From positions 372,001-436,000 of the forward strand of contig NZ_SMGI01000002.1 in assembly GCF_004346845.1 (NCBI RefSeq): 64,000 bases of DNA. The letters run 5' to 3'. The notes under the pieces were generated by a model that was not told where the DNA came from, made no database searches, and saw only the letters and a list, made by a program, of their open reading frames with translations. Below are positions 1-64,000 of this stretch, piece after piece (positions within the stretch are counted from its first letter, which is position 1; each line of letters opens with the position of its first letter). The stretch is from Winogradskyella wandonensis (GTDB taxonomy: Bacteria; Bacteroidota; Bacteroidia; Flavobacteriales; Flavobacteriaceae). A program made the position numbers and the translations under genes.

Positions 1-21
1 ATTATTGGACAACAATTTTAA
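1..21 (+). CDS. bamA: C-terminal end of an outer-membrane beta-barrel protein, probably BamA (partial)
   Basis: The first 21 bases read in frame as Ile-Ile-Gly-Gln-Gln-Phe followed by TAA. A terminal aromatic Phe after a short beta-strand is the recognition signal of outer-membrane beta-barrel proteins, and a GQQF-like end is usual for Bacteroidota BamA. The two OmpH/Skp chaperone genes that follow on the same strand fit the conserved bamA-ompH-ompH order in Flavobacteriia. Only six residues are visible, so the assignment rests on this tail and on context. Confidence 0.6.
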   Translation: MIGQQF

Positions 22-173
22 GTTTGGCACGATATTTTCTAATTGCATAATAACATTTCATACTGGTGTTAAAATTTTTAAGAATATATTTCGTTTATTT
101 GAAGTATTGCTCTCTTTCAATAGTAATGAAAGTGCATAAAATAACGGAATTAGATAAATTAAAATACAGACCC

Positions 174-1271
174 ATGAAATTTAGAGTTCTTTACATATTG
201 GCTATCGTTGGTTTTATGAGCCTTAATGCTCAAACGGTGCGAGGTGCAAGAATTGGCTATATAGATACAGAATATATACTTGAAAATGTTCCAGATTATC
301 AAGAAGCAAATGCGCAATTAGAGCAAAAGCTTACCAAGTGGAAGTCTGAAATTGAAAAGAAATTAGCAGATATCGAGACCAAAAAAAAGGCTTTGGAGAA
401 CGAGAAAGTGCTTTTAACCAAAGAGCTATACGAAGAGCGATTAGAAGACTTATCTTTTGAAGAAGCAGAGGTCTTAGACTATCAGCAAAAGCGTTTTGGT
501 CCGGGTGGTGATATGGTAATTCAACGTACACAATTAATGCAGCCTGTACAAGACCAAATTTGGGCAGCGGTAAAAGAAATAGCAGAAAACAAAAAATACG
601 ATTTTGTTTTTGATAAAAACGCTGATTTTTTAATGCTATATTCAGCAGAACGTTTTGATATTAGTGAACAAGTTTTACGGATAATAACAAGAGCATCGGC
701 AAGAGAGCAGGCCAAAACAAAAAAAGAGCGTAAAGCTTTAGAGGAAGAAGAAGCTGTGCCAGAAGTAAGTAAAACTAAAGACGAACGCGCTAAAGCTCTA
801 GAAGAGCGCAAAGCTCAGCGCGAAGCAGAACTAGAACAGAAACGTTTGGACAGAGAAAAAGCACTAGAAGAACGAAGACAAAAGCAGAAAGAAGCTAGAG
901 AAGCAAAAAGAAAGGAAGCCGAAGCACGACGAGCAAAAATAGCCGAGGCACGTAACAAAAGAGAGAATCCAGAAAAGGCGGAAGCTGAGAAGAGCGCAGA
1001 TACATCTGCCTCTAAAAAAACTGCAAATAGTACTGAGAAAGGTAAAGCCGCAGTGAAATCAGACTCGACTAAAGCAAAATCACCTAAAGATGCTCTAGAA
1101 GCAAAAAGAAAAAAGGCTTTAGAAGAAAGAGAAGCGCGTAAGAAAGCTTTAGAAGAACGAAAGAAAAAAATCTTAGAACAACGCAAAAAAGCCAGAGAAG
1201 AACGATTAAAACAATTAAGAAAAAACGATTCTATTCGTAAAGCAAAAGCGAAAGAAAAAGAAGATAATTAA
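174..1271 (+). CDS. OmpH/Skp-family periplasmic chaperone with long charged C-terminal tail
   Basis: OmpH/Skp proteins hold unfolded outer-membrane proteins in the periplasm for delivery to the Bam complex. I start at the ATG at 174 because it gives a clean signal peptide (MKFRVLYILAIVG..., cleavage near residue 20 at LNAQ); the in-frame GTG at 66 would add 36 residues ahead of it. Residues about 25-175 are the OmpH domain (GYIDTEYIL near the start, then helical coiled coil). Residues about 176-365 form a very Lys/Glu/Arg/Ala-rich helical tail with repeated ALEER/RKKALEER units, absent from the next paralogue (170 aa) and from typical Skp (about 160-170 aa). It probably belongs to the bamA operon. 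The family call is firm; the role of the tail is unknown. Confidence 0.88.
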   Translation: MKFRVLYILAIVGFMSLNAQTVRGARIGYIDTEYILENVPDYQEANAQLEQKLTKWKSEIEKKLADIETKKKALENEKVLLTKELYEERLEDLSFEEAEVLDYQQKRFGPGGDMVIQRTQLMQPVQDQIWAAVKEIAENKKYDFVFDKNADFLMLYSAERFDISEQVLRIITRASAREQAKTKKERKALEEEEAVPEVSKTKDERAKALEERKAQREAELEQKRLDREKALEERRQKQKEAREAKRKEAEARRAKIAEARNKRENPEKAEAEKSADTSASKKTANSTEKGKAAVKSDSTKAKSPKDALEAKRKKALEEREARKKALEERKKKILEQRKKAREERLKQLRKNDSIRKAKAKEKEDN

Positions 1272-1308
1272 CATACAATAAGTAAAAACACGTAAACAAT
1301 AAATTAAA

Positions 1309-1821
1309 ATGAGAAGATTAAAAACACTACTATTAGCAATGACCCTTTTTGTTGGTGGTATAAGCATGGTAAACGCTCAGGCCAAGGTTGCACATGTTAA
1401 CACACAGGAGATTCTTAAGACATTTCCAGAGTATTTAGCAGCACAGGAGCAAGCAAAGAAGCTTGGTGAAAGCATGAGGGCTACTGACGAGAAGCAGTTT
1501 AACGATATGGTTAAAACTTTAGAAGATACTGCTGCAAGATACCAAAAAGAGGCACCTACACAAACGGACCAGAAGAATGACGAGCGTGTAAAAGAAGTTG
1601 AGAAAATGCGTAATAGCATTGCAGAATTTCAGCAAACATCACAATACAATATCGAAAAAGCGCAGTTCGAAAAAATGGCACCTGTGCAAAAGAAAGTAAT
1701 GGATGCCATTAATAAAGTAGCAAATACTTTAGGATACGAATATGTATTAGATAGAGCCTCTTTAGTTGTGGCTAACGGTAAAGACATTACTGCAGAAGTA
1801 AAGAAAGAATTAGGATACTAA
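1309..1821 (+). CDS. OmpH/Skp-family periplasmic chaperone
   Basis: 170 residues with a signal peptide (hydrophobic core LLLAMTLFVGG, cleavage after VNAQ at residue 24) followed by a standard OmpH domain: the start AKVAHVNTQEILKTFPEY matches the family, and the middle is a long Lys/Glu/Gln-rich helical segment that forms the tentacles of the trimeric chaperone. It lies 37 bp after the longer OmpH paralogue on the same strand, so the two are probably co-transcribed with bamA and escort outer-membrane proteins. Length is normal for Skp. A strong intrinsic terminator follows its stop codon. Confidence 0.93.
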   Translation: MRRLKTLLLAMTLFVGGISMVNAQAKVAHVNTQEILKTFPEYLAAQEQAKKLGESMRATDEKQFNDMVKTLEDTAARYQKEAPTQTDQKNDERVKEVEKMRNSIAEFQQTSQYNIEKAQFEKMAPVQKKVMDAINKVANTLGYEYVLDRASLVVANGKDITAEVKKELGY

Positions 1822-1844
1822 TCTTTATTAAAGAATTATAATTT

Positions 1845-1878
1845 AAAAGCCGCTTATTTAAAGCGGCTTTTTATTTTT
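1845..1878 (+). terminator. Intrinsic terminator after the ompH pair
   Basis: A perfect 10-bp stem (AAAGCCGCTT at 1846-1855, AAGCGGCTTT at 1861-1870) with a 5-nt loop is followed by a T-rich run. It ends the bamA/ompH transcript 24 bp after the second ompH stop. The run also contains TATTTTTG (1872-1879), which fits the Bacteroidota -7 box TAnnTTTG, so a promoter for murI may be embedded in the terminator tail; this second reading is speculative because it would leave almost no leader. Confidence 0.85.
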
Positions 1879-1886
1879 GTAGTACT

Positions 1887-2666
1887 ATGAGTAATCATCC
1901 CATTGGTATTTTCGATTCTGGTATAGGCGGCACATCCATTTTTAAGGAGATTCATGCCCTTCTACCTTTAGAAAACATAATCTATTTAGCAGATAGTGCT
2001 AATGCACCGTATGGGAATAAATCTAGAGAAGACATATTACAACTTTCTGTTAAAAATACAGAGCTTTTAATAGATAGAGGTTGTAAACTTATAGTCGTGG
2101 CCTGTAATACAGCAACAACAAATGCCATTGCTTATCTACGACAAAATTATAATATTCCTTTTATTGGTATAGAGCCTGCCATTAAACCTGCTTCATTAAA
2201 CAGTCGTTCTAAATCTATTGGTATTCTAGCTACAAAAGGCACATTGAGCAGCGCGTTATTTCATAAAACTTCTGATTTATACGCTAAGGATGTAAAGGTA
2301 ATTGAGCAAGTAGGCGAAGGTCTTGTACCACTAATTGAAGCTGGACAATTGCATTCTCAAGACATTAGGGATTTACTGAAAAAGTTTACATTACCAATGA
2401 TTAAAGCGGAAATAGATTACCTCGTTTTGGGCTGCACGCACTATCCTTACCTTATACCAGAATTAAAAAAAATCTTACCAAGTCATGTTACTATTATTGA
2501 CTCGGGTTTAGCCGTAGCAAAACAAACCGAAACGGTATTAAGAACAAAACAAATTCTTAATAACGAGGCGTCAACTCCGAAAATAGAGTTTTATTCAAAT
2601 GGAGATATTTCAATTTTGAAGAAAATCTTAAACAATCAATTTCCTGTAAGTTATTTAAATTTTTGA
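1887..2666 (+). CDS. murI: Glutamate racemase
   Basis: Interconverts L- and D-glutamate in the cytoplasm to supply D-Glu for the peptidoglycan stem peptide. All family landmarks are present in 259 residues: GIFDSGIGG near residues 7-15 (catalytic-site Asp10/Ser11), DSANAPYG, the first catalytic Cys73 in VVACNTATTNA and the second catalytic Cys183 in LGCTHYPYL with His185 nearby. Length is typical (about 260). It follows the ompH terminator closely and converges on the gamma-carbonic-anhydrase-like gene with only 9 bp between stop codons. bamA-ompH-ompH-murI is a familiar flavobacterial neighbourhood. Confidence 0.96.
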   Translation: MSNHPIGIFDSGIGGTSIFKEIHALLPLENIIYLADSANAPYGNKSREDILQLSVKNTELLIDRGCKLIVVACNTATTNAIAYLRQNYNIPFIGIEPAIKPASLNSRSKSIGILATKGTLSSALFHKTSDLYAKDVKVIEQVGEGLVPLIEAGQLHSQDIRDLLKKFTLPMIKAEIDYLVLGCTHYPYLIPELKKILPSHVTIIDSGLAVAKQTETVLRTKQILNNEASTPKIEFYSNGDISILKKILNNQFPVSYLNF

Positions 2667-2675
2667 TGTTAGATT

Positions 2676-3191
2676 CTACGGCTTAAACCAGCTTGAATAT
2701 TTAACGTAATTGTTAGCAATTCTGTTAATCTCTCCAGACACTAAATCTTCACTAATATCTTTAACTTTTTTAGCGGGCACGCCAGCATATACGCTTCCTG
2801 ACTCAACAACTGTATTCTTTGTTACTACAGCACCAGCGGCGATTATACTATTGCTTTCAACAACGCAGTCGTCCATAACAATACTTCCCATTCCTATAAG
2901 TACATTATCTTTAATCGTACAACCATGAACAATGGCATTATGTCCTATTGATACATTATTACCAATAGTGGTTGGCGATTTTTTATAAGTTGCATGGATA
3001 ACAGCTCCGTCTTGCACATTAACCCTATCTCCCATTTTAATAAAATGAACATCTCCTCTAATGACAGCGTTAAACCATACGCTACACTCTTTTCCCATAG
3101 AAACCTCGCCTACTATTGTTGCATTTTCAGCAACAAAACAATCTTCAGGAATTTCTGGATGTTTACCGTTTACAGGTTGTATTATTGGCAT
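2676..3191 (-). CDS. Gamma-carbonic anhydrase-like hexapeptide-repeat protein (PaaY/YrdA type)
   Basis: 171 residues of left-handed beta-helix hexapeptide repeats (I/V-G-x-x motifs throughout residues 20-140). The three zinc histidines of gamma-class carbonic anhydrases are visible as His66 (AVIHA), His84 (SIGHNA) and His89 (IVHGC); Arg45/Asp47 (NAVIRGD) and Gln60/Asp61 (NVQDG) are also kept. CO2 hydration is therefore plausible, though many family members have unproven activity. I start at ATG 3191, the usual N-terminus (MPIIQPVNG...). A GTG at 3212 is preceded by a good AGGAGG (complement of 3218-3223) at ideal spacing and would add seven residues, so the longer form is possible. Cytoplasmic, no signal peptide. 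Confidence 0.85.
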   Translation of the reverse strand: MPIIQPVNGKHPEIPEDCFVAENATIVGEVSMGKECSVWFNAVIRGDVHFIKMGDRVNVQDGAVIHATYKKSPTTIGNNVSIGHNAIVHGCTIKDNVLIGMGSIVMDDCVVESNSIIAAGAVVTKNTVVESGSVYAGVPAKKVKDISEDLVSGEINRIANNYVKYSSWFKP

Positions 3192-3224
3192 AAAATTTTT
3201 GTTTATGAGCACTTAGTCCTCCTT

Positions 3225-3254
3225 ATCGACAGGTCTGGCAACGCTCAGTGTGAC
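3225..3254 (-). repeat. Degenerate copy of the dispersed TCGA...GCTCA hairpin repeat
   Basis: Contains tcgac...gctcagtgtgac on the plus strand, resembling the copies near 23.7, 25.3, 54.2 and 55.3 kb, but the arms flanking the core are not clearly complementary. It lies between the response-regulator stop codon and the start of the carbonic-anhydrase-like gene, the same upstream position as the other copies. Confidence 0.45.
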
Positions 3255-3267
3255 ATAATAATTCTTA

Positions 3268-4002
3268 CTATTTAAAATAGGATAGCAATTCTGATTTTTT
3301 TGAAGCCGATACCATAATCTCTTTTCCGTTACTTAATACAATGCTTCCGCCTTTTCCTTTGTGGTATTCTACAATTTCATCGACATTAACTAAGTAACTC
3401 TTATGAACACGCGCAAAATTTGCTTGCTTCAAGGCTTCTTCTATATACTTTAAAGTCTTACTTACTAACTTCTTTTTATTGTCTTTGGTAAAGATTTCGG
3501 TATAATTATCGTCTGCCTTACAATAGAGAATGTTAATCGTCTCTAAAACCTCGAAGCCATTTTGTTGTGGTATTGTAATTTTTCCTTCTACGCTATTGGT
3601 CTTTGGTACCAGAACTTGATTTTGTAATGCGTCTTCTTTAGCTCGGATTTCTGTTACATAATCTACCGCTTTTATTAATTCGTCAATAGAAATTGGCTTC
3701 ATAAGGTAATAAGACGCATGGGCATTTAACGCATCCATAGCGTAATGGTTATAAGCAGTGACAAATATGGTTTGAAAATCGATGTCACCAACCTTATCTA
3801 GTAAATCAAACGCATTACCGTAGGGCATTTCTACATCTAAAAACACCACATCTAATTGATTATTTCGGATTAAGATTAGTGCTTCGTTTACATTCTCTGC
3901 TTCTCCTAATACATTAATATTTGGACAATATTTAGACAAATAGTTTTTTAAAATGTCTCTACTTGTTTTTTCGTCTTCTACGATAATGGCGTTTAGCTTC
4001 AT
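3268..4002 (-). CDS. LytTR-family response regulator
   Basis: 244 residues: N-terminal receiver domain (about 1-120) with the acidic pair Glu9/Asp10, phospho-acceptor Asp56 (VVFLDVEMP), Thr82 and Lys102 (LMKPIS); then a LytTR DNA-binding domain (about 145-244), recognisable from FTKDNKKKLVSKTLKYIEE, the RVHKSYLVN strand and the SNGKEIMVSASK end. It binds DNA through the LytTR fold rather than a helix-turn-helix. Its start is 4 bp downstream of the sensor kinase stop codon, so the two form a cognate pair in one operon. The regulon is unknown; adjacency to T9SS surface-protein genes suggests surface or motility control, which is inference. Confidence 0.93.
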   Translation of the reverse strand: MKLNAIIVEDEKTSRDILKNYLSKYCPNINVLGEAENVNEALILIRNNQLDVVFLDVEMPYGNAFDLLDKVGDIDFQTIFVTAYNHYAMDALNAHASYYLMKPISIDELIKAVDYVTEIRAKEDALQNQVLVPKTNSVEGKITIPQQNGFEVLETINILYCKADDNYTEIFTKDNKKKLVSKTLKYIEEALKQANFARVHKSYLVNVDEIVEYHKGKGGSIVLSNGKEIMVSASKKSELLSYFK

Positions 4003-4006
4003 AAGA

Positions 4007-6172
4007 CTAATCTTTTTTTAGGGTAACTTCTACTCGTGTTCCGGCGTCTTCAGCATTTTGATAATCATCGATAACAACATCAATTTTATCCTTATACATA
4101 TCGTTAAGAATCTGAATACGCTTTTTTATATTGCTTAGTCCTTTGGACCTGTGTTTCTTCTGATTTTCAGTCTTCATTGCCTGAGATCGCTGTCTACCAA
4201 CGCCATCATCTACAATTGAAATTGTAATCTCATTATCAGATTTTGGAGAAATCTCAATTTTTAAATGCCCCTTTTCCGTTTTGTATCGCAGTCCATGCCA
4301 AACGGCATTTTCTATATATGGCTGAAGCAACATCGGCGGAATTTCGTAATCCTCTACATCTATGTTTTCGTCTACCTCTATTGTATAGTCGAACTTCTCT
4401 TTAAACCTAAAATGCTCTAATTTGGTATATAACTGTAAAAGCTCTATCTCCTTTTTAAGCGGAATAAAATCTTCTTCGCTATTTTCTAAAACAGCTCGCA
4501 TAAGAAATGAAAAATCGGACAAATATTTATTGGCCGTTCGCTCGTCACTTGAAGCAATAAAACTATTTACAGAATTTAGCGCATTAAATATAAAGTGCGG
4601 ATTCATCTGGCTTCTTAGCGATTTTAATGCTAGTAAATTATTAGCCAAACGCTGTTGCTTAATATACTTGTATGTAAAATAAGCAGCAATTAAGAGTAAT
4701 ACTAATCCGCCGATTAAGGCATAAATAATAATTTGTTGTGTTTTATTTTGTGCTTCGGTAAGCTCGTAACGACTTTTACTTAAAGCTCTATCATTTTCTA
4801 AGCTTAAAATTCTATTTTGGCTCTCTGCGATAGAACGCGCTAGTCTTGCAGACCTTGCTATTTCTTGCTGTTTCTTTAAATACAATTGATCTACAGAAGC
4901 CATAAACTCTTGAAACGTTTTTTTTGCCTCATCGTACTTTCCTAAATTTTCCAACGCATCCGCCTTTCGCCTCAACGCATCATTTTTCACCTCTAAATCT
5001 TCTCTTTTATCTGCTTCGGAAATACTCTCGTCTAAAAACGAAATCGCTTCGTTATAATTTTTTTGAAGTATTAAGGCGTTGCCAATTTTATAGTTTTGTT
5101 TTTGCGGTGTAATTGGACTATCGTTAGATATAATAGAATCTTTTTCGATGCCCTTAACAGCCTCTACGACTTCTTTTCTTATTTCAATTTCATCATCGTA
5201 AGCCTTGTTATCACTATTAAATTCTGCAACAGTGGCTTGCTCTTCTATGGCACGTTTTGGACTTACTTTTTTAGCCATACGCATAGAATTATTAAAGAAT
5301 TTTTTAGCCTCCTCTGGATTTCCCTCTACATTATAAGCTTGTGCGATTTTAGAATTTAAGTCTGTGATTTTTGGCTGAATTAAATAGTCTGAAGCCACTT
5401 TAAGTCCCTTTTTGTAATTGGAGATTGCAGTTGTAGTCTGTTTATTTTTAAGTTGCGCATCACCTAAACCTTCGTAATAGACCGTCTGCTGATAGTTAGA
5501 TAAATTACTAAAATTAATGGCATTGTACGTTTTAATAGCTTCACTCGGATTATTATTAGCATTGTGCGCCTTGGCCAATTTTAATCGTGTTTCAGAATTA
5601 TCGACATTCTGCAGCGAAATCTTATAATTAGCAACAGCCAAATCATACTGTTTCCAAAACATATATAAATCGCCCAGGGTTTGATAAGCCTCTGCATTTT
5701 GGGATTGAGAGAGACTTTTATTTAAAGCATCTACAATAAATTGGTTACTGCGTTCTGCGTCTTTTGTAAGATAGGTATCAGCGGAATCGATAAGCTGGTT
5801 AAAAGCCTGAATTTCTAATCGGCGTTTTTCTTTTGAAGTAAGTTTAGAATTTTCTTCTTCTACTTGTATTAAGATGCGGTCATCACTCTCAATAGTATGA
5901 AATACAGTTTGAAAATCTTGGTGACTAATCATTAACTGATCTCCTATTTTAACTCTGATTTTAAAGGTTCCGTCGTAACCTGTAGTTAAATAGGTACCTC
6001 CATTAATTTGAACTGAAGCATTTGCAATGGGCTCATAAGACGATTTCTCTCTAACAGAACCGCGTACTGTAAAGTAAGCGTCTTCACTAGACGAATTATC
6101 TTGAGCATAACTATAATTGGGCGCTTGTATTACAAGCATACCAACTACGAGTATTTTAATTAATCTCTTCAC
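4007..6172 (-). CDS. LytS-type sensor histidine kinase with carboxypeptidase-like and TPR sensor region
   Basis: 721 residues. Signal peptide 1-23 (ends YSYAQ), carboxypeptidase-regulatory-like beta-sandwich about 33-105, TPR-type helical repeats about 145-430 (EAYQTLGDLYMFWKQYDLA and similar), coiled coil 432-480, one transmembrane helix about 481-503, then a His_kinase (LytS) domain with phospho-accepting His526 in SQMNPHFIFNALNS and a GHKL ATPase with N-box Asn622 (QPYIENAVWHG) and DDGVGR near 655-660. The TPR array therefore lies in the periplasm and probably senses a protein or peptide partner. It is followed 4 bp later by its LytTR response regulator. The two-component assignment is firm; the stimulus is unknown. 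Confidence 0.92.
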   Translation of the reverse strand: MKRLIKILVVGMLVIQAPNYSYAQDNSSSEDAYFTVRGSVREKSSYEPIANASVQINGGTYLTTGYDGTFKIRVKIGDQLMISHQDFQTVFHTIESDDRILIQVEEENSKLTSKEKRRLEIQAFNQLIDSADTYLTKDAERSNQFIVDALNKSLSQSQNAEAYQTLGDLYMFWKQYDLAVANYKISLQNVDNSETRLKLAKAHNANNNPSEAIKTYNAINFSNLSNYQQTVYYEGLGDAQLKNKQTTTAISNYKKGLKVASDYLIQPKITDLNSKIAQAYNVEGNPEEAKKFFNNSMRMAKKVSPKRAIEEQATVAEFNSDNKAYDDEIEIRKEVVEAVKGIEKDSIISNDSPITPQKQNYKIGNALILQKNYNEAISFLDESISEADKREDLEVKNDALRRKADALENLGKYDEAKKTFQEFMASVDQLYLKKQQEIARSARLARSIAESQNRILSLENDRALSKSRYELTEAQNKTQQIIIYALIGGLVLLLIAAYFTYKYIKQQRLANNLLALKSLRSQMNPHFIFNALNSVNSFIASSDERTANKYLSDFSFLMRAVLENSEEDFIPLKKEIELLQLYTKLEHFRFKEKFDYTIEVDENIDVEDYEIPPMLLQPYIENAVWHGLRYKTEKGHLKIEISPKSDNEITISIVDDGVGRQRSQAMKTENQKKHRSKGLSNIKKRIQILNDMYKDKIDVVIDDYQNAEDAGTRVEVTLKKD

Positions 6173-6337
6173 CGAAGTTAATTCCTAATTTTTAATAAAG
6201 TTATAGCCTTTAATTGTATTTAAAAAATAAGTGAGCTATCGAGACGCGCTAAAATAAATAGAAATAGATGTGTTTACGAATTCAAAAAGCTATTTCACAC
6301 ATTGAAACTAATGCTTCACACATCCTTATTATTATTT

Positions 6338-6367
6338 CAAAAAAAATCCCCAACGTAAGTTGAGGAT
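6338..6367 (-). terminator. Intrinsic terminator after the PorP/SprF gene
   Basis: On the minus strand the stem ATCCTCAAC / GTTGGGGAT (one A:C mismatch, 4-nt loop) is followed by a run of eight T. It starts 7 bp past the stop codon of the PorP/SprF gene at 6374 and so closes the T9SS surface-protein operon before the sensor kinase gene. The remaining 6173-6337 stretch is AT-rich leader of the kinase gene without a clear promoter box. Confidence 0.85.
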
Positions 6368-6373
6368 GTTATT

Positions 6374-7384
6374 TTAATTAATTGCCGGACAATTACACTC
6401 GTATTTCTCGCGTCGGCAATTAAAGTTATAGCCTAGTGTAATTTGATGGAATCCACCAGTATTAAAGTTTATCGTATTTGCCTGATACGAATAGGTATAA
6501 GCAAATGTAAATTGGTTATAATCTACACCAATAAAAGGCGTAAAGTATTGTAGTTTCTGACTACTAACGGTGTTTCCCTCTAAAAACTGCGCGCCATCTA
6601 AACTGCGTCTGTAAGATAAGCCGCCCCAAACTTTTCCGAAATCTACCTCGCGGTATGCTTTTATATTTACGTCTATCGAAGATTCTTGCGTAGCATCTCT
6701 ATACATATACATTAAAGATGGTTCGAAACTCCAATCACTGCCGTATTTCTGAAAAACGTTCCCTACCGATGCTAAATACGTCCTTAAATTATTGAACTGA
6801 AATCCTTGCTCGTTAAAGTTAATTCCATCATTATTAAGAATATTTTTTGCTGTTACATGAGCATAAAAATCAAGGAAATGATAAGACATACCCACGTCGA
6901 TATTAAAGTTGGTAGCACTTTGCTCTATACCTGCGATAAGCTGATCGAAATCTCCTGGAGCTAAAAAGCTTGTTTCATCTAGTTTATATTGAATAAATCC
7001 GGCGCTTAAACCAAAAGATATCATATTTAAGTCAACCTCATTACGTGATAATAATAAATGATGCGCATAAGTAATGTATGCTCCAGTGTTAGAATGAAAA
7101 CCATTTTCGTCATTGTAAACGATAGCACCAATTGCAGAAGGTCCATCGCCAATTCTGCTATGAGCACTTAATGTTTGTAAGCTAGGCGCATCATCAACAC
7201 CAAACCATTGTTGCCTTGCTGTTAATCTTACTTTTGCACAATTAGCCACACCAGCCATTGACGGATGTATTAGATAATAGTTGTCTGTTAGGTAATCTGA
7301 ATAAACAGGCATTCCTTCTTGGGATAATCCAAAAAAAGAAAACATCCCAACTAAGGCAACTAAAAAGGTTTTTTGTAATCTCAT
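6374..7384 (-). CDS. PorP/SprF-family type IX secretion-associated outer-membrane protein
   Basis: 336 residues with a signal peptide (ends GLSQ, residue 21) and the family opening EGMPVYSDYLTDNYYLIHPS...NCAKVRLTARQQW, followed by beta-strand-rich sequence to the C-terminus, as in 8-12-stranded PorP/SprF barrels. SprF in Flavobacterium johnsoniae is needed to secrete the adhesin SprB, and SprF-like genes are usually paired with the cargo they help export or attach. Here the partner is the 1534-residue type B protein whose stop codon lies 4 bp upstream in the same operon. The C-terminus has a Cys-containing end (NCRREKYECNCPAIN) rather than a terminal Phe, somewhat unusual for a barrel. Confidence 0.9.
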   Translation of the reverse strand: MRLQKTFLVALVGMFSFFGLSQEGMPVYSDYLTDNYYLIHPSMAGVANCAKVRLTARQQWFGVDDAPSLQTLSAHSRIGDGPSAIGAIVYNDENGFHSNTGAYITYAHHLLLSRNEVDLNMISFGLSAGFIQYKLDETSFLAPGDFDQLIAGIEQSATNFNIDVGMSYHFLDFYAHVTAKNILNNDGINFNEQGFQFNNLRTYLASVGNVFQKYGSDWSFEPSLMYMYRDATQESSIDVNIKAYREVDFGKVWGGLSYRRSLDGAQFLEGNTVSSQKLQYFTPFIGVDYNQFTFAYTYSYQANTINFNTGGFHQITLGYNFNCRREKYECNCPAIN

Positions 7385-7388
7385 AAGT

Positions 7389-10300
7389 TTATCGTTTCAG
7401 TGTAAAATGGGCTCTTTGTTCTAATCGTTGACCAGTTGTAGGCTCTACATACTCTACTGAAAACCAATAATCGTCAGTTGGCATTAAGTTTCCTTGGAAG
7501 GTCCCATCCCATCCCGGACTTGTTGGACTTAATTGTTTCAACAGTTTTCCGAAACGGTCAAATATATAAATTTTTGCACTAGGTTGTGTGTCTATTCCTA
7601 CGATATTCCAAGTATCGTTGTTTCCATCACCATTAGGTGTAAAGAATAATGGGTAATCGATAACTAATACTGTATCAGAACCTACACCGCATCCATTAAT
7701 ATCTCTGGCGTAAACAGTATGAGTTCCAGGCGTTACATTTTCGAATAGTCCTGTATCTTGCCATGGCCCATTATCTAAGCTAAATTCAAAATCTCCAATA
7801 TTAACGGTTGTAGCTTCAATAATATGATTGCCAGCAAAAGCTTGCGAGGTAACTTGAGCTTCTACTACTGGCACTTCACTTTCTAGTACAACAGTTTCGT
7901 CCATATAAGTACAACGTGTTAAGGCCGAAGTTGTTATATCCGTGACTAATACACTATATGTTCCGCCCTGAGCTGGGATGAGGGTTGAACCTGTTTCAGT
8001 AGGTAAAACAGCACCGTCAAGACTCCACTCAAAACTATAATCTGTAGCGGATAAACCAGTGTCTAAAACTGGAGGAACTGGTACAACTTCAGAACCGTTT
8101 GTTGGTAATAAACATAAAATGTATAAATCGTCCAAATTAAACTCTGGGATTGGATTAACACGTAACGGTATAGGTTGCACATCAAAACAAATATCTGGTG
8201 AAATATTATTACTTACTCTTACCCAAATGGTCTGCGGATTAGAGAAGTTTTCGTAAACATCTGGTATTAACTCTTGATTATTTATAGCTCCCGTATCACT
8301 CAAGTGATACGTAATCGTATAATCATCAGGGTTTTGACCATCTAAAATTTCATCATATAATAAACGTAAATCAAATTGTGCAACGCCATCATTTTCTATG
8401 TTATCATCACACAATTCAAAATCCAGAGGCTCTCCGTCCGAATTTGCTTGCGCTCCTTCGAAAACTTCAATAAAAAATGAGCCTGTACTATTAGAACAGC
8501 CTGTACTAGTATTGGTGATTGCAAAGAAAATTTCTTGGGGATTTACCGTGTTTGTAAATGTATCTGGTTGTGGATTTGCTAAGTTGTCGGCATCTATTTG
8601 AGTTAAGTGAAAGGTAACACTAAACTGTGATGCGTCTTGACCATTTAATATTTCAGCTCTTTTAGAATCTAAATCGAAGTCAAAAAATCCATCCGTACCG
8701 TTTTCGCACTCCTCTATGCGCGAAACTGCAATAACTTCTGGTAATGGATTTACAGTAATATCGAAATCTACAATAGCAAAACATGTGGTCAGCGTATTTT
8801 CTACTCTTACATAAATGGTTTGCGTAGGACTTGTATTAATGTAGGCTGCTGGATTTGTTATCTCGTTTGCGACAATAGCATTTAAAGCGCTATTGTAATC
8901 TGTAAAATATCTTGCTGAAAGATTTGGTTGACCGTCGAAAATAAACGCCTCGTTTTGTGTTAAATCGAATGTTTCCGATAGGTCGCCAATAGTTATATCG
9001 TCGCAGAGTACTAAATCTTCAGATTCTGTATCTGTTCTCGGCGTTGGATTAATAGTACGTAACTCAAAGTCCCCAATAAACTGACATTCTTCATTTGCTT
9101 GATTCTCTACCCTGTAAAAAATGGTTTGTGTAAATGGAAATGCGGAGTTAATATGGTTTGAAGGGTCTGGTATAGCGTTTAATTCTCCTAATGCATCGGT
9201 CACTGACTCATAATACGTCACATCAACATTCTGACCTACTGGAAACAATGCCTGTATTAAAGCTGTTGCAGAACTAAAATCGAACGTAGTTATGCCATCC
9301 GTTATATTATCATCCACACGAGTGTCATCGCACTCCTCAAAAGGCGGAATTACAAATCCAGGTGGTGTTGTGCTTGTATCCACGAATAAATTTAATTGTG
9401 CTACTCTAAAACAACTTGTAGTATTATCTTCTACACGAGCATATATGATATCTGGTGCCGCGGAAGCATCTGTATTTGGGTATGCCAACTCATTAGTTAT
9501 CGGGTTGGTTTCGTTTTCTGCATCAGTTACCGATGTATAATATGTAAATGTCTCGTTAGCAAAATTCGTAGAAATAATGTCATTAGCTTCGGTAAGATTA
9601 AAAAATGATAAACCATCTGCAGTATTATCATCACATTGTCTTATGTCTACACTTGCGGTTATTACAGGTAGCGGGTCAACTTGCAATGTAACTTCTGAAG
9701 TCGCAAAGCAGTCGATGTTACTATTGTTTTGCACTCTAGCATAGATATCTTGAGAATTTGCCGTTGTATTGGTGTATAAATTAGGCAACGGATTTAAACC
9801 AAACTCGGCATCTGTAGAGCTGATATGATAACTTACAGTAAATTGTAAAGGATTTTGTGTACCTAGAACTTGTAAATCTATTAATGGTAAATTAAACTCT
9901 ACAATGCCATTTGTATCGTCCCCATCTGTATCATCATCGCAAAGAGGGTAAGTCACATCTTCTGCGGTAACCGCTGTAAATACGTCTAGTACAAAGCTAG
10001 CGGTAACTACGCATTGCTCCGTAACTCTATCGTCTATTCTTACAAAAATTACTTCGCCATCAGACCCATTGTAAGCATTAATAGTTGTTATAGGATTATC
10101 GCCTGTATCCGCATCTGCTTGACTATTATGGTAAGATACCTCGAATTCCGCTGGGTCTTGAGCTCCAAAGACTATTGGCATATTCTCCTCTAAATTAAAA
10201 ATAGCCATACCTGTTGGACTACAACCCGCCAGATTTATTGGCGGATTAACAATTTCTGGGCTATTTCTAAACTCTACTATAATCTCATCAAAGGTAGAAC

Positions 10301-11993
10301 AACCTGGTGCAAACTCTACGTCGACACTATAAGTACCAGCTTCTGAAACTGTTAATGTAGACCCTGTTCCTGCACCTGCAATAGGCGCGCCATTAAAATA
10401 CCAGGTATGTATAGCATTAGGTGCTTGGGTATCTAGCGTTATGTCTTCTAAAACACCACAAGCTGCTGTACCGTTTGCTAAAGTGATATCCTCACCTAAA
10501 TCACCACCTAGATTAAAACTTCCTGCTTCTATGAAAATAGCAGTATCAAACAAATCATCACCTTGATCAGCAACTACAAGTTTAATTTCATATGTAGTAT
10601 TTGGAGTTAAGTTATCTGCTACAGCAGTAAGCACTTCTGTTCTACCACCATAATTAGTATCTCCAATATTATAACCTTCAAAAAAATCAGGATTTGAAGT
10701 ACATGCAGGAGCCTCATTAATGTTAGTTACATTTACTGGAGTTCCATCTGGCAACACAGCTAAATTTCTAAAAGGATCTGCACTTCCTGCTTGTCTAATC
10801 AAAAAAGCAAAACCATCAGCAAAAGTACACTCATCATTCATATTATATTCTTCTGATGCCATCAAATATCGAAAATTAATTTCATCCGTTGTTGGTGTAA
10901 AATCAAATTGAATGAAGGTAGCATTTTGGGTATTAATTATATTTAAACTAGTTTCTAGATCTGTATCACCTCCTAATCCTCCATTTACTCCACTAATTGT
11001 TGGATTATGAGTTTCATTACCTCCTAAAAAAGCAGTTCCAGATGTGATAACAATACCTTCTTCAAAAGGAAAGTTTGTACCTCCTCTTGTAAAATATCCA
11101 TAACTTTTAGACATTAAATCTGCCGGGCCACCAAATACCTGAGACTGGAAATTACTAACTGCAGAACAGCCACCAGTGACCAATACATTTTCTATAAGCT
11201 CATTTGGTAAAAAATAAGATTCGGGAAATGCAGCATTATTTATCGTCACAAATGGAGGTGCAACATTGACGGTTATAGTAACTGTTTCAGAACAGCCTAA
11301 AGGATTATCATCTGATACCGTTAGCGTTACATTGTAGGTGCCAGAGGTATTAAACTGATGCGACGTATTTAAGGTATTTGCTGTACCTCCTGTACCAAAA
11401 TCCCATAAATACGTAGCATTAGCTCCAGTATCAGAAAAAGTAGCACTAGCATTAAAAGTTACTGTTTGACTAGGTAAAATCTCTATTTGGTTGGTTACTG
11501 TATTAATAGCTGGCGTAGTACTATCTATCGTTGCAGTAATTGTTTGACAAGGCGCAGCACATTCTATAGTAGCTTCCCAACCTATCGTATTACCAAAACC
11601 GTTAGAAGAAAAACTAACCGTTAAACATCCGGATGGATGTGTAGATGACACTCTTCCTGGACTTACAGTGCCCGAATAATTATTAATTACAGGTGATGCC
11701 GTACTATCTCCGTCGTAAATAGTTAGGATATCAGAACCTGCTTGTGTACTAAATCTAGTAAAGTCTAAAATAACGACTTCTCCAGGTGTAGTGGGACAGA
11801 TGGTAATTGTGAAATTTTCGTTAGAGCTATAGCTTCCAAACTCTCCACCAGAATCGAAGAAACGGTCTGGAGCACAACGGTTAAAAGTACCGTTCTGCAT
11901 AATTAAATCTTGTGCAAAAGTAGCTAGAGACAGACACACAAAACCTATAAAAACCAAGGTTTTTACAAACCGACTCGAGTAATTTTTCTTCAT
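7389..11993 (-). CDS. Giant secreted surface protein: CUB-like, PKD, choice-of-anchor L domains, T9SS type B sorting domain
   Basis: 1534 residues. Signal peptide 1-28 (ends TFAQ); CUB-like beta domain about 30-145 (GSDILTIYDGD, SGCLTVSFSSNG); PKD domain about 150-245 (TYLWDFGTGG...TYNVTLTVSDD); choice-of-anchor L domain about 265-495 (FRYLMASEEYN); then about eight repeats of roughly 90-100 residues between 590 and 1300, each with an xxLCDD...DGxxxFDL-like start and a YHxSxxDA motif; finally a gliding-motility-associated/T9SS type B C-terminal domain (FFTPNGDGNNDTW...). Expected to be exported by the T9SS and displayed at the surface as adhesin or motility component; no enzymatic domain is seen. 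Co-operonic with the PorP/SprF gene 4 bp downstream. Confidence 0.92.
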   Translation of the reverse strand: MKKNYSSRFVKTLVFIGFVCLSLATFAQDLIMQNGTFNRCAPDRFFDSGGEFGSYSSNENFTITICPTTPGEVVILDFTRFSTQAGSDILTIYDGDSTASPVINNYSGTVSPGRVSSTHPSGCLTVSFSSNGFGNTIGWEATIECAAPCQTITATIDSTTPAINTVTNQIEILPSQTVTFNASATFSDTGANATYLWDFGTGGTANTLNTSHQFNTSGTYNVTLTVSDDNPLGCSETVTITVNVAPPFVTINNAAFPESYFLPNELIENVLVTGGCSAVSNFQSQVFGGPADLMSKSYGYFTRGGTNFPFEEGIVITSGTAFLGGNETHNPTISGVNGGLGGDTDLETSLNIINTQNATFIQFDFTPTTDEINFRYLMASEEYNMNDECTFADGFAFLIRQAGSADPFRNLAVLPDGTPVNVTNINEAPACTSNPDFFEGYNIGDTNYGGRTEVLTAVADNLTPNTTYEIKLVVADQGDDLFDTAIFIEAGSFNLGGDLGEDITLANGTAACGVLEDITLDTQAPNAIHTWYFNGAPIAGAGTGSTLTVSEAGTYSVDVEFAPGCSTFDEIIVEFRNSPEIVNPPINLAGCSPTGMAIFNLEENMPIVFGAQDPAEFEVSYHNSQADADTGDNPITTINAYNGSDGEVIFVRIDDRVTEQCVVTASFVLDVFTAVTAEDVTYPLCDDDTDGDDTNGIVEFNLPLIDLQVLGTQNPLQFTVSYHISSTDAEFGLNPLPNLYTNTTANSQDIYARVQNNSNIDCFATSEVTLQVDPLPVITASVDIRQCDDNTADGLSFFNLTEANDIISTNFANETFTYYTSVTDAENETNPITNELAYPNTDASAAPDIIYARVEDNTTSCFRVAQLNLFVDTSTTPPGFVIPPFEECDDTRVDDNITDGITTFDFSSATALIQALFPVGQNVDVTYYESVTDALGELNAIPDPSNHINSAFPFTQTIFYRVENQANEECQFIGDFELRTINPTPRTDTESEDLVLCDDITIGDLSETFDLTQNEAFIFDGQPNLSARYFTDYNSALNAIVANEITNPAAYINTSPTQTIYVRVENTLTTCFAIVDFDITVNPLPEVIAVSRIEECENGTDGFFDFDLDSKRAEILNGQDASQFSVTFHLTQIDADNLANPQPDTFTNTVNPQEIFFAITNTSTGCSNSTGSFFIEVFEGAQANSDGEPLDFELCDDNIENDGVAQFDLRLLYDEILDGQNPDDYTITYHLSDTGAINNQELIPDVYENFSNPQTIWVRVSNNISPDICFDVQPIPLRVNPIPEFNLDDLYILCLLPTNGSEVVPVPPVLDTGLSATDYSFEWSLDGAVLPTETGSTLIPAQGGTYSVLVTDITTSALTRCTYMDETVVLESEVPVVEAQVTSQAFAGNHIIEATTVNIGDFEFSLDNGPWQDTGLFENVTPGTHTVYARDINGCGVGSDTVLVIDYPLFFTPNGDGNNDTWNIVGIDTQPSAKIYIFDRFGKLLKQLSPTSPGWDGTFQGNLMPTDDYWFSVEYVEPTTGQRLEQRAHFTLKR

Positions 11994-12143
11994 CTTTTTA
12001 GCCGTAAGTTTTCAACGGGGACGAAATTTAAGGATTTTATACGACTTGCTTAGTTAAAATCGGGAACGAATACCTTTTGTCCGTTGAAGTGAAACATGAA
12101 ATAAACTTTAGTTAAACAACTAACGTAAGATTTAATGATTTCA

Positions 12144-12151
12144 TATTTTTG
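12144..12151 (+). promoter_or_regulatory. Candidate -7 box for the nfu gene
   Basis: TATTTTTG matches the Bacteroidota sigma-70 -7 consensus TAnnTTTG and lies 11 bp upstream of the start codon. No convincing -33 TTTG was found at the usual distance. The 11994-12162 spacer separates divergent genes and must also carry the promoter of the T9SS operon, which I could not pin down. Confidence 0.45.
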
Positions 12152-12162
12152 CAAAAAAAAGA

Positions 12163-13065
12163 ATGACTCCTACAACAATAAAGATACAGCCAACCTCTAA
12201 CGATACTATTGTTAAATTTGAAGCTGACCGTTTTCTAACACAACACAATAGCTATGAGTTTAACAATATTGATGAAGCCTCAAATTCGCCTTTAGCCCAA
12301 CAATTATTTTACCTACCGTTTGTAAAAAAAGTATATATCGCTTCGAATTTTGTAGCGATAGAACGTTACAATATTGTGGAATGGGCAGATGTACAAGACG
12401 AAGTTGCAGAGCAAATTAAAAATTACCTAAACTCTGATGCTCCTATTGTTAAAGAAGAAACGTCTAAACCCAAAAATGCAGTCACAGTATATGCCGAAAG
12501 TACACCAAATCCAAGTGTATTAAAGTTTGTTTGCAATAAAGCATTAGTCGGTCAGATTTGTGAGTTCTCATCTATTGACGAAGCTAAAGACGCTCCAATG
12601 GCTACTGCTTTATTTCAGTTTCCTTTTGTCAAGAGTGTTTTTATGGATAAAAATTACATTTCCATAACAAAATACGATGTTGCCGAATGGGAAGAGATTA
12701 CAACGCCTTTAAGAGAGTTTATTAAATCTTATGTCGAGGACGGGAAATCGATATTAGCTAAGCCTATTTCGCAACAGAAAGAAGTACAAGAAGAGAAAAC
12801 AGAAAGTACTTTTGAAAAACTAGATGATACTTCGAAAAACATTGTAAATATATTAGAGGAATACGTAAAACCAGCTGTAGCAAGTGATGGTGGGAACATA
12901 GAGTTTATTTCTTACGATGACACTTCTAAAAAAGTTGAAGTGCTACTACAAGGCGCATGTAGCGGCTGTCCATCATCTACATTTACACTAAAAAATGGCA
13001 TAGAAAATATGCTAAAAGAAATGCTTAATGACCAAAACATAACTGTTAATGCTGTAAATGGTTAG
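12163..13065 (+). CDS. Nfu/NifU-type iron-sulfur cluster carrier with duplicated Nfu N-terminal domain
   Basis: 300 residues. Two related Nfu N-terminal domains in tandem (about 5-92 and 105-195): both share the pattern E..N.SI/NVLKF......F..IDEA..AP.A..LF..PFVK.V.....I.I...D/NI/VV.EW. The C-terminal NifU-like domain (about 222-298) holds the cluster-binding CSGC (Cys266, Cys269) after DGGNIEF. Such proteins receive Fe-S clusters from the assembly machinery and pass them to apoproteins in the cytoplasm. Bacterial Nfu usually has one N-terminal domain or none, so the duplication is the notable part. First gene of a short plus-strand run. Confidence 0.9.
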   Translation: MTPTTIKIQPTSNDTIVKFEADRFLTQHNSYEFNNIDEASNSPLAQQLFYLPFVKKVYIASNFVAIERYNIVEWADVQDEVAEQIKNYLNSDAPIVKEETSKPKNAVTVYAESTPNPSVLKFVCNKALVGQICEFSSIDEAKDAPMATALFQFPFVKSVFMDKNYISITKYDVAEWEEITTPLREFIKSYVEDGKSILAKPISQQKEVQEEKTESTFEKLDDTSKNIVNILEEYVKPAVASDGGNIEFISYDDTSKKVEVLLQGACSGCPSSTFTLKNGIENMLKEMLNDQNITVNAVNG

Positions 13066-13116
13066 CATGAAATTTCGTAACTTTATAAACTATTAATCAT
13101 TTAAAATTATAAAATC

Positions 13117-13317
13117 ATGGCAGTATTAAAAGTTATTGAAGTATTATCTAACTCAGATAAAAGTTGGGAAGACGCAACTAAAAAAGCGGTTAAAGAAGCT
13201 TCAAAAAGTGTAAAGAATATTCGTTCTGTTTATGTACAAGACCAAAGTGCTATTGTTAATGATGGTGAGGTTGTGGAGTTTCGTGTTAATGTAAAATTGA
13301 CTTTTGAGGTAAAATAG
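13117..13317 (+). CDS. Dodecin-family small flavin-binding protein
   Basis: 66 residues covering the whole dodecin fold: beta-strand AVLKVIEVLSNS, helix SWEDATKKAVKEASKSV, then two strands ending VVEFRVNVKLTFEV. Dodecins form hollow dodecamers that store or buffer flavins (riboflavin, FMN) in the cytoplasm. In the archaeal prototype a tryptophan in the second strand stacks on the flavin; here the equivalent position appears to be Tyr39 (RSVYVQDQSA), so flavin binding may differ. It starts 51 bp after nfu, probably in the same transcript. Family call firm; ligand uncertain. Confidence 0.88.
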   Translation: MAVLKVIEVLSNSDKSWEDATKKAVKEASKSVKNIRSVYVQDQSAIVNDGEVVEFRVNVKLTFEVK

Positions 13318-13337
13318 GAGTATTGGCACTATTTTTG
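13303..13337 (+). promoter_or_regulatory. Candidate promoter for the 13370 gene
   Basis: TATTTTTG (13330-13337) fits the TAnnTTTG -7 box, with TTTG at 13303-13306 as a -33 element 23 bp upstream, at the upper limit of the accepted spacing. The -33 element overlaps the end of the dodecin gene. Start codon follows 32 bp after the -7 box. Confidence 0.45.
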
Positions 13338-13369
13338 GTACTAAATAGATAATATTAAAATAATACTAA

Positions 13370-14032
13370 ATGAAAAAAATCTTATTATTATTTGTGCTTA
13401 CATCTCAATTAGGATTTGCCCAATTTAATCAGCAAAGAGTATGGAACTTTCAAGATGCTATGGCGAGAGACCCAGCAAAAGAAATTATAGCTCAGGGTTC
13501 TCCATTTATCCAAGATGAGTTTTCACCTGTAAGACTTAATAAGTTTAAGGATAAAGTTTTTAACGCACGATACAACGCTTATCATCAAGAAATGCATATA
13601 GAAACGAGTGAAAAAACTATAGCATTAGATGTTAATGATGATTATACAGTTACTTTTTTGGGAAGCAATAAGGTTTATAAAACCGTTGATTACACTGACA
13701 AAAACAGTGATGAAAAAAGAGGCTTTTTAGTAGTTGTAACAGAAACTAATGATTATTCTCTATACAAAAAAGAGGAGATTATTTTTCAGGATTTAGTCCC
13801 AGCTAAAACCTCTTACGACAAAGAAAAACCAGCAAAATATAAACGCTTAGATGACAAATACTACATAAAATTAAGTAATAAAGTCTCTTACTTTTCTGTT
13901 AGAAAAAAAGATATCATAAACTCATTCCCTAAAAATTCAAAAGCAATTAAAAGCTTTATTAAAGAAAATAAAATATCTTTAAATGAGGATAAAGACATAG
14001 CAAAACTCGCCGGATTTTTAGCAACGCTGTAA
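13370..14032 (+). CDS. Secreted or periplasmic protein of unknown function
   Basis: 220 residues with a signal peptide (KKILLLFVLTSQLGFA, cleavage near residue 18) and no transmembrane helix afterwards. I do not recognise a domain. The mature part starts QFNQQRVWNFQDAMARDPAKEI, has a beta-rich centre with alternating hydrophobics (TIALDVNDDYTVTFLGSNK; GFLVVVTETNDYSLYKKEEI) and a Lys-rich helical C-terminus. It has the look of a small conserved Bacteroidota periplasmic protein. Own promoter candidate upstream and a strong terminator immediately downstream suggest a monocistronic gene. Confidence 0.75.
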   Translation: MKKILLLFVLTSQLGFAQFNQQRVWNFQDAMARDPAKEIIAQGSPFIQDEFSPVRLNKFKDKVFNARYNAYHQEMHIETSEKTIALDVNDDYTVTFLGSNKVYKTVDYTDKNSDEKRGFLVVVTETNDYSLYKKEEIIFQDLVPAKTSYDKEKPAKYKRLDDKYYIKLSNKVSYFSVRKKDIINSFPKNSKAIKSFIKENKISLNEDKDIAKLAGFLATL

Positions 14033-14052
14033 AGTTATTACATATATATTAA

Positions 14053-14084
14053 AAAAGATGGTTATTTTTAACCATCTTTTTTTA
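14053..14084 (+). terminator. Intrinsic terminator after the unknown secreted protein
   Basis: Perfect 12-bp stem AAAAGATGGTTA (14053-14064) / TAACCATCTTTT (14069-14080) with a TTTT loop and further T residues. It ends the 13370 gene and excludes the longer upstream start (14058) for the following channel gene, because that start lies inside the hairpin. Confidence 0.88.
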
Positions 14085-14105
14085 TTCACAAAACTTAAGC
14101 ACGGA

Positions 14106-14918
14106 ATGAATACACAAGATTGGATTAACAAAGGTTATGACCTCATACTATCATTTGGTCCTAAATTAATAGGCGCAATTTTAATATGGATTATTGGAGG
14201 TTTTGTAATTAAACTAATACTTAAGGGTGTTAAAAAAGCACTACAAAAAAGTAATTACGACGAAAGCCTTCAGAAATTTCTCGGTAACCTAGTTAAATGG
14301 GCTTTAAAAGTGGTCCTGATTGTCGTGGTTTTAACAACTGTAGGTATTGCCACAACCTCTTTTGCTGCTATTTTAGCTTCGATAGGCTTAGCAATCGGAC
14401 TTGCGTTGCAAGGCTCCTTGGGCAATTTCGCAGGTGGCGTTTTAATTATGGTTTTTAAACCTTTTAAAATTGGAGATTTAATTGAAGCTCAAGGTCAGGT
14501 AGGTGTTGTAAAAGCCATAGAAATATTTACCACCAGGCTAACTGGCTTATCTAACAAAGAAATTATTTTACCAAATGGGAATCTTTCTAACGGCGCCATA
14601 GTTAACTATACAGCAGAAGGTACGCGACGTGTAGATTTGGTGTTTGGCATAAGTTACGATGCCGATATTAAGCAAGCTAAAGAACTCTTTATGTCTGTTG
14701 TAAAATCTCATCCATTAGTTTTGACAGACATTGCGCCTACGGTTGATGTATTAGAATTAGCAGATAGCTCCGTTAATTTTGCCGTGCGCCCATGGTGTAA
14801 AGCCGAAGATTACTGGCGTGTCTATTTTGATATTACAGAAAACACAAAACTAGCACTAGATAAAGCTGGTATAGAAATACCATATCCTCATCAAGTTGAA
14901 ATACAAAAACAAGGCTAA
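14106..14918 (+). CDS. mscS: MscS-family small-conductance mechanosensitive channel
   Basis: 270 residues from the ATG at 14106; upstream codons lie in the preceding terminator. Three N-terminal transmembrane helices (about 16-34, 58-75 and the pore helix about 80-112) end in the typical Gly/Ala-rich TM3: SFAAILASIGLAIGLALQGS, then LGNFAGGVLIMVFKPFKIGD, where the MscS beta domain begins; the remaining 130 residues form the cytoplasmic cage. The protein opens on membrane tension to release solutes during osmotic downshock. Its stop codon overlaps the stop codon of convergent tsaB by 4 bp. Confidence 0.93.
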   Translation: MNTQDWINKGYDLILSFGPKLIGAILIWIIGGFVIKLILKGVKKALQKSNYDESLQKFLGNLVKWALKVVLIVVVLTTVGIATTSFAAILASIGLAIGLALQGSLGNFAGGVLIMVFKPFKIGDLIEAQGQVGVVKAIEIFTTRLTGLSNKEIILPNGNLSNGAIVNYTAEGTRRVDLVFGISYDADIKQAKELFMSVVKSHPLVLTDIAPTVDVLELADSSVNFAVRPWCKAEDYWRVYFDITENTKLALDKAGIEIPYPHQVEIQKQG

Positions 14919-15589
14919 TTTTTTTTAGATTTTATAGCTACAAAATCTTTTAAATAATACGGTTCAAAATAAGCGACATCCTCAAAGTCGCTTTTTTTGT
15001 ATTTATTATGTGCTATAACTCCCATTGTTGAAGCTGAGGGTAACTTGTCTTCAATAAATATGGCATTAGCGTTTTTAATAATTTCTTTAGTCTTGGTTAC
15101 TCCGTTGCCAATAAAATGAATCTTTTGGCTTTCTAATTCTGAAGAAAAACTATAACTATCCAAGACTTGAGCTTGGATATCTCTAATTTGTTTGTGGTTA
15201 GAATCGTAAATTGCAGAATACACTTCTAGTCGTCTTGCATCTAACATAGGAACTATAAGACCGTCGTTTACATTTGCCTGAAGCGCCAAGGCTTCTAAGG
15301 TAGATACAGAAATTAATGGCTTATCTAAAGAAAAGCAAAGCCCTTTCGCTGTAGAAACACCAATACGCAAACCTGTGTAAGACCCAGGTCCTTTACTTAT
15401 TGCTATAGCATCAAGATTATGCTTTGATTCTCCAGATGCATCAATGACATCCTTAATGAATAGATGTAGTTTTTCGGCGTGTGAATAGCCTGAATTGTTG
15501 TCCTCTTTTAAAACTAAAATCTCCTCATCTTTAGATAAGGAGACGGAACAATTAGTTGTACTCGTTTCTATATTTAGAATTAGAGCCAT
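14915..15589 (-). CDS. tsaB: tRNA threonylcarbamoyladenosine biosynthesis protein TsaB
   Basis: 224 residues of the ASKHA fold: N-terminal ILNIETSTTNCSVSL, then the signature AISKGPGSYTGLRIG and STAKGLCFSLDKP. TsaB is the regulatory partner of TsaD in making t6A at position 37 of ANN-decoding tRNAs. Length and motifs are normal. It is the last gene of the efflux operon, 1 bp after the stop of the second HlyD adaptor, although functionally unrelated; this adjacency is probably housekeeping coupling. It converges on mscS with overlapping stop codons. Confidence 0.95.
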   Translation of the reverse strand: MALILNIETSTTNCSVSLSKDEEILVLKEDNNSGYSHAEKLHLFIKDVIDASGESKHNLDAIAISKGPGSYTGLRIGVSTAKGLCFSLDKPLISVSTLEALALQANVNDGLIVPMLDARRLEVYSAIYDSNHKQIRDIQAQVLDSYSFSSELESQKIHFIGNGVTKTKEIIKNANAIFIEDKLPSASTMGVIAHNKYKKSDFEDVAYFEPYYLKDFVAIKSKKN

Positions 15590-15590
15590 A

Positions 15591-16892
15591 TTAGTCTTCG
15601 CTGGTCTCTTCTTTGGGTGTTTCGGATTTATCTTTATCTTCTACCTTATCTCCCGGTTTTAGCGTTTTAGAAACCATATTATACGGTCCTGTAATAATTT
15701 TGTCACCTTCTTCCAAACCAGAGACAATTTCAATATTAGTATCGTCTTGAATTCCTGTTTTAACAACTCTCAACTTAGCCACACCATTATCGTCTACAAA
15801 AACACATTCGAACTTTTCTTCCTCGGAGGTTGAAGATTTCTTTTCTATTGTTTTTCCGTATGTTTTTTTAGCTGAGCTTGTATCTGTCTTAATTACAATT
15901 GCGCTAATTGGCACCGCAACCGCTCGTTCTCTTTTATCTGTAATTACATCTACTGTTGCGGTCATTCCAGGTCTAAATGGCGAATACGACTCTGGCTTTC
16001 CTTCGGTTAATTCAGAATAAGACTCTTCTAAAATTCTAACTTTTACTTTAAAATTAGTAACCTGGTCTGCTGCTAAAGTACCCGCTGCAGAGTTAGCAAT
16101 TTCTGTAACGATACCTTTAAATTCTTTCTTTAAATAGGCATCAACTTCAACAATAGTTGTATCTCCAATATTTACCTTTACGATATCATTTTCGTTAACA
16201 TCGACCTCAACCTCCATATTGTTTAAATTGGCAACTCGCAGAATTTCTGTTCCTGCCATTTGTTGTGTCCCAACAACACGTTCTCCTAATTCAACATTCA
16301 GCAAAGAAATCGTACCACTCATAGGCGCGTAAATTGTTGTACGGCTTAAATTATCCCTTGCCTGATTAACATTTGCACCAGCACTCTGTAAACTGTAGTA
16401 GGCAGAACTTCTTGCCGCCTGAGCGGTCTCGTATGTAGCTACTGCTCTATCCCAATCTGCTTTGGAGATTACGCCTTTATCGAAAAGCGCTTTGCTACGA
16501 TTATAATCTGCTTTAGCTTGTTTTAGGTTGGCTTCGGCTTGTTCTAAATTTGCTCTAACGTTTTGGTATTGCGCCTGAGAACTGTTTAACGCAGATTGTA
16601 TTAGGTCTGGATTAACTCGTACCAAAAGGTCTCCCTTTTTTACTTGCTCACCTTCCTTAAAAGGTAATTCTAAAATTTCTCCCGAAACCTCACTGGAAAT
16701 TTTTACTTCGACTTCTGGCTGAATTTTTCCAGTTGCAGAAACCGTTTCAATTATTTCTTTAAGCTCTACCTTTTGGGTTGTTACCTGCTTAAAGTTTCCT
16801 TTTTTACCGAATAGTCCTGTTGACTTTCCTACAACTAAAAGTAGAAGCAAAGCAACAACAACTGCTAAAATTATTTTGACTGGTTTACTCAT
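15591..16892 (-). CDS. Periplasmic adaptor (HlyD/MacA family) of ABC-type efflux system, second copy
   Basis: 433 residues. One N-terminal membrane anchor (KIILAVVVALLLLLVVGKS, about 6-24), barrel-sandwich/lipoyl strand GKIQPEVEVKISSEVSGEI, alpha-helical hairpin about 105-190 rich in Ala/Gln/Asn, second lipoyl half (TIYAPMSGTISLLNVELGERV) and beta-barrel plus membrane-proximal domain; acidic, Lys/Glu-rich C-terminal tail. MacA-type adaptors link the inner-membrane MacB-like permease to TolC. It lies 2 bp after the TolC gene and 1 bp before tsaB. It shares the operon with a second, shorter adaptor (389 aa), so the pump may use two different adaptors. Confidence 0.9.
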   Translation of the reverse strand: MSKPVKIILAVVVALLLLLVVGKSTGLFGKKGNFKQVTTQKVELKEIIETVSATGKIQPEVEVKISSEVSGEILELPFKEGEQVKKGDLLVRVNPDLIQSALNSSQAQYQNVRANLEQAEANLKQAKADYNRSKALFDKGVISKADWDRAVATYETAQAARSSAYYSLQSAGANVNQARDNLSRTTIYAPMSGTISLLNVELGERVVGTQQMAGTEILRVANLNNMEVEVDVNENDIVKVNIGDTTIVEVDAYLKKEFKGIVTEIANSAAGTLAADQVTNFKVKVRILEESYSELTEGKPESYSPFRPGMTATVDVITDKRERAVAVPISAIVIKTDTSSAKKTYGKTIEKKSSTSEEEKFECVFVDDNGVAKLRVVKTGIQDDTNIEIVSGLEEGDKIITGPYNMVSKTLKPGDKVEDKDKSETPKEETSED

Positions 16893-16894
16893 TT

Positions 16895-18214
16895 TTAAAA
16901 TTTTAATTCAGTAGCTGGTATTCCGAAAAATAATTCTAAGACCTTAAGTCTAAAAATATAATCGTACTTAGCTCTGTTGAGATTGATTTTTGAATTATCG
17001 TATCTTAATTTAGCTTGGCTAAAATCGAAAGCGTTTGTTAGGCCTTCATCATATCTAGCTTTTGCATATTCGTATGCTAATTCTTGAGACTCTAAAGCAG
17101 ACTCTGCGGCTTCGTAAGCCTTTAATGTTCCTTTTGCATCCACATAAGCTTGATAAACATTAGACTCTAAATCTAACTCTGCTTGTTCTAACTGAAATTT
17201 GCTACGCTCTAAATTAATCTTATTTCGCTTTACGTTTGCTTTTGCATTCCATCCATTAAATATAGGAACATTAAGACTAAAGCCATAGCGAATACCGTCG
17301 TTAATGTATAACTGGTCGATAAAATCTCTTGGGTCTGCGTTAGTAAATCGAGTATTATATCCTAAAAATGCCGAAATTGTTGGTAATAAAGCACCCTGAG
17401 AAATTTGAACATCCTTTTTAGCTAATTCTACATTTTGCTCTGCTATTCTGATTTCTGAACGGTTTTCCTTTGCGTTTTGAATAATTTCTTCTACAGGCTT
17501 GTCTGATACAGAATCAACAATTCCGTAACCTTCGTCTTCGATATCAAAATTCTCGTAATCTTTGATTAATAATACTTGTGCTAGGCTTATTAAGGATAAT
17601 TTTATTTGGTTTTCTGCATTAACAATAGACTGTTGTTCACTAGCATCTGTTGCTTTTATTTCTAATAAATCACCTTGTGGCAGTGTACCGACTTCGACTA
17701 ATTGTTCTGTTTGTCTTATTTGTTGCTTTGTAACGTCATTTTGAGATTTAAGAACTTCAAGATTGGCTTTGTTTAGTAATACCGTTAAATAACTATTTGC
17801 AACCAATAATGAAATATCATCTTTCATTCGAGACAATCGATATTGATTAGCTAATTTTGATATCTCCGCACGTTGTGCTTGTCTTATGTTTCTTAGACCG
17901 TCGAAAACTGTATAACCAACATTTAGGTTTCCTGTTGCAGATAAAAACTTTACGGTTTCAGGCTGATTTGTTGCTGGGTTAAATCCTAGACCTATACTTT
18001 CACTAACACTTGCAGAGCCACTAAATGATGGTAGAAAATTACCTAGGGCCGTTAACGCTTCGATATCTGTAGCTTTTAAGTCTAACTCGCTTTGTTTAAT
18101 TGAAATGTTGTTTTCTAAAGCGTATTCTACACACTCTTTAAGTGTCCATTTCTTTTGTGCGTTTGCAGTAATTCCTAAAAATATTACCGCTATAATGATG
18201 ATTGATTTTTTCAT
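16895..18214 (-). CDS. TolC-family outer-membrane efflux protein
   Basis: 439 residues from the ATG at 18214, chosen because it gives a signal peptide (KKSIIIIAVIFLGITANAQ); the upstream in-frame start would overlap the preceding adaptor gene. The sequence carries two related outer-membrane-efflux repeats (start WTLKECVEYALENNISI; second half begins near IAEQNVELAKKDVQISQGALLPTI) dominated by long amphipathic helices, as in the TolC trimer tunnel. It forms the outer-membrane exit of the ABC pump encoded upstream and sits between the two adaptor genes. Confidence 0.93.
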   Translation of the reverse strand: MKKSIIIIAVIFLGITANAQKKWTLKECVEYALENNISIKQSELDLKATDIEALTALGNFLPSFSGSASVSESIGLGFNPATNQPETVKFLSATGNLNVGYTVFDGLRNIRQAQRAEISKLANQYRLSRMKDDISLLVANSYLTVLLNKANLEVLKSQNDVTKQQIRQTEQLVEVGTLPQGDLLEIKATDASEQQSIVNAENQIKLSLISLAQVLLIKDYENFDIEDEGYGIVDSVSDKPVEEIIQNAKENRSEIRIAEQNVELAKKDVQISQGALLPTISAFLGYNTRFTNADPRDFIDQLYINDGIRYGFSLNVPIFNGWNAKANVKRNKINLERSKFQLEQAELDLESNVYQAYVDAKGTLKAYEAAESALESQELAYEYAKARYDEGLTNAFDFSQAKLRYDNSKINLNRAKYDYIFRLKVLELFFGIPATELKF

Positions 18215-18263
18215 AATTATGTTATATGTCTTTGTAAATGTTAAAGTGTTACAGAAAAAAGAA

Positions 18264-19433
18264 TTAATTTCTACCTGCATATTTTGGAGGTCCTTGTAAT
18301 TGGTTCCACACTTTAATATTATCTTCTTTTGTTATACCGCTTTTTACTTCGACAAAAATACCGTTGCTAATACCTAACTCGACATCTTTTCGCTCAAATT
18401 CTTGGTCTCCAACCTCAACCTCTACAAATGGCTTTTTTGTCTTTGGGTCGTACTGAACCAGTGCTTCTTTAATAGCTAAAACATTCTCTGCTTTTTCTAA
18501 AATAATCGAAGCGTTAGCACTTAAGCCTGCCCTGATGAATGTGTCTGTTGAATCTAATTTTTTAAGAGAACCTTCAATCTCGAATTGAATAGCCCCATTT
18601 TCGGCAACACCTTTTGGCGCTATATAATCTAAAACAGCATCGAATTTTTTATTCTCAATAGCACCAACTGTAATTTCTAAAGGTAAGCCTTCTTTAATTT
18701 TGCCAACTTCACTTTCATCGACTTTACCTTCAAAAATCATTTTTGATATGTCTGCCAAAGACGCAATAGAGGTTCCTTCATTAAAGTTATTAGCTTCAAT
18801 AACTTGATTACCTTCTTTTACAGGCACGTCTAAAACCATTCCTGAAACTGTAGCCCTAACTTGTGTTTGTGCTATATTTCCTAATCCTGATGTTGTTCCT
18901 GTTTTAATGATGTCGTAATTTTGACGTGACTGTTGCAAATCAATTCTAGCTTGCTCTACACGCTGTTTAGCCTGTAAATATGTATTATTAACTTGGTCAA
19001 AGTCGTTTGCAGAAATAACACCTTTATCAAATAATTGCTTTTGTCTATCGAAAATCGATTTCTGAGTATTAAAATTAATTTCAGCAGTTTGTAAAGCTGT
19101 TCTATTAGAAGCTATATTGTTTTTTGCGCTAGTTAAAGACGATACATTAGGAATAACTCTAATCTTTGCAATTAAGTCGCCTTGTTTTACAAATTCACCA
19201 GCTTCAACATACACCTCTTCGATAACACCGGAGATATTTGGTTTAATTAAAATTTCTTCCTCTGGAACTATACTTCCTGTTGCTACGGTATTAACAACGA
19301 TAGTTTGGGTTGATGCGTTCTGTGTTGTATAGGTTACTGGGTCTTCTTGATTTTTATCCCATAAGTAGTAAAGCGACCCTGCAAAAACAAGGACAATTAC
19401 AATTAATACAATAACAGTGGTGGTTCTTTTCAT
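18264..19433 (-). CDS. Periplasmic adaptor (HlyD/MacA family) of ABC-type efflux system, first copy
   Basis: 389 residues with an N-terminal anchor helix (TTTVIVLIVIVLVFAGSLYYLW), a lipoyl/barrel-sandwich half (GSIVPEEEILIKPNISGVIEEVYVEAGEFV, interrupted here only by family-typical turns), a helical hairpin about 95-175, the returning lipoyl strand and beta-barrel domains. It bridges the inner-membrane permeases to TolC. It begins 21 bp after the second permease gene and ends 49 bp before the TolC start. It lacks the acidic tail of the other adaptor in this operon. Confidence 0.9.
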   Translation of the reverse strand: MKRTTTVIVLIVIVLVFAGSLYYLWDKNQEDPVTYTTQNASTQTIVVNTVATGSIVPEEEILIKPNISGVIEEVYVEAGEFVKQGDLIAKIRVIPNVSSLTSAKNNIASNRTALQTAEINFNTQKSIFDRQKQLFDKGVISANDFDQVNNTYLQAKQRVEQARIDLQQSRQNYDIIKTGTTSGLGNIAQTQVRATVSGMVLDVPVKEGNQVIEANNFNEGTSIASLADISKMIFEGKVDESEVGKIKEGLPLEITVGAIENKKFDAVLDYIAPKGVAENGAIQFEIEGSLKKLDSTDTFIRAGLSANASIILEKAENVLAIKEALVQYDPKTKKPFVEVEVGDQEFERKDVELGISNGIFVEVKSGITKEDNIKVWNQLQGPPKYAGRN

Positions 19434-19454
19434 AATAAATATTTACTAGTAATT

Positions 19455-20714
19455 TTATTCTATTCTTAATGCGTCAACTGGTTTCATTTTAGTTGCTCTA
19501 TTTGCAGGTATTAATCCAGCCAAAACACCGGCTAAAACTAAAATGGTTAGTGCTACAATAACAACTGTCATACTAACGCTTGGGTTTGCAAAATTTTCTA
19601 CTGGACCTACACTGTCTAAAACAGAGTTCATTCCCCATATAACAAAGGCCGCAAAGGCAACACCCAACATTCCAGAAAGGATAGTCAATATTAAACTTTC
19701 TTGAAGAATTTGACCCTTAATCATCCACGGTGTCGCGCCTAAAGCACGTCTCACTCCAATTTCCTTGGTCCTTTCTTTTACTACGATTAGCATAATATTA
19801 TTTATACCAATTACTCCAGAAGCAAGTATTAAAATACCTACGAAATAACCGACGATTGCGAGTATATTGAATAATCCATTAATACGACCAAAGGCTTCGG
19901 CACGATCAAAATGACCAATTGCTCTATCGTCATCTGGATGAACGTTTTTACGTGATTTGATGATATCGAAAACACGCTCTTTAATTGATGTTATACTGAA
20001 ACCATCTTTTGCAGTAATTGCCATCCAGCTTACGCGATCTCCATAGTTGAATGCTTGGTTAAATGTCGTAAAGGGAATAAATACGGTATTTGCTTCTTCT
20101 TCCGAGTCGCCCTGAGAATTGGTGATTTTAAATGTGCCAACTACTTTAAAATTAACACCATTAATCTTTATATAGCTTCCAATAACCTCTTCGTCTTTAT
20201 CGTAAAGCCCTTTAACAACATCTGGTCCGATAACACATATTTTTCGCTTAGCGTTAATATCAGAATAGCTTAAAAAACGTCCTTCTAGAATATCCATAGG
20301 CTTTTGTTTAATAAACTCTGGATAATCTCCGTAGATTTGAAAAGCCCCAGTTTTTGTTCCTCTTATAACATTGTTTGCGCCTTGGTAACCACCAAGAGAA
20401 TTTCGTGGTGAGATGTATTTTAATTCTGGGATTTCTGCACGGATAGCCTCTACATCAGATATTTTATACTGTAAGCGCTTACCTTTGGGAATACCTTTGT
20501 AAGAAATTGAAGTTCTTTGGCTCCACATAAACATAGAGTTCGTGGCAAAATTTCCAAAATCAGATGTTACGCCATTTCTTAAACCATTAGTTAAGGCTAA
20601 TAACAATACTAAAATGGTAATTCCCCAAAATACCCCAAATGCTGTAAGTGCTGTTCTTACCTTATTGGCATTAAGTGCTTCTAATATTTCGTCCCAACGG
20701 TCTTTATTAAACAT
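19455..20714 (-). CDS. MacB-type ABC transporter permease (second of pair)
   Basis: 419 residues in the MacB architecture: one N-terminal transmembrane helix (TALTAFGVFWGITILVLLLALTN is the hydrophobic span), a large periplasmic MacB_PCD domain (about 45-270) and three C-terminal helices (about 285-400) ending RATKMKPVDALRIE, with the conserved coupling motif VKERTKEIGVRRALGATPW. MacB-type permeases transmit conformational change across the membrane to drive TolC-dependent export rather than forming a channel. It starts 1 bp after the other permease; the two differ throughout and probably form a heterodimer on the shared ATPase. Confidence 0.92.
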   Translation of the reverse strand: MFNKDRWDEILEALNANKVRTALTAFGVFWGITILVLLLALTNGLRNGVTSDFGNFATNSMFMWSQRTSISYKGIPKGKRLQYKISDVEAIRAEIPELKYISPRNSLGGYQGANNVIRGTKTGAFQIYGDYPEFIKQKPMDILEGRFLSYSDINAKRKICVIGPDVVKGLYDKDEEVIGSYIKINGVNFKVVGTFKITNSQGDSEEEANTVFIPFTTFNQAFNYGDRVSWMAITAKDGFSITSIKERVFDIIKSRKNVHPDDDRAIGHFDRAEAFGRINGLFNILAIVGYFVGILILASGVIGINNIMLIVVKERTKEIGVRRALGATPWMIKGQILQESLILTILSGMLGVAFAAFVIWGMNSVLDSVGPVENFANPSVSMTVVIVALTILVLAGVLAGLIPANRATKMKPVDALRIE

Positions 20715-20715
20715 A

Positions 20716-21960
20716 TTACTCGTCTCTTAGTGCTACTATTGGTTTAATTTTTGCAGCTCTGTATGCAGGCAAAAATCCTGCAAAAGCACCAGCTATTACT
20801 AAAATAAATACAGTGGTAATTGCTGTGCCGAAATCTACTTGTGGAAATTTTATAAAAGGACTATCTACATATGGGCCTGCAATTTCTAGTACGGCCAAAC
20901 CAGCGATTAGCCCAAATAAACCAGAGAACATAGTTACAAAAATTGCTTCTTGTAAAATCATTCCGATTATGGATGCTGGTATAGCACCAAGGGCTTTACG
21001 AATACCTATTTCTTTTGTGCGCTCTTTTACAATAATTATCATAATATTACCTACACCAACTACACCTGCTATAATAGTCCCAATTCCGATAAACCAAAAC
21101 ACCGCTTTAATAGTGTCAATCAATGAATATATTTTTTGAGCTTCTTCCAGTGTATTGTTGACTCGTATGGCAGCTGTATCGTCTGGTGCAATGATGAGCT
21201 TTTCTTTTAAATCTTTTTCAATGGCTTCTGTAATATTTTTTGAAACAGCTACGGCTTCATCAAAATTTTCAGACATCTTTACTGTAAACGACATGTTTCT
21301 GATATTATCTCCTCCATTAAATGCTACCCGAGCAGACGTTAATGGCAGAAATACTTGACTTTCTTCGCGCTCGCCACCTGGATCAAAATAAACGCCTACA
21401 ACTTTATAAGGGATGCCAAATATTGATATGTATTTGTCAATTGGATTTTCGGTTTTAAATAAGTCTTGGCTCACTTTATTTCCGATGACTGCAACTTTTC
21501 TATTCTCGTTTACGTCAGAAAAATTGATGAATCTTCCCTTACCAATATCGGCATTCTCGATAAATTGATTGTCTGGTAAAACACCTTGAACACGATAATT
21601 TCCAGTCTCGTTCTTATAGGCCACTTGACCGCCCCAAATGCTGTAATTCGCTGTTCGGTACTCTAAAAATTCATCATAATTATTGGATACCATCGCAAAA
21701 TCCTCGTCTTTAAGTTGAATTCGACGTCCTGGATTTAAACCCTTGTAACCTTTTGTCGTGATTCGTGTTCGTACGAAAATTTCATTTGTTGCATCTTGCT
21801 GAAATTCTGAAGTCACACCATTTTCTATGCCAGAACTAAAGCCTAGCAATATTACTAGAATAAAAATACCAGAAGCCACTGATAAACCCGTTAAAAATGT
21901 ACGAAGTTTATTCTTCCTAAGTGTTTCGAATATTTCTTGCCATCGCTCTACGTTAAACAT
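20716..21960 (-). CDS. MacB-type ABC transporter permease (first of pair)
   Basis: 414 residues with the same layout as its neighbour: N-terminal helix (FLTGLSVASGIFILVILLGF), periplasmic core about 45-270 and three C-terminal helices, with the coupling motif VKERTKEIGIRKALGAIPAS and the end YRAAKIKPIVALRDE. Its start codon lies within the 3' end of the ATPase gene (8-bp overlap), which implies translational coupling. Together with the second permease it is expected to form the inner-membrane part of the pump. Confidence 0.92.
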   Translation of the reverse strand: MFNVERWQEIFETLRKNKLRTFLTGLSVASGIFILVILLGFSSGIENGVTSEFQQDATNEIFVRTRITTKGYKGLNPGRRIQLKDEDFAMVSNNYDEFLEYRTANYSIWGGQVAYKNETGNYRVQGVLPDNQFIENADIGKGRFINFSDVNENRKVAVIGNKVSQDLFKTENPIDKYISIFGIPYKVVGVYFDPGGEREESQVFLPLTSARVAFNGGDNIRNMSFTVKMSENFDEAVAVSKNITEAIEKDLKEKLIIAPDDTAAIRVNNTLEEAQKIYSLIDTIKAVFWFIGIGTIIAGVVGVGNIMIIIVKERTKEIGIRKALGAIPASIIGMILQEAIFVTMFSGLFGLIAGLAVLEIAGPYVDSPFIKFPQVDFGTAITTVFILVIAGAFAGFLPAYRAAKIKPIVALRDE

Positions 21961-22654
21961 GCTGTTTTGCTCTTACTTGTTCTACTGGACTATCGTCTAT
22001 TATAACACCATCCTTGAGGTTTACAATTCGCTTGGTCATGTGGGCAATGTCCTCTTCGTGTGTAACAACTAGAATGGTTTTACCTTCGTCATTTATGCCT
22101 TGAATTAAATCCATTACCTCATATGAGGTTTTTGTATCTAGTGCACCCGTTGGTTCATCGGCTAACAATACTTTAGGTTCACTTGCTAGAGCTCTTGCTA
22201 TAGCAACGCGCTGTTTCTGTCCGCCTGATAATTCGCTCGGTAAATGATGCGACCAATCTGCTAATCCTACTTTTTCTAGATAGTGGCGTGCTTTTTCTAC
22301 ACGTTCTTTACGGTTAATCCCTTTATAAAACATGGGTAAAGCCACATTATCAACAGCTGTTTTGTAATTTATAAGATTAAAGGACTGAAAAATGAATCCT
22401 AAAAATTCGTTACGGTATTTTGCCGCAATTTTTTCGTTAAGATTTTTTATTGGGACACCATCGAGAACGTAACTGCCTCTATCAGCTTCATCTAACATCC
22501 CCAAAATATTAAGTAGTGTCGATTTCCCTGAACCCGAAGAGCCCATGATGGAGACTAACTCACCTTCTTTTACATTGAAATTTATTCCCTTCAAGACATG
22601 AAGCGAATTACTACCCATATGGTAGGATTTATGCAAATCTTTGATTTGAATCAT
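21953..22654 (-). CDS. ABC transporter ATP-binding protein (MacB/LolD-like)
   Basis: 233 residues with complete ATPase motifs: Walker A GSSGSGKS (38-45), Q-loop Gln90, signature LSGGQ (142-146), Walker B with DE at 166-167 (VLLADEPTGALD) and the H-loop His199 (VVTHE). The LADEPTGALD form is typical of the MacB/LolD/FtsE group. It is the first gene of an operon of ATPase, two permeases, adaptor, TolC, adaptor and tsaB, and would power both permeases. The leader 22655-22790 contains an exact GTTAAnnnTTAAC dyad (22718-22730), a possible operator, but no clear -7 box. Confidence 0.94.
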   Translation of the reverse strand: MIQIKDLHKSYHMGSNSLHVLKGINFNVKEGELVSIMGSSGSGKSTLLNILGMLDEADRGSYVLDGVPIKNLNEKIAAKYRNEFLGFIFQSFNLINYKTAVDNVALPMFYKGINRKERVEKARHYLEKVGLADWSHHLPSELSGGQKQRVAIARALASEPKVLLADEPTGALDTKTSYEVMDLIQGINDEGKTILVVTHEEDIAHMTKRIVNLKDGVIIDDSPVEQVRAKQHV

Positions 22655-22790
22655 AGTAAAGACTGTTAATTCCTTGCAATATTAAGCAAAAGCCCTACGG
22701 GTAAGTGCTAAGTATTTGTTAAGAATTAACATTTCGATTGATATTTATAAGACGTCTAAATACCAATAGTGTTACAGCTTTGTGTAAAAT

Positions 22791-23015
22791 CTAAGCCTGA
22801 GGTTTAGTTCTAAAAAATTTTCTGTACACAATGTAGCCTATACCACCAACTAAGATATACGGAATTGCCATTAAATAAACAATCCCATCATTGATGCCTT
22901 GGGCAGCAGATTGACCTTCTTCACTCTCTAGTACAGCACGGCACATGGCACATTGAGCGTTTCCTTTGATAAAGAAAATAAGAGAAAATAAGAGAAGTAC
23001 AATTTTGTTTTTCAT
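22791..23015 (-). CDS. Small CxxC-containing membrane protein of the oxidase-assembly cluster
   Basis: 74 residues from ATG 23015, chosen because it opens a signal peptide (KNKIVLLLFSLIFFIKGNAQ). The mature protein starts with CAMCRAVLESEEG (Cys22, Cys25), followed by one transmembrane helix (VYLMAIPYILVGGIGYIVYR) and a short basic tail. This places a CxxC pair at the periplasmic face next to a membrane anchor, a layout suited to metal or thiol handling. It is the last gene of the minus-strand cluster with DUF420, SCO and COX genes, so a part in oxidase assembly is inferred. I know no named family for it. Confidence 0.75.
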   Translation of the reverse strand: MKNKIVLLLFSLIFFIKGNAQCAMCRAVLESEEGQSAAQGINDGIVYLMAIPYILVGGIGYIVYRKFFRTKPQA

Positions 23016-23024
23016 AACTAATAG

Positions 23025-23049
23025 TCTCGACTGCGCTCGAACAGACAGT
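23025..23049 (-). repeat. Copy of the dispersed TCGA...GCTC hairpin repeat
   Basis: The plus strand reads tctcgactgcgctcgaacagac, close to the core of the other copies (tcGActgcgcTC). The outer arms are weak here (GTC/GAC only). It sits 10 bp upstream of the start of the CxxC mini-protein. Confidence 0.6.
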
Positions 23050-23139
23050 TGTATAATTTTAAAGGTACCGATATGCAGCGGCATTAATTCAACTTACTAG
23101 ATGTAATGCGTGATTTGCACTTTTACATCTAGAGTTTCA

Positions 23140-23682
23140 TTAATAATAAGGTGAAATCATTAAATACACCACAACACCTGTTATGGCAACATACAGCCAT
23201 AATGGAAATGTAATTTTTGCTATTTTTTTATGTCTTTCTATATTATTTGTAATTGCCCTAACGTAAGTAATCAACACAAAAGGAATAATTACTATAGACA
23301 GTAAAATATGCGTTATTAAGATGAAGAAATATACATACTTAATCACACCTTCTCCCCCGAATTTTGTACTATCGCTAGTCATGTGATAGGCTACATACAT
23401 CACTAAAAACGAAACAGATAATGCAATTGCAAACTTCATTAGGCTTTCATGGAGCTTACGATTACCCTTTTTAATAGCCACTACCGCTACAACCAAAACA
23501 ACAGCTGTCAATGCATTGACACTTGCGTATATAGGAGGTAAGAATGTCAGTGGTTCTACATCGAAACCAAGACGTTTTAAATTTACACCAAATAACGCAG
23601 CTACAGCTAACGGAATACTAATAGATAGTGCCACTATCCATTTATTGTATTTCTTTTCTTTTTCAATATTAATGTTGCTCAT
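23140..23682 (-). CDS. DUF420 membrane protein, CtaM-like oxidase assembly factor
   Basis: 180 residues with about five transmembrane helices (about 15-33, 45-70, 84-103, 117-142 and 157-175) and conserved His residues at helix ends (RKLHESLMK, YVAYHMTSD, LITHILLS, ERHKKIAK), the DUF420 pattern. In Bacillus and Staphylococcus the DUF420 protein CtaM/YozB is required to mature aa3/caa3 oxidase. Here it stands between SCO and the CxxC mini-protein in an oxidase cluster, which supports the same role. Operon with the SCO gene 57 bp upstream. Confidence 0.85.
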   Translation of the reverse strand: MSNINIEKEKKYNKWIVALSISIPLAVAALFGVNLKRLGFDVEPLTFLPPIYASVNALTAVVLVVAVVAIKKGNRKLHESLMKFAIALSVSFLVMYVAYHMTSDSTKFGGEGVIKYVYFFILITHILLSIVIIPFVLITYVRAITNNIERHKKIAKITFPLWLYVAITGVVVYLMISPYY

Positions 23683-23697
23683 AATTCTGTATTACTG

Positions 23698-23723
23698 GGT
23701 CACTTCGAGTTACCTCAGTGACC
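23698..23723 (-). repeat. Dispersed hairpin repeat, 7-bp arms
   Basis: GGTCACT (23698-23704) and AGTGACC (23717-23723) are fully complementary; inside lies a 2-nt bulge (tc) and a GAG/CTC pair around a 4-nt loop. Same design as the copies at 25267, 54214 and 55282, but with different arm sequence. It lies 16 bp upstream of the DUF420 start codon. Confidence 0.75.
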
Positions 23724-23739
23724 AAAAAAAATAAGTTTT

Positions 23740-24507
23740 TTATTCTTTTAGAAGTTTAGCGATATCTTCTTTTAAAATTGTTATTTCTTGCGGAATACCT
23801 TCATCATCAACGCCTTCTTCTTCAGAAATAATTCCGTTGTAATAAATTAAAGGATTGTCCTTAGATGTTAATCGCGAACGGATATACCCTTCTTTGTCTA
23901 TCAAGGCAAAGTTACCCGAGTGCTCAAAACCTGCCGCATCTTCACCTTTGGCTGTATATAGATAGAAGCCTTCATTGGCTAGTTTGTAAATTTGTTCTTC
24001 ATCTCCCGTCATTAAGTGCCAATTTGGGTTAGTAATTCCGTATTTGTCGGCGTAAGCCTTTAGAACTTCGGGTGTATCCACGTCTGGCATTATTGTAAAA
24101 GAGGCTACACCAAAATCGTTTTCATAGTCTTTAAATTCATTTTGAATTTGCACCAAATTGTAATTCATTCTTGGACATATCGTTGGGCATGTTGTAAAGA
24201 AAAACTCTACTAAATACACCTTACCTAAATAATCTTCATTGGTAATTGTCTTTCCGTTTTGGTCTGTAAAACTAAACGCTGGTACTTTTCGGTTTCCACC
24301 GCGACCATCTGGAATATACACTAAATCCGACTGGATATTGTTTGAAGCGTTTTCTAAATCTTGAGTGGACACAGATTTACTTCGACTTTCTTCACGCGTG
24401 ATATCGTTGTTAGATAATCTATCTATAATTTTTGGAATAAAAATTATCCCAAAAACCAAGATTATAAATGCTATTCCTATGTAAGAATAATTTGTTTTCT
24501 TAGCCAT
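23740..24507 (-). CDS. SCO1/SenC/PrrC-family copper chaperone for cytochrome oxidase
   Basis: 255 residues: N-terminal membrane anchor (YIGIAFIILVFGIIFIPKII), linker, then a thioredoxin-fold SCO domain (about 70-250). The copper ligands are in place: Cys107 and Cys111 in TTCPTICPRMN and the distant His196 (GFEHSGNFALID). SCO proteins deliver copper to the CuA site of COX2 or keep its cysteines reduced, outside the cytoplasmic membrane. It follows 3 bp after the thioredoxin-like gene and precedes DUF420. Confidence 0.94.
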   Translation of the reverse strand: MAKKTNYSYIGIAFIILVFGIIFIPKIIDRLSNNDITREESRSKSVSTQDLENASNNIQSDLVYIPDGRGGNRKVPAFSFTDQNGKTITNEDYLGKVYLVEFFFTTCPTICPRMNYNLVQIQNEFKDYENDFGVASFTIMPDVDTPEVLKAYADKYGITNPNWHLMTGDEEQIYKLANEGFYLYTAKGEDAAGFEHSGNFALIDKEGYIRSRLTSKDNPLIYYNGIISEEEGVDDEGIPQEITILKEDIAKLLKE

Positions 24508-24510
24508 GTT

Positions 24511-25212
24511 TTAATTTTTTAAATCGTCTGCTCTGCGGGTTGTAGAACCTTCAAATTTACCAGTTCTTTTATCTCTATATTCTTTAAACAGCACTCGCAT
24601 ATCTTCTGCTGCCAACTTATTTTTTAATTCTGAAACAGCAATACAATCGTACCCGTAAAGCGGGTAGCTAGGTTTTTTTTCTTCTATTTCTTTTTTGGTT
24701 CTATCGTCTAGTCTTCCGCGTTGATATCTATCTTTATCTACGATAAAAACCGAATTTGTTGATAAACTGGCACTTAGAGGCTCATGCGTTTTTAAACTAT
24801 TATATACGCTTTTAATATCTGCATCATCGGCATATACAAAATGCCAAAATCTTAAATCTTCGTAGGACTTAATTTGCTTTAGTAATTGTTCTGCTTCAGC
24901 CTTTGCTTCCTTAGGCAATAACACTACAACTTGAAACTTTTTAAAACCTTTAGTTCTATCGTAGACTAACTCTTTTAAGTTTAGTGCTGCAACGGAATGT
25001 TGCAAGGGATTCTTGCCAAAAAATGCTAATAACGTGATATGATTTTTTAGAGATATATTCTCTTCATTATTAGGCAATTCTTTAACGTTTTTATTTACTA
25101 TATCTAATGGATTGTAATTGTCTTTAGATAGCATCATTATTATTATAAATGCCACCGGTAAAAAGAATAAAATACTTAATATAGTATTGCGTTTGGCGTT
25201 GTTCTTTTTCAT
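24511..25212 (-). CDS. Membrane-anchored thioredoxin-like protein lacking the CxxC motif
   Basis: 233 residues from ATG 25212 (an upstream in-frame start would lie in the terminator hairpin). One N-terminal anchor (TILSILFFLPVAFIIIMML), then a probable thioredoxin-like domain: ITLLAFFGKNPLQHSVAALN occupies the place of strand beta1 and active-site helix, followed by FQVVVLLP, LRFWHFVYADD and the SVFIVDKDRYQRGRLD strand resembling SCO. The WCxxC/CxxxC motif is replaced by FGKNPLQHS, so redox or copper-thiol chemistry is unlikely. It ends 3 bp before SCO and may work with it as a structural partner; this is inference. Confidence 0.75.
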   Translation of the reverse strand: MKKNNAKRNTILSILFFLPVAFIIIMMLSKDNYNPLDIVNKNVKELPNNEENISLKNHITLLAFFGKNPLQHSVAALNLKELVYDRTKGFKKFQVVVLLPKEAKAEAEQLLKQIKSYEDLRFWHFVYADDADIKSVYNSLKTHEPLSASLSTNSVFIVDKDRYQRGRLDDRTKKEIEEKKPSYPLYGYDCIAVSELKNKLAAEDMRVLFKEYRDKRTGKFEGSTTRRADDLKN

Positions 25213-25218
25213 AGTGCA

Positions 25219-25252
25219 AAAATAAAAAAGGTGGTTTATATAAACCACCTTT
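25219..25252 (-). terminator. Strong hairpin with T-run inside the oxidase cluster
   Basis: AAAAAGGTGGTTTA and its exact complement TAAACCACCTTTTT are separated by 2 nt (25225-25254 on the plus strand). Reading the minus strand, the stem is followed by TTTTTTATTTTTG. This is a good intrinsic terminator for the COX4/COX3/ctaB transcript and stops 7 bp short of the start codon of the thioredoxin-like gene, so downstream SCO genes need readthrough or an own promoter. Confidence 0.8.
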
Positions 25253-25266
25253 TTGATATCATATTA

Positions 25267-25287
25267 ACACTTCGACAAGCTCAGTGT
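25267..25287 (-). repeat. Dispersed hairpin repeat, 5-bp arms
   Basis: ACACT (25267-25271), bulge tc, GA, loop caagc, TC and AGTGT (25283-25287). Arms are exactly complementary. Same architecture as the other copies in this window, located in the leader of the thioredoxin-like/SCO gene set, upstream of the terminator-like hairpin. Confidence 0.7.
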
Positions 25288-25302
25288 AAACTCATTTAAT
25301 GA

Positions 25303-25749
25303 TTAAAAATCTCTCTTAATTAAAGCGTCATCTGTATTGTAAACTTCAAATACATAACCTCCTTCTTGTAATAAAATAAAGATTAAGTAACATATTAGAA
25401 AAACACCTGTCCATACTACTGCACGACGTAAACTTGATTTCTCGTCTCTCATGTGCATAAAGTCCCAAGTGATATAGTAAGCCTTAACGATAGTTAATAA
25501 TATGAAAATAAGGTTTAAAGGCTTCATATAAATAAAAGGTGATAAGATAATGTTGTAAAGTGTTGCAAAAAAACCACCTTCCATTGGGTCTAACCACGTA
25601 TGCATTAAACTTTCTGGCTTGTAAATACCCAATACAACTTCTATTGCTGTAACTAAAGTTAAAAATGCTAAAACACCCCAAATCTTTTGTGTGTTGGACT
25701 TAAATTTCCAAAGTCCTCTAAATATTTCTAATTTATGTGCGTGAGCCAT
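25303..25749 (-). CDS. Cytochrome c oxidase subunit IV (prokaryotic COX4 type)
   Basis: 148 residues with three transmembrane helices (about 24-43, 77-94 and 111-127) and the N-terminal helix bearing KIWGVLAFLTLVTAIEVVLG, as in small COX4_pro subunits that accompany bacterial heme-copper oxidases. The central stretch LIFILLTIVKAYYITWDFMHM is a recognisable family feature. It lies 19 bp after the large COX3 gene and is the last gene before the terminator at 25219, so it closes the ctaB-COX3-COX3-COX4 transcript. Confidence 0.88.
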   Translation of the reverse strand: MAHAHKLEIFRGLWKFKSNTQKIWGVLAFLTLVTAIEVVLGIYKPESLMHTWLDPMEGGFFATLYNIILSPFIYMKPLNLIFILLTIVKAYYITWDFMHMRDEKSSLRRAVVWTGVFLICYLIFILLQEGGYVFEVYNTDDALIKRDF

Positions 25750-25768
25750 TGTTATGCTATTATTTTAA

Positions 25769-26767
25769 TTAAACTAGGTAAAAGAATGTAAATACAAATA
25801 CCCAAACTAAATCTACAAAGTGCCAATATAGTCCTACTTTTTCTACCATCTCGTAGCTTCCTCTTCTTTCGTAGGTCCCAAGAACTACGTTAAAGAAAAT
25901 AATGATGTTAATTACGACTCCAGAGAAAACGTGAAATCCGTGAAAACCTGTGATAAAGAAAAAGAAATCTGCGAAGAGTGACGTTCCGTATTCGTTTACA
26001 ACCAAGTTAGCGCCTTTAACAACTAACTGACCATTTTCTTTGATTTGTTTAAGAGACTCTTCTCTTGACAATACTGTTTTCTCGCCTTCTTCGTTAATAA
26101 TCTGGTTACGTACTAAGATGTTTGGATTAGCCTCGAGACCCTTGTAAATTTCATTTACCGAATATTCTGGAAGTGGCGCCTCGTCCACAAACCACAATCC
26201 GTTTTTACGCTCGTGCTCCACTCTTACATCGGCTACAGGAACCGCAAAATCGTCAATAGATATGCGTTTGAATTTTTGTTCACCATCGACATCTACGTAT
26301 TCTCCGAACTGTAAAATATTTCCACCTTTGGTCTGTACAGCACCATAATCGCCTTGGATAAATGTTGCCCATTCCCAAGCTTGAGAACCAACAAAAATTG
26401 CACCACCAATAATGGTTAAAAACATGTAAAGCGTAACTTTAGCCTTATTCATGTGATGTCCTGCATCTACAGCTAGTACCATAGTTACAGAAGACATAAT
26501 AAGAATAAATGTCATGAACGCTACATATATCATAGGATAATTCCCATGAAAAAACGGAACGTGCGTAAACACTTCATCTGCAATTGGCCATTCACCAATA
26601 AATTTAAATCTTGAAAATCCGTATGCTGCTAAAAATCCTGAGAATGTTAAGGCATCCGATACGATAAAAAACCACATCATCAACTTTCCGTAACTTGCGC
26701 CTAGTGGTCTGTTTCCACCACCCCAAGTTTTACCTTCTGTACCAGTATTTGCTACTGTAGTATCCAT
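25769..26767 (-). CDS. Cytochrome c oxidase subunit III, long form with large insertion
   Basis: 332 residues. COX3 helices are clear: KLMMWFFIVSDALTFSGFLAAYG (28-50), about 78-100, 110-130, then after a gap 262-285 (FITGFHGFHVFSG) and the end YWHFVDLVWVFVFTFFYLV. Between residues about 138 and 260 lies a hydrophilic insertion of roughly 120 residues (FGEYVDVDGEQKFKRISIDD...), not found in the 196-residue paralogue next door. Subunit III supports proton uptake and stability of heme-copper oxidases. It is flanked by the short COX3 gene and COX4. Confidence 0.92.
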   Translation of the reverse strand: MDTTVANTGTEGKTWGGGNRPLGASYGKLMMWFFIVSDALTFSGFLAAYGFSRFKFIGEWPIADEVFTHVPFFHGNYPMIYVAFMTFILIMSSVTMVLAVDAGHHMNKAKVTLYMFLTIIGGAIFVGSQAWEWATFIQGDYGAVQTKGGNILQFGEYVDVDGEQKFKRISIDDFAVPVADVRVEHERKNGLWFVDEAPLPEYSVNEIYKGLEANPNILVRNQIINEEGEKTVLSREESLKQIKENGQLVVKGANLVVNEYGTSLFADFFFFITGFHGFHVFSGVVINIIIFFNVVLGTYERRGSYEMVEKVGLYWHFVDLVWVFVFTFFYLV

Positions 26768-26803
26768 ATAACGTATTTAAATTTTAAGATTTGACAAAAA
26801 TAA

Positions 26804-27394
26804 TCAAATTATATATCTAAAAAAATATAAAAATAGAAATAGAGCCACCCATAAAATGTCTACAAAATGCCAGAATTGTGCCGCTAATTCTAGACCTAAC
26901 ATATTATCTGAGGTGTATTTTTTATTTAGGTTATTAATAATCACTACAATTAAACTAATTAAACCTGCTGCGACGTGTAAAATATGTACCACCGCAATAA
27001 CATAAATAAATGATATGGTAACATTACTAGTTGGCCCTGTAAAATTATAACCTTGAGCTACGAATTGCGAAAAACCTTCAAACTGATTTACAATAAAATA
27101 AATTCCAAGACCAAGTGTTAGCAACAACCAAATACTGGCTTGGCTACTGTTGTTTTGCTTCATGGCGCGCTTTGCCATAATCATTGTTAAACTACTAGCT
27201 ATGATAACGGCAACCGAAATGGTAAAAGCCTGTGGTAATTCAAAATTTGTTAACCAATCTTCGCGCTTTCTACTTACAATAAAAGCACTTGTTAGTCCGG
27301 CAAACGTCATTATTAATGAGCCAATACCAAACCAAAGCATCATTTTTTTAGAGCGTGCTTCTTTTTCTTGTTGTGTTCCTTGAGTTAAATCCAT
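26804..27394 (-). CDS. Cytochrome c oxidase subunit III, short form
   Basis: 196 residues with five transmembrane helices and the family ends MMLWFGIGSLIMTFAGLTSAF (about 19-39) and AAQFWHFVDILWVALFLFLYFF. This is the compact five-helix COX3 type. It lies directly after ctaB, with the stop of ctaB's neighbour start touching (27394/27395), and is followed by the long COX3. Two COX3 homologues in tandem are seen in other flavobacteria too; which oxidase each serves cannot be told from sequence. Confidence 0.92.
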   Translation of the reverse strand: MDLTQGTQQEKEARSKKMMLWFGIGSLIMTFAGLTSAFIVSRKREDWLTNFELPQAFTISVAVIIASSLTMIMAKRAMKQNNSSQASIWLLLTLGLGIYFIVNQFEGFSQFVAQGYNFTGPTSNVTISFIYVIAVVHILHVAAGLISLIVVIINNLNKKYTSDNMLGLELAAQFWHFVDILWVALFLFLYFFRYII

Positions 27395-28339
27395 TTAGCT
27401 TAAAAATTTATCGGCAACGTAAACTATTTGTAACAAAGTGATGTAAGTAACACTATATAACATTAACTGTTTTGCCGCTTTATTTGTTCTTAACTTAAAA
27501 AGTCTAAGTGCGCAATACACCATAACCATTCCTAAAAGAAAAATAACAATAGCGCCTACGATGGTTAGCTTTAAGTCTCCCGTAAACCCAAAAACAGGAA
27601 TAATTGAAGCGATAACCGTCCATATTGAATACAGGATGATTTGTACGGCTGTAGCCTTATCTGGTTTTCCTGTTGGGAGCATAAAAAATCCACCTTTTTT
27701 ATAATCTTCGTGTAAAAACCAACCAATAGCCCAAAAGTGTGGGAATTGCCAAAAAAACTGAATGGCAAAAAGCGTTCCTGCCTCAATTCCAAAATTACCT
27801 CTAGCCGCAACCCAACCTAACATAAAAGGAATGGCACCAGGAATAGCACCAACAAATACCGCAATAGGCGTTTTTGTTTTTAATGGTGTGTAAACACAAG
27901 TGTAAAGAAATATAGAAATGGCCCCATACATTGCCGTTTTTGGGTTAATTATGTATAGTGTAGCCACACCTGCTATAGTGAATGCAACGGCGATAACGAA
28001 GGCAGTGCTAACCGACATGCGCCCAGCCGGAATTGGTCTATTCTTAGTCCTATCCATTAAAGCATCTAAATCCTTTTCTATTATTTGGTTGTAGGCATTA
28101 GAAGCACCTACCATAAAGTAACCACCAAAACAGAGTAATAAAAATGTAGAAAAGCTAAAAGACTCTGCACCTAAAAAATAACCGGCAATAGAAGAGAATA
28201 CCACTACAACAGATAATCCCATTTTGGTAATTTCTTTAAAATCCGTCCAAATAGACGCTATAGAAATGGTAGATTTTACAGTGCTCAATCCTAATTTATT
28301 TGCGACTGCAAAGATAACTTGAAAATTAGTTTTGGACAA
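27395..28339 (-). CDS. ctaB: Protoheme IX farnesyltransferase (heme O synthase)
   Basis: 314 residues, UbiA prenyltransferase family with about nine helices. The first Asp-rich motif N..IEKDLDALMDRTKNRPIP (about residues 83-102) and the loop HEDYKKGGFFMLP are both diagnostic of CtaB/CyoE. It farnesylates heme B to heme O, the first step to heme A for the oxidase encoded around it. First gene of the minus-strand oxidase cluster; divergent from the MBL gene, with the promoter region 28340-28430 shared. Confidence 0.95.
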   Translation of the reverse strand: MSKTNFQVIFAVANKLGLSTVKSTISIASIWTDFKEITKMGLSVVVVFSSIAGYFLGAESFSFSTFLLLCFGGYFMVGASNAYNQIIEKDLDALMDRTKNRPIPAGRMSVSTAFVIAVAFTIAGVATLYIINPKTAMYGAISIFLYTCVYTPLKTKTPIAVFVGAIPGAIPFMLGWVAARGNFGIEAGTLFAIQFFWQFPHFWAIGWFLHEDYKKGGFFMLPTGKPDKATAVQIILYSIWTVIASIIPVFGFTGDLKLTIVGAIVIFLLGMVMVYCALRLFKLRTNKAAKQLMLYSVTYITLLQIVYVADKFLS

Positions 28340-28389
28340 CGTAAAAACCTAGTTATTAACTAAACTTAAACGTTTTATGTAAGAAAGCG

Positions 28390-28397
28390 TAAATTTG
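28390..28397 (+). promoter_or_regulatory. Candidate -7 box of the MBL-fold gene
   Basis: TAAATTTG matches TAnnTTTG exactly and lies 33 bp upstream of the ATG at 28431. No TTTG -33 box at the expected distance. The TTG inside this box was an alternative start codon for the gene and is rejected. Confidence 0.45.
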
Positions 28398-28430
28398 AGC
28401 GACACATTCGCTTTAAAATATAAAATAAAC

Positions 28431-29309
28431 ATGAAATATTTCTTCTCCTTTTTAATCGTTTTAACTAGTGCTATTGGGTTTTCGCAAGGTCGTTTTGATG
28501 ATGTTGAAATAAAGTCCGAAAAACTATCAGAAAATGTATATGTACTTTTTGGAGCTGGAGGAAATATTGGTGTTTCTGTTGGCGAGGATGGTGTTTTTGT
28601 TATTGACGACCAATTTGCACCTTTATCTGAAAAGATTTTAGCCAAAATAAAAACCCTAAGCGATAAACCGCTAAAGTTTTTAGTAAACACGCATTGGCAT
28701 GGTGACCATGCAGGTGGAAACGAAAACATGGCAAAAGCAGGTGCTACCATTATTGCCCACAATAACGTTAAAACAAGATTATTGAATCCACGGCGGGATG
28801 GCAGCAACAACCCAAAAGAAGCCTTGCCTGTTATTACATTTAAGGAACAACTTTATATAACCATTAATGGTGAGCCCGTTGGCGTGTTTCATGTAGCCAA
28901 TGCTCATACAGATGGTGATGCCATGCTCTATTTTACTGAAAGTAATATTTTACATACTGGAGACACCTACTTTAAAGGTCGTTATCCTTATATAGATTTA
29001 AATTCAGGCGGAAGTGTTAACGGTTATATCGAAGCTGTAAAACGTGGTTTTATTCTAGTAGATGACGGAACAAAGATTATTCCAGGCCATGGCACTATTG
29101 CGAATAAAGAAGATTATAGAGCTTTCTTAAAAATGCTCGAAACCTTAAAAGCCAATATTTCTCAAGCCATTGCTGAAGGTAAAACAGAAGATGAAGTTAA
29201 AGCTGATGAATCACTAACAAAAGAATATGATGACTTAGGTTATGGTAGTGGTTTTATTAATAGTGAACGTATTCGTGTAACGTTTTATCAGAGTTTGAAA
29301 GGAAAGTAA
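28431..29309 (+). CDS. Secreted MBL-fold metallo-hydrolase
   Basis: 292 residues from ATG 28431, which opens a signal peptide (KYFFSFLIVLTSAIGFSQ). The metal site is complete: HWHGDH (VNTHWHGDHAGG, about residues 94-105), a second His in VANAHTDGD and DTYF/ELDP-region His in IIPGHG. This suits a di-zinc hydrolase of the MBL superfamily exported to the periplasm. The TDGD motif resembles the QuiP/cyclase-like and B1/B2-type periplasmic groups, but substrate (beta-lactam, lactone, other ester) cannot be deduced. Single gene, divergent from ctaB, convergent on the orphan membrane protein. Confidence 0.88.
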   Translation: MKYFFSFLIVLTSAIGFSQGRFDDVEIKSEKLSENVYVLFGAGGNIGVSVGEDGVFVIDDQFAPLSEKILAKIKTLSDKPLKFLVNTHWHGDHAGGNENMAKAGATIIAHNNVKTRLLNPRRDGSNNPKEALPVITFKEQLYITINGEPVGVFHVANAHTDGDAMLYFTESNILHTGDTYFKGRYPYIDLNSGGSVNGYIEAVKRGFILVDDGTKIIPGHGTIANKEDYRAFLKMLETLKANISQAIAEGKTEDEVKADESLTKEYDDLGYGSGFINSERIRVTFYQSLKGK

Positions 29310-29320
29310 AAAAAATCTCT

Positions 29321-29953
29321 TTATCGATTAGATACTGCTTGTATTATTGAAGACAATAACAATATTGATGTTAATACAGCACAAGATATTGAAACAAATG
29401 TCGGATAATTGTTTATTGCTATTTGATAGATAGCATATACCTGAAATAATAATGGGAAAATGATTACAGTTAAAAAAACTATAGTCAAAGGTATTTTTAA
29501 AATTTCATTCACCCTTTTGTTCTTATACTGATAGTTTACTACATGATGAAGAAAGGAGAATGGTTTAATAACATTTTTAGTATCTGATAATACAGGTAAT
29601 TTGAATAATCTCGAAGATAATTTATCAAAAAGAGAAATAAGATTGATATTGTTATTCCAAAGAGCTATGTTCTGAAAAAAAAGAAACGAAAAAAAAACTG
29701 GTATTAAGTTTAATAAAAGAAGATTGTTTTTTAAAGTTACAAATTGTATAGAAATTGTCTCTAAAGAATCTTCATAGTCTTTAATAAGGATATAAAACAG
29801 AAAACTCAAAACAAGCCAAAATGAATTTCTTGTTATCTTTTTATTATTCGATTTAATATTTTCTGAAACTAAATTTAAATAAGTTGTAATTACAGAGTCG
29901 TCCTGCAATTCTTCATCTATTCTAAGCTCTTTTTCTAAAATTTTAGAGTTCAT
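29321..29953 (-). CDS. Orphan integral membrane protein of unknown function
   Basis: 210 residues. N-terminal cytoplasmic-looking segment (KILEKELRIDEELQDDS...) followed by four predicted helices: about 44-60, 78-97 (LLLLNLIPVFFSFLFFQNIA), 152-175 and 185-205. Rich in Ile, Asn, Leu and Lys, noticeably more AT-biased than the neighbours, and its 3' end is 11 bp from the MBL gene stop. The layout (two helix pairs with a central hydrophilic loop) resembles small phage-defence or toxin-pore membrane proteins, but no motif supports this. Function unknown; possibly a recent acquisition. Confidence 0.6.
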   Translation of the reverse strand: MNSKILEKELRIDEELQDDSVITTYLNLVSENIKSNNKKITRNSFWLVLSFLFYILIKDYEDSLETISIQFVTLKNNLLLLNLIPVFFSFLFFQNIALWNNNINLISLFDKLSSRLFKLPVLSDTKNVIKPFSFLHHVVNYQYKNKRVNEILKIPLTIVFLTVIIFPLLFQVYAIYQIAINNYPTFVSISCAVLTSILLLSSIIQAVSNR

Positions 29954-30002
29954 ATCTAATTCACTTAAATCTTTCTTATTGATATATTCATTGAACTAAC
30001 TC

Positions 30003-32114
30003 CTAAAAATCATTATACCAATTAAACAAGTCCGTACGGACACCAAAGCTAATCCAAGTGGTGTTGGTGCGATTTACAAATGCAGTTTCTGCCGTCGGGT
30101 CGAAGTTACGATAGTTAATATTGGTAAATACTCTTAAGTTACTTACTGGATTAATTATATAACCCGCCATGAGTTCCCCATGAAAAACTGAAGTGTTATT
30201 ACCTTGTCCAATTTCTATGCCTGTATCGCTAGGTCGGTCGTTCTCTGTGCCATAAATATCGCCACCATAATAGAAGGTATCTCCACCATCTCTAAAATCA
30301 AAGCCGCGCTCTCCAAAAATTAACTTAGCATCCGCAAACCATCGTTTATTGTTGTAGCGACCAATTAAAACTAATTCTCGGAAATTATTACCCCATAAAT
30401 GCGCCATAGATTGGTTATTGTGCCCATAATTAAGCACAATGGTATTATGAGAATACGTATACGGACGTACTTGGTTATATTCGGCTTGTAGCAATAATCC
30501 ATCAACATTAAACGCATTGTAATATTTAGCACCTAACTGAAAGCCGAACTTGTTTTTCCAGCTTTTGTTACCATCTCTAACATCGGATAACGAGAATTCA
30601 TCTACTATAAACTGTCCGTATAAATTCACCTTATTATTCCATTTGTATTTTGCTGATAATCCTAAAACGGCATTACCCGCATCTTGTCCTGTACTAAATT
30701 CTATCGCTCTCAGAAAGATTAGTGGATTTAAGTAGTTGACATCAAACCCTCGGTCGTTGGAGTTGGTCCAAATTACGGATTCAAAAAAACCAAGATTGAG
30801 ACGTTTAGATACATTCCAACTTAAATAATGGTTAGCCATATATTTTGTTAAAAAGGCACCGTCTTGCACCACTGCTGGCCGTACATCTTTTAGCCACATC
30901 CACGTACTTGTGTATTTTATTTTCCAAAAGTTAAGGTTAGTCTTTAAAAAAGGTGAAGGGCTTGCTACATCACTTTGAAATAAAGAGCGGTAACCGTCAC
31001 CTATAAAATTTTTGCCATGTCCAAATTGTACATTTAAAAATTTAGCAGGCGTGTAAGAAAGGTACGCTTCTGCTACCGGATAATCATAAGCATCATCCTT
31101 AAAACGTTTTGCAATCCCACGACCCGGAATTATTGCTGGGTCTGGGCCAAAGGCTTTTAAGCTTTCTGCATACTGATTAAAATACTCTGCAAAACGTCCC
31201 TGACTCTCAAAAAAAGAGGTCGTAAAATTGAATTTTTTTCCTAATCCTGCTTGTATAAAAACACCTCTAGTGTTGTTGTAGGTCGAGCCACCTTCAGAAT
31301 CACTTCCTACTTGTAAATCTAAGATTGGGTCGATGGTAAACCAGTAATCTTTAGACTGTACTTGCACCAAATGCTCATTCCAAAGTTTGCGACCAATCCA
31401 TGAATGCGCGTCTTTTGCTAAGCTTTCTTTTTCTGCTTTAAAATCGTAATATGGCGCAACATCGTTGTAAATAAATGGTTTAGCTGCTGTGTGCGAATTT
31501 GCGCCAATAACATTCATATTAGCATCGAAACGCGAGTAATACGAATGTGTAAATGGAATGTTTAGCTGGCTACTATATTCGCGTTTGTCATATGGCTTAA
31601 GAGACGCTGTGATACTGTCTAATTCGTTAGAGAGCGTAGCATTCAAGGTGTCGTCTTTTGATTTTATTTTTTCCTTTTTCGAAGTTTCTGGTGAAAACTC
31701 AACTTCTAGAGGATACATTAACGGAATATTGATTTTGGTGGAGTATTGTACATAGGTAGGTTTACCGTCGTACATGGCTGGTGTAACATTTGGCAATTCT
31801 GAAAATACACGCTTAGTTTCGTCTTTTAATTCTTCATAAGCAGCATCGACAAAAATAATTTGAAACTTTCCTTCTTTATCCACCTCGAAAAGCACCTTTA
31901 CATCGCCTTTATAGTTTTCTTTATCAACAACATCTGGTATTTCGAAAGTTTTAAAAATAAAACGATGAAGCTCTAATCTAAAACAGTCTTGAAGTTCTTC
32001 GTATGCTTTTGACTGGCAATCTGCAAAAATTGGTGGCTTTTGGTAATTAACTTCGGATTGTGCAGCATTTTTAGACAAAACAAATAGAAAAACGAAAGCA
32101 AAAAAATAGCGCAT
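30003..32114 (-). CDS. Outer-membrane protein with N-terminal TonB-C-like domain, RemB-like gliding protein candidate
   Basis: 703 residues. Signal peptide 1-19 (ends NAAQ). Residues about 27-132 match the pattern of TonB C-terminal domains in Bacteroidota, including paired Cys33/Cys44, DVKVLFEVDKEGKF and a GKP...YSTKINIPL end that parallels the two tonB genes upstream. Residues about 200-703 are rich in aromatic, alternating beta-strand sequence (capsule-assembly/OM-barrel-like) and finish ...LFNWYNDF with terminal Phe. The whole resembles the protein annotated as RemB in flavobacterial gliding work, recalled from memory, not checked. It follows the short tonB gene after a terminator. Confidence 0.6.
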   Translation of the reverse strand: MRYFFAFVFLFVLSKNAAQSEVNYQKPPIFADCQSKAYEELQDCFRLELHRFIFKTFEIPDVVDKENYKGDVKVLFEVDKEGKFQIIFVDAAYEELKDETKRVFSELPNVTPAMYDGKPTYVQYSTKINIPLMYPLEVEFSPETSKKEKIKSKDDTLNATLSNELDSITASLKPYDKREYSSQLNIPFTHSYYSRFDANMNVIGANSHTAAKPFIYNDVAPYYDFKAEKESLAKDAHSWIGRKLWNEHLVQVQSKDYWFTIDPILDLQVGSDSEGGSTYNNTRGVFIQAGLGKKFNFTTSFFESQGRFAEYFNQYAESLKAFGPDPAIIPGRGIAKRFKDDAYDYPVAEAYLSYTPAKFLNVQFGHGKNFIGDGYRSLFQSDVASPSPFLKTNLNFWKIKYTSTWMWLKDVRPAVVQDGAFLTKYMANHYLSWNVSKRLNLGFFESVIWTNSNDRGFDVNYLNPLIFLRAIEFSTGQDAGNAVLGLSAKYKWNNKVNLYGQFIVDEFSLSDVRDGNKSWKNKFGFQLGAKYYNAFNVDGLLLQAEYNQVRPYTYSHNTIVLNYGHNNQSMAHLWGNNFRELVLIGRYNNKRWFADAKLIFGERGFDFRDGGDTFYYGGDIYGTENDRPSDTGIEIGQGNNTSVFHGELMAGYIINPVSNLRVFTNINYRNFDPTAETAFVNRTNTTWISFGVRTDLFNWYNDF

Positions 32115-32173
32115 TGATGACTCAGCTTAAATTACAATCGAAAGATACTATTTTTTTAATGGCGTATAAAAAC

Positions 32174-32203
32174 AAAAAGCCGTTATTAAAAATAACGACT
32201 TTC
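32174..32203 (-). terminator. Intrinsic terminator after the short-linker tonB
   Basis: On the minus strand AAAGTCGTTATT / AATAACGGCTTT (one mismatch, 3-nt loop) is followed by TTTTGTTTTTA. It separates the tonB paralogue (stop at 32333) from the RemB-like gene. The spacer 32204-32332 also holds a second long hairpin, CTCACTT...AAGTGAG (32230-32236/32263-32269) with further AT pairing inside. Confidence 0.8.
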
Positions 32204-32332
32204 ACTTCGATAAATGATTGATGAAAGGCCTCACTTAATAAATACTTTCAAGATATATTTAGAAGTGAGTATATAACCAAACCTTGTTCTCGATACATTT
32301 CTTTTCAGAAAAACTCAGACCGACGGTTTAGT

Positions 32333-33124
32333 TTAATCTTGAACTTTGAATTTTATAGGTAAACTGTACATTACATTAACGGGAGTAATTCCCATTTTAC
32401 CTGGTTCCATTTTTGGAATTTTATTAGCGATACGCTCTGCTTCTTGCTGAAGTTTTGGGTGTGGTGCACGGGTTTTAATATCTTTAATATGACCTGTTTT
32501 ATCGACTGTAAAGGTAACATAGATTTTTTGTTCACCCGATAAACCGTAATCACTTGCTATGTCAGTATTGAATTTTCTTTGTACCAACTTATTCATCTTT
32601 TCGTTAAGACATTTTTCTCGTTCTGAATTTAAATTATACTTCTCACATCCTGGGAAAATTGGAACAAACTCAACATTCTTAATGTTAAAGTTATCGACTG
32701 GAGTATCTATTGGGTCTTTGATGTCTTCTATCTTAACTAATTTCTTATCAGAAACATCTATGTCTGGTGTAATAATATCTTCAACTTTAGGCTCTGGAGT
32801 ATCGTTGTCTTGTGGAACGTAAGTATCAAGTAACTTCTTACTAGGTGTTTTTTTTGCTTCTTGCTTTACCTCTGGCTCGTAAACCTTAACGTCCGTCATG
32901 GCTACATCGTAGACCTCGACATCAATTTCTGGTCGCTCTGGTTTAATTATTTTACTCTCAAACCGCATTTCAAAAAGGGTAAAGGTTCCCAATAAACATA
33001 GGATTAGCCCAATTTGAAAATACAGTGTGGAGTTTTTTTGTAAATTAACCTCGTGCTTTTGAGATTTTCTCACTTCAGAAGCGTTCTGACCAACGCTTTT
33101 GTTGTTTTGACTTTGATTTTTCAT
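32333..33124 (-). CDS. tonB: TonB-family energy-transducing protein (Asp/Pro linker)
   Basis: 263 residues: cytoplasmic N-terminus, one transmembrane helix (YFQIGLILCLLGTFTLFEM, about 36-54), periplasmic linker of alternating charged/Pro sequence (PRPEIDV...TPEPKVEDIITPDIDV), and a TonB C-terminal domain about 155-263 (VPIFPGCEKYNLN...GLSGEQKIYVTFTVDKTGHI...YSLPIKFKVQD). It couples the ExbB/ExbD motor to TonB-dependent receptors. It is a tandem paralogue of the next upstream tonB, with the C-terminal half more alike than the linker, which lacks the poly-proline run. A MITE-like element lies just upstream. Confidence 0.92.
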   Translation of the reverse strand: MKNQSQNNKSVGQNASEVRKSQKHEVNLQKNSTLYFQIGLILCLLGTFTLFEMRFESKIIKPERPEIDVEVYDVAMTDVKVYEPEVKQEAKKTPSKKLLDTYVPQDNDTPEPKVEDIITPDIDVSDKKLVKIEDIKDPIDTPVDNFNIKNVEFVPIFPGCEKYNLNSEREKCLNEKMNKLVQRKFNTDIASDYGLSGEQKIYVTFTVDKTGHIKDIKTRAPHPKLQQEAERIANKIPKMEPGKMGITPVNVMYSLPIKFKVQD

Positions 33125-33178
33125 AATATATGATAATTAAAATGTTAATATTGTGTCAAAGTCACAAGAAGCATACCA

Positions 33179-33341
33179 AGAACCTATTTGGACCTTTTGA
33201 ATTTGCTAAAAAATTTATCTTTTGTCGCTTGTCCTTGTCATTTTTAATTTCCGTAGCTCGGCTATGCAACTAAAAAATGACTTCAACATGTCAGCAAAAC
33301 TTTTAATTTTCGCTTAAACTCAAAAAATCCAAATAGGTTCT
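33179..33341. repeat. MITE-like 163-bp imperfect palindrome
   Basis: Exact 14-bp terminal inverted repeats: AGAACCTATTTGGA (33179-33192) and TCCAAATAGGTTCT (33328-33341). The two 80-bp arms remain recognisably complementary up to the centre, where TAGC-tcg-GCTA (33254-33264) forms the loop; GTCATTTTT and its complement also align in mid-arm. No open reading frame inside. It lies between two tonB paralogues. This is the form of a miniature inverted-repeat element or a large intergenic hairpin. I saw no second copy in the window. Confidence 0.75.
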
Positions 33342-33346
33342 AAAAC

Positions 33347-33383
33347 AAAAATCCCGTCCAATTAATTTTGAACGGGATTTTTA
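33347..33383 (-). terminator. Intrinsic terminator after the poly-Pro tonB
   Basis: AAAAATCCCGT (33347-33357) and ACGGGATTTTT (33372-33382) form an 11-bp stem with a 14-nt loop; the minus strand then continues TTTTGTTTTAG. It closes the tonB gene ending at 33405 and lies directly beside the MITE-like element. Confidence 0.85.
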
Positions 33384-33404
33384 ATATTTTAAATCTAAGC
33401 TTTC

Positions 33405-34130
33405 TTAGTCTTGTACTTGGAATAAAATTGGTAGTGAGTAAGGCACTGTTACAGCCTTGCCTCTTTGCTTACCTGGTTTCATTTGTGGTAGCAAACCAAT
33501 AACACGCTTAGCTTCTTTTTCTAATCCTGGATGTGGCGCTCTTGCTCCAACATTAACAATTCTTCCAGTTTTATCTATTTTAAAGAATACACTAATACGC
33601 TGTCTCCCAGATAAACCTAAGTCACTCGCTAAATCTGTATTAAACTTTTTGTTTACAAACTTTGCCACTTTCTCAGACATACATTTTTTCTTAGCATTAT
33701 TACCTTTCTCTTTTTCACATCCTGGAAAAACTGGCACATTTTCGATAACTGCAAAAGGAACCTCTAAGTCTTCCTCAACTTCTTCTACTTCTACTTCCTC
33801 GACCTCAACGATTTCTGCGTCTTGCTCTGTTTCTGTAGATTCGATTACCGTTTCTTCAACTTCTTCTTCGTCTTCTACAACTTCAATTTCCACTGGCGCT
33901 ACTGGTGGCGGTGGTGGTGGCGGTGGTGGCGTTACTATTTGCTCTGTAATCGGAATTTCTTCTTCTAACTCATCATCTAGATTTAAACCATCTAACGCGA
34001 TGTCACTTCTATCATACGTTTTGTAGTTAATAGCTAAATTGGTAACTAATAACATTAACACTAAACCAACAGCGAAGTAGATTGAGCTGTTACGACTTAC
34101 GTCTGATTTTGGATTCTTTTTAGGTTCCAT
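33405..34130 (-). CDS. tonB: TonB-family energy-transducing protein (poly-proline linker)
   Basis: 241 residues: transmembrane helix about 17-33 (YFAVGLVLMLLVTNLAI), linker containing nine consecutive prolines near residue 68-76 followed by a Glu/Val-rich extended stretch, and the TonB C-terminal domain about 130-241 (ENVPVFPGCEKEKGN...GLSGRQRISVFFKIDKTGRI...PYSLPILFQVQD). The Pro/Glu linker spans the periplasm to reach TonB boxes of outer-membrane receptors. It is the closest relative of the tonB gene 280 bp downstream, from which it is separated by terminator and MITE-like element. No exbB/exbD nearby. Confidence 0.94.
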   Translation of the reverse strand: MEPKKNPKSDVSRNSSIYFAVGLVLMLLVTNLAINYKTYDRSDIALDGLNLDDELEEEIPITEQIVTPPPPPPPPPVAPVEIEVVEDEEEVEETVIESTETEQDAEIVEVEEVEVEEVEEDLEVPFAVIENVPVFPGCEKEKGNNAKKKCMSEKVAKFVNKKFNTDLASDLGLSGRQRISVFFKIDKTGRIVNVGARAPHPGLEKEAKRVIGLLPQMKPGKQRGKAVTVPYSLPILFQVQD

Positions 34131-34192
34131 AATTATATTTGTTGTAAGATGCTAATTTAATTAATATTTACTTAAAAAAACAAGCTGTAATA

Positions 34193-34570
34193 TTATTTTA
34201 ACTTTAGTTTTCTAAAAAATAATGCAACAACAATTGTACCAAGTAAAACTCCTAAACCATTTGCTGTTAAATCTAAGACATCAAAAGTTCTTAGAGGGTT
34301 AACCTTTTCTTGTATTAATTCTAAAAAAAGACCTAAAACTAAAGTTGAAGCAAACCCAATTAAAAGGGGCCTCTTTAGTCTATATAATATAAAATTATAA
34401 CACCAGAGTATTGCTAAACCTGTGTACGCAATAAAATGGAAGATTTTATCTTGATGCTTTATTTTGGTATCAGGTAAAACATTCTCTGCATTAGCAAATG
34501 TAAAATACAATAAGACTATTGTGTAGAGTATAGCGACTAAAAGGACAGCTCTGGGATTCTTAAGCACCAA
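34193..34570 (-). CDS. VanZ-like family membrane protein
   Basis: 125 residues with four transmembrane helices (about 8-24, 45-64, 68-85, 100-118) and the VanZ-like pattern [17 protein letters not shown]...ELIQ...[20 protein letters not shown]. Bacterial VanZ-like proteins are widespread and mostly uncharacterised; the enterococcal namesake gives low-level teicoplanin resistance. The start overlaps the end of gcvH by 11 bp, so translation is probably coupled. A gcvH-vanZ pair is a frequent flavobacterial arrangement, of unknown meaning. Confidence 0.88.
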
Positions 34571-34940
34571 TTAAGGCTTTGTAATCATCAGCAGATAAAA
34601 GCTCTTCTATTTGACTTTCATCCGAGAACTTTACCTTAATCATCCAACCAGCGCCATAAGGGTCTGAGTTTACCGTTTCTGGCTCGTCTTCTAGAGCTTC
34701 GTTAAACTCGATAATCTCACCACTTAATGGTAAAAACAAGTCAGATACTGTTTTTACAGCCTCAACTGTACCAAAAACTTCTTCGACATCTAGAGTTTCA
34801 TCTACTGTTTCTACTTCTATGTAGACAATATCACCAAGTTCGCTTTGTGCAAAATCTGTAATACCAACAGTTGCTGTATCACCTTCAATTTTTACCCACT
34901 CGTGGTCTTTTGTATATTTTAAGTCCGCTGGAATATTCAT
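34560..34940 (-). CDS. gcvH: Glycine cleavage system H protein
   Basis: 126 residues, typical length. Lipoylation site Lys63 in [12 protein letters not shown], preceded by [20 protein letters not shown] and followed by [22 protein letters not shown]. GcvH carries the aminomethyl group between P, T and L proteins of glycine decarboxylation in the cytoplasm. The other gcv genes are not in the window. It has its own promoter in the short spacer after sprA and is translationally coupled to the vanZ-like gene. Confidence 0.97.
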
Positions 34941-34963
34941 AATTAATTTGTTTTATTGCTTAG

Positions 34964-34995
34964 CAAATGTAATTTTTTAAAATTCGATTTTCAAA
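34964..34995 (-). promoter_or_regulatory. Promoter of gcvH-vanZ
   Basis: On the minus strand TACATTTG (complement of 34964-34971) fits the -7 box TAnnTTTG and TTTG (complement of 34992-34995) the -33 box, with a 20-bp spacer, the expected geometry. It occupies the 56-bp gap between sprA stop and gcvH start. Confidence 0.65.
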
Positions 34996-34996
34996 A

Positions 34997-37900
34997 TTAA
35001 TTACCAAAATTATAACGTAAAGTAAAGCCCGATCTTATAGAGGTTTGAGGGAAAGATGTTGAGATTGCAAAATCCGAGAACGAATAGTCGAAAAAGAAGA
35101 TTCCTGTAAGGTTTCTATTTAAATCGTACTGCGCATTAAACTTTGCTCCCCAAATGGTTTGTCCTGCCGTTATTTGATTGTTCTCTAAATCTAGATACCG
35201 TATTATCGTTAAATTGTCTCTAACATTAGCATCTAAGGTAAGATTTAAATCGCTGGCTACATTACCGCCACGGTTTCCGCTTAATTTTTTGAAGAGTTTT
35301 ACATTCTTTATTCTATAACCTAAACCAAGCGTGTATTCTTTACTCTGCTCTTCAGTCATTAGATTGTTGTCGAAGCTTAGTAATAATAAGCGGCTAGTCC
35401 TAACTTCTGCTGTAACCTGAAGTGAATTTTTCATCGTAGCTTCAATACGAATTAATGGGCTAAACGATTCTTCTAAATTAATACTACTGAAAAGTGTTTC
35501 ATTTTTAAAGTCTCCTGCTTGATTTACTTCATTAGGATTTGATGGATTAAAATCTAAATTAGTTCTAAACTGGTTGATACTATACGTTGAGCGATAACCA
35601 TGCTGCAACGAAAAACGTTTGAAATTCTTTTTAAACCAAGGCAGCTTCATCAGTCCTGTGTATTTTAATTGCCAATTAGGGATTGGGATATCTCTAAACG
35701 CGCCTAGACTAACATCTTCTGCATCAGTCCCATGGTATGCCGACAAAAATGAAGGTAATAATACTTGTTGACTGTTTTTACTAAACCCAATAGGGAAACC
35801 ATCTGCATCTGTTGGGAAGGTTGTATTACCGTAAAAGTCTCTTGCTAGTCTATTTGCTACTATTAATCTATTGGCTCTAAAATCATCAAATGTGGCCGAC
35901 TGATTAGCATCACTTTTACTAAAAGCCGTACGTATTAACGATGTTGAAATATTGAAATTACCAAAAGAATTGTTTATCAATTCTTCATAAGCATCACTCA
36001 GTCCATCATTGTCACTGTCTAAAGCTCTAAAATTTTGCGCAGTATTTTCTTGATAGTTTCTGCTACCAATTAAATCGATTTTAAGATCACGCATTGGCTC
36101 AAGATTTGCCGTAAAATCAAGTCTTTTATCGGTATTCTCTGTGTACTGCTGGTTAAACTCTGGGAATATAGTTAACCAACCGTTTTGTGCTACACGCTGG
36201 CGGATATCGCGCTGGCTTCCGAAAGTAAATCCTAGAGTAGGTTTTAACGTTCCTACGAAGCCTGGCGTATTTAGGTAACCTGGTAAAAATGTACCATTAT
36301 TTTCTACATAATTGATATTTACACGTTTTACCATAGTTACAACATCCAAGAATGCGTTGCCTATTTTTCTACCAACCGTTTTCTTTTTAGGTAGTGCAGG
36401 ATTATTTGAGGTATTTCTATTTCCGCCTGAAGTTCTTCTAGACGTATTTCGTCTTGAGTTAGACGCTTTTTTTACACCCAACTCTTTATACAACGACTCC
36501 ATATTTAGGGTTGTATTTAGTGTATGCGTATTTGCGTTCTGAATGGTGTTCCCTAGATTAAAAACACCTGTAACATTACCATCTTGATCTGTAGCTTCGA
36601 AATTAAGATTTAAATCCGACCCTTTCTGCCATGTAAAATTACTATTGTAGGTATATGTAGATTTTAAGAAGCTTAAAATAGGAATCTTGTTTAGAGGCAA
36701 TTCGTAATTGACTAATAATTGCTGATTTTGAATATTTGGGTCACCGACATCGAAAAACCCATCCCAAATATCTAATTCTGGGTCTTGACGCCCGTTAAGA
36801 CGGTCGTCTATAAAGTAATTTCTAACAATATTATTATTGTTTGCCGTGTAGTTGAAACTAAGCGCATCTGTTAGATTATAGTTTATAGCGTACTGAAAAT
36901 CGAACGTATAATTTCTTCTAAATACTTCTTCTATACCAATGTTATTTCCTGCGAGTGCCACCTCTCTAAATTTTTGACTGTTAAAATCTCTATTAACATC
37001 TGTAGTTACAGAGAAATTAGTTGGTAACAAATTAAAATTAAAATCTTTGAGAATCTTCCAATACTTGCCAGTAAACAAAGAATCATTTTTCTTAAATGGT
37101 TCTATTTTCTTTGGATTAAACGCATAATTGTAATTTACGCCAGCTCTTACATTTTGTTGAAGTGCACGCTCGATTTCAAAATCTCTACTTTCTATTTTGT
37201 TATTAGAATAATTAAACGTTAAGTTCTCTACATCGTAAAAACGCTTTGGCTTATCGCTTGTTCTATTTTTCTTTACACCAATAAAGTTAATGCTTCGTCT
37301 TTTGGTGTAGGTTTCGGATTGTCGTTCGATTTGCTCTGCTTCTTCTGCTGATTGTGCAGCCGCTACACGAGATTCTAGAGTTAAATCGTTGTAAAACGCG
37401 TCAAACTGAGGTGTAATTAATTCTTCACTATGTATGTAATTAAGTGGAAGATTAATTCCCCATTTCTTTGGTAATAATTGTCCTAATTGAAGATTTGTGG
37501 TTACATCAAAACCAATAACATCTTCTCTGCTACGTTCATTTGGGTTTTGTTCTATGCCACCAAATCCAATAGTACTACGTTTACCCGAAGCACTAACGTT
37601 AGCAAAGTCGGCAAAGTTGGTATCCATAGACATTACTGCCGCCCATCCACCTTCGTTCTCTAGGTCCGACATACGTAACTCATTAAACCACACCTCGCCA
37701 CAGACAGGTGTACGATTTAGTCCAGAATGTTTTAAACCAACCATTAATACCCTGATGTTTCCAAAGTTAGGGTTTCCTTTTATAGCGACTCGTTGATTTT
37801 GAATACCACCAACAGGGAATTCTAAGGATGGTAATTCTGCCAATTCACCGTTGATTACATCGTAATATGTTGGATCTGCGTTTGCTAAAGTTTGGTTAGA

Positions 37901-40900
37901 AATACCTCTAGATTTTATCTCTTGAAAGAATTCTAATGGGATATTAATTTCATTTTCTTCTGGCCAAATTTGGCGCTCTAGGGATGTACTTCCAGACTGA
38001 ATTAAATCACTATTTATTAAAGGTAGTTCAACCTGATAGAAATTTTCGGTAAAGTCATTTCCAAGCCTTATAAAAGCTACCAACTCGCCATCTTGTAAAG
38101 GTTCGTTTTCTTGAGACTCGGCATGTAAAAACATACGTAATTTTTTGTACTGACGCATATCTAAACTAATATTCTTAAAAACGCCTCGGCCATCGGTTTC
38201 TTGTAAATCGCAAGCCTCTAAGACTAAAGATTGCTCATTTTGGCGAATAACGTTGTTATTATTATTTAACTCTTCGCGTCTTACGCCAGGCGGAATTACA
38301 TAGTTTCCATCATTTTCTTGAATACCAATAATAGCCACATTAAATTCTGGCTCATTAGTAGCTGTGGTATTATTACTTAACGGTTGAGTAAAACGACGCC
38401 AGTCGCTACGTACCAAATCTAAACTTGCAAAACGCAAAACCGTTTGCTCTGTAAAATCCGTAAGGTACATTCGAGCAAAACGCACAGAACGTATATCAGA
38501 AATACCGCCTATGGCTCTAGTTGGCTCTGAAATAGGTAGTCTAAATTGATACCACGTTACGTCGCGTGTGGTACCATTAGGTAGCGTAACAGGCGCAACT
38601 TTAACATCGTTAATTAATGTGTTATTTGGGTTTAAGGCTGATGGCGTTATATCAATTTCATACTCATAATAACTATTAATCGTGTTCATGGTATTATCAC
38701 GATTAATATCTTCTACATCCGGTTGTGTTGTATTACCTCTGTTCGTTTGAGAGAATTCGTCTGGTGTATTGCCTTCGAAACCATTGTACTGACGGTAACG
38801 CTCGAAAATGTTTCCTTCGGTATTTAAAAAATACCTGTAGTTATCTAAAGATGGGTCAGGCCCAAAATCTAGACCAGAAGGTATAATGCCTTGATTGCCT
38901 AATTGATTTACAAAATCGATTTCTTCTGCATCGTCATAACCATCGTAACCGACATCTTGGTTTATACGTTCTTGACCCGTAGTCCCAAACGTGTAAATTA
39001 ACGATTGTGTTTGTGGAACGGCATAGGGCGTTTGCGCACTTATATTTTGAAGAAAGCTAATATCGCCATCTTCTGGAAGTCCATTTTCGAATTGCTTTTT
39101 ACCGTCTTTAAGTACATCTTCAGATATGTTACCCAGATTAATAGTTAGTTTTCCTCCAGGGTTTGTAGGATTATCTAAGTACGGATCTTGAATCCAAAAC
39201 TCGATATACTCCACATTGGCCTGCTCAAAATCGGTAGAGGTAATTTGTCTAGTAATACCAGCCCAGCTGTTATTAGGATTTAACGGTTGACCATTTGCAG
39301 CGTTAGGATCAAAATTATAAGGACCTCGCTCTGTTGGGTAATACGCCAAATCTAGAGTATTAATTACGGCTTGTTGTCCTTGTACTAAATCTATTTCAGG
39401 AAAAATTTCTCTGATAAAGACTCGCCTAGTATATAAATCCGAGACATCGTCGTCGGTAATTTCACTTGGTCGTTGTGGTCCGTAAAATATAGGATCTATA
39501 CTATACCAGTTTAGTAGTGCACGACCAAAACCATTCTCTAAACCAATATCATCCTCTGGGTCTGGCGCTCCATCTCCGTTAAGGTCTATTGGTCTACTAG
39601 ATAAGTTCCATGCAAATGGTGAGAGTAAATCTATGTTACCTTGTGTTCCTTCGAAATCATCTATATACGCTGTGGCCTCACCATTAAAATCTGTTCCTTT
39701 AGGAGCACCTGGTGCTAAATACGCAAATTCACCTCTTACAGAGAAATTGGATGGTACATCTGTATCTATATTTGGCAGCTTATTTACTAAACGCGTAAAA
39801 AATGGCACCTCTGTAGCATAGTTTCCGTTAATACCAAAAATTGTATTGTTAATAGGTTCCGAATCGAAATTTGCCTTTTGTGTTATTGGGCGTTCATTTA
39901 AGTTAAGAAGTGTACCACCAAGTAAGAAATTTTCATTGAATTGATGCTCTACATTTATCCCAGTAAATCTGCGTGTTTGCTGTCCAAAAAGTGCATTGTT
40001 CTCAACATCTACGCTTATTGGTGTATTCGACGCTTTTAAAGATTCGTCTAGAATTTCTACGCGACCAGCAGCATAGTTTACTACATAATCTACTCCTTCT
40101 ACTAAAAGTTGCCCGTTTGCTGTAACTCTTACCGAACCTCTAGCTGCATTGAATGGAATAGGAATTCCGCCTCCGCTGCCACTATTTTGGTAACGCCCTT
40201 TTATTTGGAACTTATTCTTTTCTGCATCGTTTAATGCTTGGGTTTTTGTTGATTTATATAGTAAATCATACACATACTTGGCTTGGTTTGGGTTGTACGA
40301 ATTAGGGTCATTATAGTCAGTTTCGTTATTTAAAGAATTGCCATCGTTATCTAAAACATCGAATAAATACCTTCCGAATGGTTGTACTTTAGTAAAAATA
40401 ATTTTTCCGTTTTGCACTAAAACGGTTTGCCCAGGAACAAAATCAAAGAACCCATCACCACCTTCCTGTGGATCACCATTAAAGTTCAATCTATCAACAT
40501 ATAGTAATTGAATTAAAGAGTTATTTTCTATTAAGTCCTCAGGAGGTGGAGGATTATTAGAATCAATTACATTTCCGTTAATATCAACTCCGAATGAACT
40601 CTGACCTTCTGCTGGCGTAATATAATTAAGCGGCGATGCCTCAGTATAAAAAATATTTAATCTAAAATCTTGTTGAGATAATTGAAACGCACCGGTATCG
40701 TAAATGTTCTTCATCATTAAATCCCAGATTGGCTCTTCAACTGCAGTTACAGCACTTTTCAGCATTTTTAGGACTAAACTTTGATTGTTTACAATTTGAT
40801 TTCCATTCCCTTGGTTAATGGTAACATCTGTGGCATTTACCCCATCGTTGGCAAACTCTCCAACTTGAAAAACCTGACCTCCAACCGTGTATTGAAACGC

Positions 40901-42286
40901 AACGGCCAAAACCTCGTCATTTAATAAGCGTTGGTTTAAAGAAATATAGCCCAATTGTGTATTAAGCTGGTAATCTTGTCCTTGTTGAAGTTGTCTTGCG
41001 CTTTCTAAAATGCCATAATCGAACCCTTCATTGACAGGAACATTAATTCCGCTCTCTACATTAGTTATATCTCTTACGTTTTCTGTTAATAAAGAACCTG
41101 CACCACCGATATTGGTTGGATCAAAATCATTATTTCCGTTATCTGGTAAACTTCCTGTTGGCACATTAACAAATCCTGCTGGAGGATTATCCAAACCTAT
41201 ATCGTCTGACTCTCCCAAATCTTGCAACGCTACTATATTTCGTACGTTTTGCGTTTGGTTATTTCTATTAGTTACCCATACTTCAATTCTTGTAATTTGA
41301 ATATTATTATTAATGTACGGATAGGTTAGCATGGCTCTGTCGTAATCCTCTTCGAAGTATTGGGCTAGGAAAAAGTGACGGTTTTCGTCGTAATCCCGTG
41401 CAAAGAATTCAAACTCTTCTAAGGTTCCACCACCTTGAGCTGTTACAGAACGCGACTCAGACTGTTGCTCCGAGAACACTGCGGTCACGGTAGTTTTACC
41501 AAACTGCAGTTGTGTTTTAACTCCAAAAAGGCTTTGTGCTCCACTTATTAATGAGCTATTTAGAGGCATATTTACATTACCGACCTCTATTTTTTGGATG
41601 ATATCGTCTTCTGTTGGTGTGTATTCTAACTTTACTAAATTCTGAAAGTCAAAAGTTCGTTCTGTATCGTATTGCGCGTTAACCTGAAGGCGCGTTCCAA
41701 CGGTACCTGTTAAGCTCATGCTAATACGTTGGTCAAAGTCAAAGGTAAAATTACTACGGTTTCTTGGTGTAAAAGTAGGGTTGTCTTGTTGTGAAAATAA
41801 GATACCTAAATCTATATCTACAGAACCTTGCGGAACAACCGATATCGTGTTTCCTCCAAAGATGGTCTCGAAAAAGTCATTATTCACATAAAAATCTGGA
41901 AGTAGGTTTTTCTGGCCTTCTTCACTTCCTTCTTTCAAACCAGAAGTTGCATCTATTTTCTCTTTATAATAGGCATTAAGTCGCTCGCGTTGCACTAATT
42001 TTTGAAACTGTTCCCGAGTTAAAATCAGTGGATAGTTGACATTAAACTTTCCGAACTTCTCGTTATAAATATATCTATCTAAAACTGGGTCGTATGTGTA
42101 TTTAGATTCGATACTACCCAATTTAGGAAGCTTAATATCTCCGAAGGTAAACGTTGTTTTGGTAGAATCCTGTTGTGTTGGATTCGTTTGAGCCCAGCTA
42201 ACACCAAAACACAAAAAGCTTAGAAGTACTAAGCAATATCTTAACTTGATTACAGAAAATGAGTTGATAGCGGTGGTTGTATTCAA
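34997..42286 (-). CDS. sprA: Cell surface protein SprA, outer-membrane translocon of the type IX secretion system
   Basis: 2429 residues, about the length of SprA from Flavobacterium johnsoniae. Signal peptide about 1-33 (ends SWAQ). Mature sequence begins TNPTQQDSTKTTFTFGDIKLPKLG and shows long beta-strand/turn-rich stretches typical of the giant 36-strand barrel, with interspersed SprA family segments such as ...YLAPGAPKGTDFNGEATAYID and FSVRGEFA. It ends in alternating beta-strands (FTLRYNFGN). SprA is the pore through which T9SS cargo, including both type B proteins in this window, crosses the outer membrane. It is 5 bp downstream of ruvA in the same operon. Confidence 0.96.
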   Translation of the reverse strand: MNTTTAINSFSVIKLRYCLVLLSFLCFGVSWAQTNPTQQDSTKTTFTFGDIKLPKLGSIESKYTYDPVLDRYIYNEKFGKFNVNYPLILTREQFQKLVQRERLNAYYKEKIDATSGLKEGSEEGQKNLLPDFYVNNDFFETIFGGNTISVVPQGSVDIDLGILFSQQDNPTFTPRNRSNFTFDFDQRISMSLTGTVGTRLQVNAQYDTERTFDFQNLVKLEYTPTEDDIIQKIEVGNVNMPLNSSLISGAQSLFGVKTQLQFGKTTVTAVFSEQQSESRSVTAQGGGTLEEFEFFARDYDENRHFFLAQYFEEDYDRAMLTYPYINNNIQITRIEVWVTNRNNQTQNVRNIVALQDLGESDDIGLDNPPAGFVNVPTGSLPDNGNNDFDPTNIGGAGSLLTENVRDITNVESGINVPVNEGFDYGILESARQLQQGQDYQLNTQLGYISLNQRLLNDEVLAVAFQYTVGGQVFQVGEFANDGVNATDVTINQGNGNQIVNNQSLVLKMLKSAVTAVEEPIWDLMMKNIYDTGAFQLSQQDFRLNIFYTEASPLNYITPAEGQSSFGVDINGNVIDSNNPPPPEDLIENNSLIQLLYVDRLNFNGDPQEGGDGFFDFVPGQTVLVQNGKIIFTKVQPFGRYLFDVLDNDGNSLNNETDYNDPNSYNPNQAKYVYDLLYKSTKTQALNDAEKNKFQIKGRYQNSGSGGGIPIPFNAARGSVRVTANGQLLVEGVDYVVNYAAGRVEILDESLKASNTPISVDVENNALFGQQTRRFTGINVEHQFNENFLLGGTLLNLNERPITQKANFDSEPINNTIFGINGNYATEVPFFTRLVNKLPNIDTDVPSNFSVRGEFAYLAPGAPKGTDFNGEATAYIDDFEGTQGNIDLLSPFAWNLSSRPIDLNGDGAPDPEDDIGLENGFGRALLNWYSIDPIFYGPQRPSEITDDDVSDLYTRRVFIREIFPEIDLVQGQQAVINTLDLAYYPTERGPYNFDPNAANGQPLNPNNSWAGITRQITSTDFEQANVEYIEFWIQDPYLDNPTNPGGKLTINLGNISEDVLKDGKKQFENGLPEDGDISFLQNISAQTPYAVPQTQSLIYTFGTTGQERINQDVGYDGYDDAEEIDFVNQLGNQGIIPSGLDFGPDPSLDNYRYFLNTEGNIFERYRQYNGFEGNTPDEFSQTNRGNTTQPDVEDINRDNTMNTINSYYEYEIDITPSALNPNNTLINDVKVAPVTLPNGTTRDVTWYQFRLPISEPTRAIGGISDIRSVRFARMYLTDFTEQTVLRFASLDLVRSDWRRFTQPLSNNTTATNEPEFNVAIIGIQENDGNYVIPPGVRREELNNNNNVIRQNEQSLVLEACDLQETDGRGVFKNISLDMRQYKKLRMFLHAESQENEPLQDGELVAFIRLGNDFTENFYQVELPLINSDLIQSGSTSLERQIWPEENEINIPLEFFQEIKSRGISNQTLANADPTYYDVINGELAELPSLEFPVGGIQNQRVAIKGNPNFGNIRVLMVGLKHSGLNRTPVCGEVWFNELRMSDLENEGGWAAVMSMDTNFADFANVSASGKRSTIGFGGIEQNPNERSREDVIGFDVTTNLQLGQLLPKKWGINLPLNYIHSEELITPQFDAFYNDLTLESRVAAAQSAEEAEQIERQSETYTKRRSINFIGVKKNRTSDKPKRFYDVENLTFNYSNNKIESRDFEIERALQQNVRAGVNYNYAFNPKKIEPFKKNDSLFTGKYWKILKDFNFNLLPTNFSVTTDVNRDFNSQKFREVALAGNNIGIEEVFRRNYTFDFQYAINYNLTDALSFNYTANNNNIVRNYFIDDRLNGRQDPELDIWDGFFDVGDPNIQNQQLLVNYELPLNKIPILSFLKSTYTYNSNFTWQKGSDLNLNFEATDQDGNVTGVFNLGNTIQNANTHTLNTTLNMESLYKELGVKKASNSRRNTSRRTSGGNRNTSNNPALPKKKTVGRKIGNAFLDVVTMVKRVNINYVENNGTFLPGYLNTPGFVGTLKPTLGFTFGSQRDIRQRVAQNGWLTIFPEFNQQYTENTDKRLDFTANLEPMRDLKIDLIGSRNYQENTAQNFRALDSDNDGLSDAYEELINNSFGNFNISTSLIRTAFSKSDANQSATFDDFRANRLIVANRLARDFYGNTTFPTDADGFPIGFSKNSQQVLLPSFLSAYHGTDAEDVSLGAFRDIPIPNWQLKYTGLMKLPWFKKNFKRFSLQHGYRSTYSINQFRTNLDFNPSNPNEVNQAGDFKNETLFSSINLEESFSPLIRIEATMKNSLQVTAEVRTSRLLLLSFDNNLMTEEQSKEYTLGLGYRIKNVKLFKKLSGNRGGNVASDLNLTLDANVRDNLTIIRYLDLENNQITAGQTIWGAKFNAQYDLNRNLTGIFFFDYSFSDFAISTSFPQTSIRSGFTLRYNFGN

Positions 42287-42291
42287 AAGGA

Positions 42292-42873
42292 TTATAAGTT
42301 TTTTAAGGCGTCTTTTATTAATGTTTCTACATTAGCATCTGGTTGCTGAGACATTAGTTTTTCTATAACTTTTTCAGATTGTTTTTTATTAAATCCTAAA
42401 ACCTCTAAAGCAGATAACGCTTCACTTTTGTTCGTATTGTTTTGAGTGATGGAAACTTCGTCTATACCATATACCTTTAACACTTTATCTTTTAAATCTA
42501 AAATAACACGTTGGGCCGTTTTAGCGCCAATTCCTTTTATAGATTGAATTACTGCCACATCAGCAGAAGCAATAGCTTCTTTAACTTGCTCTGGATTTAA
42601 AGAGGATAACATGGTACGCGCCGTACTAGCACCTACACCGCTTACAGAAAGCAATAGCTTAAAAATTTCGCGCTCGGTTTTTGAAGAGAACCCATACAGC
42701 GTATGTGCATCTTCTTTTACTTGAAGATGTGTGTACAATCGAATATGCTCTTTATCAGGAATCTGACCAAACGTATGCAACGAGATATTAACAAAATAGC
42801 CTACCCCATTACAATCTATAACTACATCTGTTGGATTCTTTTCAACTAGCTTTCCCTCTAAGTGTGTAATCAT
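42292..42873 (-). CDS. ruvA: Holliday junction branch-migration protein RuvA
   Basis: 193 residues. N-terminal OB domain (MITHLEGKLVEKNPTDVVIDCNG is the typical opening), two helix-hairpin-helix motifs (LLSVSGVGASTARTMLS and SIKGIGAKTAQRVILDLKDK) that grip the junction, and a C-terminal domain that contacts RuvB (ALEVLGFNKKQSEKVIEKL). It forms tetramers on Holliday junctions and loads RuvB. ruvB is 11 kb away, not adjacent. First gene of the ruvA-sprA transcript. Confidence 0.96.
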   Translation of the reverse strand: MITHLEGKLVEKNPTDVVIDCNGVGYFVNISLHTFGQIPDKEHIRLYTHLQVKEDAHTLYGFSSKTEREIFKLLLSVSGVGASTARTMLSSLNPEQVKEAIASADVAVIQSIKGIGAKTAQRVILDLKDKVLKVYGIDEVSITQNNTNKSEALSALEVLGFNKKQSEKVIEKLMSQQPDANVETLIKDALKNL

Positions 42874-42897
42874 GTAGTTAAAAAAAAGTTAATGCCT

Positions 42898-42905
42898 CAA
42901 ATGTA
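42898..42905 (-). promoter_or_regulatory. Candidate -7 box of ruvA-sprA
   Basis: The complement of 42898-42905 reads TACATTTG, an exact TAnnTTTG match, 24 bp upstream of the ruvA start. No clear TTTG -33 box. It lies in the 76-bp gap after the maeB stop. Confidence 0.5.
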
Positions 42906-42949
42906 ATAAAATTATTGGGACTTAAAAACGAGAAAAAAAGAGAATAGTC

Positions 42950-45238
42950 TTACTTTTTTTGCCTGCGTTTTTCGCGCTCTTGAGCATCTATTACGGCAAT
43001 GGCTGTCATATTTACTATTTCGTCTACACTAGCATCTAACTGAAGAATATGAGCAGGTTTTCTAAGGCCCATCATAATTGGTCCTATAGACTCTGCTTTG
43101 TTGAGTTCTTTCAATAATTTATAAGTAATGTTGGCCGATTCTAAATTAGGAAAAATAAGTGTGTTTACTTTTCGACCAGCTAATTTTGAAAACGGAAATA
43201 TATCCTGAAGCATTTCAGAATTTAAAGCGAAATCTGTTTGAAGCTCGCCGTCTACGACCAAATCTGGATTGGTACGATGTAATAAATTAACTGCGTCCCT
43301 TACTTTCTTAGTCCTTTCGTTATTTGAAGATCCAAAATTTGAATAGGATATCATTGCCATTACTGGTTCTATACCAAACATTTTTGCAGCTCTTGCTGTC
43401 ATTTGGGCAATTTTTGCTAAGTCTTTTGCGGATGGGTCTATATTAATTGCTGTATCACTTAAAAACATAGGTCCTCGTTGCGTCATCATTACATTTGTTG
43501 TCGCGATACGCGTTACGCCTTTACCCATACCTATAAGCTCTAACATTGGTTTTACAACACTCGGATAACTACGAGAATATCCTGAGATTAAAGCATCTGC
43601 ATCACCTTCATTAACCATCATCGCAGCAAAATAATTTCGTTCTCGCATAATTTTCCCAGCTGAGTACTTGGTAACACCGTTGCGTTGATGTTGCTTCCAA
43701 TAGGCGTCTGCATACTTATCTTTTCTGCTTGACTCTTCATCAGATTTTGGGTCAATGATTAAGACATCTGCATCTTCGAATTCGATTTCTTTCATTAACT
43801 CTAAAATTGTCTCTTTTCGGCCTAAAAGTATTGGTATGGCTACGCCTTCTTCGTAAACAATCTGTGCCGCTTTTAACACATCGAGCTGGTCTGCCTCGGC
43901 AAATACAACACGCTTTGGATTTGTCTTGGCACGATTTAATAATAAACGTACCAATTTATTATCCGACCCTAATCGTTCTAATAAACTGTTTTGATACTTC
44001 TCCCAATCTTCAATTGGTTCTTTAGCAACACCACTTTCCATAGCAGCTTTTGCAACTGCTGGCGGAACTTCGGCTATTAATCTTGGGTCAAATGGTTTTG
44101 GTATTATGTAATCTCTACCGAACGTTAAACGCGTTTCGCCGTAAGCGATATTTACTTGCTCAGGCACGGGTTCTTTTGCCAAATTAGACAAGGCTTTAAC
44201 AGCTGCCATTTTCATGGCTTCATTAATTTTAGTAGCTCTTACATCTAATGCACCTCTGAATATAAATGGAAATCCAAGTACATTATTTACCTGGTTCGGA
44301 TGATCACTTCGGCCTGTGGCCATAATAATGTCATCTCTTGTGTCTAAGGCTAGTTGGTAAGCGATTTCAGGGTCTGGGTTGGCCATTGCAAAAACAATAG
44401 GATTAGGTGCCATTGTTTTTAGCATATCTGGAGTTACAATATCTGCCATTGATAAGCCCACAAACACATCTGCATCCACCATTGCTTCATCAAGCGTGTT
44501 AATTTTTCGGTCGGTGGCAAATTCTGCCTTTTGGCTCGTTAGATTATCTCTATCTGTTCTAATAACACCTTTACTATCGAGCATTACAATATTTTCGCGC
44601 CTAGCTCCAAATGCTTGATACAATCGAGTACATGAAATTGCAGCTGCTCCTGCACCACTAACCACAATCTTTACATCTTCTATAGTTTTTTCGGCGAGCT
44701 CTAATGCATTAAGTAATGCCGCTGCAGAAATGATTGCAGTACCATGCTGGTCATCGTGCATTACAGGAATATCTAACTCCTCTTTTAAACGACGTTCGAT
44801 TTCAAAGGCTTCAGGAGCTTTGATGTCTTCTAGATTAATTCCTCCAAAAGTTGGTGCAATATTTTTTACAGTTTCGATAAACTCATCGACATTTTCTGTA
44901 TCAACTTCAATATCAAAAACATCGATATCTGCAAAGATTTTGAAGAGCAGACCTTTACCTTCCATTACAGGTTTAGAGGCTTCTGGACCAATATTCCCTA
45001 AACCAAGAACTGCTGTTCCGTTAGAAATTACTGCGACTAAATTTCCTTTTGTGGTGTATTTGTAAACATTGTCTTTGTCCTTGTCAATTTCTAGACAAGG
45101 CTCAGCAACTCCGGGAGAATAGGCTAATGACAAATCTCGTTGAGAGGCATATTTTTTTGTAGGAACGACTTTAATTTTTCCTGGGGTAGGCTTTGCGTGA
45201 TAAACTAAGGCTTCTCTTCTTTTACTTTGCTTGCTCAT
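42950..45238 (-). CDS. maeB: NADP-dependent malic enzyme with phosphotransacetylase-like domain
   Basis: 762 residues in the MaeB layout. N-terminal malic enzyme part (about 1-430): YSPGVAEPCLEI, metal/malate site region EDIKAPEAFEIE and DDQHGTA, and NAD(P)-binding VVSGAGAAAISC near residue 190. C-terminal phosphotransacetylase-like domain (about 430-762), which in the family is regulatory rather than catalytic. It decarboxylates malate to pyruvate, giving NADPH. Single gene between promoter at 45262 and the ruvA operon. Confidence 0.95.
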   Translation of the reverse strand: MSKQSKRREALVYHAKPTPGKIKVVPTKKYASQRDLSLAYSPGVAEPCLEIDKDKDNVYKYTTKGNLVAVISNGTAVLGLGNIGPEASKPVMEGKGLLFKIFADIDVFDIEVDTENVDEFIETVKNIAPTFGGINLEDIKAPEAFEIERRLKEELDIPVMHDDQHGTAIISAAALLNALELAEKTIEDVKIVVSGAGAAAISCTRLYQAFGARRENIVMLDSKGVIRTDRDNLTSQKAEFATDRKINTLDEAMVDADVFVGLSMADIVTPDMLKTMAPNPIVFAMANPDPEIAYQLALDTRDDIIMATGRSDHPNQVNNVLGFPFIFRGALDVRATKINEAMKMAAVKALSNLAKEPVPEQVNIAYGETRLTFGRDYIIPKPFDPRLIAEVPPAVAKAAMESGVAKEPIEDWEKYQNSLLERLGSDNKLVRLLLNRAKTNPKRVVFAEADQLDVLKAAQIVYEEGVAIPILLGRKETILELMKEIEFEDADVLIIDPKSDEESSRKDKYADAYWKQHQRNGVTKYSAGKIMRERNYFAAMMVNEGDADALISGYSRSYPSVVKPMLELIGMGKGVTRIATTNVMMTQRGPMFLSDTAINIDPSAKDLAKIAQMTARAAKMFGIEPVMAMISYSNFGSSNNERTKKVRDAVNLLHRTNPDLVVDGELQTDFALNSEMLQDIFPFSKLAGRKVNTLIFPNLESANITYKLLKELNKAESIGPIMMGLRKPAHILQLDASVDEIVNMTAIAVIDAQEREKRRQKK

Positions 45239-45261
45239 ATAATTTAAAATAAATTAAGCTA

Positions 45262-45289
45262 CAAAGATAGGCAATGAAAACCTGTCAAA
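45262..45289 (-). promoter_or_regulatory. Promoter of maeB
   Basis: Minus-strand TATCTTTG (complement of 45262-45269) matches the -7 consensus, and TTTG (complement of 45286-45289) is a -33 box with a 16-bp spacer, slightly short of the usual 17-23. The -7 box is 24 bp from the start codon. A weak 6-bp hairpin (AATTCA/TGAATT, about 45292-45305) next to it may mark the end of the sugar operon. Confidence 0.6.
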
Positions 45290-45312
45290 AAATTCATTTG
45301 AATTAAATACAC

Positions 45313-47052
45313 TTAAAATTGAAGGGCATCAGTACTATCACTGTCTGAACTGTAAATTTTGAATTTGTAGTCGTTAAGATTGGCTTCTAACTTAACAGAA
45401 TGACTATTGTTTCTCCACGACAAATGTATTAGGTCATTAGTTGTGGCCTCAATTTTAAAATTACCTAAAAATGCTTTTGATGTATTTCTTAATCTAATAA
45501 TCTCTAATTGTTTCTTTACAACATCTAGCTTAAGTCGTTCTTCTATTTCTTTTAAAGAGAGTGTTGTTCTATTAATTTCTTTATGACCGCCTTCGCCTGC
45601 TTTTTCGACTGCCTCATAATCGTTTGTACCTACAAACAAATCTAAATACCAAACTTGAGGTATTCCGGGCATAAACATTTGGATAGCTCTCGCGAGTAAC
45701 ATTTTTGCATCGTCCTCACCAAGCGCACTATAAAATGTAGCATTGACTTGATAGTAGGAGATTTTGTTTCCATCAGCATCATAAAGATTCTTGACTCGGC
45801 CACCACGAGCTATAATAGTTTCCATAATATGTTCTATATCCTTATCTGGTAACAAGCCATTATTGTAAGTGCCGTTTATCTGTTTTCCTTTTAAATCTAA
45901 AACTGGTATACCATCATGACAACCCAACATATTAACAGTTTTATATCCTTTTTGCTGAATGTCAGTTATCCACTTATACAAGGCATTATTTGTCTTTTTT
46001 TCTAAGGTATGAATCATAAGTCCCGGCAGAAAGAAATCGTAAATGGTATAACCTTTGCTCGCGACTTCATCATGAAGATTAAGACCGTATTCTGCATGAA
46101 TTTCAGGTAATAAAATTAGATTGTTTTTTACTGCTATTTGATTAATCTTTTCAAGGTAATCCCAAGTTCCTGGTGTATTAAAAAAATTGGTTTGTCCAAC
46201 TTCTTTATGCAAGTAAGCAAAGGCATCTAATCGTAATATTTTACATCCAAAACGCTTTAATTTTGCCAAAGTCTCTTCATAAAATTCCCAGACTAATCCT
46301 GATTTTGCATTAACGTCCATTTGACCTAAGAATGTGCATTTTTGATTTACTGCTCCAATTACCTTATCCTTAATGGTCTTCTCAATTTTAAAATCTAAAG
46401 TATGAATAGCTTCATTATTTTCTATGGCGTCGTTCACTTTGGTTACGATAGTAGAAATATCAGTTTGTTTTAATTCTTTTATATGCTGTAAATCTTCGAC
46501 TGAAATTTTATTGTATGTAATTTTCTGATAAAAGGTGTTCCAATAAGGTTGCATTTTTCCATTTGAGAATGGAACTTTTAGAATAGGTAATCCTGATTTT
46601 CTCATAAAAAGTTTACTGAGAAATTCTTCTTTGGGTATAATTACACCTTCCTCATTTATTGTTCCGTGACCTTCCCAAAAGCTATTCCAATTGATAAAAA
46701 AGTCTTTGTATTTTGAGTTTTCACCGTGTTTAAGCAAGTCTTTAAATTGAGGTGAAGCTACAGAAAGGTGATTTAAAACAATATCAAACTTTAGCATAAT
46801 ATTTAAACGGTCTAATATCTCTAAGTCTTCCTTTGATACTAAATCCTTGTTGATGTTGTAGTCTATTATTGAAAATCCTCTATCTAAATCACTGTTAAAA
46901 AAGGTAGGTAATATGTAAAACAATGAAAATGCATCTTTAAACTCAGGCATTTTTAGCATACGTATTGTATCGCTCAAATTTTTACCAATACTATCTGGAT
47001 ATGCATTTAGCATTACACCGCTAAGTAAAGCTGTGTTCTCATTTTTGTTCAT
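45313..47052 (-). CDS. GH13 sucrose phosphorylase-like enzyme
   Basis: 579 residues, GH13 TIM barrel with subfamily-18-like regions: region I DIVLNHLS (90-97), nucleophile Asp276 with Arg274 in LRLDAFAYLHKEVG, acid/base Glu317 in LLPEIHAEY, and the His379-Asp380 pair in LGCHDGIPVLD; a later QVWYLDLFVGTNDYE and INRTTLS also fit sucrose phosphorylases. It would split sucrose with phosphate into glucose-1-phosphate and fructose, in the cytoplasm (no signal peptide). About 60 extra residues (near 183-243) are inserted before the QMDVNAKSG strand, making it longer than usual (about 490-510). Context (sugar transporter, PfkB kinase) supports sucrose. Related disaccharide phosphorylases cannot be excluded. 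Confidence 0.82.
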   Translation of the reverse strand: MNKNENTALLSGVMLNAYPDSIGKNLSDTIRMLKMPEFKDAFSLFYILPTFFNSDLDRGFSIIDYNINKDLVSKEDLEILDRLNIMLKFDIVLNHLSVASPQFKDLLKHGENSKYKDFFINWNSFWEGHGTINEEGVIIPKEEFLSKLFMRKSGLPILKVPFSNGKMQPYWNTFYQKITYNKISVEDLQHIKELKQTDISTIVTKVNDAIENNEAIHTLDFKIEKTIKDKVIGAVNQKCTFLGQMDVNAKSGLVWEFYEETLAKLKRFGCKILRLDAFAYLHKEVGQTNFFNTPGTWDYLEKINQIAVKNNLILLPEIHAEYGLNLHDEVASKGYTIYDFFLPGLMIHTLEKKTNNALYKWITDIQQKGYKTVNMLGCHDGIPVLDLKGKQINGTYNNGLLPDKDIEHIMETIIARGGRVKNLYDADGNKISYYQVNATFYSALGEDDAKMLLARAIQMFMPGIPQVWYLDLFVGTNDYEAVEKAGEGGHKEINRTTLSLKEIEERLKLDVVKKQLEIIRLRNTSKAFLGNFKIEATTNDLIHLSWRNNSHSVKLEANLNDYKFKIYSSDSDSTDALQF

Positions 47053-47063
47053 GAGGTATAATT

Positions 47064-47990
47064 CTATAAAAGATTAGATAAAATATTAATGTTGTCAGGA
47101 AGCCTTCCAACATTTTGAAGTTTTAAAGCTGCTAGCTGAAGTGCAACTTCTAGGCATTCTTCCACTGGTCTTTTCTTTACGTAAGCAAACAAAAATCCGG
47201 ACCAAAATGCATCTCCTGCTCCTGTGGCATCCATTACATTATCTACTTTTATTGCAGGCAGTTGAATAATATCTTTCCCTTTTTGAGAAAGTTTTACACC
47301 TTTACTACCCAAAGTTAAGCAGATTGTTTCTACACCTTCAGAATGAAAAAAATCGAAGATTTCATTATGTGGGAGTTGCTTATTAAACAACCTAAGCATA
47401 TCATCCTCACTAATTTTAATTAAAGGATTAAATTTACAGTAAGCCTTTATAACCTTTAGTGCATCTTCTTTATTATCCCAAATTTCATCAGCATAATTAA
47501 TATCGATACTAAGCTTACAACCTGAATCAAAAGCCTCATGTGCCTTTTTTAAAATTGTGGTTCGTGATGGATTTTTACTAAGTGCAAAACACGTGGTATG
47601 AAAGATATATGTCTGAGAAAGTAAATTAGAAGATATTTGATTTTCAGAAATATGATAGTCTGCTTCTCGGTAGGCCACAAACTCAGGTGTTTTATCCGAA
47701 CGCGATACAAAAATGACAGAAGTTGGCTTATTCTTTAGTTTTTTTATTGGTTCCGTATTTACGCCAACCTCATTTAATCTTTCGAATATATATTCTCCAA
47801 AACCATCGTCACCTACTGTGGCTACCATAGTTGCATTGAGACCTAGTCTTGCAGAATTCATCGCTACATTAGTTGGTGATCCTCCTAAATACCTATGATA
47901 ATCTCTTGTATTGTTTATTAAAACATCTGTTTGATGTCCAATAAAATCTATTAGGACTTCTCCAACACAAAGAATGTCTATTTTTTTCAT
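47064..47990 (-). CDS. PfkB-family sugar kinase, probable fructokinase
   Basis: 308 residues of the ribokinase/PfkB family. Motif 1 region GGSPTNVAMNSARLG (37-50) and motif 2 DATGAGDAFWSG (254-265) with catalytic base Asp260 and the anion hole GAGD. It probably phosphorylates fructose released by the GH13 phosphorylase to fructose-6-phosphate. It sits 11 bp upstream of the phosphorylase gene and 21 bp after the transporter, clearly one operon. 2-keto-3-deoxygluconate and other keto sugars are conceivable substrates, but the context favours fructose. Confidence 0.88.
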   Translation of the reverse strand: MKKIDILCVGEVLIDFIGHQTDVLINNTRDYHRYLGGSPTNVAMNSARLGLNATMVATVGDDGFGEYIFERLNEVGVNTEPIKKLKNKPTSVIFVSRSDKTPEFVAYREADYHISENQISSNLLSQTYIFHTTCFALSKNPSRTTILKKAHEAFDSGCKLSIDINYADEIWDNKEDALKVIKAYCKFNPLIKISEDDMLRLFNKQLPHNEIFDFFHSEGVETICLTLGSKGVKLSQKGKDIIQLPAIKVDNVMDATGAGDAFWSGFLFAYVKKRPVEECLEVALQLAALKLQNVGRLPDNINILSNLL

Positions 47991-48011
47991 GAATTAAATA
48001 CTTTTAAAGAT

Positions 48012-49343
48012 TTAATGACCTCCTATTGGCATAGTTACAACATCCTCGGGAGCTTTTTTGCTTTTAATAAATAATGTTAAAACAGCGGCAATTACCAATA
48101 ATACACCTGCAAACGTAATTGCCAAACGAGGGTCGTTATTTAAAAAATTTTTGAGTATAAAACCAAATGAGACTGTTTGCAAAATCATTGGTATAACTAT
48201 CATCATATTAATTATACCCATATAAACACCGTATCTTTCCTTAGGTATTTCTGAGACTACTATCAAATAAGGTATTCCCATCATACTTGCCCAACCGATA
48301 CCAAAGCCTGTTATTGCAAAAAACAATAAGTTTTTATTCTCTATTTGTGGAAAAGCTAGGAAACCTATTGCAGCAATTATTAAACAAAATGCATGTACTT
48401 TTTTTGGACTATATTTTTTTGCAAAGCCAACCAAAGCAAAAGCTACTAAAAAGGTTACGACATTATACCAGCCGTTTACAAGACCTGTCCAGCCAACAGC
48501 CTCACTATAAGCTTCTGTATTTTCTGGTGTAGCATTCCATACTGAAAGCGCAACACTTTTAGAAGAGTTTTGCCAATAACAAAATAATGCATACCACTGA
48601 AATAAATAGACTAATGCCAATTGCCACATAACTTTTGGCATGTCTTTTATTGCCGAAAAAATCTCTAAAAGAGGACCTAGCACACTTCGTTTTTCGCTCC
48701 TTAATTTAGCTAATTCTTCTTCTGTTGGTGGAATTTCTTTGGTTTTACTTATACTCCATAAAATTGAAGCAATAGAACAAAATGCTCCTAAGAAAAACGA
48801 CGCATAAACCCAAGTTGGTAAAGACCCTGTCATTCCTATAAATACTAACGGAAAAATAAATAATGATAAATTAGCTAAAACTTGTCCCAAGCCTGTAAAA
48901 AAACTTTGCATCTGAAAACCTAGTGGCTGCTGTTCGTCATCTAACTTGTCGGCAATAAGTGCACGGTAAGGCTCCATCGCTGTATTATTACCAGCATCTA
49001 AAATCCATAATAAACCTGCAGCCATCCACAAAGAACTACTAAATGGAAATGCTAATAATGTTAAACTACATAGTATTGCTCCTATTAAAAAAAACGGCTT
49101 ACGTCTCCCAAATCTAGGACTCCATGTTTTGTCACTTATTGCTCCTATTAGAGGTTGTACTAGCAATCCTGTTACTGGTCCTGCGAGATGGAGTATTGGT
49201 ATTTGATCTGGACTAGCTCCAAGAAAATCATAGATAGGTGTAACTGCGCTTTGCTGTAAACCGAAGCTATATTGAATTCCAAAAAATCCAACATTCATAT
49301 TTAAGATTTGCCAAAAGCTTAATTTAACCTTTTTAGATATCAT
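48012..49343 (-). CDS. MFS sugar transporter (GPH/SLC45 sucrose-permease-like)
   Basis: 443 residues, 12 predicted transmembrane helices. The start [21 protein letters not shown] and the loop 2-3 motif [20 protein letters not shown], with a further cytoplasmic basic loop near residue 210, are features of the GPH/SUT-type carriers that move disaccharides with cations. It would take the sugar from the periplasm into the cytoplasm, where the phosphorylase acts. It follows the TonB-dependent receptor after a 120-bp gap containing a terminator, and precedes pfkB by 21 bp. Confidence 0.88.
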
Positions 49344-49377
49344 TAAATTCTAATTTTAACGTTAGGGACTCGTCTTT

Positions 49378-49420
49378 ATGAAAAAAGAGCCAATGATAAT
49401 AAATTAACACTGACTCTTTT
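49378..49420 (-). terminator. Intrinsic terminator between TonB-dependent receptor and MFS genes
   Basis: Minus strand stem AAAAGAGTCAGTG / CATTGGCTCTTTT pairs over 13 positions (two G:U) around a 12-nt loop and is followed by TTTTTTCAT. It sits 44 bp after the receptor stop codon. If active it makes the receptor the main product and lets only some transcripts reach the MFS-pfkB-GH13 genes. Confidence 0.75.
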
Positions 49421-49463
49421 ATCAATCAACTTTAAAAAAAATTATTACCAACTCAAATAGCTT

Positions 49464-52097
49464 TTAGAAGCTATAATTTAAACCAAGTGAAATTGATCTT
49501 CCAGGTACAGGTCTTACTCTTAAAAAGTTTGTTTGACCTTCTACGATACTGCCTTCTTCAGATTCTGTTATACCTAAAGTATCAAAAATGTTGTTAGCTG
49601 ATAAATTAACTGCCAATTTTTCACTAATACCAACATTAACAAAACCGTTGATGATTACAAAACCAGGCATAATTAACTCATTAGAATCTTGAGCGTAGGC
49701 CTTAGTTTGTCCGATAAAGCTTAATCCAAGGTTATTTTGTTTTTCTGCTCCAAAGCTATAAGACGGTAAGAAGTTATAAATTAAATCTGGTTGTCTTCTT
49801 GGCGTATTTCCTTCATTAGCTCCTGAGTCAATCTCTGCATCTGTATATGTTAAACCACCTCTAAAATTAAAATCGTTAATAGAGTATGTACCTTCTATCT
49901 CAATTCCTAAAGATTTATAGTCGTTCTCTATAATTGTATTTGTCGTTGCTTCAAAACCACCTTCTTCAGTAGTTTTTGCATAAAAGAATGTGGCATATAT
50001 AGAGCCATTATTAAAACCTCTCTTATATCCTATTTCAGCCTGATTTATAAAATCTAATGCATTTATCGCATCACTGTTTGTAAAATCTAGACCAGTAAAG
50101 AGAATACGATCCGCTTTTGCTGCTGCACCTCTACTGTATCTTGCAAAAATAGCCTCTCCATCTTTCAATAATAAATTAGCACCAAGTGAATATGACACAT
50201 AATCATAATCGTAATTAACAGTTGTTGGGTCTGCTAAGTTAATCGCTTGGGTTGTTTGCTCTGGCACAGATATATTTCCATCATTGTTAACATCGAATGG
50301 TGTTGTTGCTGGACCTGCAAAGCTTCCATCTACACGTCCTTTGTCATATCTAATACTTGCATCTAAGTTAAGTTTTTCTGAAGCCTCTATTTCTAAGGCT
50401 AAGTAAGGTGCAGAAGTGTTATACTTTGTGTCATAACTTCTTTGGCAGCAATCACCAAAAAATGTTGCTCCATAACCTACAAGACCATTCTCTGTGACTG
50501 GACTTCCTGTACTATCAAAACCATCTATTAATCTAGCATTGTCTCCTGCAGCCTCTAATAAATACGAGTTCCATAACCAAGACATAGACAGATTTTGCAC
50601 ACCTTTAAAGTATCCTAAAGTAATATTAACGTTGTCTAACTCTTTGGTTAAACGAATGTCATTCATAAAATTGTTGAAGTTGTTTAATTGTGTATCAAAT
50701 AAAACAACTGGTGTAATGATTGTGTTACCATCTACAGGACCGTCTCCGTTTGCATATTGTAAAGAAGCGTAGCCATTACTACCCCCAAAACCACCAGGTG
50801 CTAAAAAGTCGTTTGCAGTTAGAACACTTGCTGGAAACGGCGAATTAAAACCTCCACGATTAGATGAAAATCTTCCTTTATTTACGACATTAAATCCGTC
50901 TCCTAAATCGAAAGAAGCTTCTACACCAACAGAAGTAGAAATAGGATTCATACCATCTCTTACATCAGAACGTCTTAACTGCCCGCTTTCGCCTAAACCT
51001 ACATTTTGAGTTAAGTAAGATGTATGAAGCGTTTGGTTGTTAGCATCAAAATTTGGAATATCACTATAGTCTGGGTTATCGTTAGTTCCAGTAACTTGAA
51101 TAGGGTTTGGAAGGTATGCTATAGCTCTATCGTTGAGATATTTACCATATAACCTCACATATCCATTTTCAAATTCTTTTGTTAAATTTAATTTGAACTG
51201 ACCACCGTTATTTGCCGTATATCCAGCATCTCTCATTCCTTCACCTACTCTGTAAAAACCACCCATATGAAAGTATAGTCCATCTCCTATTGGTGCTCCG
51301 TAATCGAAATCTGTTCTAAAAGAGTTGTAATCCACTCCGAAAGTTGTAGCGAGTGACCCACCTTCAGTTTTCCCTGTTTTACTTATTAAGTTAATAATAG
51401 CACCAGGAGAGTTAGATGACAATGTGGATGCCGAACCTCCTCTAATAGCTTCAATACGACCAATGTTATTGTCGAATCTTGTAAAGATATCTGCCGTAGC
51501 AAATGCCATATCACCAAACAATAGTACTGGTAATCCATCTTCTTGTAGCTGAACATACTTTGAACCTCCAGAGGATACTGGCACACCTCTTACTGCTATA
51601 TTAGAGTTACCTTCACCACCAGAAGATTCTGAACGGATACCTGGTATAGTCCTAAAAATTTCTGCTGTTGTTCTTGGTGCAGATTGAGCAATTGTGTTAG
51701 GTCTCAATGTAGTAACAGATACGCTAGACTCTATTCTAGATTTTGGATTTGTTACCCCAGTTATAATAACTTGATCTAAAGATTCTGTATCTTCAGACAT
51801 CGTAATGTCAAGAGTTACATCTTCTCCTGCAACCGTTACTGACTTCTTAAATGTTGTGAAACCTAAGTAAGAACCAACTAATGTATAAGTACCATTTTCG
51901 ACATTTGAGATAGTGTAGTTACCATCCAAGTCAGATACTGCGCCTTTACTTGTTCCTTCTAGAATAACATTAACACCCGTTAATGTCACACCTTGTGAGT
52001 CTTTTACAACACCAGAAATACTACTCTGTGCTGAAACCATGAGTGTTATCATAGCAAAAAACATAAATAAACTCCATTTGTTCTGTATTAATTTCAT
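49464..52097 (-). CDS. TonB-dependent receptor for sugar uptake, no SusD partner
   Basis: 877 residues. Signal peptide 1-23 (ends MVSAQ), carboxypeptidase-regulatory-like domain about 25-105 (SISGVVKDSQGVTLTGVNVI...), plug about 115-230 (VSVTTLRPNTIAQSAPRT...VRGVPVSSGG, IEAIRGGSASTLSSNSPGAI), then a 22-strand barrel ending RSISLGLNYSF. It would import its ligand across the outer membrane using TonB. No susD gene lies beside it, unlike most flavobacterial carbohydrate loci; the arrangement with LacI, MFS transporter and phosphorylase parallels the Xanthomonas sux sucrose locus. Divergent from lacI with operators between. Confidence 0.9.
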   Translation of the reverse strand: MKLIQNKWSLFMFFAMITLMVSAQSSISGVVKDSQGVTLTGVNVILEGTSKGAVSDLDGNYTISNVENGTYTLVGSYLGFTTFKKSVTVAGEDVTLDITMSEDTESLDQVIITGVTNPKSRIESSVSVTTLRPNTIAQSAPRTTAEIFRTIPGIRSESSGGEGNSNIAVRGVPVSSGGSKYVQLQEDGLPVLLFGDMAFATADIFTRFDNNIGRIEAIRGGSASTLSSNSPGAIINLISKTGKTEGGSLATTFGVDYNSFRTDFDYGAPIGDGLYFHMGGFYRVGEGMRDAGYTANNGGQFKLNLTKEFENGYVRLYGKYLNDRAIAYLPNPIQVTGTNDNPDYSDIPNFDANNQTLHTSYLTQNVGLGESGQLRRSDVRDGMNPISTSVGVEASFDLGDGFNVVNKGRFSSNRGGFNSPFPASVLTANDFLAPGGFGGSNGYASLQYANGDGPVDGNTIITPVVLFDTQLNNFNNFMNDIRLTKELDNVNITLGYFKGVQNLSMSWLWNSYLLEAAGDNARLIDGFDSTGSPVTENGLVGYGATFFGDCCQRSYDTKYNTSAPYLALEIEASEKLNLDASIRYDKGRVDGSFAGPATTPFDVNNDGNISVPEQTTQAINLADPTTVNYDYDYVSYSLGANLLLKDGEAIFARYSRGAAAKADRILFTGLDFTNSDAINALDFINQAEIGYKRGFNNGSIYATFFYAKTTEEGGFEATTNTIIENDYKSLGIEIEGTYSINDFNFRGGLTYTDAEIDSGANEGNTPRRQPDLIYNFLPSYSFGAEKQNNLGLSFIGQTKAYAQDSNELIMPGFVIINGFVNVGISEKLAVNLSANNIFDTLGITESEEGSIVEGQTNFLRVRPVPGRSISLGLNYSF

Positions 52098-52179
52098 TTT
52101 TTGGTTGTTTGATTAATAATAAATTGGTTTAATAATTACTAAATTCATATTTATCAGCATATAAAAGTATATTTTTGAC

Positions 52180-52197
52180 AACGAAAACGTTTTCGTT
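52180..52197. promoter_or_regulatory. LacI-type operator, site 1 (18-bp perfect palindrome)
   Basis: AACGAAAACGTTTTCGTT is its own reverse complement. The central CG and flanking A/T-rich halves are typical of LacI-family operators. It lies in the 146-bp gap between the divergent receptor and lacI genes, centre at 52188.5, exactly 20 bp from the second site, i.e. on the same helical face. Confidence 0.85.
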
Positions 52198-52201
52198 TTA
52201 C

Positions 52202-52215
52202 CGAAAACGTTTTCG
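52202..52215. promoter_or_regulatory. LacI-type operator, site 2 (14-bp perfect palindrome)
   Basis: CGAAAACGTTTTCG, sharing its core with site 1. It ends 5 bp before the -7 box of lacI, so binding would block lacI transcription and, with site 1, the receptor promoter on the other strand. Confidence 0.85.
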
Positions 52216-52220
52216 TTTAT

Positions 52221-52228
52221 TATATTTG
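52221..52228 (+). promoter_or_regulatory. -7 box of the lacI-type gene
   Basis: TATATTTG is an exact TAnnTTTG match 15 bp upstream of the ATG at 52244. The expected -33 region coincides with the operators and has no TTTG. Confidence 0.5.
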
Positions 52229-52243
52229 CTATTATTTTTTTAA

Positions 52244-53275
52244 ATGAAGCCTGTAACATTAAAACAAATCGCAGAACAACTTGGTATATCTGTTACAACA
52301 GTGTCTAAGGCCTTAAAGGATTATCCAGATGTAAGTAAAAAGACTAAAAAATTAGTTAAACAGCTTGCCGAAACCTTAAACTATAAGCCAAATTCGTTTG
52401 CCGTCACGCTAAGAACAAAAGAATCCAAAACAATTGGACTAATCATTCCAGAAGTGGTCCATCACTTTTTTTCTAATGTTATTAAAGGTATTATCGCTCA
52501 AGCTGAAAAAAAAGGATATCTCGTTATTATCTTACAATCTAATGAGTCTTACGATTTAGAAAAACAACAAATCGAATTACTTTTAAGTAAAAGAGTTGAC
52601 GGTGTTTTAATTTCATTAGCAAATGCTACTGGAGATTATAAGCATCTAAATGATTTGATAGCTCAAGAAGTTCCTTTAGTTATGTTTGATAAGATTGCAA
52701 AAATTGTTAACTGTTCTAAAGTTATAATCAACGATAGAAAAGCTGCATATACGGCAACAAAACATTTAATTGATATTGGTTGTAAACGAATTGCTCATTT
52801 TAGAGGTCCTCTATTACCACAAAATTCGATAGATCGATTTTTAGGTTACAAGCAAGCATTAATAGACCATAATATTACATACGATCCATCTTTAGTATAT
52901 ATCTGTGATTGTAGTATTAAGAGTTTTGAAGAAGGAAAACAAAGCGCAAATCAACTATTAAAAGATCATAGTGATGTTGATGGTATTTTTATAAATACCG
53001 ACTTAGTTGCGATAGGAGCAATGACGGAGTTTCAAAGACATGGTATTAAAATTCCAGAAGATATTGCTATTGTAGGGTTTAGCAATTGGTTTATGTCTTC
53101 AGTTATATCACCAACCTTAAGTACTATTGACCAACCTGGATATCAAATGGGTAAAGAGGCTTTTAAACTGTTGTATAAAGAAATGAAAAATAAAAAGCAA
53201 AATTTACCAATTGAGTATAAAACGGTAGAGCTAGAAACAGGTTTAATTGAAAGAGAGTCAACCAAAAAAAATTAA
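52244..53275 (+). CDS. LacI-family transcriptional regulator of the sugar locus
   Basis: 343 residues. N-terminal helix-turn-helix [21 protein letters not shown] (about 3-24) with hinge helix region [11 protein letters not shown], then a periplasmic-binding-protein-like effector domain (about 60-335: [35 protein letters not shown]). It is divergent from the receptor and should bind the twin palindromes in the gap, repressing or activating the locus until the sugar or a phosphorylated product binds. Its stop codon overlaps that of convergent queG by 4 bp. Confidence 0.93.
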
Positions 53276-54198
53276 TCTTTTAAAAACTTAATATTGCGTT
53301 GTAAACCTGAAAACTTTGTTCGTTTAACTGCAGATTTTTTAAAGACTTTTCTAAATGTGTCCTCGGTAATTTCTTCCCAATCCTTTTTGGTCATATAAAG
53401 TAACTCAGGATGTGGATTAAACAACGGTTCTTGATGTGATTTGCTGAAACGATTCCAAGGGCAAACATCTTGGCAAACGTCGCAACCAAACATCCAATCT
53501 TCAAATTTTCCTTTAAATTCTAAGGGAATATTGTCTTTTAATTCAATTGTAAAATACGAAATACATTTACTTCCATCTACAACATAAGGTTCTGTAATGG
53601 CTTCTGTTGGGCAAGCGTCAATACAAGCTGTACAAGTACCGCAATGGTCTGTTGTTGGTGTGTCGTAATCTAATTCTAAATCGATAATTAGCTCTGCTAT
53701 AAAATAAAAGGAACCAGTTTTTTGGCTTAACAAGTTACTATGCTTACCAATCCAACCCAAACCAGATTTTGCTGCCCAAGCTTTGTCTAAAACTGGTGCT
53801 GAATCTACAAAAGCGCGACCGTGAACCTCTCCTATTTCATCCTGAATTGAACTAAGCAACTCCTTCAATTTGTCTTTAATGACAAAGTGATAGTCTGTGC
53901 CGTAAGCGTATTTTGAAAGCTTGAAACTGTTTTCTGTCTGAGTCTCTTCAGGATAATAGTTCAACAATAGTGAAACCACACTTTTAGAATCTTCCACCAA
54001 TAATGTTGGGTCCAAACGTTTATCGAAATGGTTTTCCATATAACGCATTTCACCATGCATATTCTTATTCAACCAAGCTTCTAATCTTGGCGCTTCTTCT
54101 TCAAGAAATTGTGCCTTACTAATTCCACAAGATAAAAAACCGAGGCGTTTGGCTTCGGTCTTAATAAATTCTGTGTATTTGGTTTTATTGTCTATCAT
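53272..54198 (-). CDS. queG: Epoxyqueuosine reductase
   Basis: 308 residues. N-terminal cobalamin-binding part ([50 protein letters not shown]) and two [4Fe-4S] motifs: [12 protein letters not shown] and, with the fourth ligand [19 protein letters not shown]. It reduces epoxyqueuosine to queuosine in tRNA. At 308 residues it lacks the C-terminal HEAT-like extension of the E. coli enzyme (379), as usual for shorter homologues. Operon-like neighbour of ruvB, with a hairpin repeat between. Confidence 0.95.
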
Positions 54199-54213
54199 TT
54201 CTATTCTTCGCCT

Positions 54214-54235
54214 GCATTTCGACTGCGCTCAATGT
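54214..54235 (-). repeat. Dispersed hairpin repeat, CATT/AATG arms
   Basis: CATT (54215-54218), bulge tc, GA, loop ctgcgc, TC and AATG (54231-54234), flanked by a G:T wobble. It lies 16 bp upstream of the queG start codon. Compare the copies at 23698, 25267 and 55282. Confidence 0.75.
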
Positions 54236-54252
54236 GACAGCTCAGAATTATT

Positions 54253-55275
54253 TTAGAATAATCCGCCTTGCGTAGGTCCTTTAATTTTGCCGAGGTGTTT
54301 GTAAGCTTGCTCTGTGACTTCACGCCCTCTTGGCGTGCGCATTATAAAACCTTGTTGTATTAAAAACGGTTCGTAAACTTCCTCGATTGTTTCTGCGCTC
54401 TCACTAACCGCAGTAGCAAGCGTAGTAATGCCCACTGGTCCACCTTTAAATTTTTCTATAATTGTAGTCAATATTTTGTTATCCATTTCATCTAAACCAT
54501 GTGCATCGACATTTAAGGCTTCTAAAGCAAACTTAGATATCTGTATATCTATATTTCCATTGCCTTTTATCTGCGCAAAATCTCTAACACGACGTAATAA
54601 TGCATTTGCGATACGTGGTGTACCACGACTACGACCTGCGATTTCAATGGCTGCTTCCATAGTAATTGGCATATTTAGTATAGTAGCGCTTCGTTGAACA
54701 ATCGTCGTCAGTAATTCGGTATTGTAATATTGAAGTCGACTACTAATCCCAAAACGTGCGCGCATTGGTGCGGTTAATAGTCCTGAACGTGTTGTAGCTC
54801 CAACAAGCGTGAAAGGTGCCAGATTAATTTGAACTGTTCTAGCATTTGGTCCGGACTCAATCATGATGTCAATCTTGTAATCTTCCATGGCAGAATACAA
54901 ATACTCCTCAACGATTGGGCTGAGACGATGAATTTCGTCTATAAACAGTACATCTCGCTCATCAAGATTAGTCAATAATCCAGCTAAGTCGCCTGGTTTA
55001 TCTAAAACGGGACCCGATGTAACCTTGATACCCACATCTAGCTCGTTAGCTAAAATATGCGCCAACGTAGTTTTCCCTAATCCTGGAGGACCATGGAACA
55101 AAGTATGATCTAAAGCTTCATCACGCAACCTTGCAGCCTGGGTAAAGATTTTTAAGTTTTCGAGTACTTGATCCTGACCTGTAAAGTCTTCAAAAGATAG
55201 TGGTCTTAACTTCTTTTCGACATCTAACTCTTCTGGTGAGAAATTCTCGTTTGTTGGGTCTAGGTTTTCGTTCAT
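54253..55275 (-). CDS. ruvB: Holliday junction branch-migration ATPase RuvB
   Basis: 340 residues, standard length. N-terminal [19 protein letters not shown], Walker [10 protein letters not shown], Walker [11 protein letters not shown], sensor [17 protein letters not shown] with arginine finger, and the winged-helix end. It is the hexameric motor that drives branch migration with RuvA. Located 11 kb from ruvA, next to queG, as frequently found in Flavobacteriia. Confidence 0.97.
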
Positions 55276-55281
55276 TTTAAG

Positions 55282-55303
55282 ACCTTTCGACTACGCTCAA
55301 GGT
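55282..55303 (-). repeat. Dispersed hairpin repeat, ACCTT/AAGGT arms
   Basis: ACCTT (55282-55286), bulge tc, GA, loop ctacgc, TC, AAGGT (55299-55303). Arms exactly complementary. It lies 7 bp upstream of the ruvB start codon, where it would fold in the 5' leader of the mRNA. Confidence 0.75.
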
Positions 55304-55377
55304 GACATTTAATTTCCGTATAACAAAGCCAAATATTATTATGTTATAGACATAAAAAACAGCTTAAAGCAAATATA

Positions 55378-55422
55378 AAGAAAAAGCCTCTCCATTTAAT
55401 AGTAAACGAAGAGGCTTTTTAT
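55378..55422 (-). terminator. Intrinsic terminator of the second T9SS-associated operon
   Basis: AAAAAGCCTCT (55381-55391) and AGAGGCTTTTT (55410-55420) form an 11-bp stem with weaker internal pairing in the loop; the minus strand continues into a T-rich run. It starts 14 bp after the stop codon of the OmpA-family gene. Confidence 0.85.
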
Positions 55423-55436
55423 TGAAAGTTTATAAT

Positions 55437-57320
55437 CTATTTTAAAACCTTAAACTCACAGCGTCTGTTTATATCATACTCTTCATCTTTACAAATACCT
55501 TCTCTAACACATTTGTTGAGTGGTTTTGTTTCACCATAACCAATACTTGTGAGTCTACTTTTTTGAATACCTTGACTAACAAGATACTCTAAAGTAGATG
55601 CCGCACGCTTTTCGGATAAACTCAAATTATAGTCATCTGAACCTCTTGCATCTGTATGGGCAGAAACTTCAACTTCCATAGATGGGTACTTTTTCATTAA
55701 ATTTACCAATACATCTAGCTTTTGTGCAGCTTCAGGCTGAATCTTGTAGCTATTAAAGTTGAAGAAAATTTTATCGATTTGCACCATTACTCTACCTGTC
55801 TCGTCTTGCTTAACGCGCTCTTCTGCATCTGAGAATGATTCTAATTCTAAATTAATATTATGATAAATCTCGCCATCTTTTCCGGTAGTAAATTTAATCT
55901 CTTGTGGTATGTAAGCATCTGATGTACCCTTAACAACATAGTTGATGTCTGGGTCTAGCTTAAATAAATAACTAGCGTCCTTTGTTGTGGTTTTTTCTTG
56001 TAGAACATTTCCTTTGTCATCTAATAGTACAACTTTCGCGCCTGCAAGTGGTGCTTTAGAATTTTTATCTCTAATAACGCCTTCTACCATATACTTGGTT
56101 AAAATGTTTTCTTCTCTAGTATAACTATACATTTTATCTGTACCTGAGCGGTTAGATGAAAAATAGCCCATGTCATCTGCTTCATTTATAACAAATGAGA
56201 AGTCGTCTAAATTGCTATTTACTGTACTGCCTAAATTGGTAGGAAGTGTATATACATTGTCTACAAATTGGGTTCTAAAAATATCTAGACCGCCAAAACC
56301 AATTAATCCATTAGATGAATAATACAACACATCATTATCGCTTATATAAGGAAATTGCTCTCTGTGTTTTGTGTTTACTGTACGACCTAAATTTTGAGGC
56401 TCACCATAAGTGCCGTCATCATTAATGGCTACTTTATAAATATCGAAACTACCAATAGAGCCTGGCATATCGCTTGAGAAATATAATATTTTTCCATCTT
56501 TACTTAAGCTAGGGTGCTCTGTGCTATACTCATCTGACGAAAATGGTAAAACCATAACATTTGACCACTCATTATTAATCAATTCAGCTTTATACAATTT
56601 GACTTGGGCTACACGACCTTCTTCAGTTTTTGTTTTTGTGTCATCGGTTCTATTAAAATACATGGTTTTTCCATCTTTAGAAAACACAGGGTTACTCTCA
56701 TGAGATGACGTATTAATTACATCTGAAAATGGTATTATGTTTTCTAATTTTCCGTCTTTTAATGTTGCCGAATATATATCTAAATACGGTAAATCGTTCC
56801 AGACAAATGCAGGGTTATTCTCATTGCGAGTTGAGGCAAATGCTACTTTATCTTTACCAAAAAAGGTTAATCCAAAATCGCTGTAGGTTGAAACATTATC
56901 TATCGTTTTTGTCTTGAAAACGTGTGGTGTTGACTTACGGTTTCTTTCTATAAACTCTTTTGTATTTACAATTTTATTATAATACTTGGTAAGATACTCA
57001 TCAGCAAGTTTATAATTTTTAACGCCTTTAAGAGATTGTGCATATTTAAAATAATACTCAATATCCAAAGAATCCGTGTAATCTAAAATAAGTTCTCTAT
57101 AAGTTTTGACCGCCTTTTGCATATTACTATTATAGTAATAACTATCGCCCAAATTTTGAAGCACTTGTTGACTAGGCTCTTTCTTTTCATAAAGCTCTGC
57201 TGCTTTGGCATAGGCTTTTAATTCAAAATATTTATCAGCACGATTAAGGCGCTCTTTTTGCGCAACACAAACGTTACAAGCGAATATAAAGCTACCTAAT
57301 AAAAGAATATATTGTTTCAT
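55437..57320 (-). CDS. OmpA-family outer-membrane protein with TPR and WD40/PD40-like repeats
   Basis: 627 residues from ATG 57320, chosen because it opens a signal peptide (KQYILLLGSFIFACNVCVAQ); two longer in-frame starts exist up to 57380. TPR-like helices about 20-110 (NRADKYFELKAYAKAAELYEK), PD40/WD40-like beta-propeller blades about 130-380 (GKTMYFNRTDD, GKILYFSSDMPGS), a carboxypeptidase-regulatory-like domain about 395-480, and a C-terminal OmpA domain about 505-627 with peptidoglycan-binding residues in EVSAHTDARGSDDYNLSLSEKRA. Such proteins regularly accompany PorP/SprF and type B cargo genes, as here, and link the outer-membrane machine to peptidoglycan. Last gene of the trio. Confidence 0.9.
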   Translation of the reverse strand: MKQYILLLGSFIFACNVCVAQKERLNRADKYFELKAYAKAAELYEKKEPSQQVLQNLGDSYYYNSNMQKAVKTYRELILDYTDSLDIEYYFKYAQSLKGVKNYKLADEYLTKYYNKIVNTKEFIERNRKSTPHVFKTKTIDNVSTYSDFGLTFFGKDKVAFASTRNENNPAFVWNDLPYLDIYSATLKDGKLENIIPFSDVINTSSHESNPVFSKDGKTMYFNRTDDTKTKTEEGRVAQVKLYKAELINNEWSNVMVLPFSSDEYSTEHPSLSKDGKILYFSSDMPGSIGSFDIYKVAINDDGTYGEPQNLGRTVNTKHREQFPYISDNDVLYYSSNGLIGFGGLDIFRTQFVDNVYTLPTNLGSTVNSNLDDFSFVINEADDMGYFSSNRSGTDKMYSYTREENILTKYMVEGVIRDKNSKAPLAGAKVVLLDDKGNVLQEKTTTKDASYLFKLDPDINYVVKGTSDAYIPQEIKFTTGKDGEIYHNINLELESFSDAEERVKQDETGRVMVQIDKIFFNFNSYKIQPEAAQKLDVLVNLMKKYPSMEVEVSAHTDARGSDDYNLSLSEKRAASTLEYLVSQGIQKSRLTSIGYGETKPLNKCVREGICKDEEYDINRRCEFKVLK

Positions 57321-57399
57321 GTTTTGTCTATTTAAATTCATCTTAGAACTTATAAATACATTAGATTGAGTTGTTTTCATAGGTCTTGTATTTTAAAGT

Positions 57400-58356
57400 T
57401 TAGAAAAATCTCGGAGATCGGTCGTAACCACTCTTAAAGTTGAATAAGTCTAAGTCAAATAAAAGCATAATTTCATGAGACCCAGAGCTAAAATCGCTAA
57501 GGTTTGAGGTCGTATAATCGTAACTGTACCCAATTCTTAGGTTTGGAGCAATTCTAAAATTCACCAAAGCACTTACAGCATCTTCTAATCGGTATGCTAG
57601 ACCTACTTCAAGCTTTTCTTGCAATAAAATATTAGCTGTTATGTCTAATGCAAGCGGCGCACCCGAAACGCCTTTTGCCATAAAAGCAGGCTTAAAGCGA
57701 ATGTCTGGTGTAATATCAAACACGTAACCTCCTGTTAGGAAAAAGTGTGTGCTTTCTGCACCTAAAGCTCTTACTCCGTTTTCAGATTCTAAATGCTTTG
57801 TTGCTAATAAATTTGGAGCAGACAGGCCAATGTAATAGTTGTCCGAGAAATAGAATGCTCCCAATCCTACATTTGGAAAAGTATTATTGATATTCTCGTT
57901 AAAAGCAACATCGGTATCTACACCGCCAGATTGTAAAACAAATCCATTAAAATTGGTGTTAAATAAGGTTACACCAGCCTTAATTCCTAGAGATAATTTG
58001 CTGTTATCGCCTACTTGTAAAACGTATGCAAAGTCTGAATAAATGTTATTTTCTTCTACTACATCTCCGATGTTATCATTAGTAAATGATAAACCTATCT
58101 CCATTTTTTCGTTAATTGGTGTATGCGCAAATAAAGATGCTGTTCTTGGAGCACCTTCTAATCCTACCCACTGTGTACGGTAAAGAGCTCCTGTATTTAA
58201 AATACCTTGTTCTGCTGTTGCATAAGCAGGGTTTATAACACTCATGTTATACATATATTGTGTAAACTGAGGGTCTTGCTGTGCGTAGCTACTGTAAGAC
58301 GTCATCGTCAGTATGGCTACAATCACTAATTTTTGAAATATATTTAGTTTTTTCAT
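57400..58356 (-). CDS. PorP/SprF-family type IX secretion-associated outer-membrane protein (second copy)
   Basis: 318 residues from ATG 58356, which gives the signal peptide (FQKLVIVAILTMTSYSSYAQ); a longer in-frame start lies 27 bp upstream. The mature start QQDPQFTQYMYNMSVINPAYA is the canonical PorP/SprF signature (the window's other copy deviates here), followed by barrel-like beta strands ending LFNFKSGYDRSPRFF. Expected to help secretion or surface attachment of the 1387-residue protein encoded 31 bp upstream. Confidence 0.93.
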   Translation of the reverse strand: MKKLNIFQKLVIVAILTMTSYSSYAQQDPQFTQYMYNMSVINPAYATAEQGILNTGALYRTQWVGLEGAPRTASLFAHTPINEKMEIGLSFTNDNIGDVVEENNIYSDFAYVLQVGDNSKLSLGIKAGVTLFNTNFNGFVLQSGGVDTDVAFNENINNTFPNVGLGAFYFSDNYYIGLSAPNLLATKHLESENGVRALGAESTHFFLTGGYVFDITPDIRFKPAFMAKGVSGAPLALDITANILLQEKLEVGLAYRLEDAVSALVNFRIAPNLRIGYSYDYTTSNLSDFSSGSHEIMLLFDLDLFNFKSGYDRSPRFF

Positions 58357-58387
58357 GATTCTTAATTTTGTGTGTTTAGCCAAACTT

Positions 58388-61300
58388 TTATCTACTTAAG
58401 TATAAGCGTCCTTGAACGGGTTTATTTTCACCATCGTTAAAATTGAAAATATAGAAGTAAACACCTACTGGTAAAACTTTATCGCCAATTGTAGATTGGT
58501 TTGAAGTCCCATCAAATCTTGGTGAGGCAGCGTTGCCTTTATAGACAAGATTTCCGTATCGGTTGTAAATTTCCATTTCAAAATTTGGATGTAACACCTC
58601 TAAATTATCGACATCAAATGTGTCGTTTACACCATCGCCATTTGGAGAAAACCCATCTGGAATAACAAGTGCGCCACAATTAGTCAAATCTGGCATCACT
58701 TCTAATCTCACACTACTTTCGCAACCTGTAGTTGTATTAATTAAGGCGGCGTAATAGGTTTGTTCACTTTCTAAGTCATCAGAATTACTGTATGTACTTC
58801 CGCCATTGATAGCATCGTACCATACAACAGTAAATGGTGTTTGTCCGTTTTCTGAAATGTTTTGAGATAAATCGCCTATAGTAGGATTATCGTTAATACA
58901 ATAATCTAATGACGCATCTAAAAGTGTAGGTGTAGGTGTATCGTTAATAGTAACTACGACCGATATATTATTAGAAGATTCGCAACCGTTTGCTGCTGTT
59001 TGTGTCGCAAAATAATCTTCTCCATCTATTAAAGCTTCACTATCACTTAATGCTGTAGTTAAGGCAGCATCTGCATACCAGTTTAGACTTCCTGTTACTG
59101 TTACAGCACTACTTAAGTCTGCAACAGTAGGGTTATCAATCACACAAAATGCTGGTGTAGCTTCTATAACTGTAGGCTCTTGAATATCATTTACCGTTAT
59201 AGTTACTTGTGCTGAAGCATCTGTTGTACACGGCGCTGTTGCGGCTACAGTATAGGTGTAAACACCACTTGTATCTGCTGTAGGGTCAAAAATATTAGTA
59301 CCGCTAGTTAATTCTGGAAACCATGTTCCTGTGCTGTCTGGCGTTCCGTTTAGTAATGTTGTTAAGTCAAACGTACCATCGATAACACAAACTTCGGCTG
59401 TATTATCTTCTCCTGCATTTGCTGGAAGCGTTACAGATACCGTAACCACACTTATAAAAGAACCACAGGCATTTACCAACTCGTAAGTGTACGGCCCAGC
59501 TGCATCTACAAGTGGATCAAATACGCCGGTACCGCTTGTTAAGGCCGGAGACCACGTTCCGCCTAAATCGGCACCTCCTAAAAGTGGGAATAAATCAATC
59601 GTGCCGGCATCTATACAAACGTTTGTACTGGCATCAGTACCTGGATTTAAAGCTTCTTCAATAGTAATTGTAATTGTTGTACTTGCATCAATACAAGGTG
59701 GTGTAGCTGCAATAAAGTAAGTAAATTGATAATCTCCAGGTGTTAGTCCTGTAGCATCTAAACTATTGTCTGTCACTGCTCCTGTTGCAGAATCATCCTG
59801 CCAAACACCTCCTGCATCTTGTGTGCCATCTAAACCTGTAAATAAATCTATACTGGCATTATCATTACATTCTATAAGTCCGGGAATTATTGCATTTCCT
59901 GATATTGGAGTTGTAAAAATGTTTACAGTCACTTCAAACCTTACTGACGACTCACATCCTGTGCTTGCATCTGTCTGGGTTGCGTAATATGTTTCTCCAT
60001 TTACTAATGGTGTTGATGCATCTAAAGGATTTCCACCTGTAGCTTCATCATACCATTGTATAGAATTTCCTGTTGCTGCTAAGTCACCTACTAGACCACT
60101 ATCGCAAAATTCTTGAACGGTAGTTGCTGTCGGTGTCGCTGTATCTAAAATAATTAATGTAACCGTTACAAGACTATCGTCGCATGTTCCTATGGCATTA
60201 ACATCGAATGTAAAATCATAAGTGCCTGTTGCTAATCCGTCTAAAGTAACTGTATTACCTGCTAGAGCTCCAGAAGCGTCATCATCACTCCATACGCCAG
60301 ACTGGTCTTCACCTTCTAATAAATCGAATAAATTAAACGTCTCACCAGAAGAAACATCTGCAATACAAAATTCTGCTGGAGGATTTACCGTTCCAGACTC
60401 TGGTGCATCTTCTAAAGTAACAGTTACTGTACTACTATTTGTGCAACCTTGTGTTGATGTTATTGAATAGGTAAAATTATAGCTGCCGATTGGTAGAGAG
60501 GTTAAGTCTACATTGCTTCCTGATAAAGCTCCTGACGCATCATCATCTGACCAAGTTCCGCCTGCATCATTACCTGTTAATTGGCCAAACAAATCTAAAG
60601 GCGAATTTCCTGCCACATCATTTTCGCAAAACGTAGCATTGGTCGGCGTACCTGTATTAGGTTGCGGAAGTACAATAAGTTGAACTGTAACATCTACATC
60701 TGAACAAGTTCCGATATTTGGTACCGAATAGGTATAATTGTAGGTTCCGTCTGCAAATGCTGAAATATCTACAGGGTTACTTACTGCTGTACCCGAAGCA
60801 TCTGTACCTTCATACCAAGTGCCATTAGTGTCTTGAGTGCCGTCTAGAAGTGTAAATAAATCTAAAGGTGAATTAGCAGTTAATTCTTCAAAACATAGTT
60901 CTAAAGGTGTAAGAGCATTACCAGATTCTGGTGCTGGTTCTATAGTAATAGAAATTGTTTCGGCATCTTCGCAAGTTCCGTTAGAAATGGTATAGGTAAA
61001 TTGAAAAGGACTGCCTGAAACCGTAAATGTACTTATGTCTACAGGCGAAGTTACGACTACACCATTAGCATCGGTCCATGTACCACTGTTGTTATCTTGA
61101 CTCCCGTCTAAAGCTGAAAATAAATCGAAAGGTGAATTTGAAGCAATTTCGTTTTCACAAATTGAAGCATTTAAAGCTACACCTGCATTTGGATCTTCGA
61201 GAATAATTACCTGAACTGTCGTAGACTCCTCTGCACAAACATTAGGTGCTAAGTTTTGAGTATACGTGTAATCATAAGTTCCTGGTGCAAAGCCAGAAAA

Positions 61301-62551
61301 ATCTATCGTTGACGTTGTTGCCACACCTGTGCTCAAAGTGCCTTCTGTCCATTGACCGCCAACATCTTCATTATCTAATAAAGTAAACAAATCGAATGCT
61401 CCTGGTAATCCAGACACACAAAATGATGCTGGATTATTAGCTGCTGGCGTCCCAGATGTAAAACTATCATAAATTGTGATGGTTACAGTTGAGCTTCCTT
61501 CTGGGCATGGTCCACTTGCTGGCACAGTATAAGTAAACACTAAATCGCCTGGTGTGGTTACACTTCCAATATTTATCGTTCCTGTTGTCCCATTAGTAAT
61601 TGTTATTGGCCCAGACCATGTGCCTAAAGCATCTGGAGTGCCACCTAACTGGTCTACTAAATTTATATCTGTAGTAGGTAAACTATCTATACAATACTCT
61701 AAAGTAGCAGAAGTTCCTGGGTCAATAGGTGTATTAACCTCTACTGTTACTACTATAGGATTACTGGTACAAAAGAAGCTTTCTGCTTGTATGTAATACG
61801 TACCGCTTACTATGACATCAGTATCCATTAATGCTGGTTGAATAGGATTGCCTGCACCATCTAAACTTTCGTACCAGTTAAATACATCTACAGTTCCAGG
61901 TATAAGGTCTGCCACAGTAGGATTAGCTGTTGTACAAAACGATTGCACTGAAGGTGGTGTTGGCTCATCTGGCGCGTCAAAGGTTGCAGTTGTTCCAACT
62001 TCTATTTGACTTCTACAGCCTGAGGAGTCGACAAATACAATAAAATAATTTGTTCCTCCTGTAGGAATAGCGTCTGTTGGCAATGCTTGATTCGCAAGTT
62101 CAAAGTCTGTATAAATCTCAACAGAGCCTCCAGGCGGTTGGGCAAAGCTTAAAACTTCATCTATATACAGTTGAATTGTTGGAGACTCATTACTACAGTA
62201 AACAGCATCTAAGTTTTGGTTAGTTGGGCTCAACACAAAAGATACTGTAATGGCCTCTCTTGTACCGCACGTGCCCGTACTGTTACCGGCATAATAAACG
62301 CCTTCTGAAACGAGCTCATTAGAATTAAAAGTTGTTCCTCCTGTTGGGGAATCGTACCATTGGATATCATTATTGATATCTGTCGCATAAATATTTAAAT
62401 CTTGAATGGTTAACCCAGCGGCATCACAAACTAGTGGCGAGGGATTAGTTACTGTTGGACATTGTGCACTAACATGACTGGTAAAGGCAAATAGTAACAA
62501 AGCAGCAGTAATTGATTTAAACAAGTTCCTATTGATAAGGTTTGTTTTCAT
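58388..62551 (-). CDS. Giant repetitive surface protein with T9SS type B sorting domain
   Basis: 1387 residues from ATG 62551 (a TTG two codons earlier is the alternative). Signal peptide ends SHVSAQ near residue 30. The body contains about ten Ig-like repeats of roughly 75-95 residues, each with a LDLF..LdG..d..G.W..d...G......v......G.Y.fTY pattern and a CxE/CxxD start, then C-terminal ...FSPNGDGVNDTFDV, the T9SS type B (gliding-motility-associated) sorting domain. The repeats share DNA-level similarity, suggesting internal duplication. Probably a T9SS-secreted adhesin or matrix protein; no enzymatic domain. Followed by PorP/SprF and OmpA-family genes. Confidence 0.9.
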   Translation of the reverse strand: MKTNLINRNLFKSITAALLLFAFTSHVSAQCPTVTNPSPLVCDAAGLTIQDLNIYATDINNDIQWYDSPTGGTTFNSNELVSEGVYYAGNSTGTCGTREAITVSFVLSPTNQNLDAVYCSNESPTIQLYIDEVLSFAQPPGGSVEIYTDFELANQALPTDAIPTGGTNYFIVFVDSSGCRSQIEVGTTATFDAPDEPTPPSVQSFCTTANPTVADLIPGTVDVFNWYESLDGAGNPIQPALMDTDVIVSGTYYIQAESFFCTSNPIVVTVEVNTPIDPGTSATLEYCIDSLPTTDINLVDQLGGTPDALGTWSGPITITNGTTGTINIGSVTTPGDLVFTYTVPASGPCPEGSSTVTITIYDSFTSGTPAANNPASFCVSGLPGAFDLFTLLDNEDVGGQWTEGTLSTGVATTSTIDFSGFAPGTYDYTYTQNLAPNVCAEESTTVQVIILEDPNAGVALNASICENEIASNSPFDLFSALDGSQDNNSGTWTDANGVVVTSPVDISTFTVSGSPFQFTYTISNGTCEDAETISITIEPAPESGNALTPLELCFEELTANSPLDLFTLLDGTQDTNGTWYEGTDASGTAVSNPVDISAFADGTYNYTYSVPNIGTCSDVDVTVQLIVLPQPNTGTPTNATFCENDVAGNSPLDLFGQLTGNDAGGTWSDDDASGALSGSNVDLTSLPIGSYNFTYSITSTQGCTNSSTVTVTLEDAPESGTVNPPAEFCIADVSSGETFNLFDLLEGEDQSGVWSDDDASGALAGNTVTLDGLATGTYDFTFDVNAIGTCDDSLVTVTLIILDTATPTATTVQEFCDSGLVGDLAATGNSIQWYDEATGGNPLDASTPLVNGETYYATQTDASTGCESSVRFEVTVNIFTTPISGNAIIPGLIECNDNASIDLFTGLDGTQDAGGVWQDDSATGAVTDNSLDATGLTPGDYQFTYFIAATPPCIDASTTITITIEEALNPGTDASTNVCIDAGTIDLFPLLGGADLGGTWSPALTSGTGVFDPLVDAAGPYTYELVNACGSFISVVTVSVTLPANAGEDNTAEVCVIDGTFDLTTLLNGTPDSTGTWFPELTSGTNIFDPTADTSGVYTYTVAATAPCTTDASAQVTITVNDIQEPTVIEATPAFCVIDNPTVADLSSAVTVTGSLNWYADAALTTALSDSEALIDGEDYFATQTAANGCESSNNISVVVTINDTPTPTLLDASLDYCINDNPTIGDLSQNISENGQTPFTVVWYDAINGGSTYSNSDDLESEQTYYAALINTTTGCESSVRLEVMPDLTNCGALVIPDGFSPNGDGVNDTFDVDNLEVLHPNFEMEIYNRYGNLVYKGNAASPRFDGTSNQSTIGDKVLPVGVYFYIFNFNDGENKPVQGRLYLSR

Positions 62552-62736
62552 AATCAAAATGTTGGTTAAGTTTTGGTTATAGTTTGAATAAAAAAAGTAC
62601 TTATTTTTCGTACAAATCTTATATTCGGGTGCAATTTAACGAAAAATTTTGTATTTCATCGGATTTTAATGTTTTTTATCGATAAAATTTGCGCTTTGGC
62701 TAAGAAAAAATACTTAACGTGCTGACTTACAGTAAT

Positions 62737-62796
62737 TTGAATAAAAACAAAAATCCCTAAGATTAGCTAATCTTAGGGATTTTTGTTTTTATTCAA
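62737..62796 (-). terminator. Perfect 60-bp palindrome terminating ctaD
   Basis: Arms 62737-62766 and 62767-62796 are complementary at all 30 positions with no spacer; the centre reads AAGATTAGCTAATCTT and the stem contains ATCCCTAAG/CTTAGGGAT. The minus strand ends in TTTTTGTTTTTATTCAA. It lies 9 bp after the ctaD stop codon and is bidirectional in principle. The rest of the 62552-62805 spacer, upstream of the type B gene, is AT-rich without a clear -7 box. Confidence 0.9.
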
Positions 62797-62805
62797 TTGG
62801 ATTCT

Positions 62806-64000
62806 TTAATGTTGTAGTTCCTCTTCACCATCTTTCATTGGGACATTTTGAGGCACAAAGTCTTCCTCATGTCCTGGCTTACTATAATCGTAAGACCATC
62901 TGTAAACCGTTGGTAAAGCACCAGGCCAGTTACCATGAATATGCTTTACAGGAGCAGTCCATTCTAATGTGTTAGACTTCCACGGATTTTGTTCCGCCTT
63001 TTTGCCGTAGAACATACTGCTAAAGAAGTTGTACAAGAATACTAGCTGAAATGCACCTCCTACAAGAGCAAACATTGTAATGACTACCTGTGTATTTGTA
63101 GTATCATCGAACAATGGGAAGTTAGAGTTTGTATAATATCTTCGAGGTAATCCCGCCATACCTATAAAGTGCATTGGGAAGAAAACACCGTAAGCACAGA
63201 TGGCTGTTACCCAGAAATGGAGATATCCTAAATTCTTATTCATCATTCTACCAAACATTCTTGGGAACCAGTGGTAAACCCCGGCAAATAACCCATAAAG
63301 TGCAGATATACCCATTACCAAGTGGAAATGCGCCACAACAAAATATGTATCATGAACATTGATGTCTAATGCACTATCACCTAAGATAATACCTGTAAGA
63401 CCACCTGTAATGAAAGTTGATACTAAACCAATAGAGAATAGCATCGCTGGATTCATCTGTAGATTACCTTTCCAAAGCGTTGTAATATAATTAAAGGCTT
63501 TTACTGCTGAAGGAATTGCAATTAATAAAGTTGTAAATGTAAATACTGAACCTAAGAACGGATTCATACCAGAAATAAACATATGATGACCCCAAACTAT
63601 TGTAGATAAGAATGCAATAGCCAAAATTGAAGCAACCATGGCACGGTAACCAAATATTGGCTTACGTGAATTTGTTGCAATAATCTCTGATGTAATACCT
63701 AATGCTGGTAATAATACAATATAAACTTCAGGGTGACCTAAGAACCAGAAAAGGTGTTCGAATAATACAGGCGAACCTCCTTGGTAATGTAAAACTTCAC
63801 CTTGAATAAATATATCTGATAAGAAGAATGACGTTCCAAAACTTCTATCCATTATTAATAATAGGGCTGCAGATAATAAAACTGGGAATGAAATTACACC
63901 AATGATTGCTGTTACAAAGAACGCCCAAATAGTTAATGGTAAACGTGTCATTGACATCCCTTTTGTACGTAGGTTCAATACTGTTACAATATAGTTTAAC
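62806..64000 (-). CDS. ctaD: Cytochrome c oxidase subunit I, 3' part (continues beyond the window)
   Basis: The frame is open to the window end (the codon at 63978 is an internal Leu, not the start), giving at least 398 C-terminal residues. Heme-copper motifs: CuB His and cross-linked Tyr in HLFWFLGHPEVYIVLLP, CuB pair WGHHMF, and the heme ligands in NVHDTYFVVAHFHLVMG. It is the catalytic subunit reducing O2 to water. It lies about 35 kb from the COX3/COX4/ctaB block; coxB is presumably just outside. Terminator palindrome follows. Confidence 0.96.
   Translation of the reverse strand, partial: LNYIVTVLNLRTKGMSMTRLPLTIWAFFVTAIIGVISFPVLLSAALLLIMDRSFGTSFFLSDIFIQGEVLHYQGGSPVLFEHLFWFLGHPEVYIVLLPALGITSEIIATNSRKPIFGYRAMVASILAIAFLSTIVWGHHMFISGMNPFLGSVFTFTTLLIAIPSAVKAFNYITTLWKGNLQMNPAMLFSIGLVSTFITGGLTGIILGDSALDINVHDTYFVVAHFHLVMGISALYGLFAGVYHWFPRMFGRMMNKNLGYLHFWVTAICAYGVFFPMHFIGMAGLPRRYYTNSNFPLFDDTTNTQVVITMFALVGGAFQLVFLYNFFSSMFYGKKAEQNPWKSNTLEWTAPVKHIHGNWPGALPTVYRWSYDYSKPGHEEDFVPQNVPMKDGEEELQH

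Follow-up and report, generated by a model that had tools for sequence, protein, structure and literature searches.

The protein of 703 residues encoded at positions 30003–32114 on the minus strand of the window (64,000 nucleotides of Winogradskyella wandonensis DNA) is a family-wide fusion of two known modules, a TonB C-terminal (TonB_C) domain and an outer-membrane β-barrel, the latter of which is here reinterpreted as Wzi-like. We take the gene to be remB from its position relative to sprA, and it is the Wzi-like nature of the RemB barrel that is new here. The chances are, in our estimation, about even that RemB is a surface-polysaccharide barrel of the Wzi type equipped with a non-energised periplasmic docking domain of the TonB type. 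The computed basis for this reading is the architecture of the protein, the fold of its N-terminal domain, the restriction of the fusion to one clade, the purifying selection acting on it, the kinship of the barrel to Wzi via intermediates, and the exopolysaccharide context of barrel homologues.

Protein architecture and gene neighbourhood

The open reading frame begins with a signal peptide of approximately 18 residues (32061–32114, on the minus strand like all features given below), for which cleavage before Q19 was judged by eye; Q19 is invariant among the 78 rows of alignment A1, from which, and hence also from A3, L066 was left out for its uncertain start. The TonB_C domain follows at residues 24–133 (31716–32045), as placed by Pfam, AF2, VIA-align, hhalign and a Cys pair, and is joined by a variable linker, residues 134–178 (31581–31715; mean pairwise identity 0.26), to a helical region, residues 179–255 (31350–31580), which AF2, VIA-align and conservation set at the position of the N-terminal helical bundle of Wzi. 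The linker is of low confidence in the full-length AF2 model and of uneven length, the spacing from P131 to Y193 ranging from 48 to 70 residues among RemB homologues. Finally, for residues 256–703 (30006–31349) the AF2 model predicts a barrel of 18 long strands, and the protein ends in a C-terminal Phe, as is the rule for outer-membrane barrels inserted by BAM. The architecture proposed in the earlier note, in which a signal peptide leads into a TonB-C domain and then an outer-membrane barrel, and an anchor in the inner membrane is lacking, is thus supported by the sequence as read by eye, by Pfam and by AF2. The hallmarks of a TonB energy transducer, namely an N-terminal inner-membrane anchor and a proline-rich periplasmic arm, were not seen by eye, and from the topology of the protein its TonB_C domain would sit in the periplasm.

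Genes in the window run in the order sprA, gcvH, vanZ, tonB, tonB and then the 703-residue gene. The first of these (34997–42286, 2429 residues) we take to be sprA-like from its sequence and gene order, and the next two are presumably gcvH-like (34560–34940) and VanZ-like (34193–34570), as assumed from their sequences; both are conserved neighbours in relatives. The distal tonB (33405–34130, 241 residues) and the proximal tonB (32333–33124, 263 residues) each carry a Pfam TonB_C match, and the arm of the distal protein is strongly acidic and rich in Glu and Val, with a run of nine prolines in addition. The proximal tonB is separated from remB by a terminator-like hairpin (32175–32203), one of three such sites in the region against a mean of 1.2 in shuffled sequence, and the two genes may therefore be separate transcripts.

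Of 70 loci in close relatives where 4500 bases or more of upstream sequence are available, 69 have sprA, gcvH and vanZ near remB together with separate TonB_C genes, two of them in 67 cases and one in 2. The single exception, L083, has remB with none of sprA, gcvH, vanZ or tonB adjoining, and its remB seems to have moved to another site. A further group of genomes (g2), which we take for Flavobacterium, encodes barrels 56–62% identical to this one. At the three g2 loci inspected (L165, L170 and L175) a single gene, which we assume from its sequence to be deoC-like, replaces the tonB genes, and at the six g2 loci with flanking sequence no further TonB_C gene was found beside remB. With one deoC-like gene standing in for the tonBs, remB comes fourth after sprA in g2, as it does by locus number in F. 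johnsoniae; in the window it comes fifth, because there are two tonB genes. In those parts of the literature that deal with these loci, sprA and remB are Fjoh_1653 and Fjoh_1657 in F. johnsoniae, with equal spacing in F. suncheonense (PMC4910214), and FP2121 and FP2117 in F. psychrophilum (PMC4572689). The order sprA-gcvH-vanZ-x-remB of the g2 genomes fits the F. johnsoniae numbering as given in the corresponding passages of PMC4910214. The naming of the protein as RemB is thus supported by gene order relative to sprA.

A TonB C-terminal domain ahead of the barrel

The flavobacterial TonB C-terminal pattern that had been noticed in residues 27–132 or thereabouts is confirmed by profile and by fold. 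Pfam TonB_C (PF03544) matches residues 60–129 of the whole protein with E 1.7e-5 and 25.6 bits, against a cut-off of 24.6, and the excised domain with E 1e-6 and 29.5 bits; at E ≤ 0.01 the match recurs in 72 of 78 homologous fragments. When the N-terminal domains of 78 RemBs were aligned by hhalign with the C-termini of 30 neighbouring TonBs, a probability of 99.2 and E 3.3e-19 resulted. NCBIfam TIGR01352 (tonB_Cterm) is absent from the matches of this protein at E ≤ 10, and a sequence search of the PDB gave no useful match.

Structure prediction, put forward earlier as a check on the pattern and run here by AF2 on residues 19–140 with 78 sequences, bore it out. The model (mean pLDDT 92.2, pTM 0.84) has its elements in the order helix, helix, strand, strand, helix, short hairpin, strand, and so shares the helix-strand-strand-helix-strand arrangement of the TonB C-terminal domain (PF03544; 6i97_D, 2grx and 2gsk). 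Its single Foldseek match at E ≤ 0.001 is the C-terminal domain (CTD) of Pseudomonas aeruginosa TonB bound to FoxA (6i97_D), which is also best by VIA-align (Z 8.9, rmsd 1.9, 85 residues), and all 22 VIA-align entries at Z ≥ 5 are C-terminal domains of TonB, the TonB homologue FusB or TolA.

Residues C33 (32016–32018) and C44 (31983–31985) are kept in all 134 RemB homologues of the family and are the sole cysteines in 100 of them; this set is without L037 and L060, which are cut at contig ends, and L098, the protein's own copy, and it includes a few near-copies, L047/L099 and L078/L103 apparently being the same genomes. The same pair, invariant in the 30 neighbouring TonB C-termini (alignment A4), is common to the RemB domain and the neighbouring TonBs, and the two residues presumably form a disulphide. 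Since Pfam, hhalign, the Cys pair, AF2 and VIA-align agree, the similarity extends beyond low-complexity positions. Chance or low-complexity resemblance was considered separately and is ruled out by Pfam in the homologues, VIA-align and hhalign.

Unlike that of TonB, the RemB domain lies N-terminal to a barrel, lacks both an inner-membrane anchor and a proline-rich arm, and has an altered strand-3 motif. Other TonB_C domains of the same genome are also detached from TonB, in the lipoprotein-like L012 and L008 and the secreted-type L007, and an M56-like membrane protein, L003 (G000:C4:176706-177485), has two copies, all types being judged by eye. These proteins are likewise devoid of a TonB-type anchor; unlike RemB, none is joined to a barrel, again by eye.

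Strand 3 and partner binding

In the passages of PMC11658791 on FhuA and TonB, strand 3 of the TonB domain is the pairing partner of the TonB box. The strand-3 motif [YF].LPI is present in 30 of 31 neighbouring TonBs and in 4 of 134 RemBs (L137, L138, L167 and L178), and the motif R-A-x-H ahead of helix 2 occurs in 18 of the 31 TonBs and in none of the 134 RemBs. Loss of the strand-3 motif is no proof of lost function, because a looser form of it is also missing from 18 of 42 other TonB_C domains, including the TonB-like L002 of the same genome. RemB has conserved states of its own, which among 30 representatives are Y115 (0.93), N116 (0.87), F104 (1.00) and P131 (0.97); residue 116 is D in the protein of the window and N in most RemB representatives. 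From these sequence patterns it would appear that the TonB_C domain of RemB probably kept its fold and changed its ligand.

These observations bear on the possibility, which we regard as unlikely, that RemB acts as a decoy or competitor of TonB, its TonB_C domain binding the TonB boxes of TonB-dependent transporters and so competing for them or pre-positioning them for TonB. Such a role would suit a fold equal to that of the TonB-CTD in complex with FoxA, the hhalign probability to the neighbouring TonBs, the presence of a separate TonB_C gene, or of two, next to remB in 69 of the 70 relatives with sufficient upstream sequence, and the four RemBs that keep the strand-3 motif. On the other hand, nearly all RemBs have lost that motif and every one the R-A-x-H, a point that is weak given the 18 of 42 other domains, and the six g2 loci with flank have no other TonB_C gene beside remB, a deoC-like gene occupying the place in the three inspected. 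The altered strand 3 thus offers a weak argument against simple TonB mimicry.

Distribution, origin and selection of the fusion

A search with the barrel only found it in 109 of 296 genomes of the order. Within its own family (f1), which we take for Flavobacteriaceae because named relatives in the same clade are tagged as such, it is present in 56 of 73 genomes, as counted from a listing ordered by kinship. The fused TonB_C domain is found in every one of these 56 genomes (the window, L099–L138 and L165–L179), at all 80 loci of a further set of homologues, and at none of 31 loci from other families of the order and phylum (L139–L164 and L180–L184); the remaining rows outside the family were judged by frame length alone. 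Nine loci elsewhere in the phylum, with long frames or otherwise of interest (L219–L226 and L228), show no TonB_C domain by eye in their first 260 residues, and Pfam, run on four of them, does not list one.

In a barrel tree of 94 rows, made by a quick method with no bootstrap and excluding L163 and L183, a branch with SH-aLRT 100 separates all 65 f1 rows from the rest. Their sister is the unfused pair from family f2 (L145 and L146), the joint branch having 97. Because the fusion is found in 56 of 56 f1 genomes and at 0 of 31 loci outside, with one branch between them in the tree, the simplest reading is that it was probably gained once, on the f1 stem.

As to the source of the domain, a tree of TonB_C domains (111 columns, midpoint root, many forks open and bootstrap not settled) joins 30 RemB-labelled rows in one clade (100/99), whose stem measures 1.11 changes per column, and puts both neighbouring tonBs in a separate clade of 42 rows; the RemB domain of L167 enters this tree as L196 and is not among the 30. 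Since the RemB clade is separate and on a long stem, the domain is old and no recent copy of its neighbours. A recent duplication of a neighbouring tonB is rejected as its source by these separate clades. The likeness to the two upstream tonBs remarked on in the earlier note therefore holds for the domain and the Cys pair, which are common to them, and fails where it might be read as recent copying.

Mean pairwise identity, from 800 random pairs of the 134 sequences, is 0.52 for the TonB_C domain, 0.26 for the linker, 0.62 for the helical region and 0.68 for the barrel. The corresponding dN/dS ratios over 38 disjoint pairs, which are rough because dS exceeds 1, are 0.097, 0.19, 0.046 and 0.034. 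The TonB_C domain is under purifying selection that is weaker than that on the barrel.

A domain conserved to this degree, though less than its barrel, on a linker of low confidence and variable length could also be a passive tether or plug, binding peptidoglycan or packing beneath the barrel and so stabilising or closing it, with no protein ligand. We think this improbable, as in the other sampled families the barrel manages without the domain (0 of 31 loci), and a helical region already stands ahead of it.

Kinship of the barrel to Wzi

The outer-membrane barrel of the earlier note is supported, and its Wzi-like nature is what had been missed. The full-length AF2 model is middling (mean pLDDT 68.9, pTM 0.60) and has helices between residues 157 and 245, followed by the 18 long strands. 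AlgE and porins lead its Foldseek matches, with Wzi not among the best 50 rows. VIA-align, run on Foldseek candidates, places Escherichia coli Wzi (2ynk) first, with Z 19.2 over 370 residues at rmsd 4.0 for model residues 182–696; the runners-up are OccK10 (Z 16.8) and AlgE (Z 16.7 over 327 residues). Wzi, the outer-membrane lectin of E. coli group 1 capsules (2ynk, PF14052), presumably has no TonB_C domain, unlike RemB. In the structural passages of PMC9601211, Wzi has 18 barrel strands and a helical bundle at its N-terminus and serves in surface anchoring of capsule, and EpsX, unlike Wzi, has no helices before its barrel. The RemB model likewise combines 18 strands with preceding helices.

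Sequence evidence connects the two families through distant relatives. Sixteen barrel homologues coincide with Pfam Wzi (PF14052) matches over cut-off, and residues 321–587 of this protein align by BLASTP with residues 193–458 of L225 (E 8e-27), of which residues 221–548 are a PF14052 match (E 2e-21). RemB itself goes undetected by the Pfam Wzi model: PF14052 is not listed at E ≤ 10 for this protein or elsewhere in its genome (G000), nor in any of seven f1 genomes tested. Any PF14052 match at all occurs in only 23 of 60 barrel-bearing genomes, and within the same order only G150 has one, its barrel scoring 16.3 bits, below cut-off. Against a three-row Bacteroidota Wzi alignment, from which L186 was left out since its start was not found, hhalign of RemB, alone or together with 16 outgroup barrels, gave no match (probabilities 0.6 and 3.0). 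Because a direct profile-profile match is absent, the kinship rests on intermediates and fold. The RemB barrel is Wzi-like, and its homology to Wzi runs via intermediates over an overlapping stretch.

Outside the family, barrel genes are found among genes for polysaccharide synthesis. Directly upstream of the barrel gene at two f6 loci (L152 and L155) are a WecA-like transferase, a LegC-like aminotransferase and an epimerase of the polysaccharide-synthesis family, and a NeuD-type acetyltransferase is present at L152 as well. The matches to WecA and LegC fall short of the NCBIfam cut-offs, and the L152 proteins pass those of Pfam for glycosyltransferase 4, DegT and Polysacc_synt_2. Glycosyltransferases, an O-antigen ligase family protein, an MBOAT protein and a sulfotransferase lie near the f7 (L154) and f10 (L153) barrels; the neighbourhood of L147 was read by eye only. 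At the f2 locus L145 a hexapeptide transferase gene adjoins the barrel gene and is followed by genes that, by eye, are hydrogenase-like. No sprA-like or separate TonB_C gene is found beside any of the 31 barrels outside f1 within the available flank, which upstream is under 1.5 kb for L139–L144, L149 and L150. At most f1 loci with flank, the barrel gene is near sprA and outside polysaccharide clusters.

Exosortase XrtF is encoded directly downstream of the barrel gene in two f6 genomes (L152:6086-8241 and L155:6247-8423), which suggests a link between the barrel and the exosortase F system. Two barrel homologues of family f22, L223 (G444) and L224 (G360), have an N-terminal extension of another kind, a proline-rich stretch of some 55–60 residues after the signal peptide, and L224 passes the Pfam Wzi cut-off. 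At L226 (G084:C4) a frame of 847 residues joins a GpsA-like N-terminus, as judged by eye, to the barrel, a fusion that may be an assembly effect, since the stretch has unreadable bases.

With AlgE first in Foldseek and homologues in exopolysaccharide gene contexts, one may ask whether RemB is instead an export pore, an AlgE/EpsX-like polysaccharide translocon whose TonB_C domain docks a periplasmic export protein. This seems to us quite unlikely: VIA-align ranks Wzi above AlgE in both Z and length aligned, and the helices before the barrel are as in Wzi and not as in the EpsX described in those passages of PMC9601211.

Proposed mechanism

In the docking model that we favour, the RemB of Flavobacteriaceae would bind or organise surface polysaccharide as a Wzi-type barrel of the outer membrane. 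A single ancestral fusion would have added the TonB C-terminal domain, which a flexible linker, a few tens of residues long, would keep in the periplasm. Having neither a transmembrane anchor nor a proline-rich arm, RemB would not be driven by ExbBD, and its TonB_C domain would serve as a passive docking module. The edge strand of that domain may pair with a peptide from a partner in the periplasm or outer membrane, and docking would then bring the polysaccharide barrel beside that partner, be it a TonB-dependent transporter or a component of the secretion or gliding machinery. Another reading, in which RemB is an outer-membrane-anchored mirror of TonB whose TonB_C domain contacts either the energised machinery of Ton or of gliding or else the partners of TonB, and so couples the polysaccharide barrel to proton-driven envelope machinery, strikes us as rather improbable.

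Implications for RemB and gliding

The passages on RemB in PMC4910214, PMC5714932, PMC4666044, PMC4572689, PMC6801697, PMC4891872 and PMC9076710, those on Fjoh_1657 included, mention neither a TonB_C domain nor a Wzi-like barrel, and a search conducted mostly outside subscription papers found no literature that treats RemB and Wzi together. The name is also used outside Flavobacteriaceae, since a passage of PMC4666044 applies it to a Sphingobacterium protein. According to passages of PMC6801697, remA, remB and sprB are missing from two non-gliding species that retain other gliding genes, an absence that fits a role of RemB in gliding; in PMC4910214, F. suncheonense is scored non-gliding yet has remB. 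GldJ was searched for in 44 f1 genomes, 27 of the 56 with the barrel and 17 that lack it, and exceeds its cut-off in every one. Genomes lacking remB thus keep gldJ, and nothing further on gliding follows: the presence of gldJ is no test of gliding, because non-gliding species retain gliding genes and F. suncheonense has remB.

That RemB is an adhesin-like protein secreted to the surface by T9SS, as it is entered together with RemA in tables of PMC4910214, PMC4572689 and PMC4891872 (T9SS or PorSS), and as its joint absence with RemA and SprB from the two non-gliding species in PMC6801697 might suggest, is extremely unlikely for a predicted 18-strand barrel that ends in Phe as BAM-inserted proteins do and for which NCBIfam lists no T9SS C-terminal sorting family at E ≤ 10. 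On our reading, the grouping of RemB with T9SS cargo in such tables would need correcting.

RemB is counted among the gliding proteins and is adhesin-like in published tables, with no mechanism given in them. A Wzi-type barrel combined with a periplasmic docking domain gives RemB a testable mechanism, and suggests that the domain with which TonB grips its partners is reusable on the outer-membrane side.
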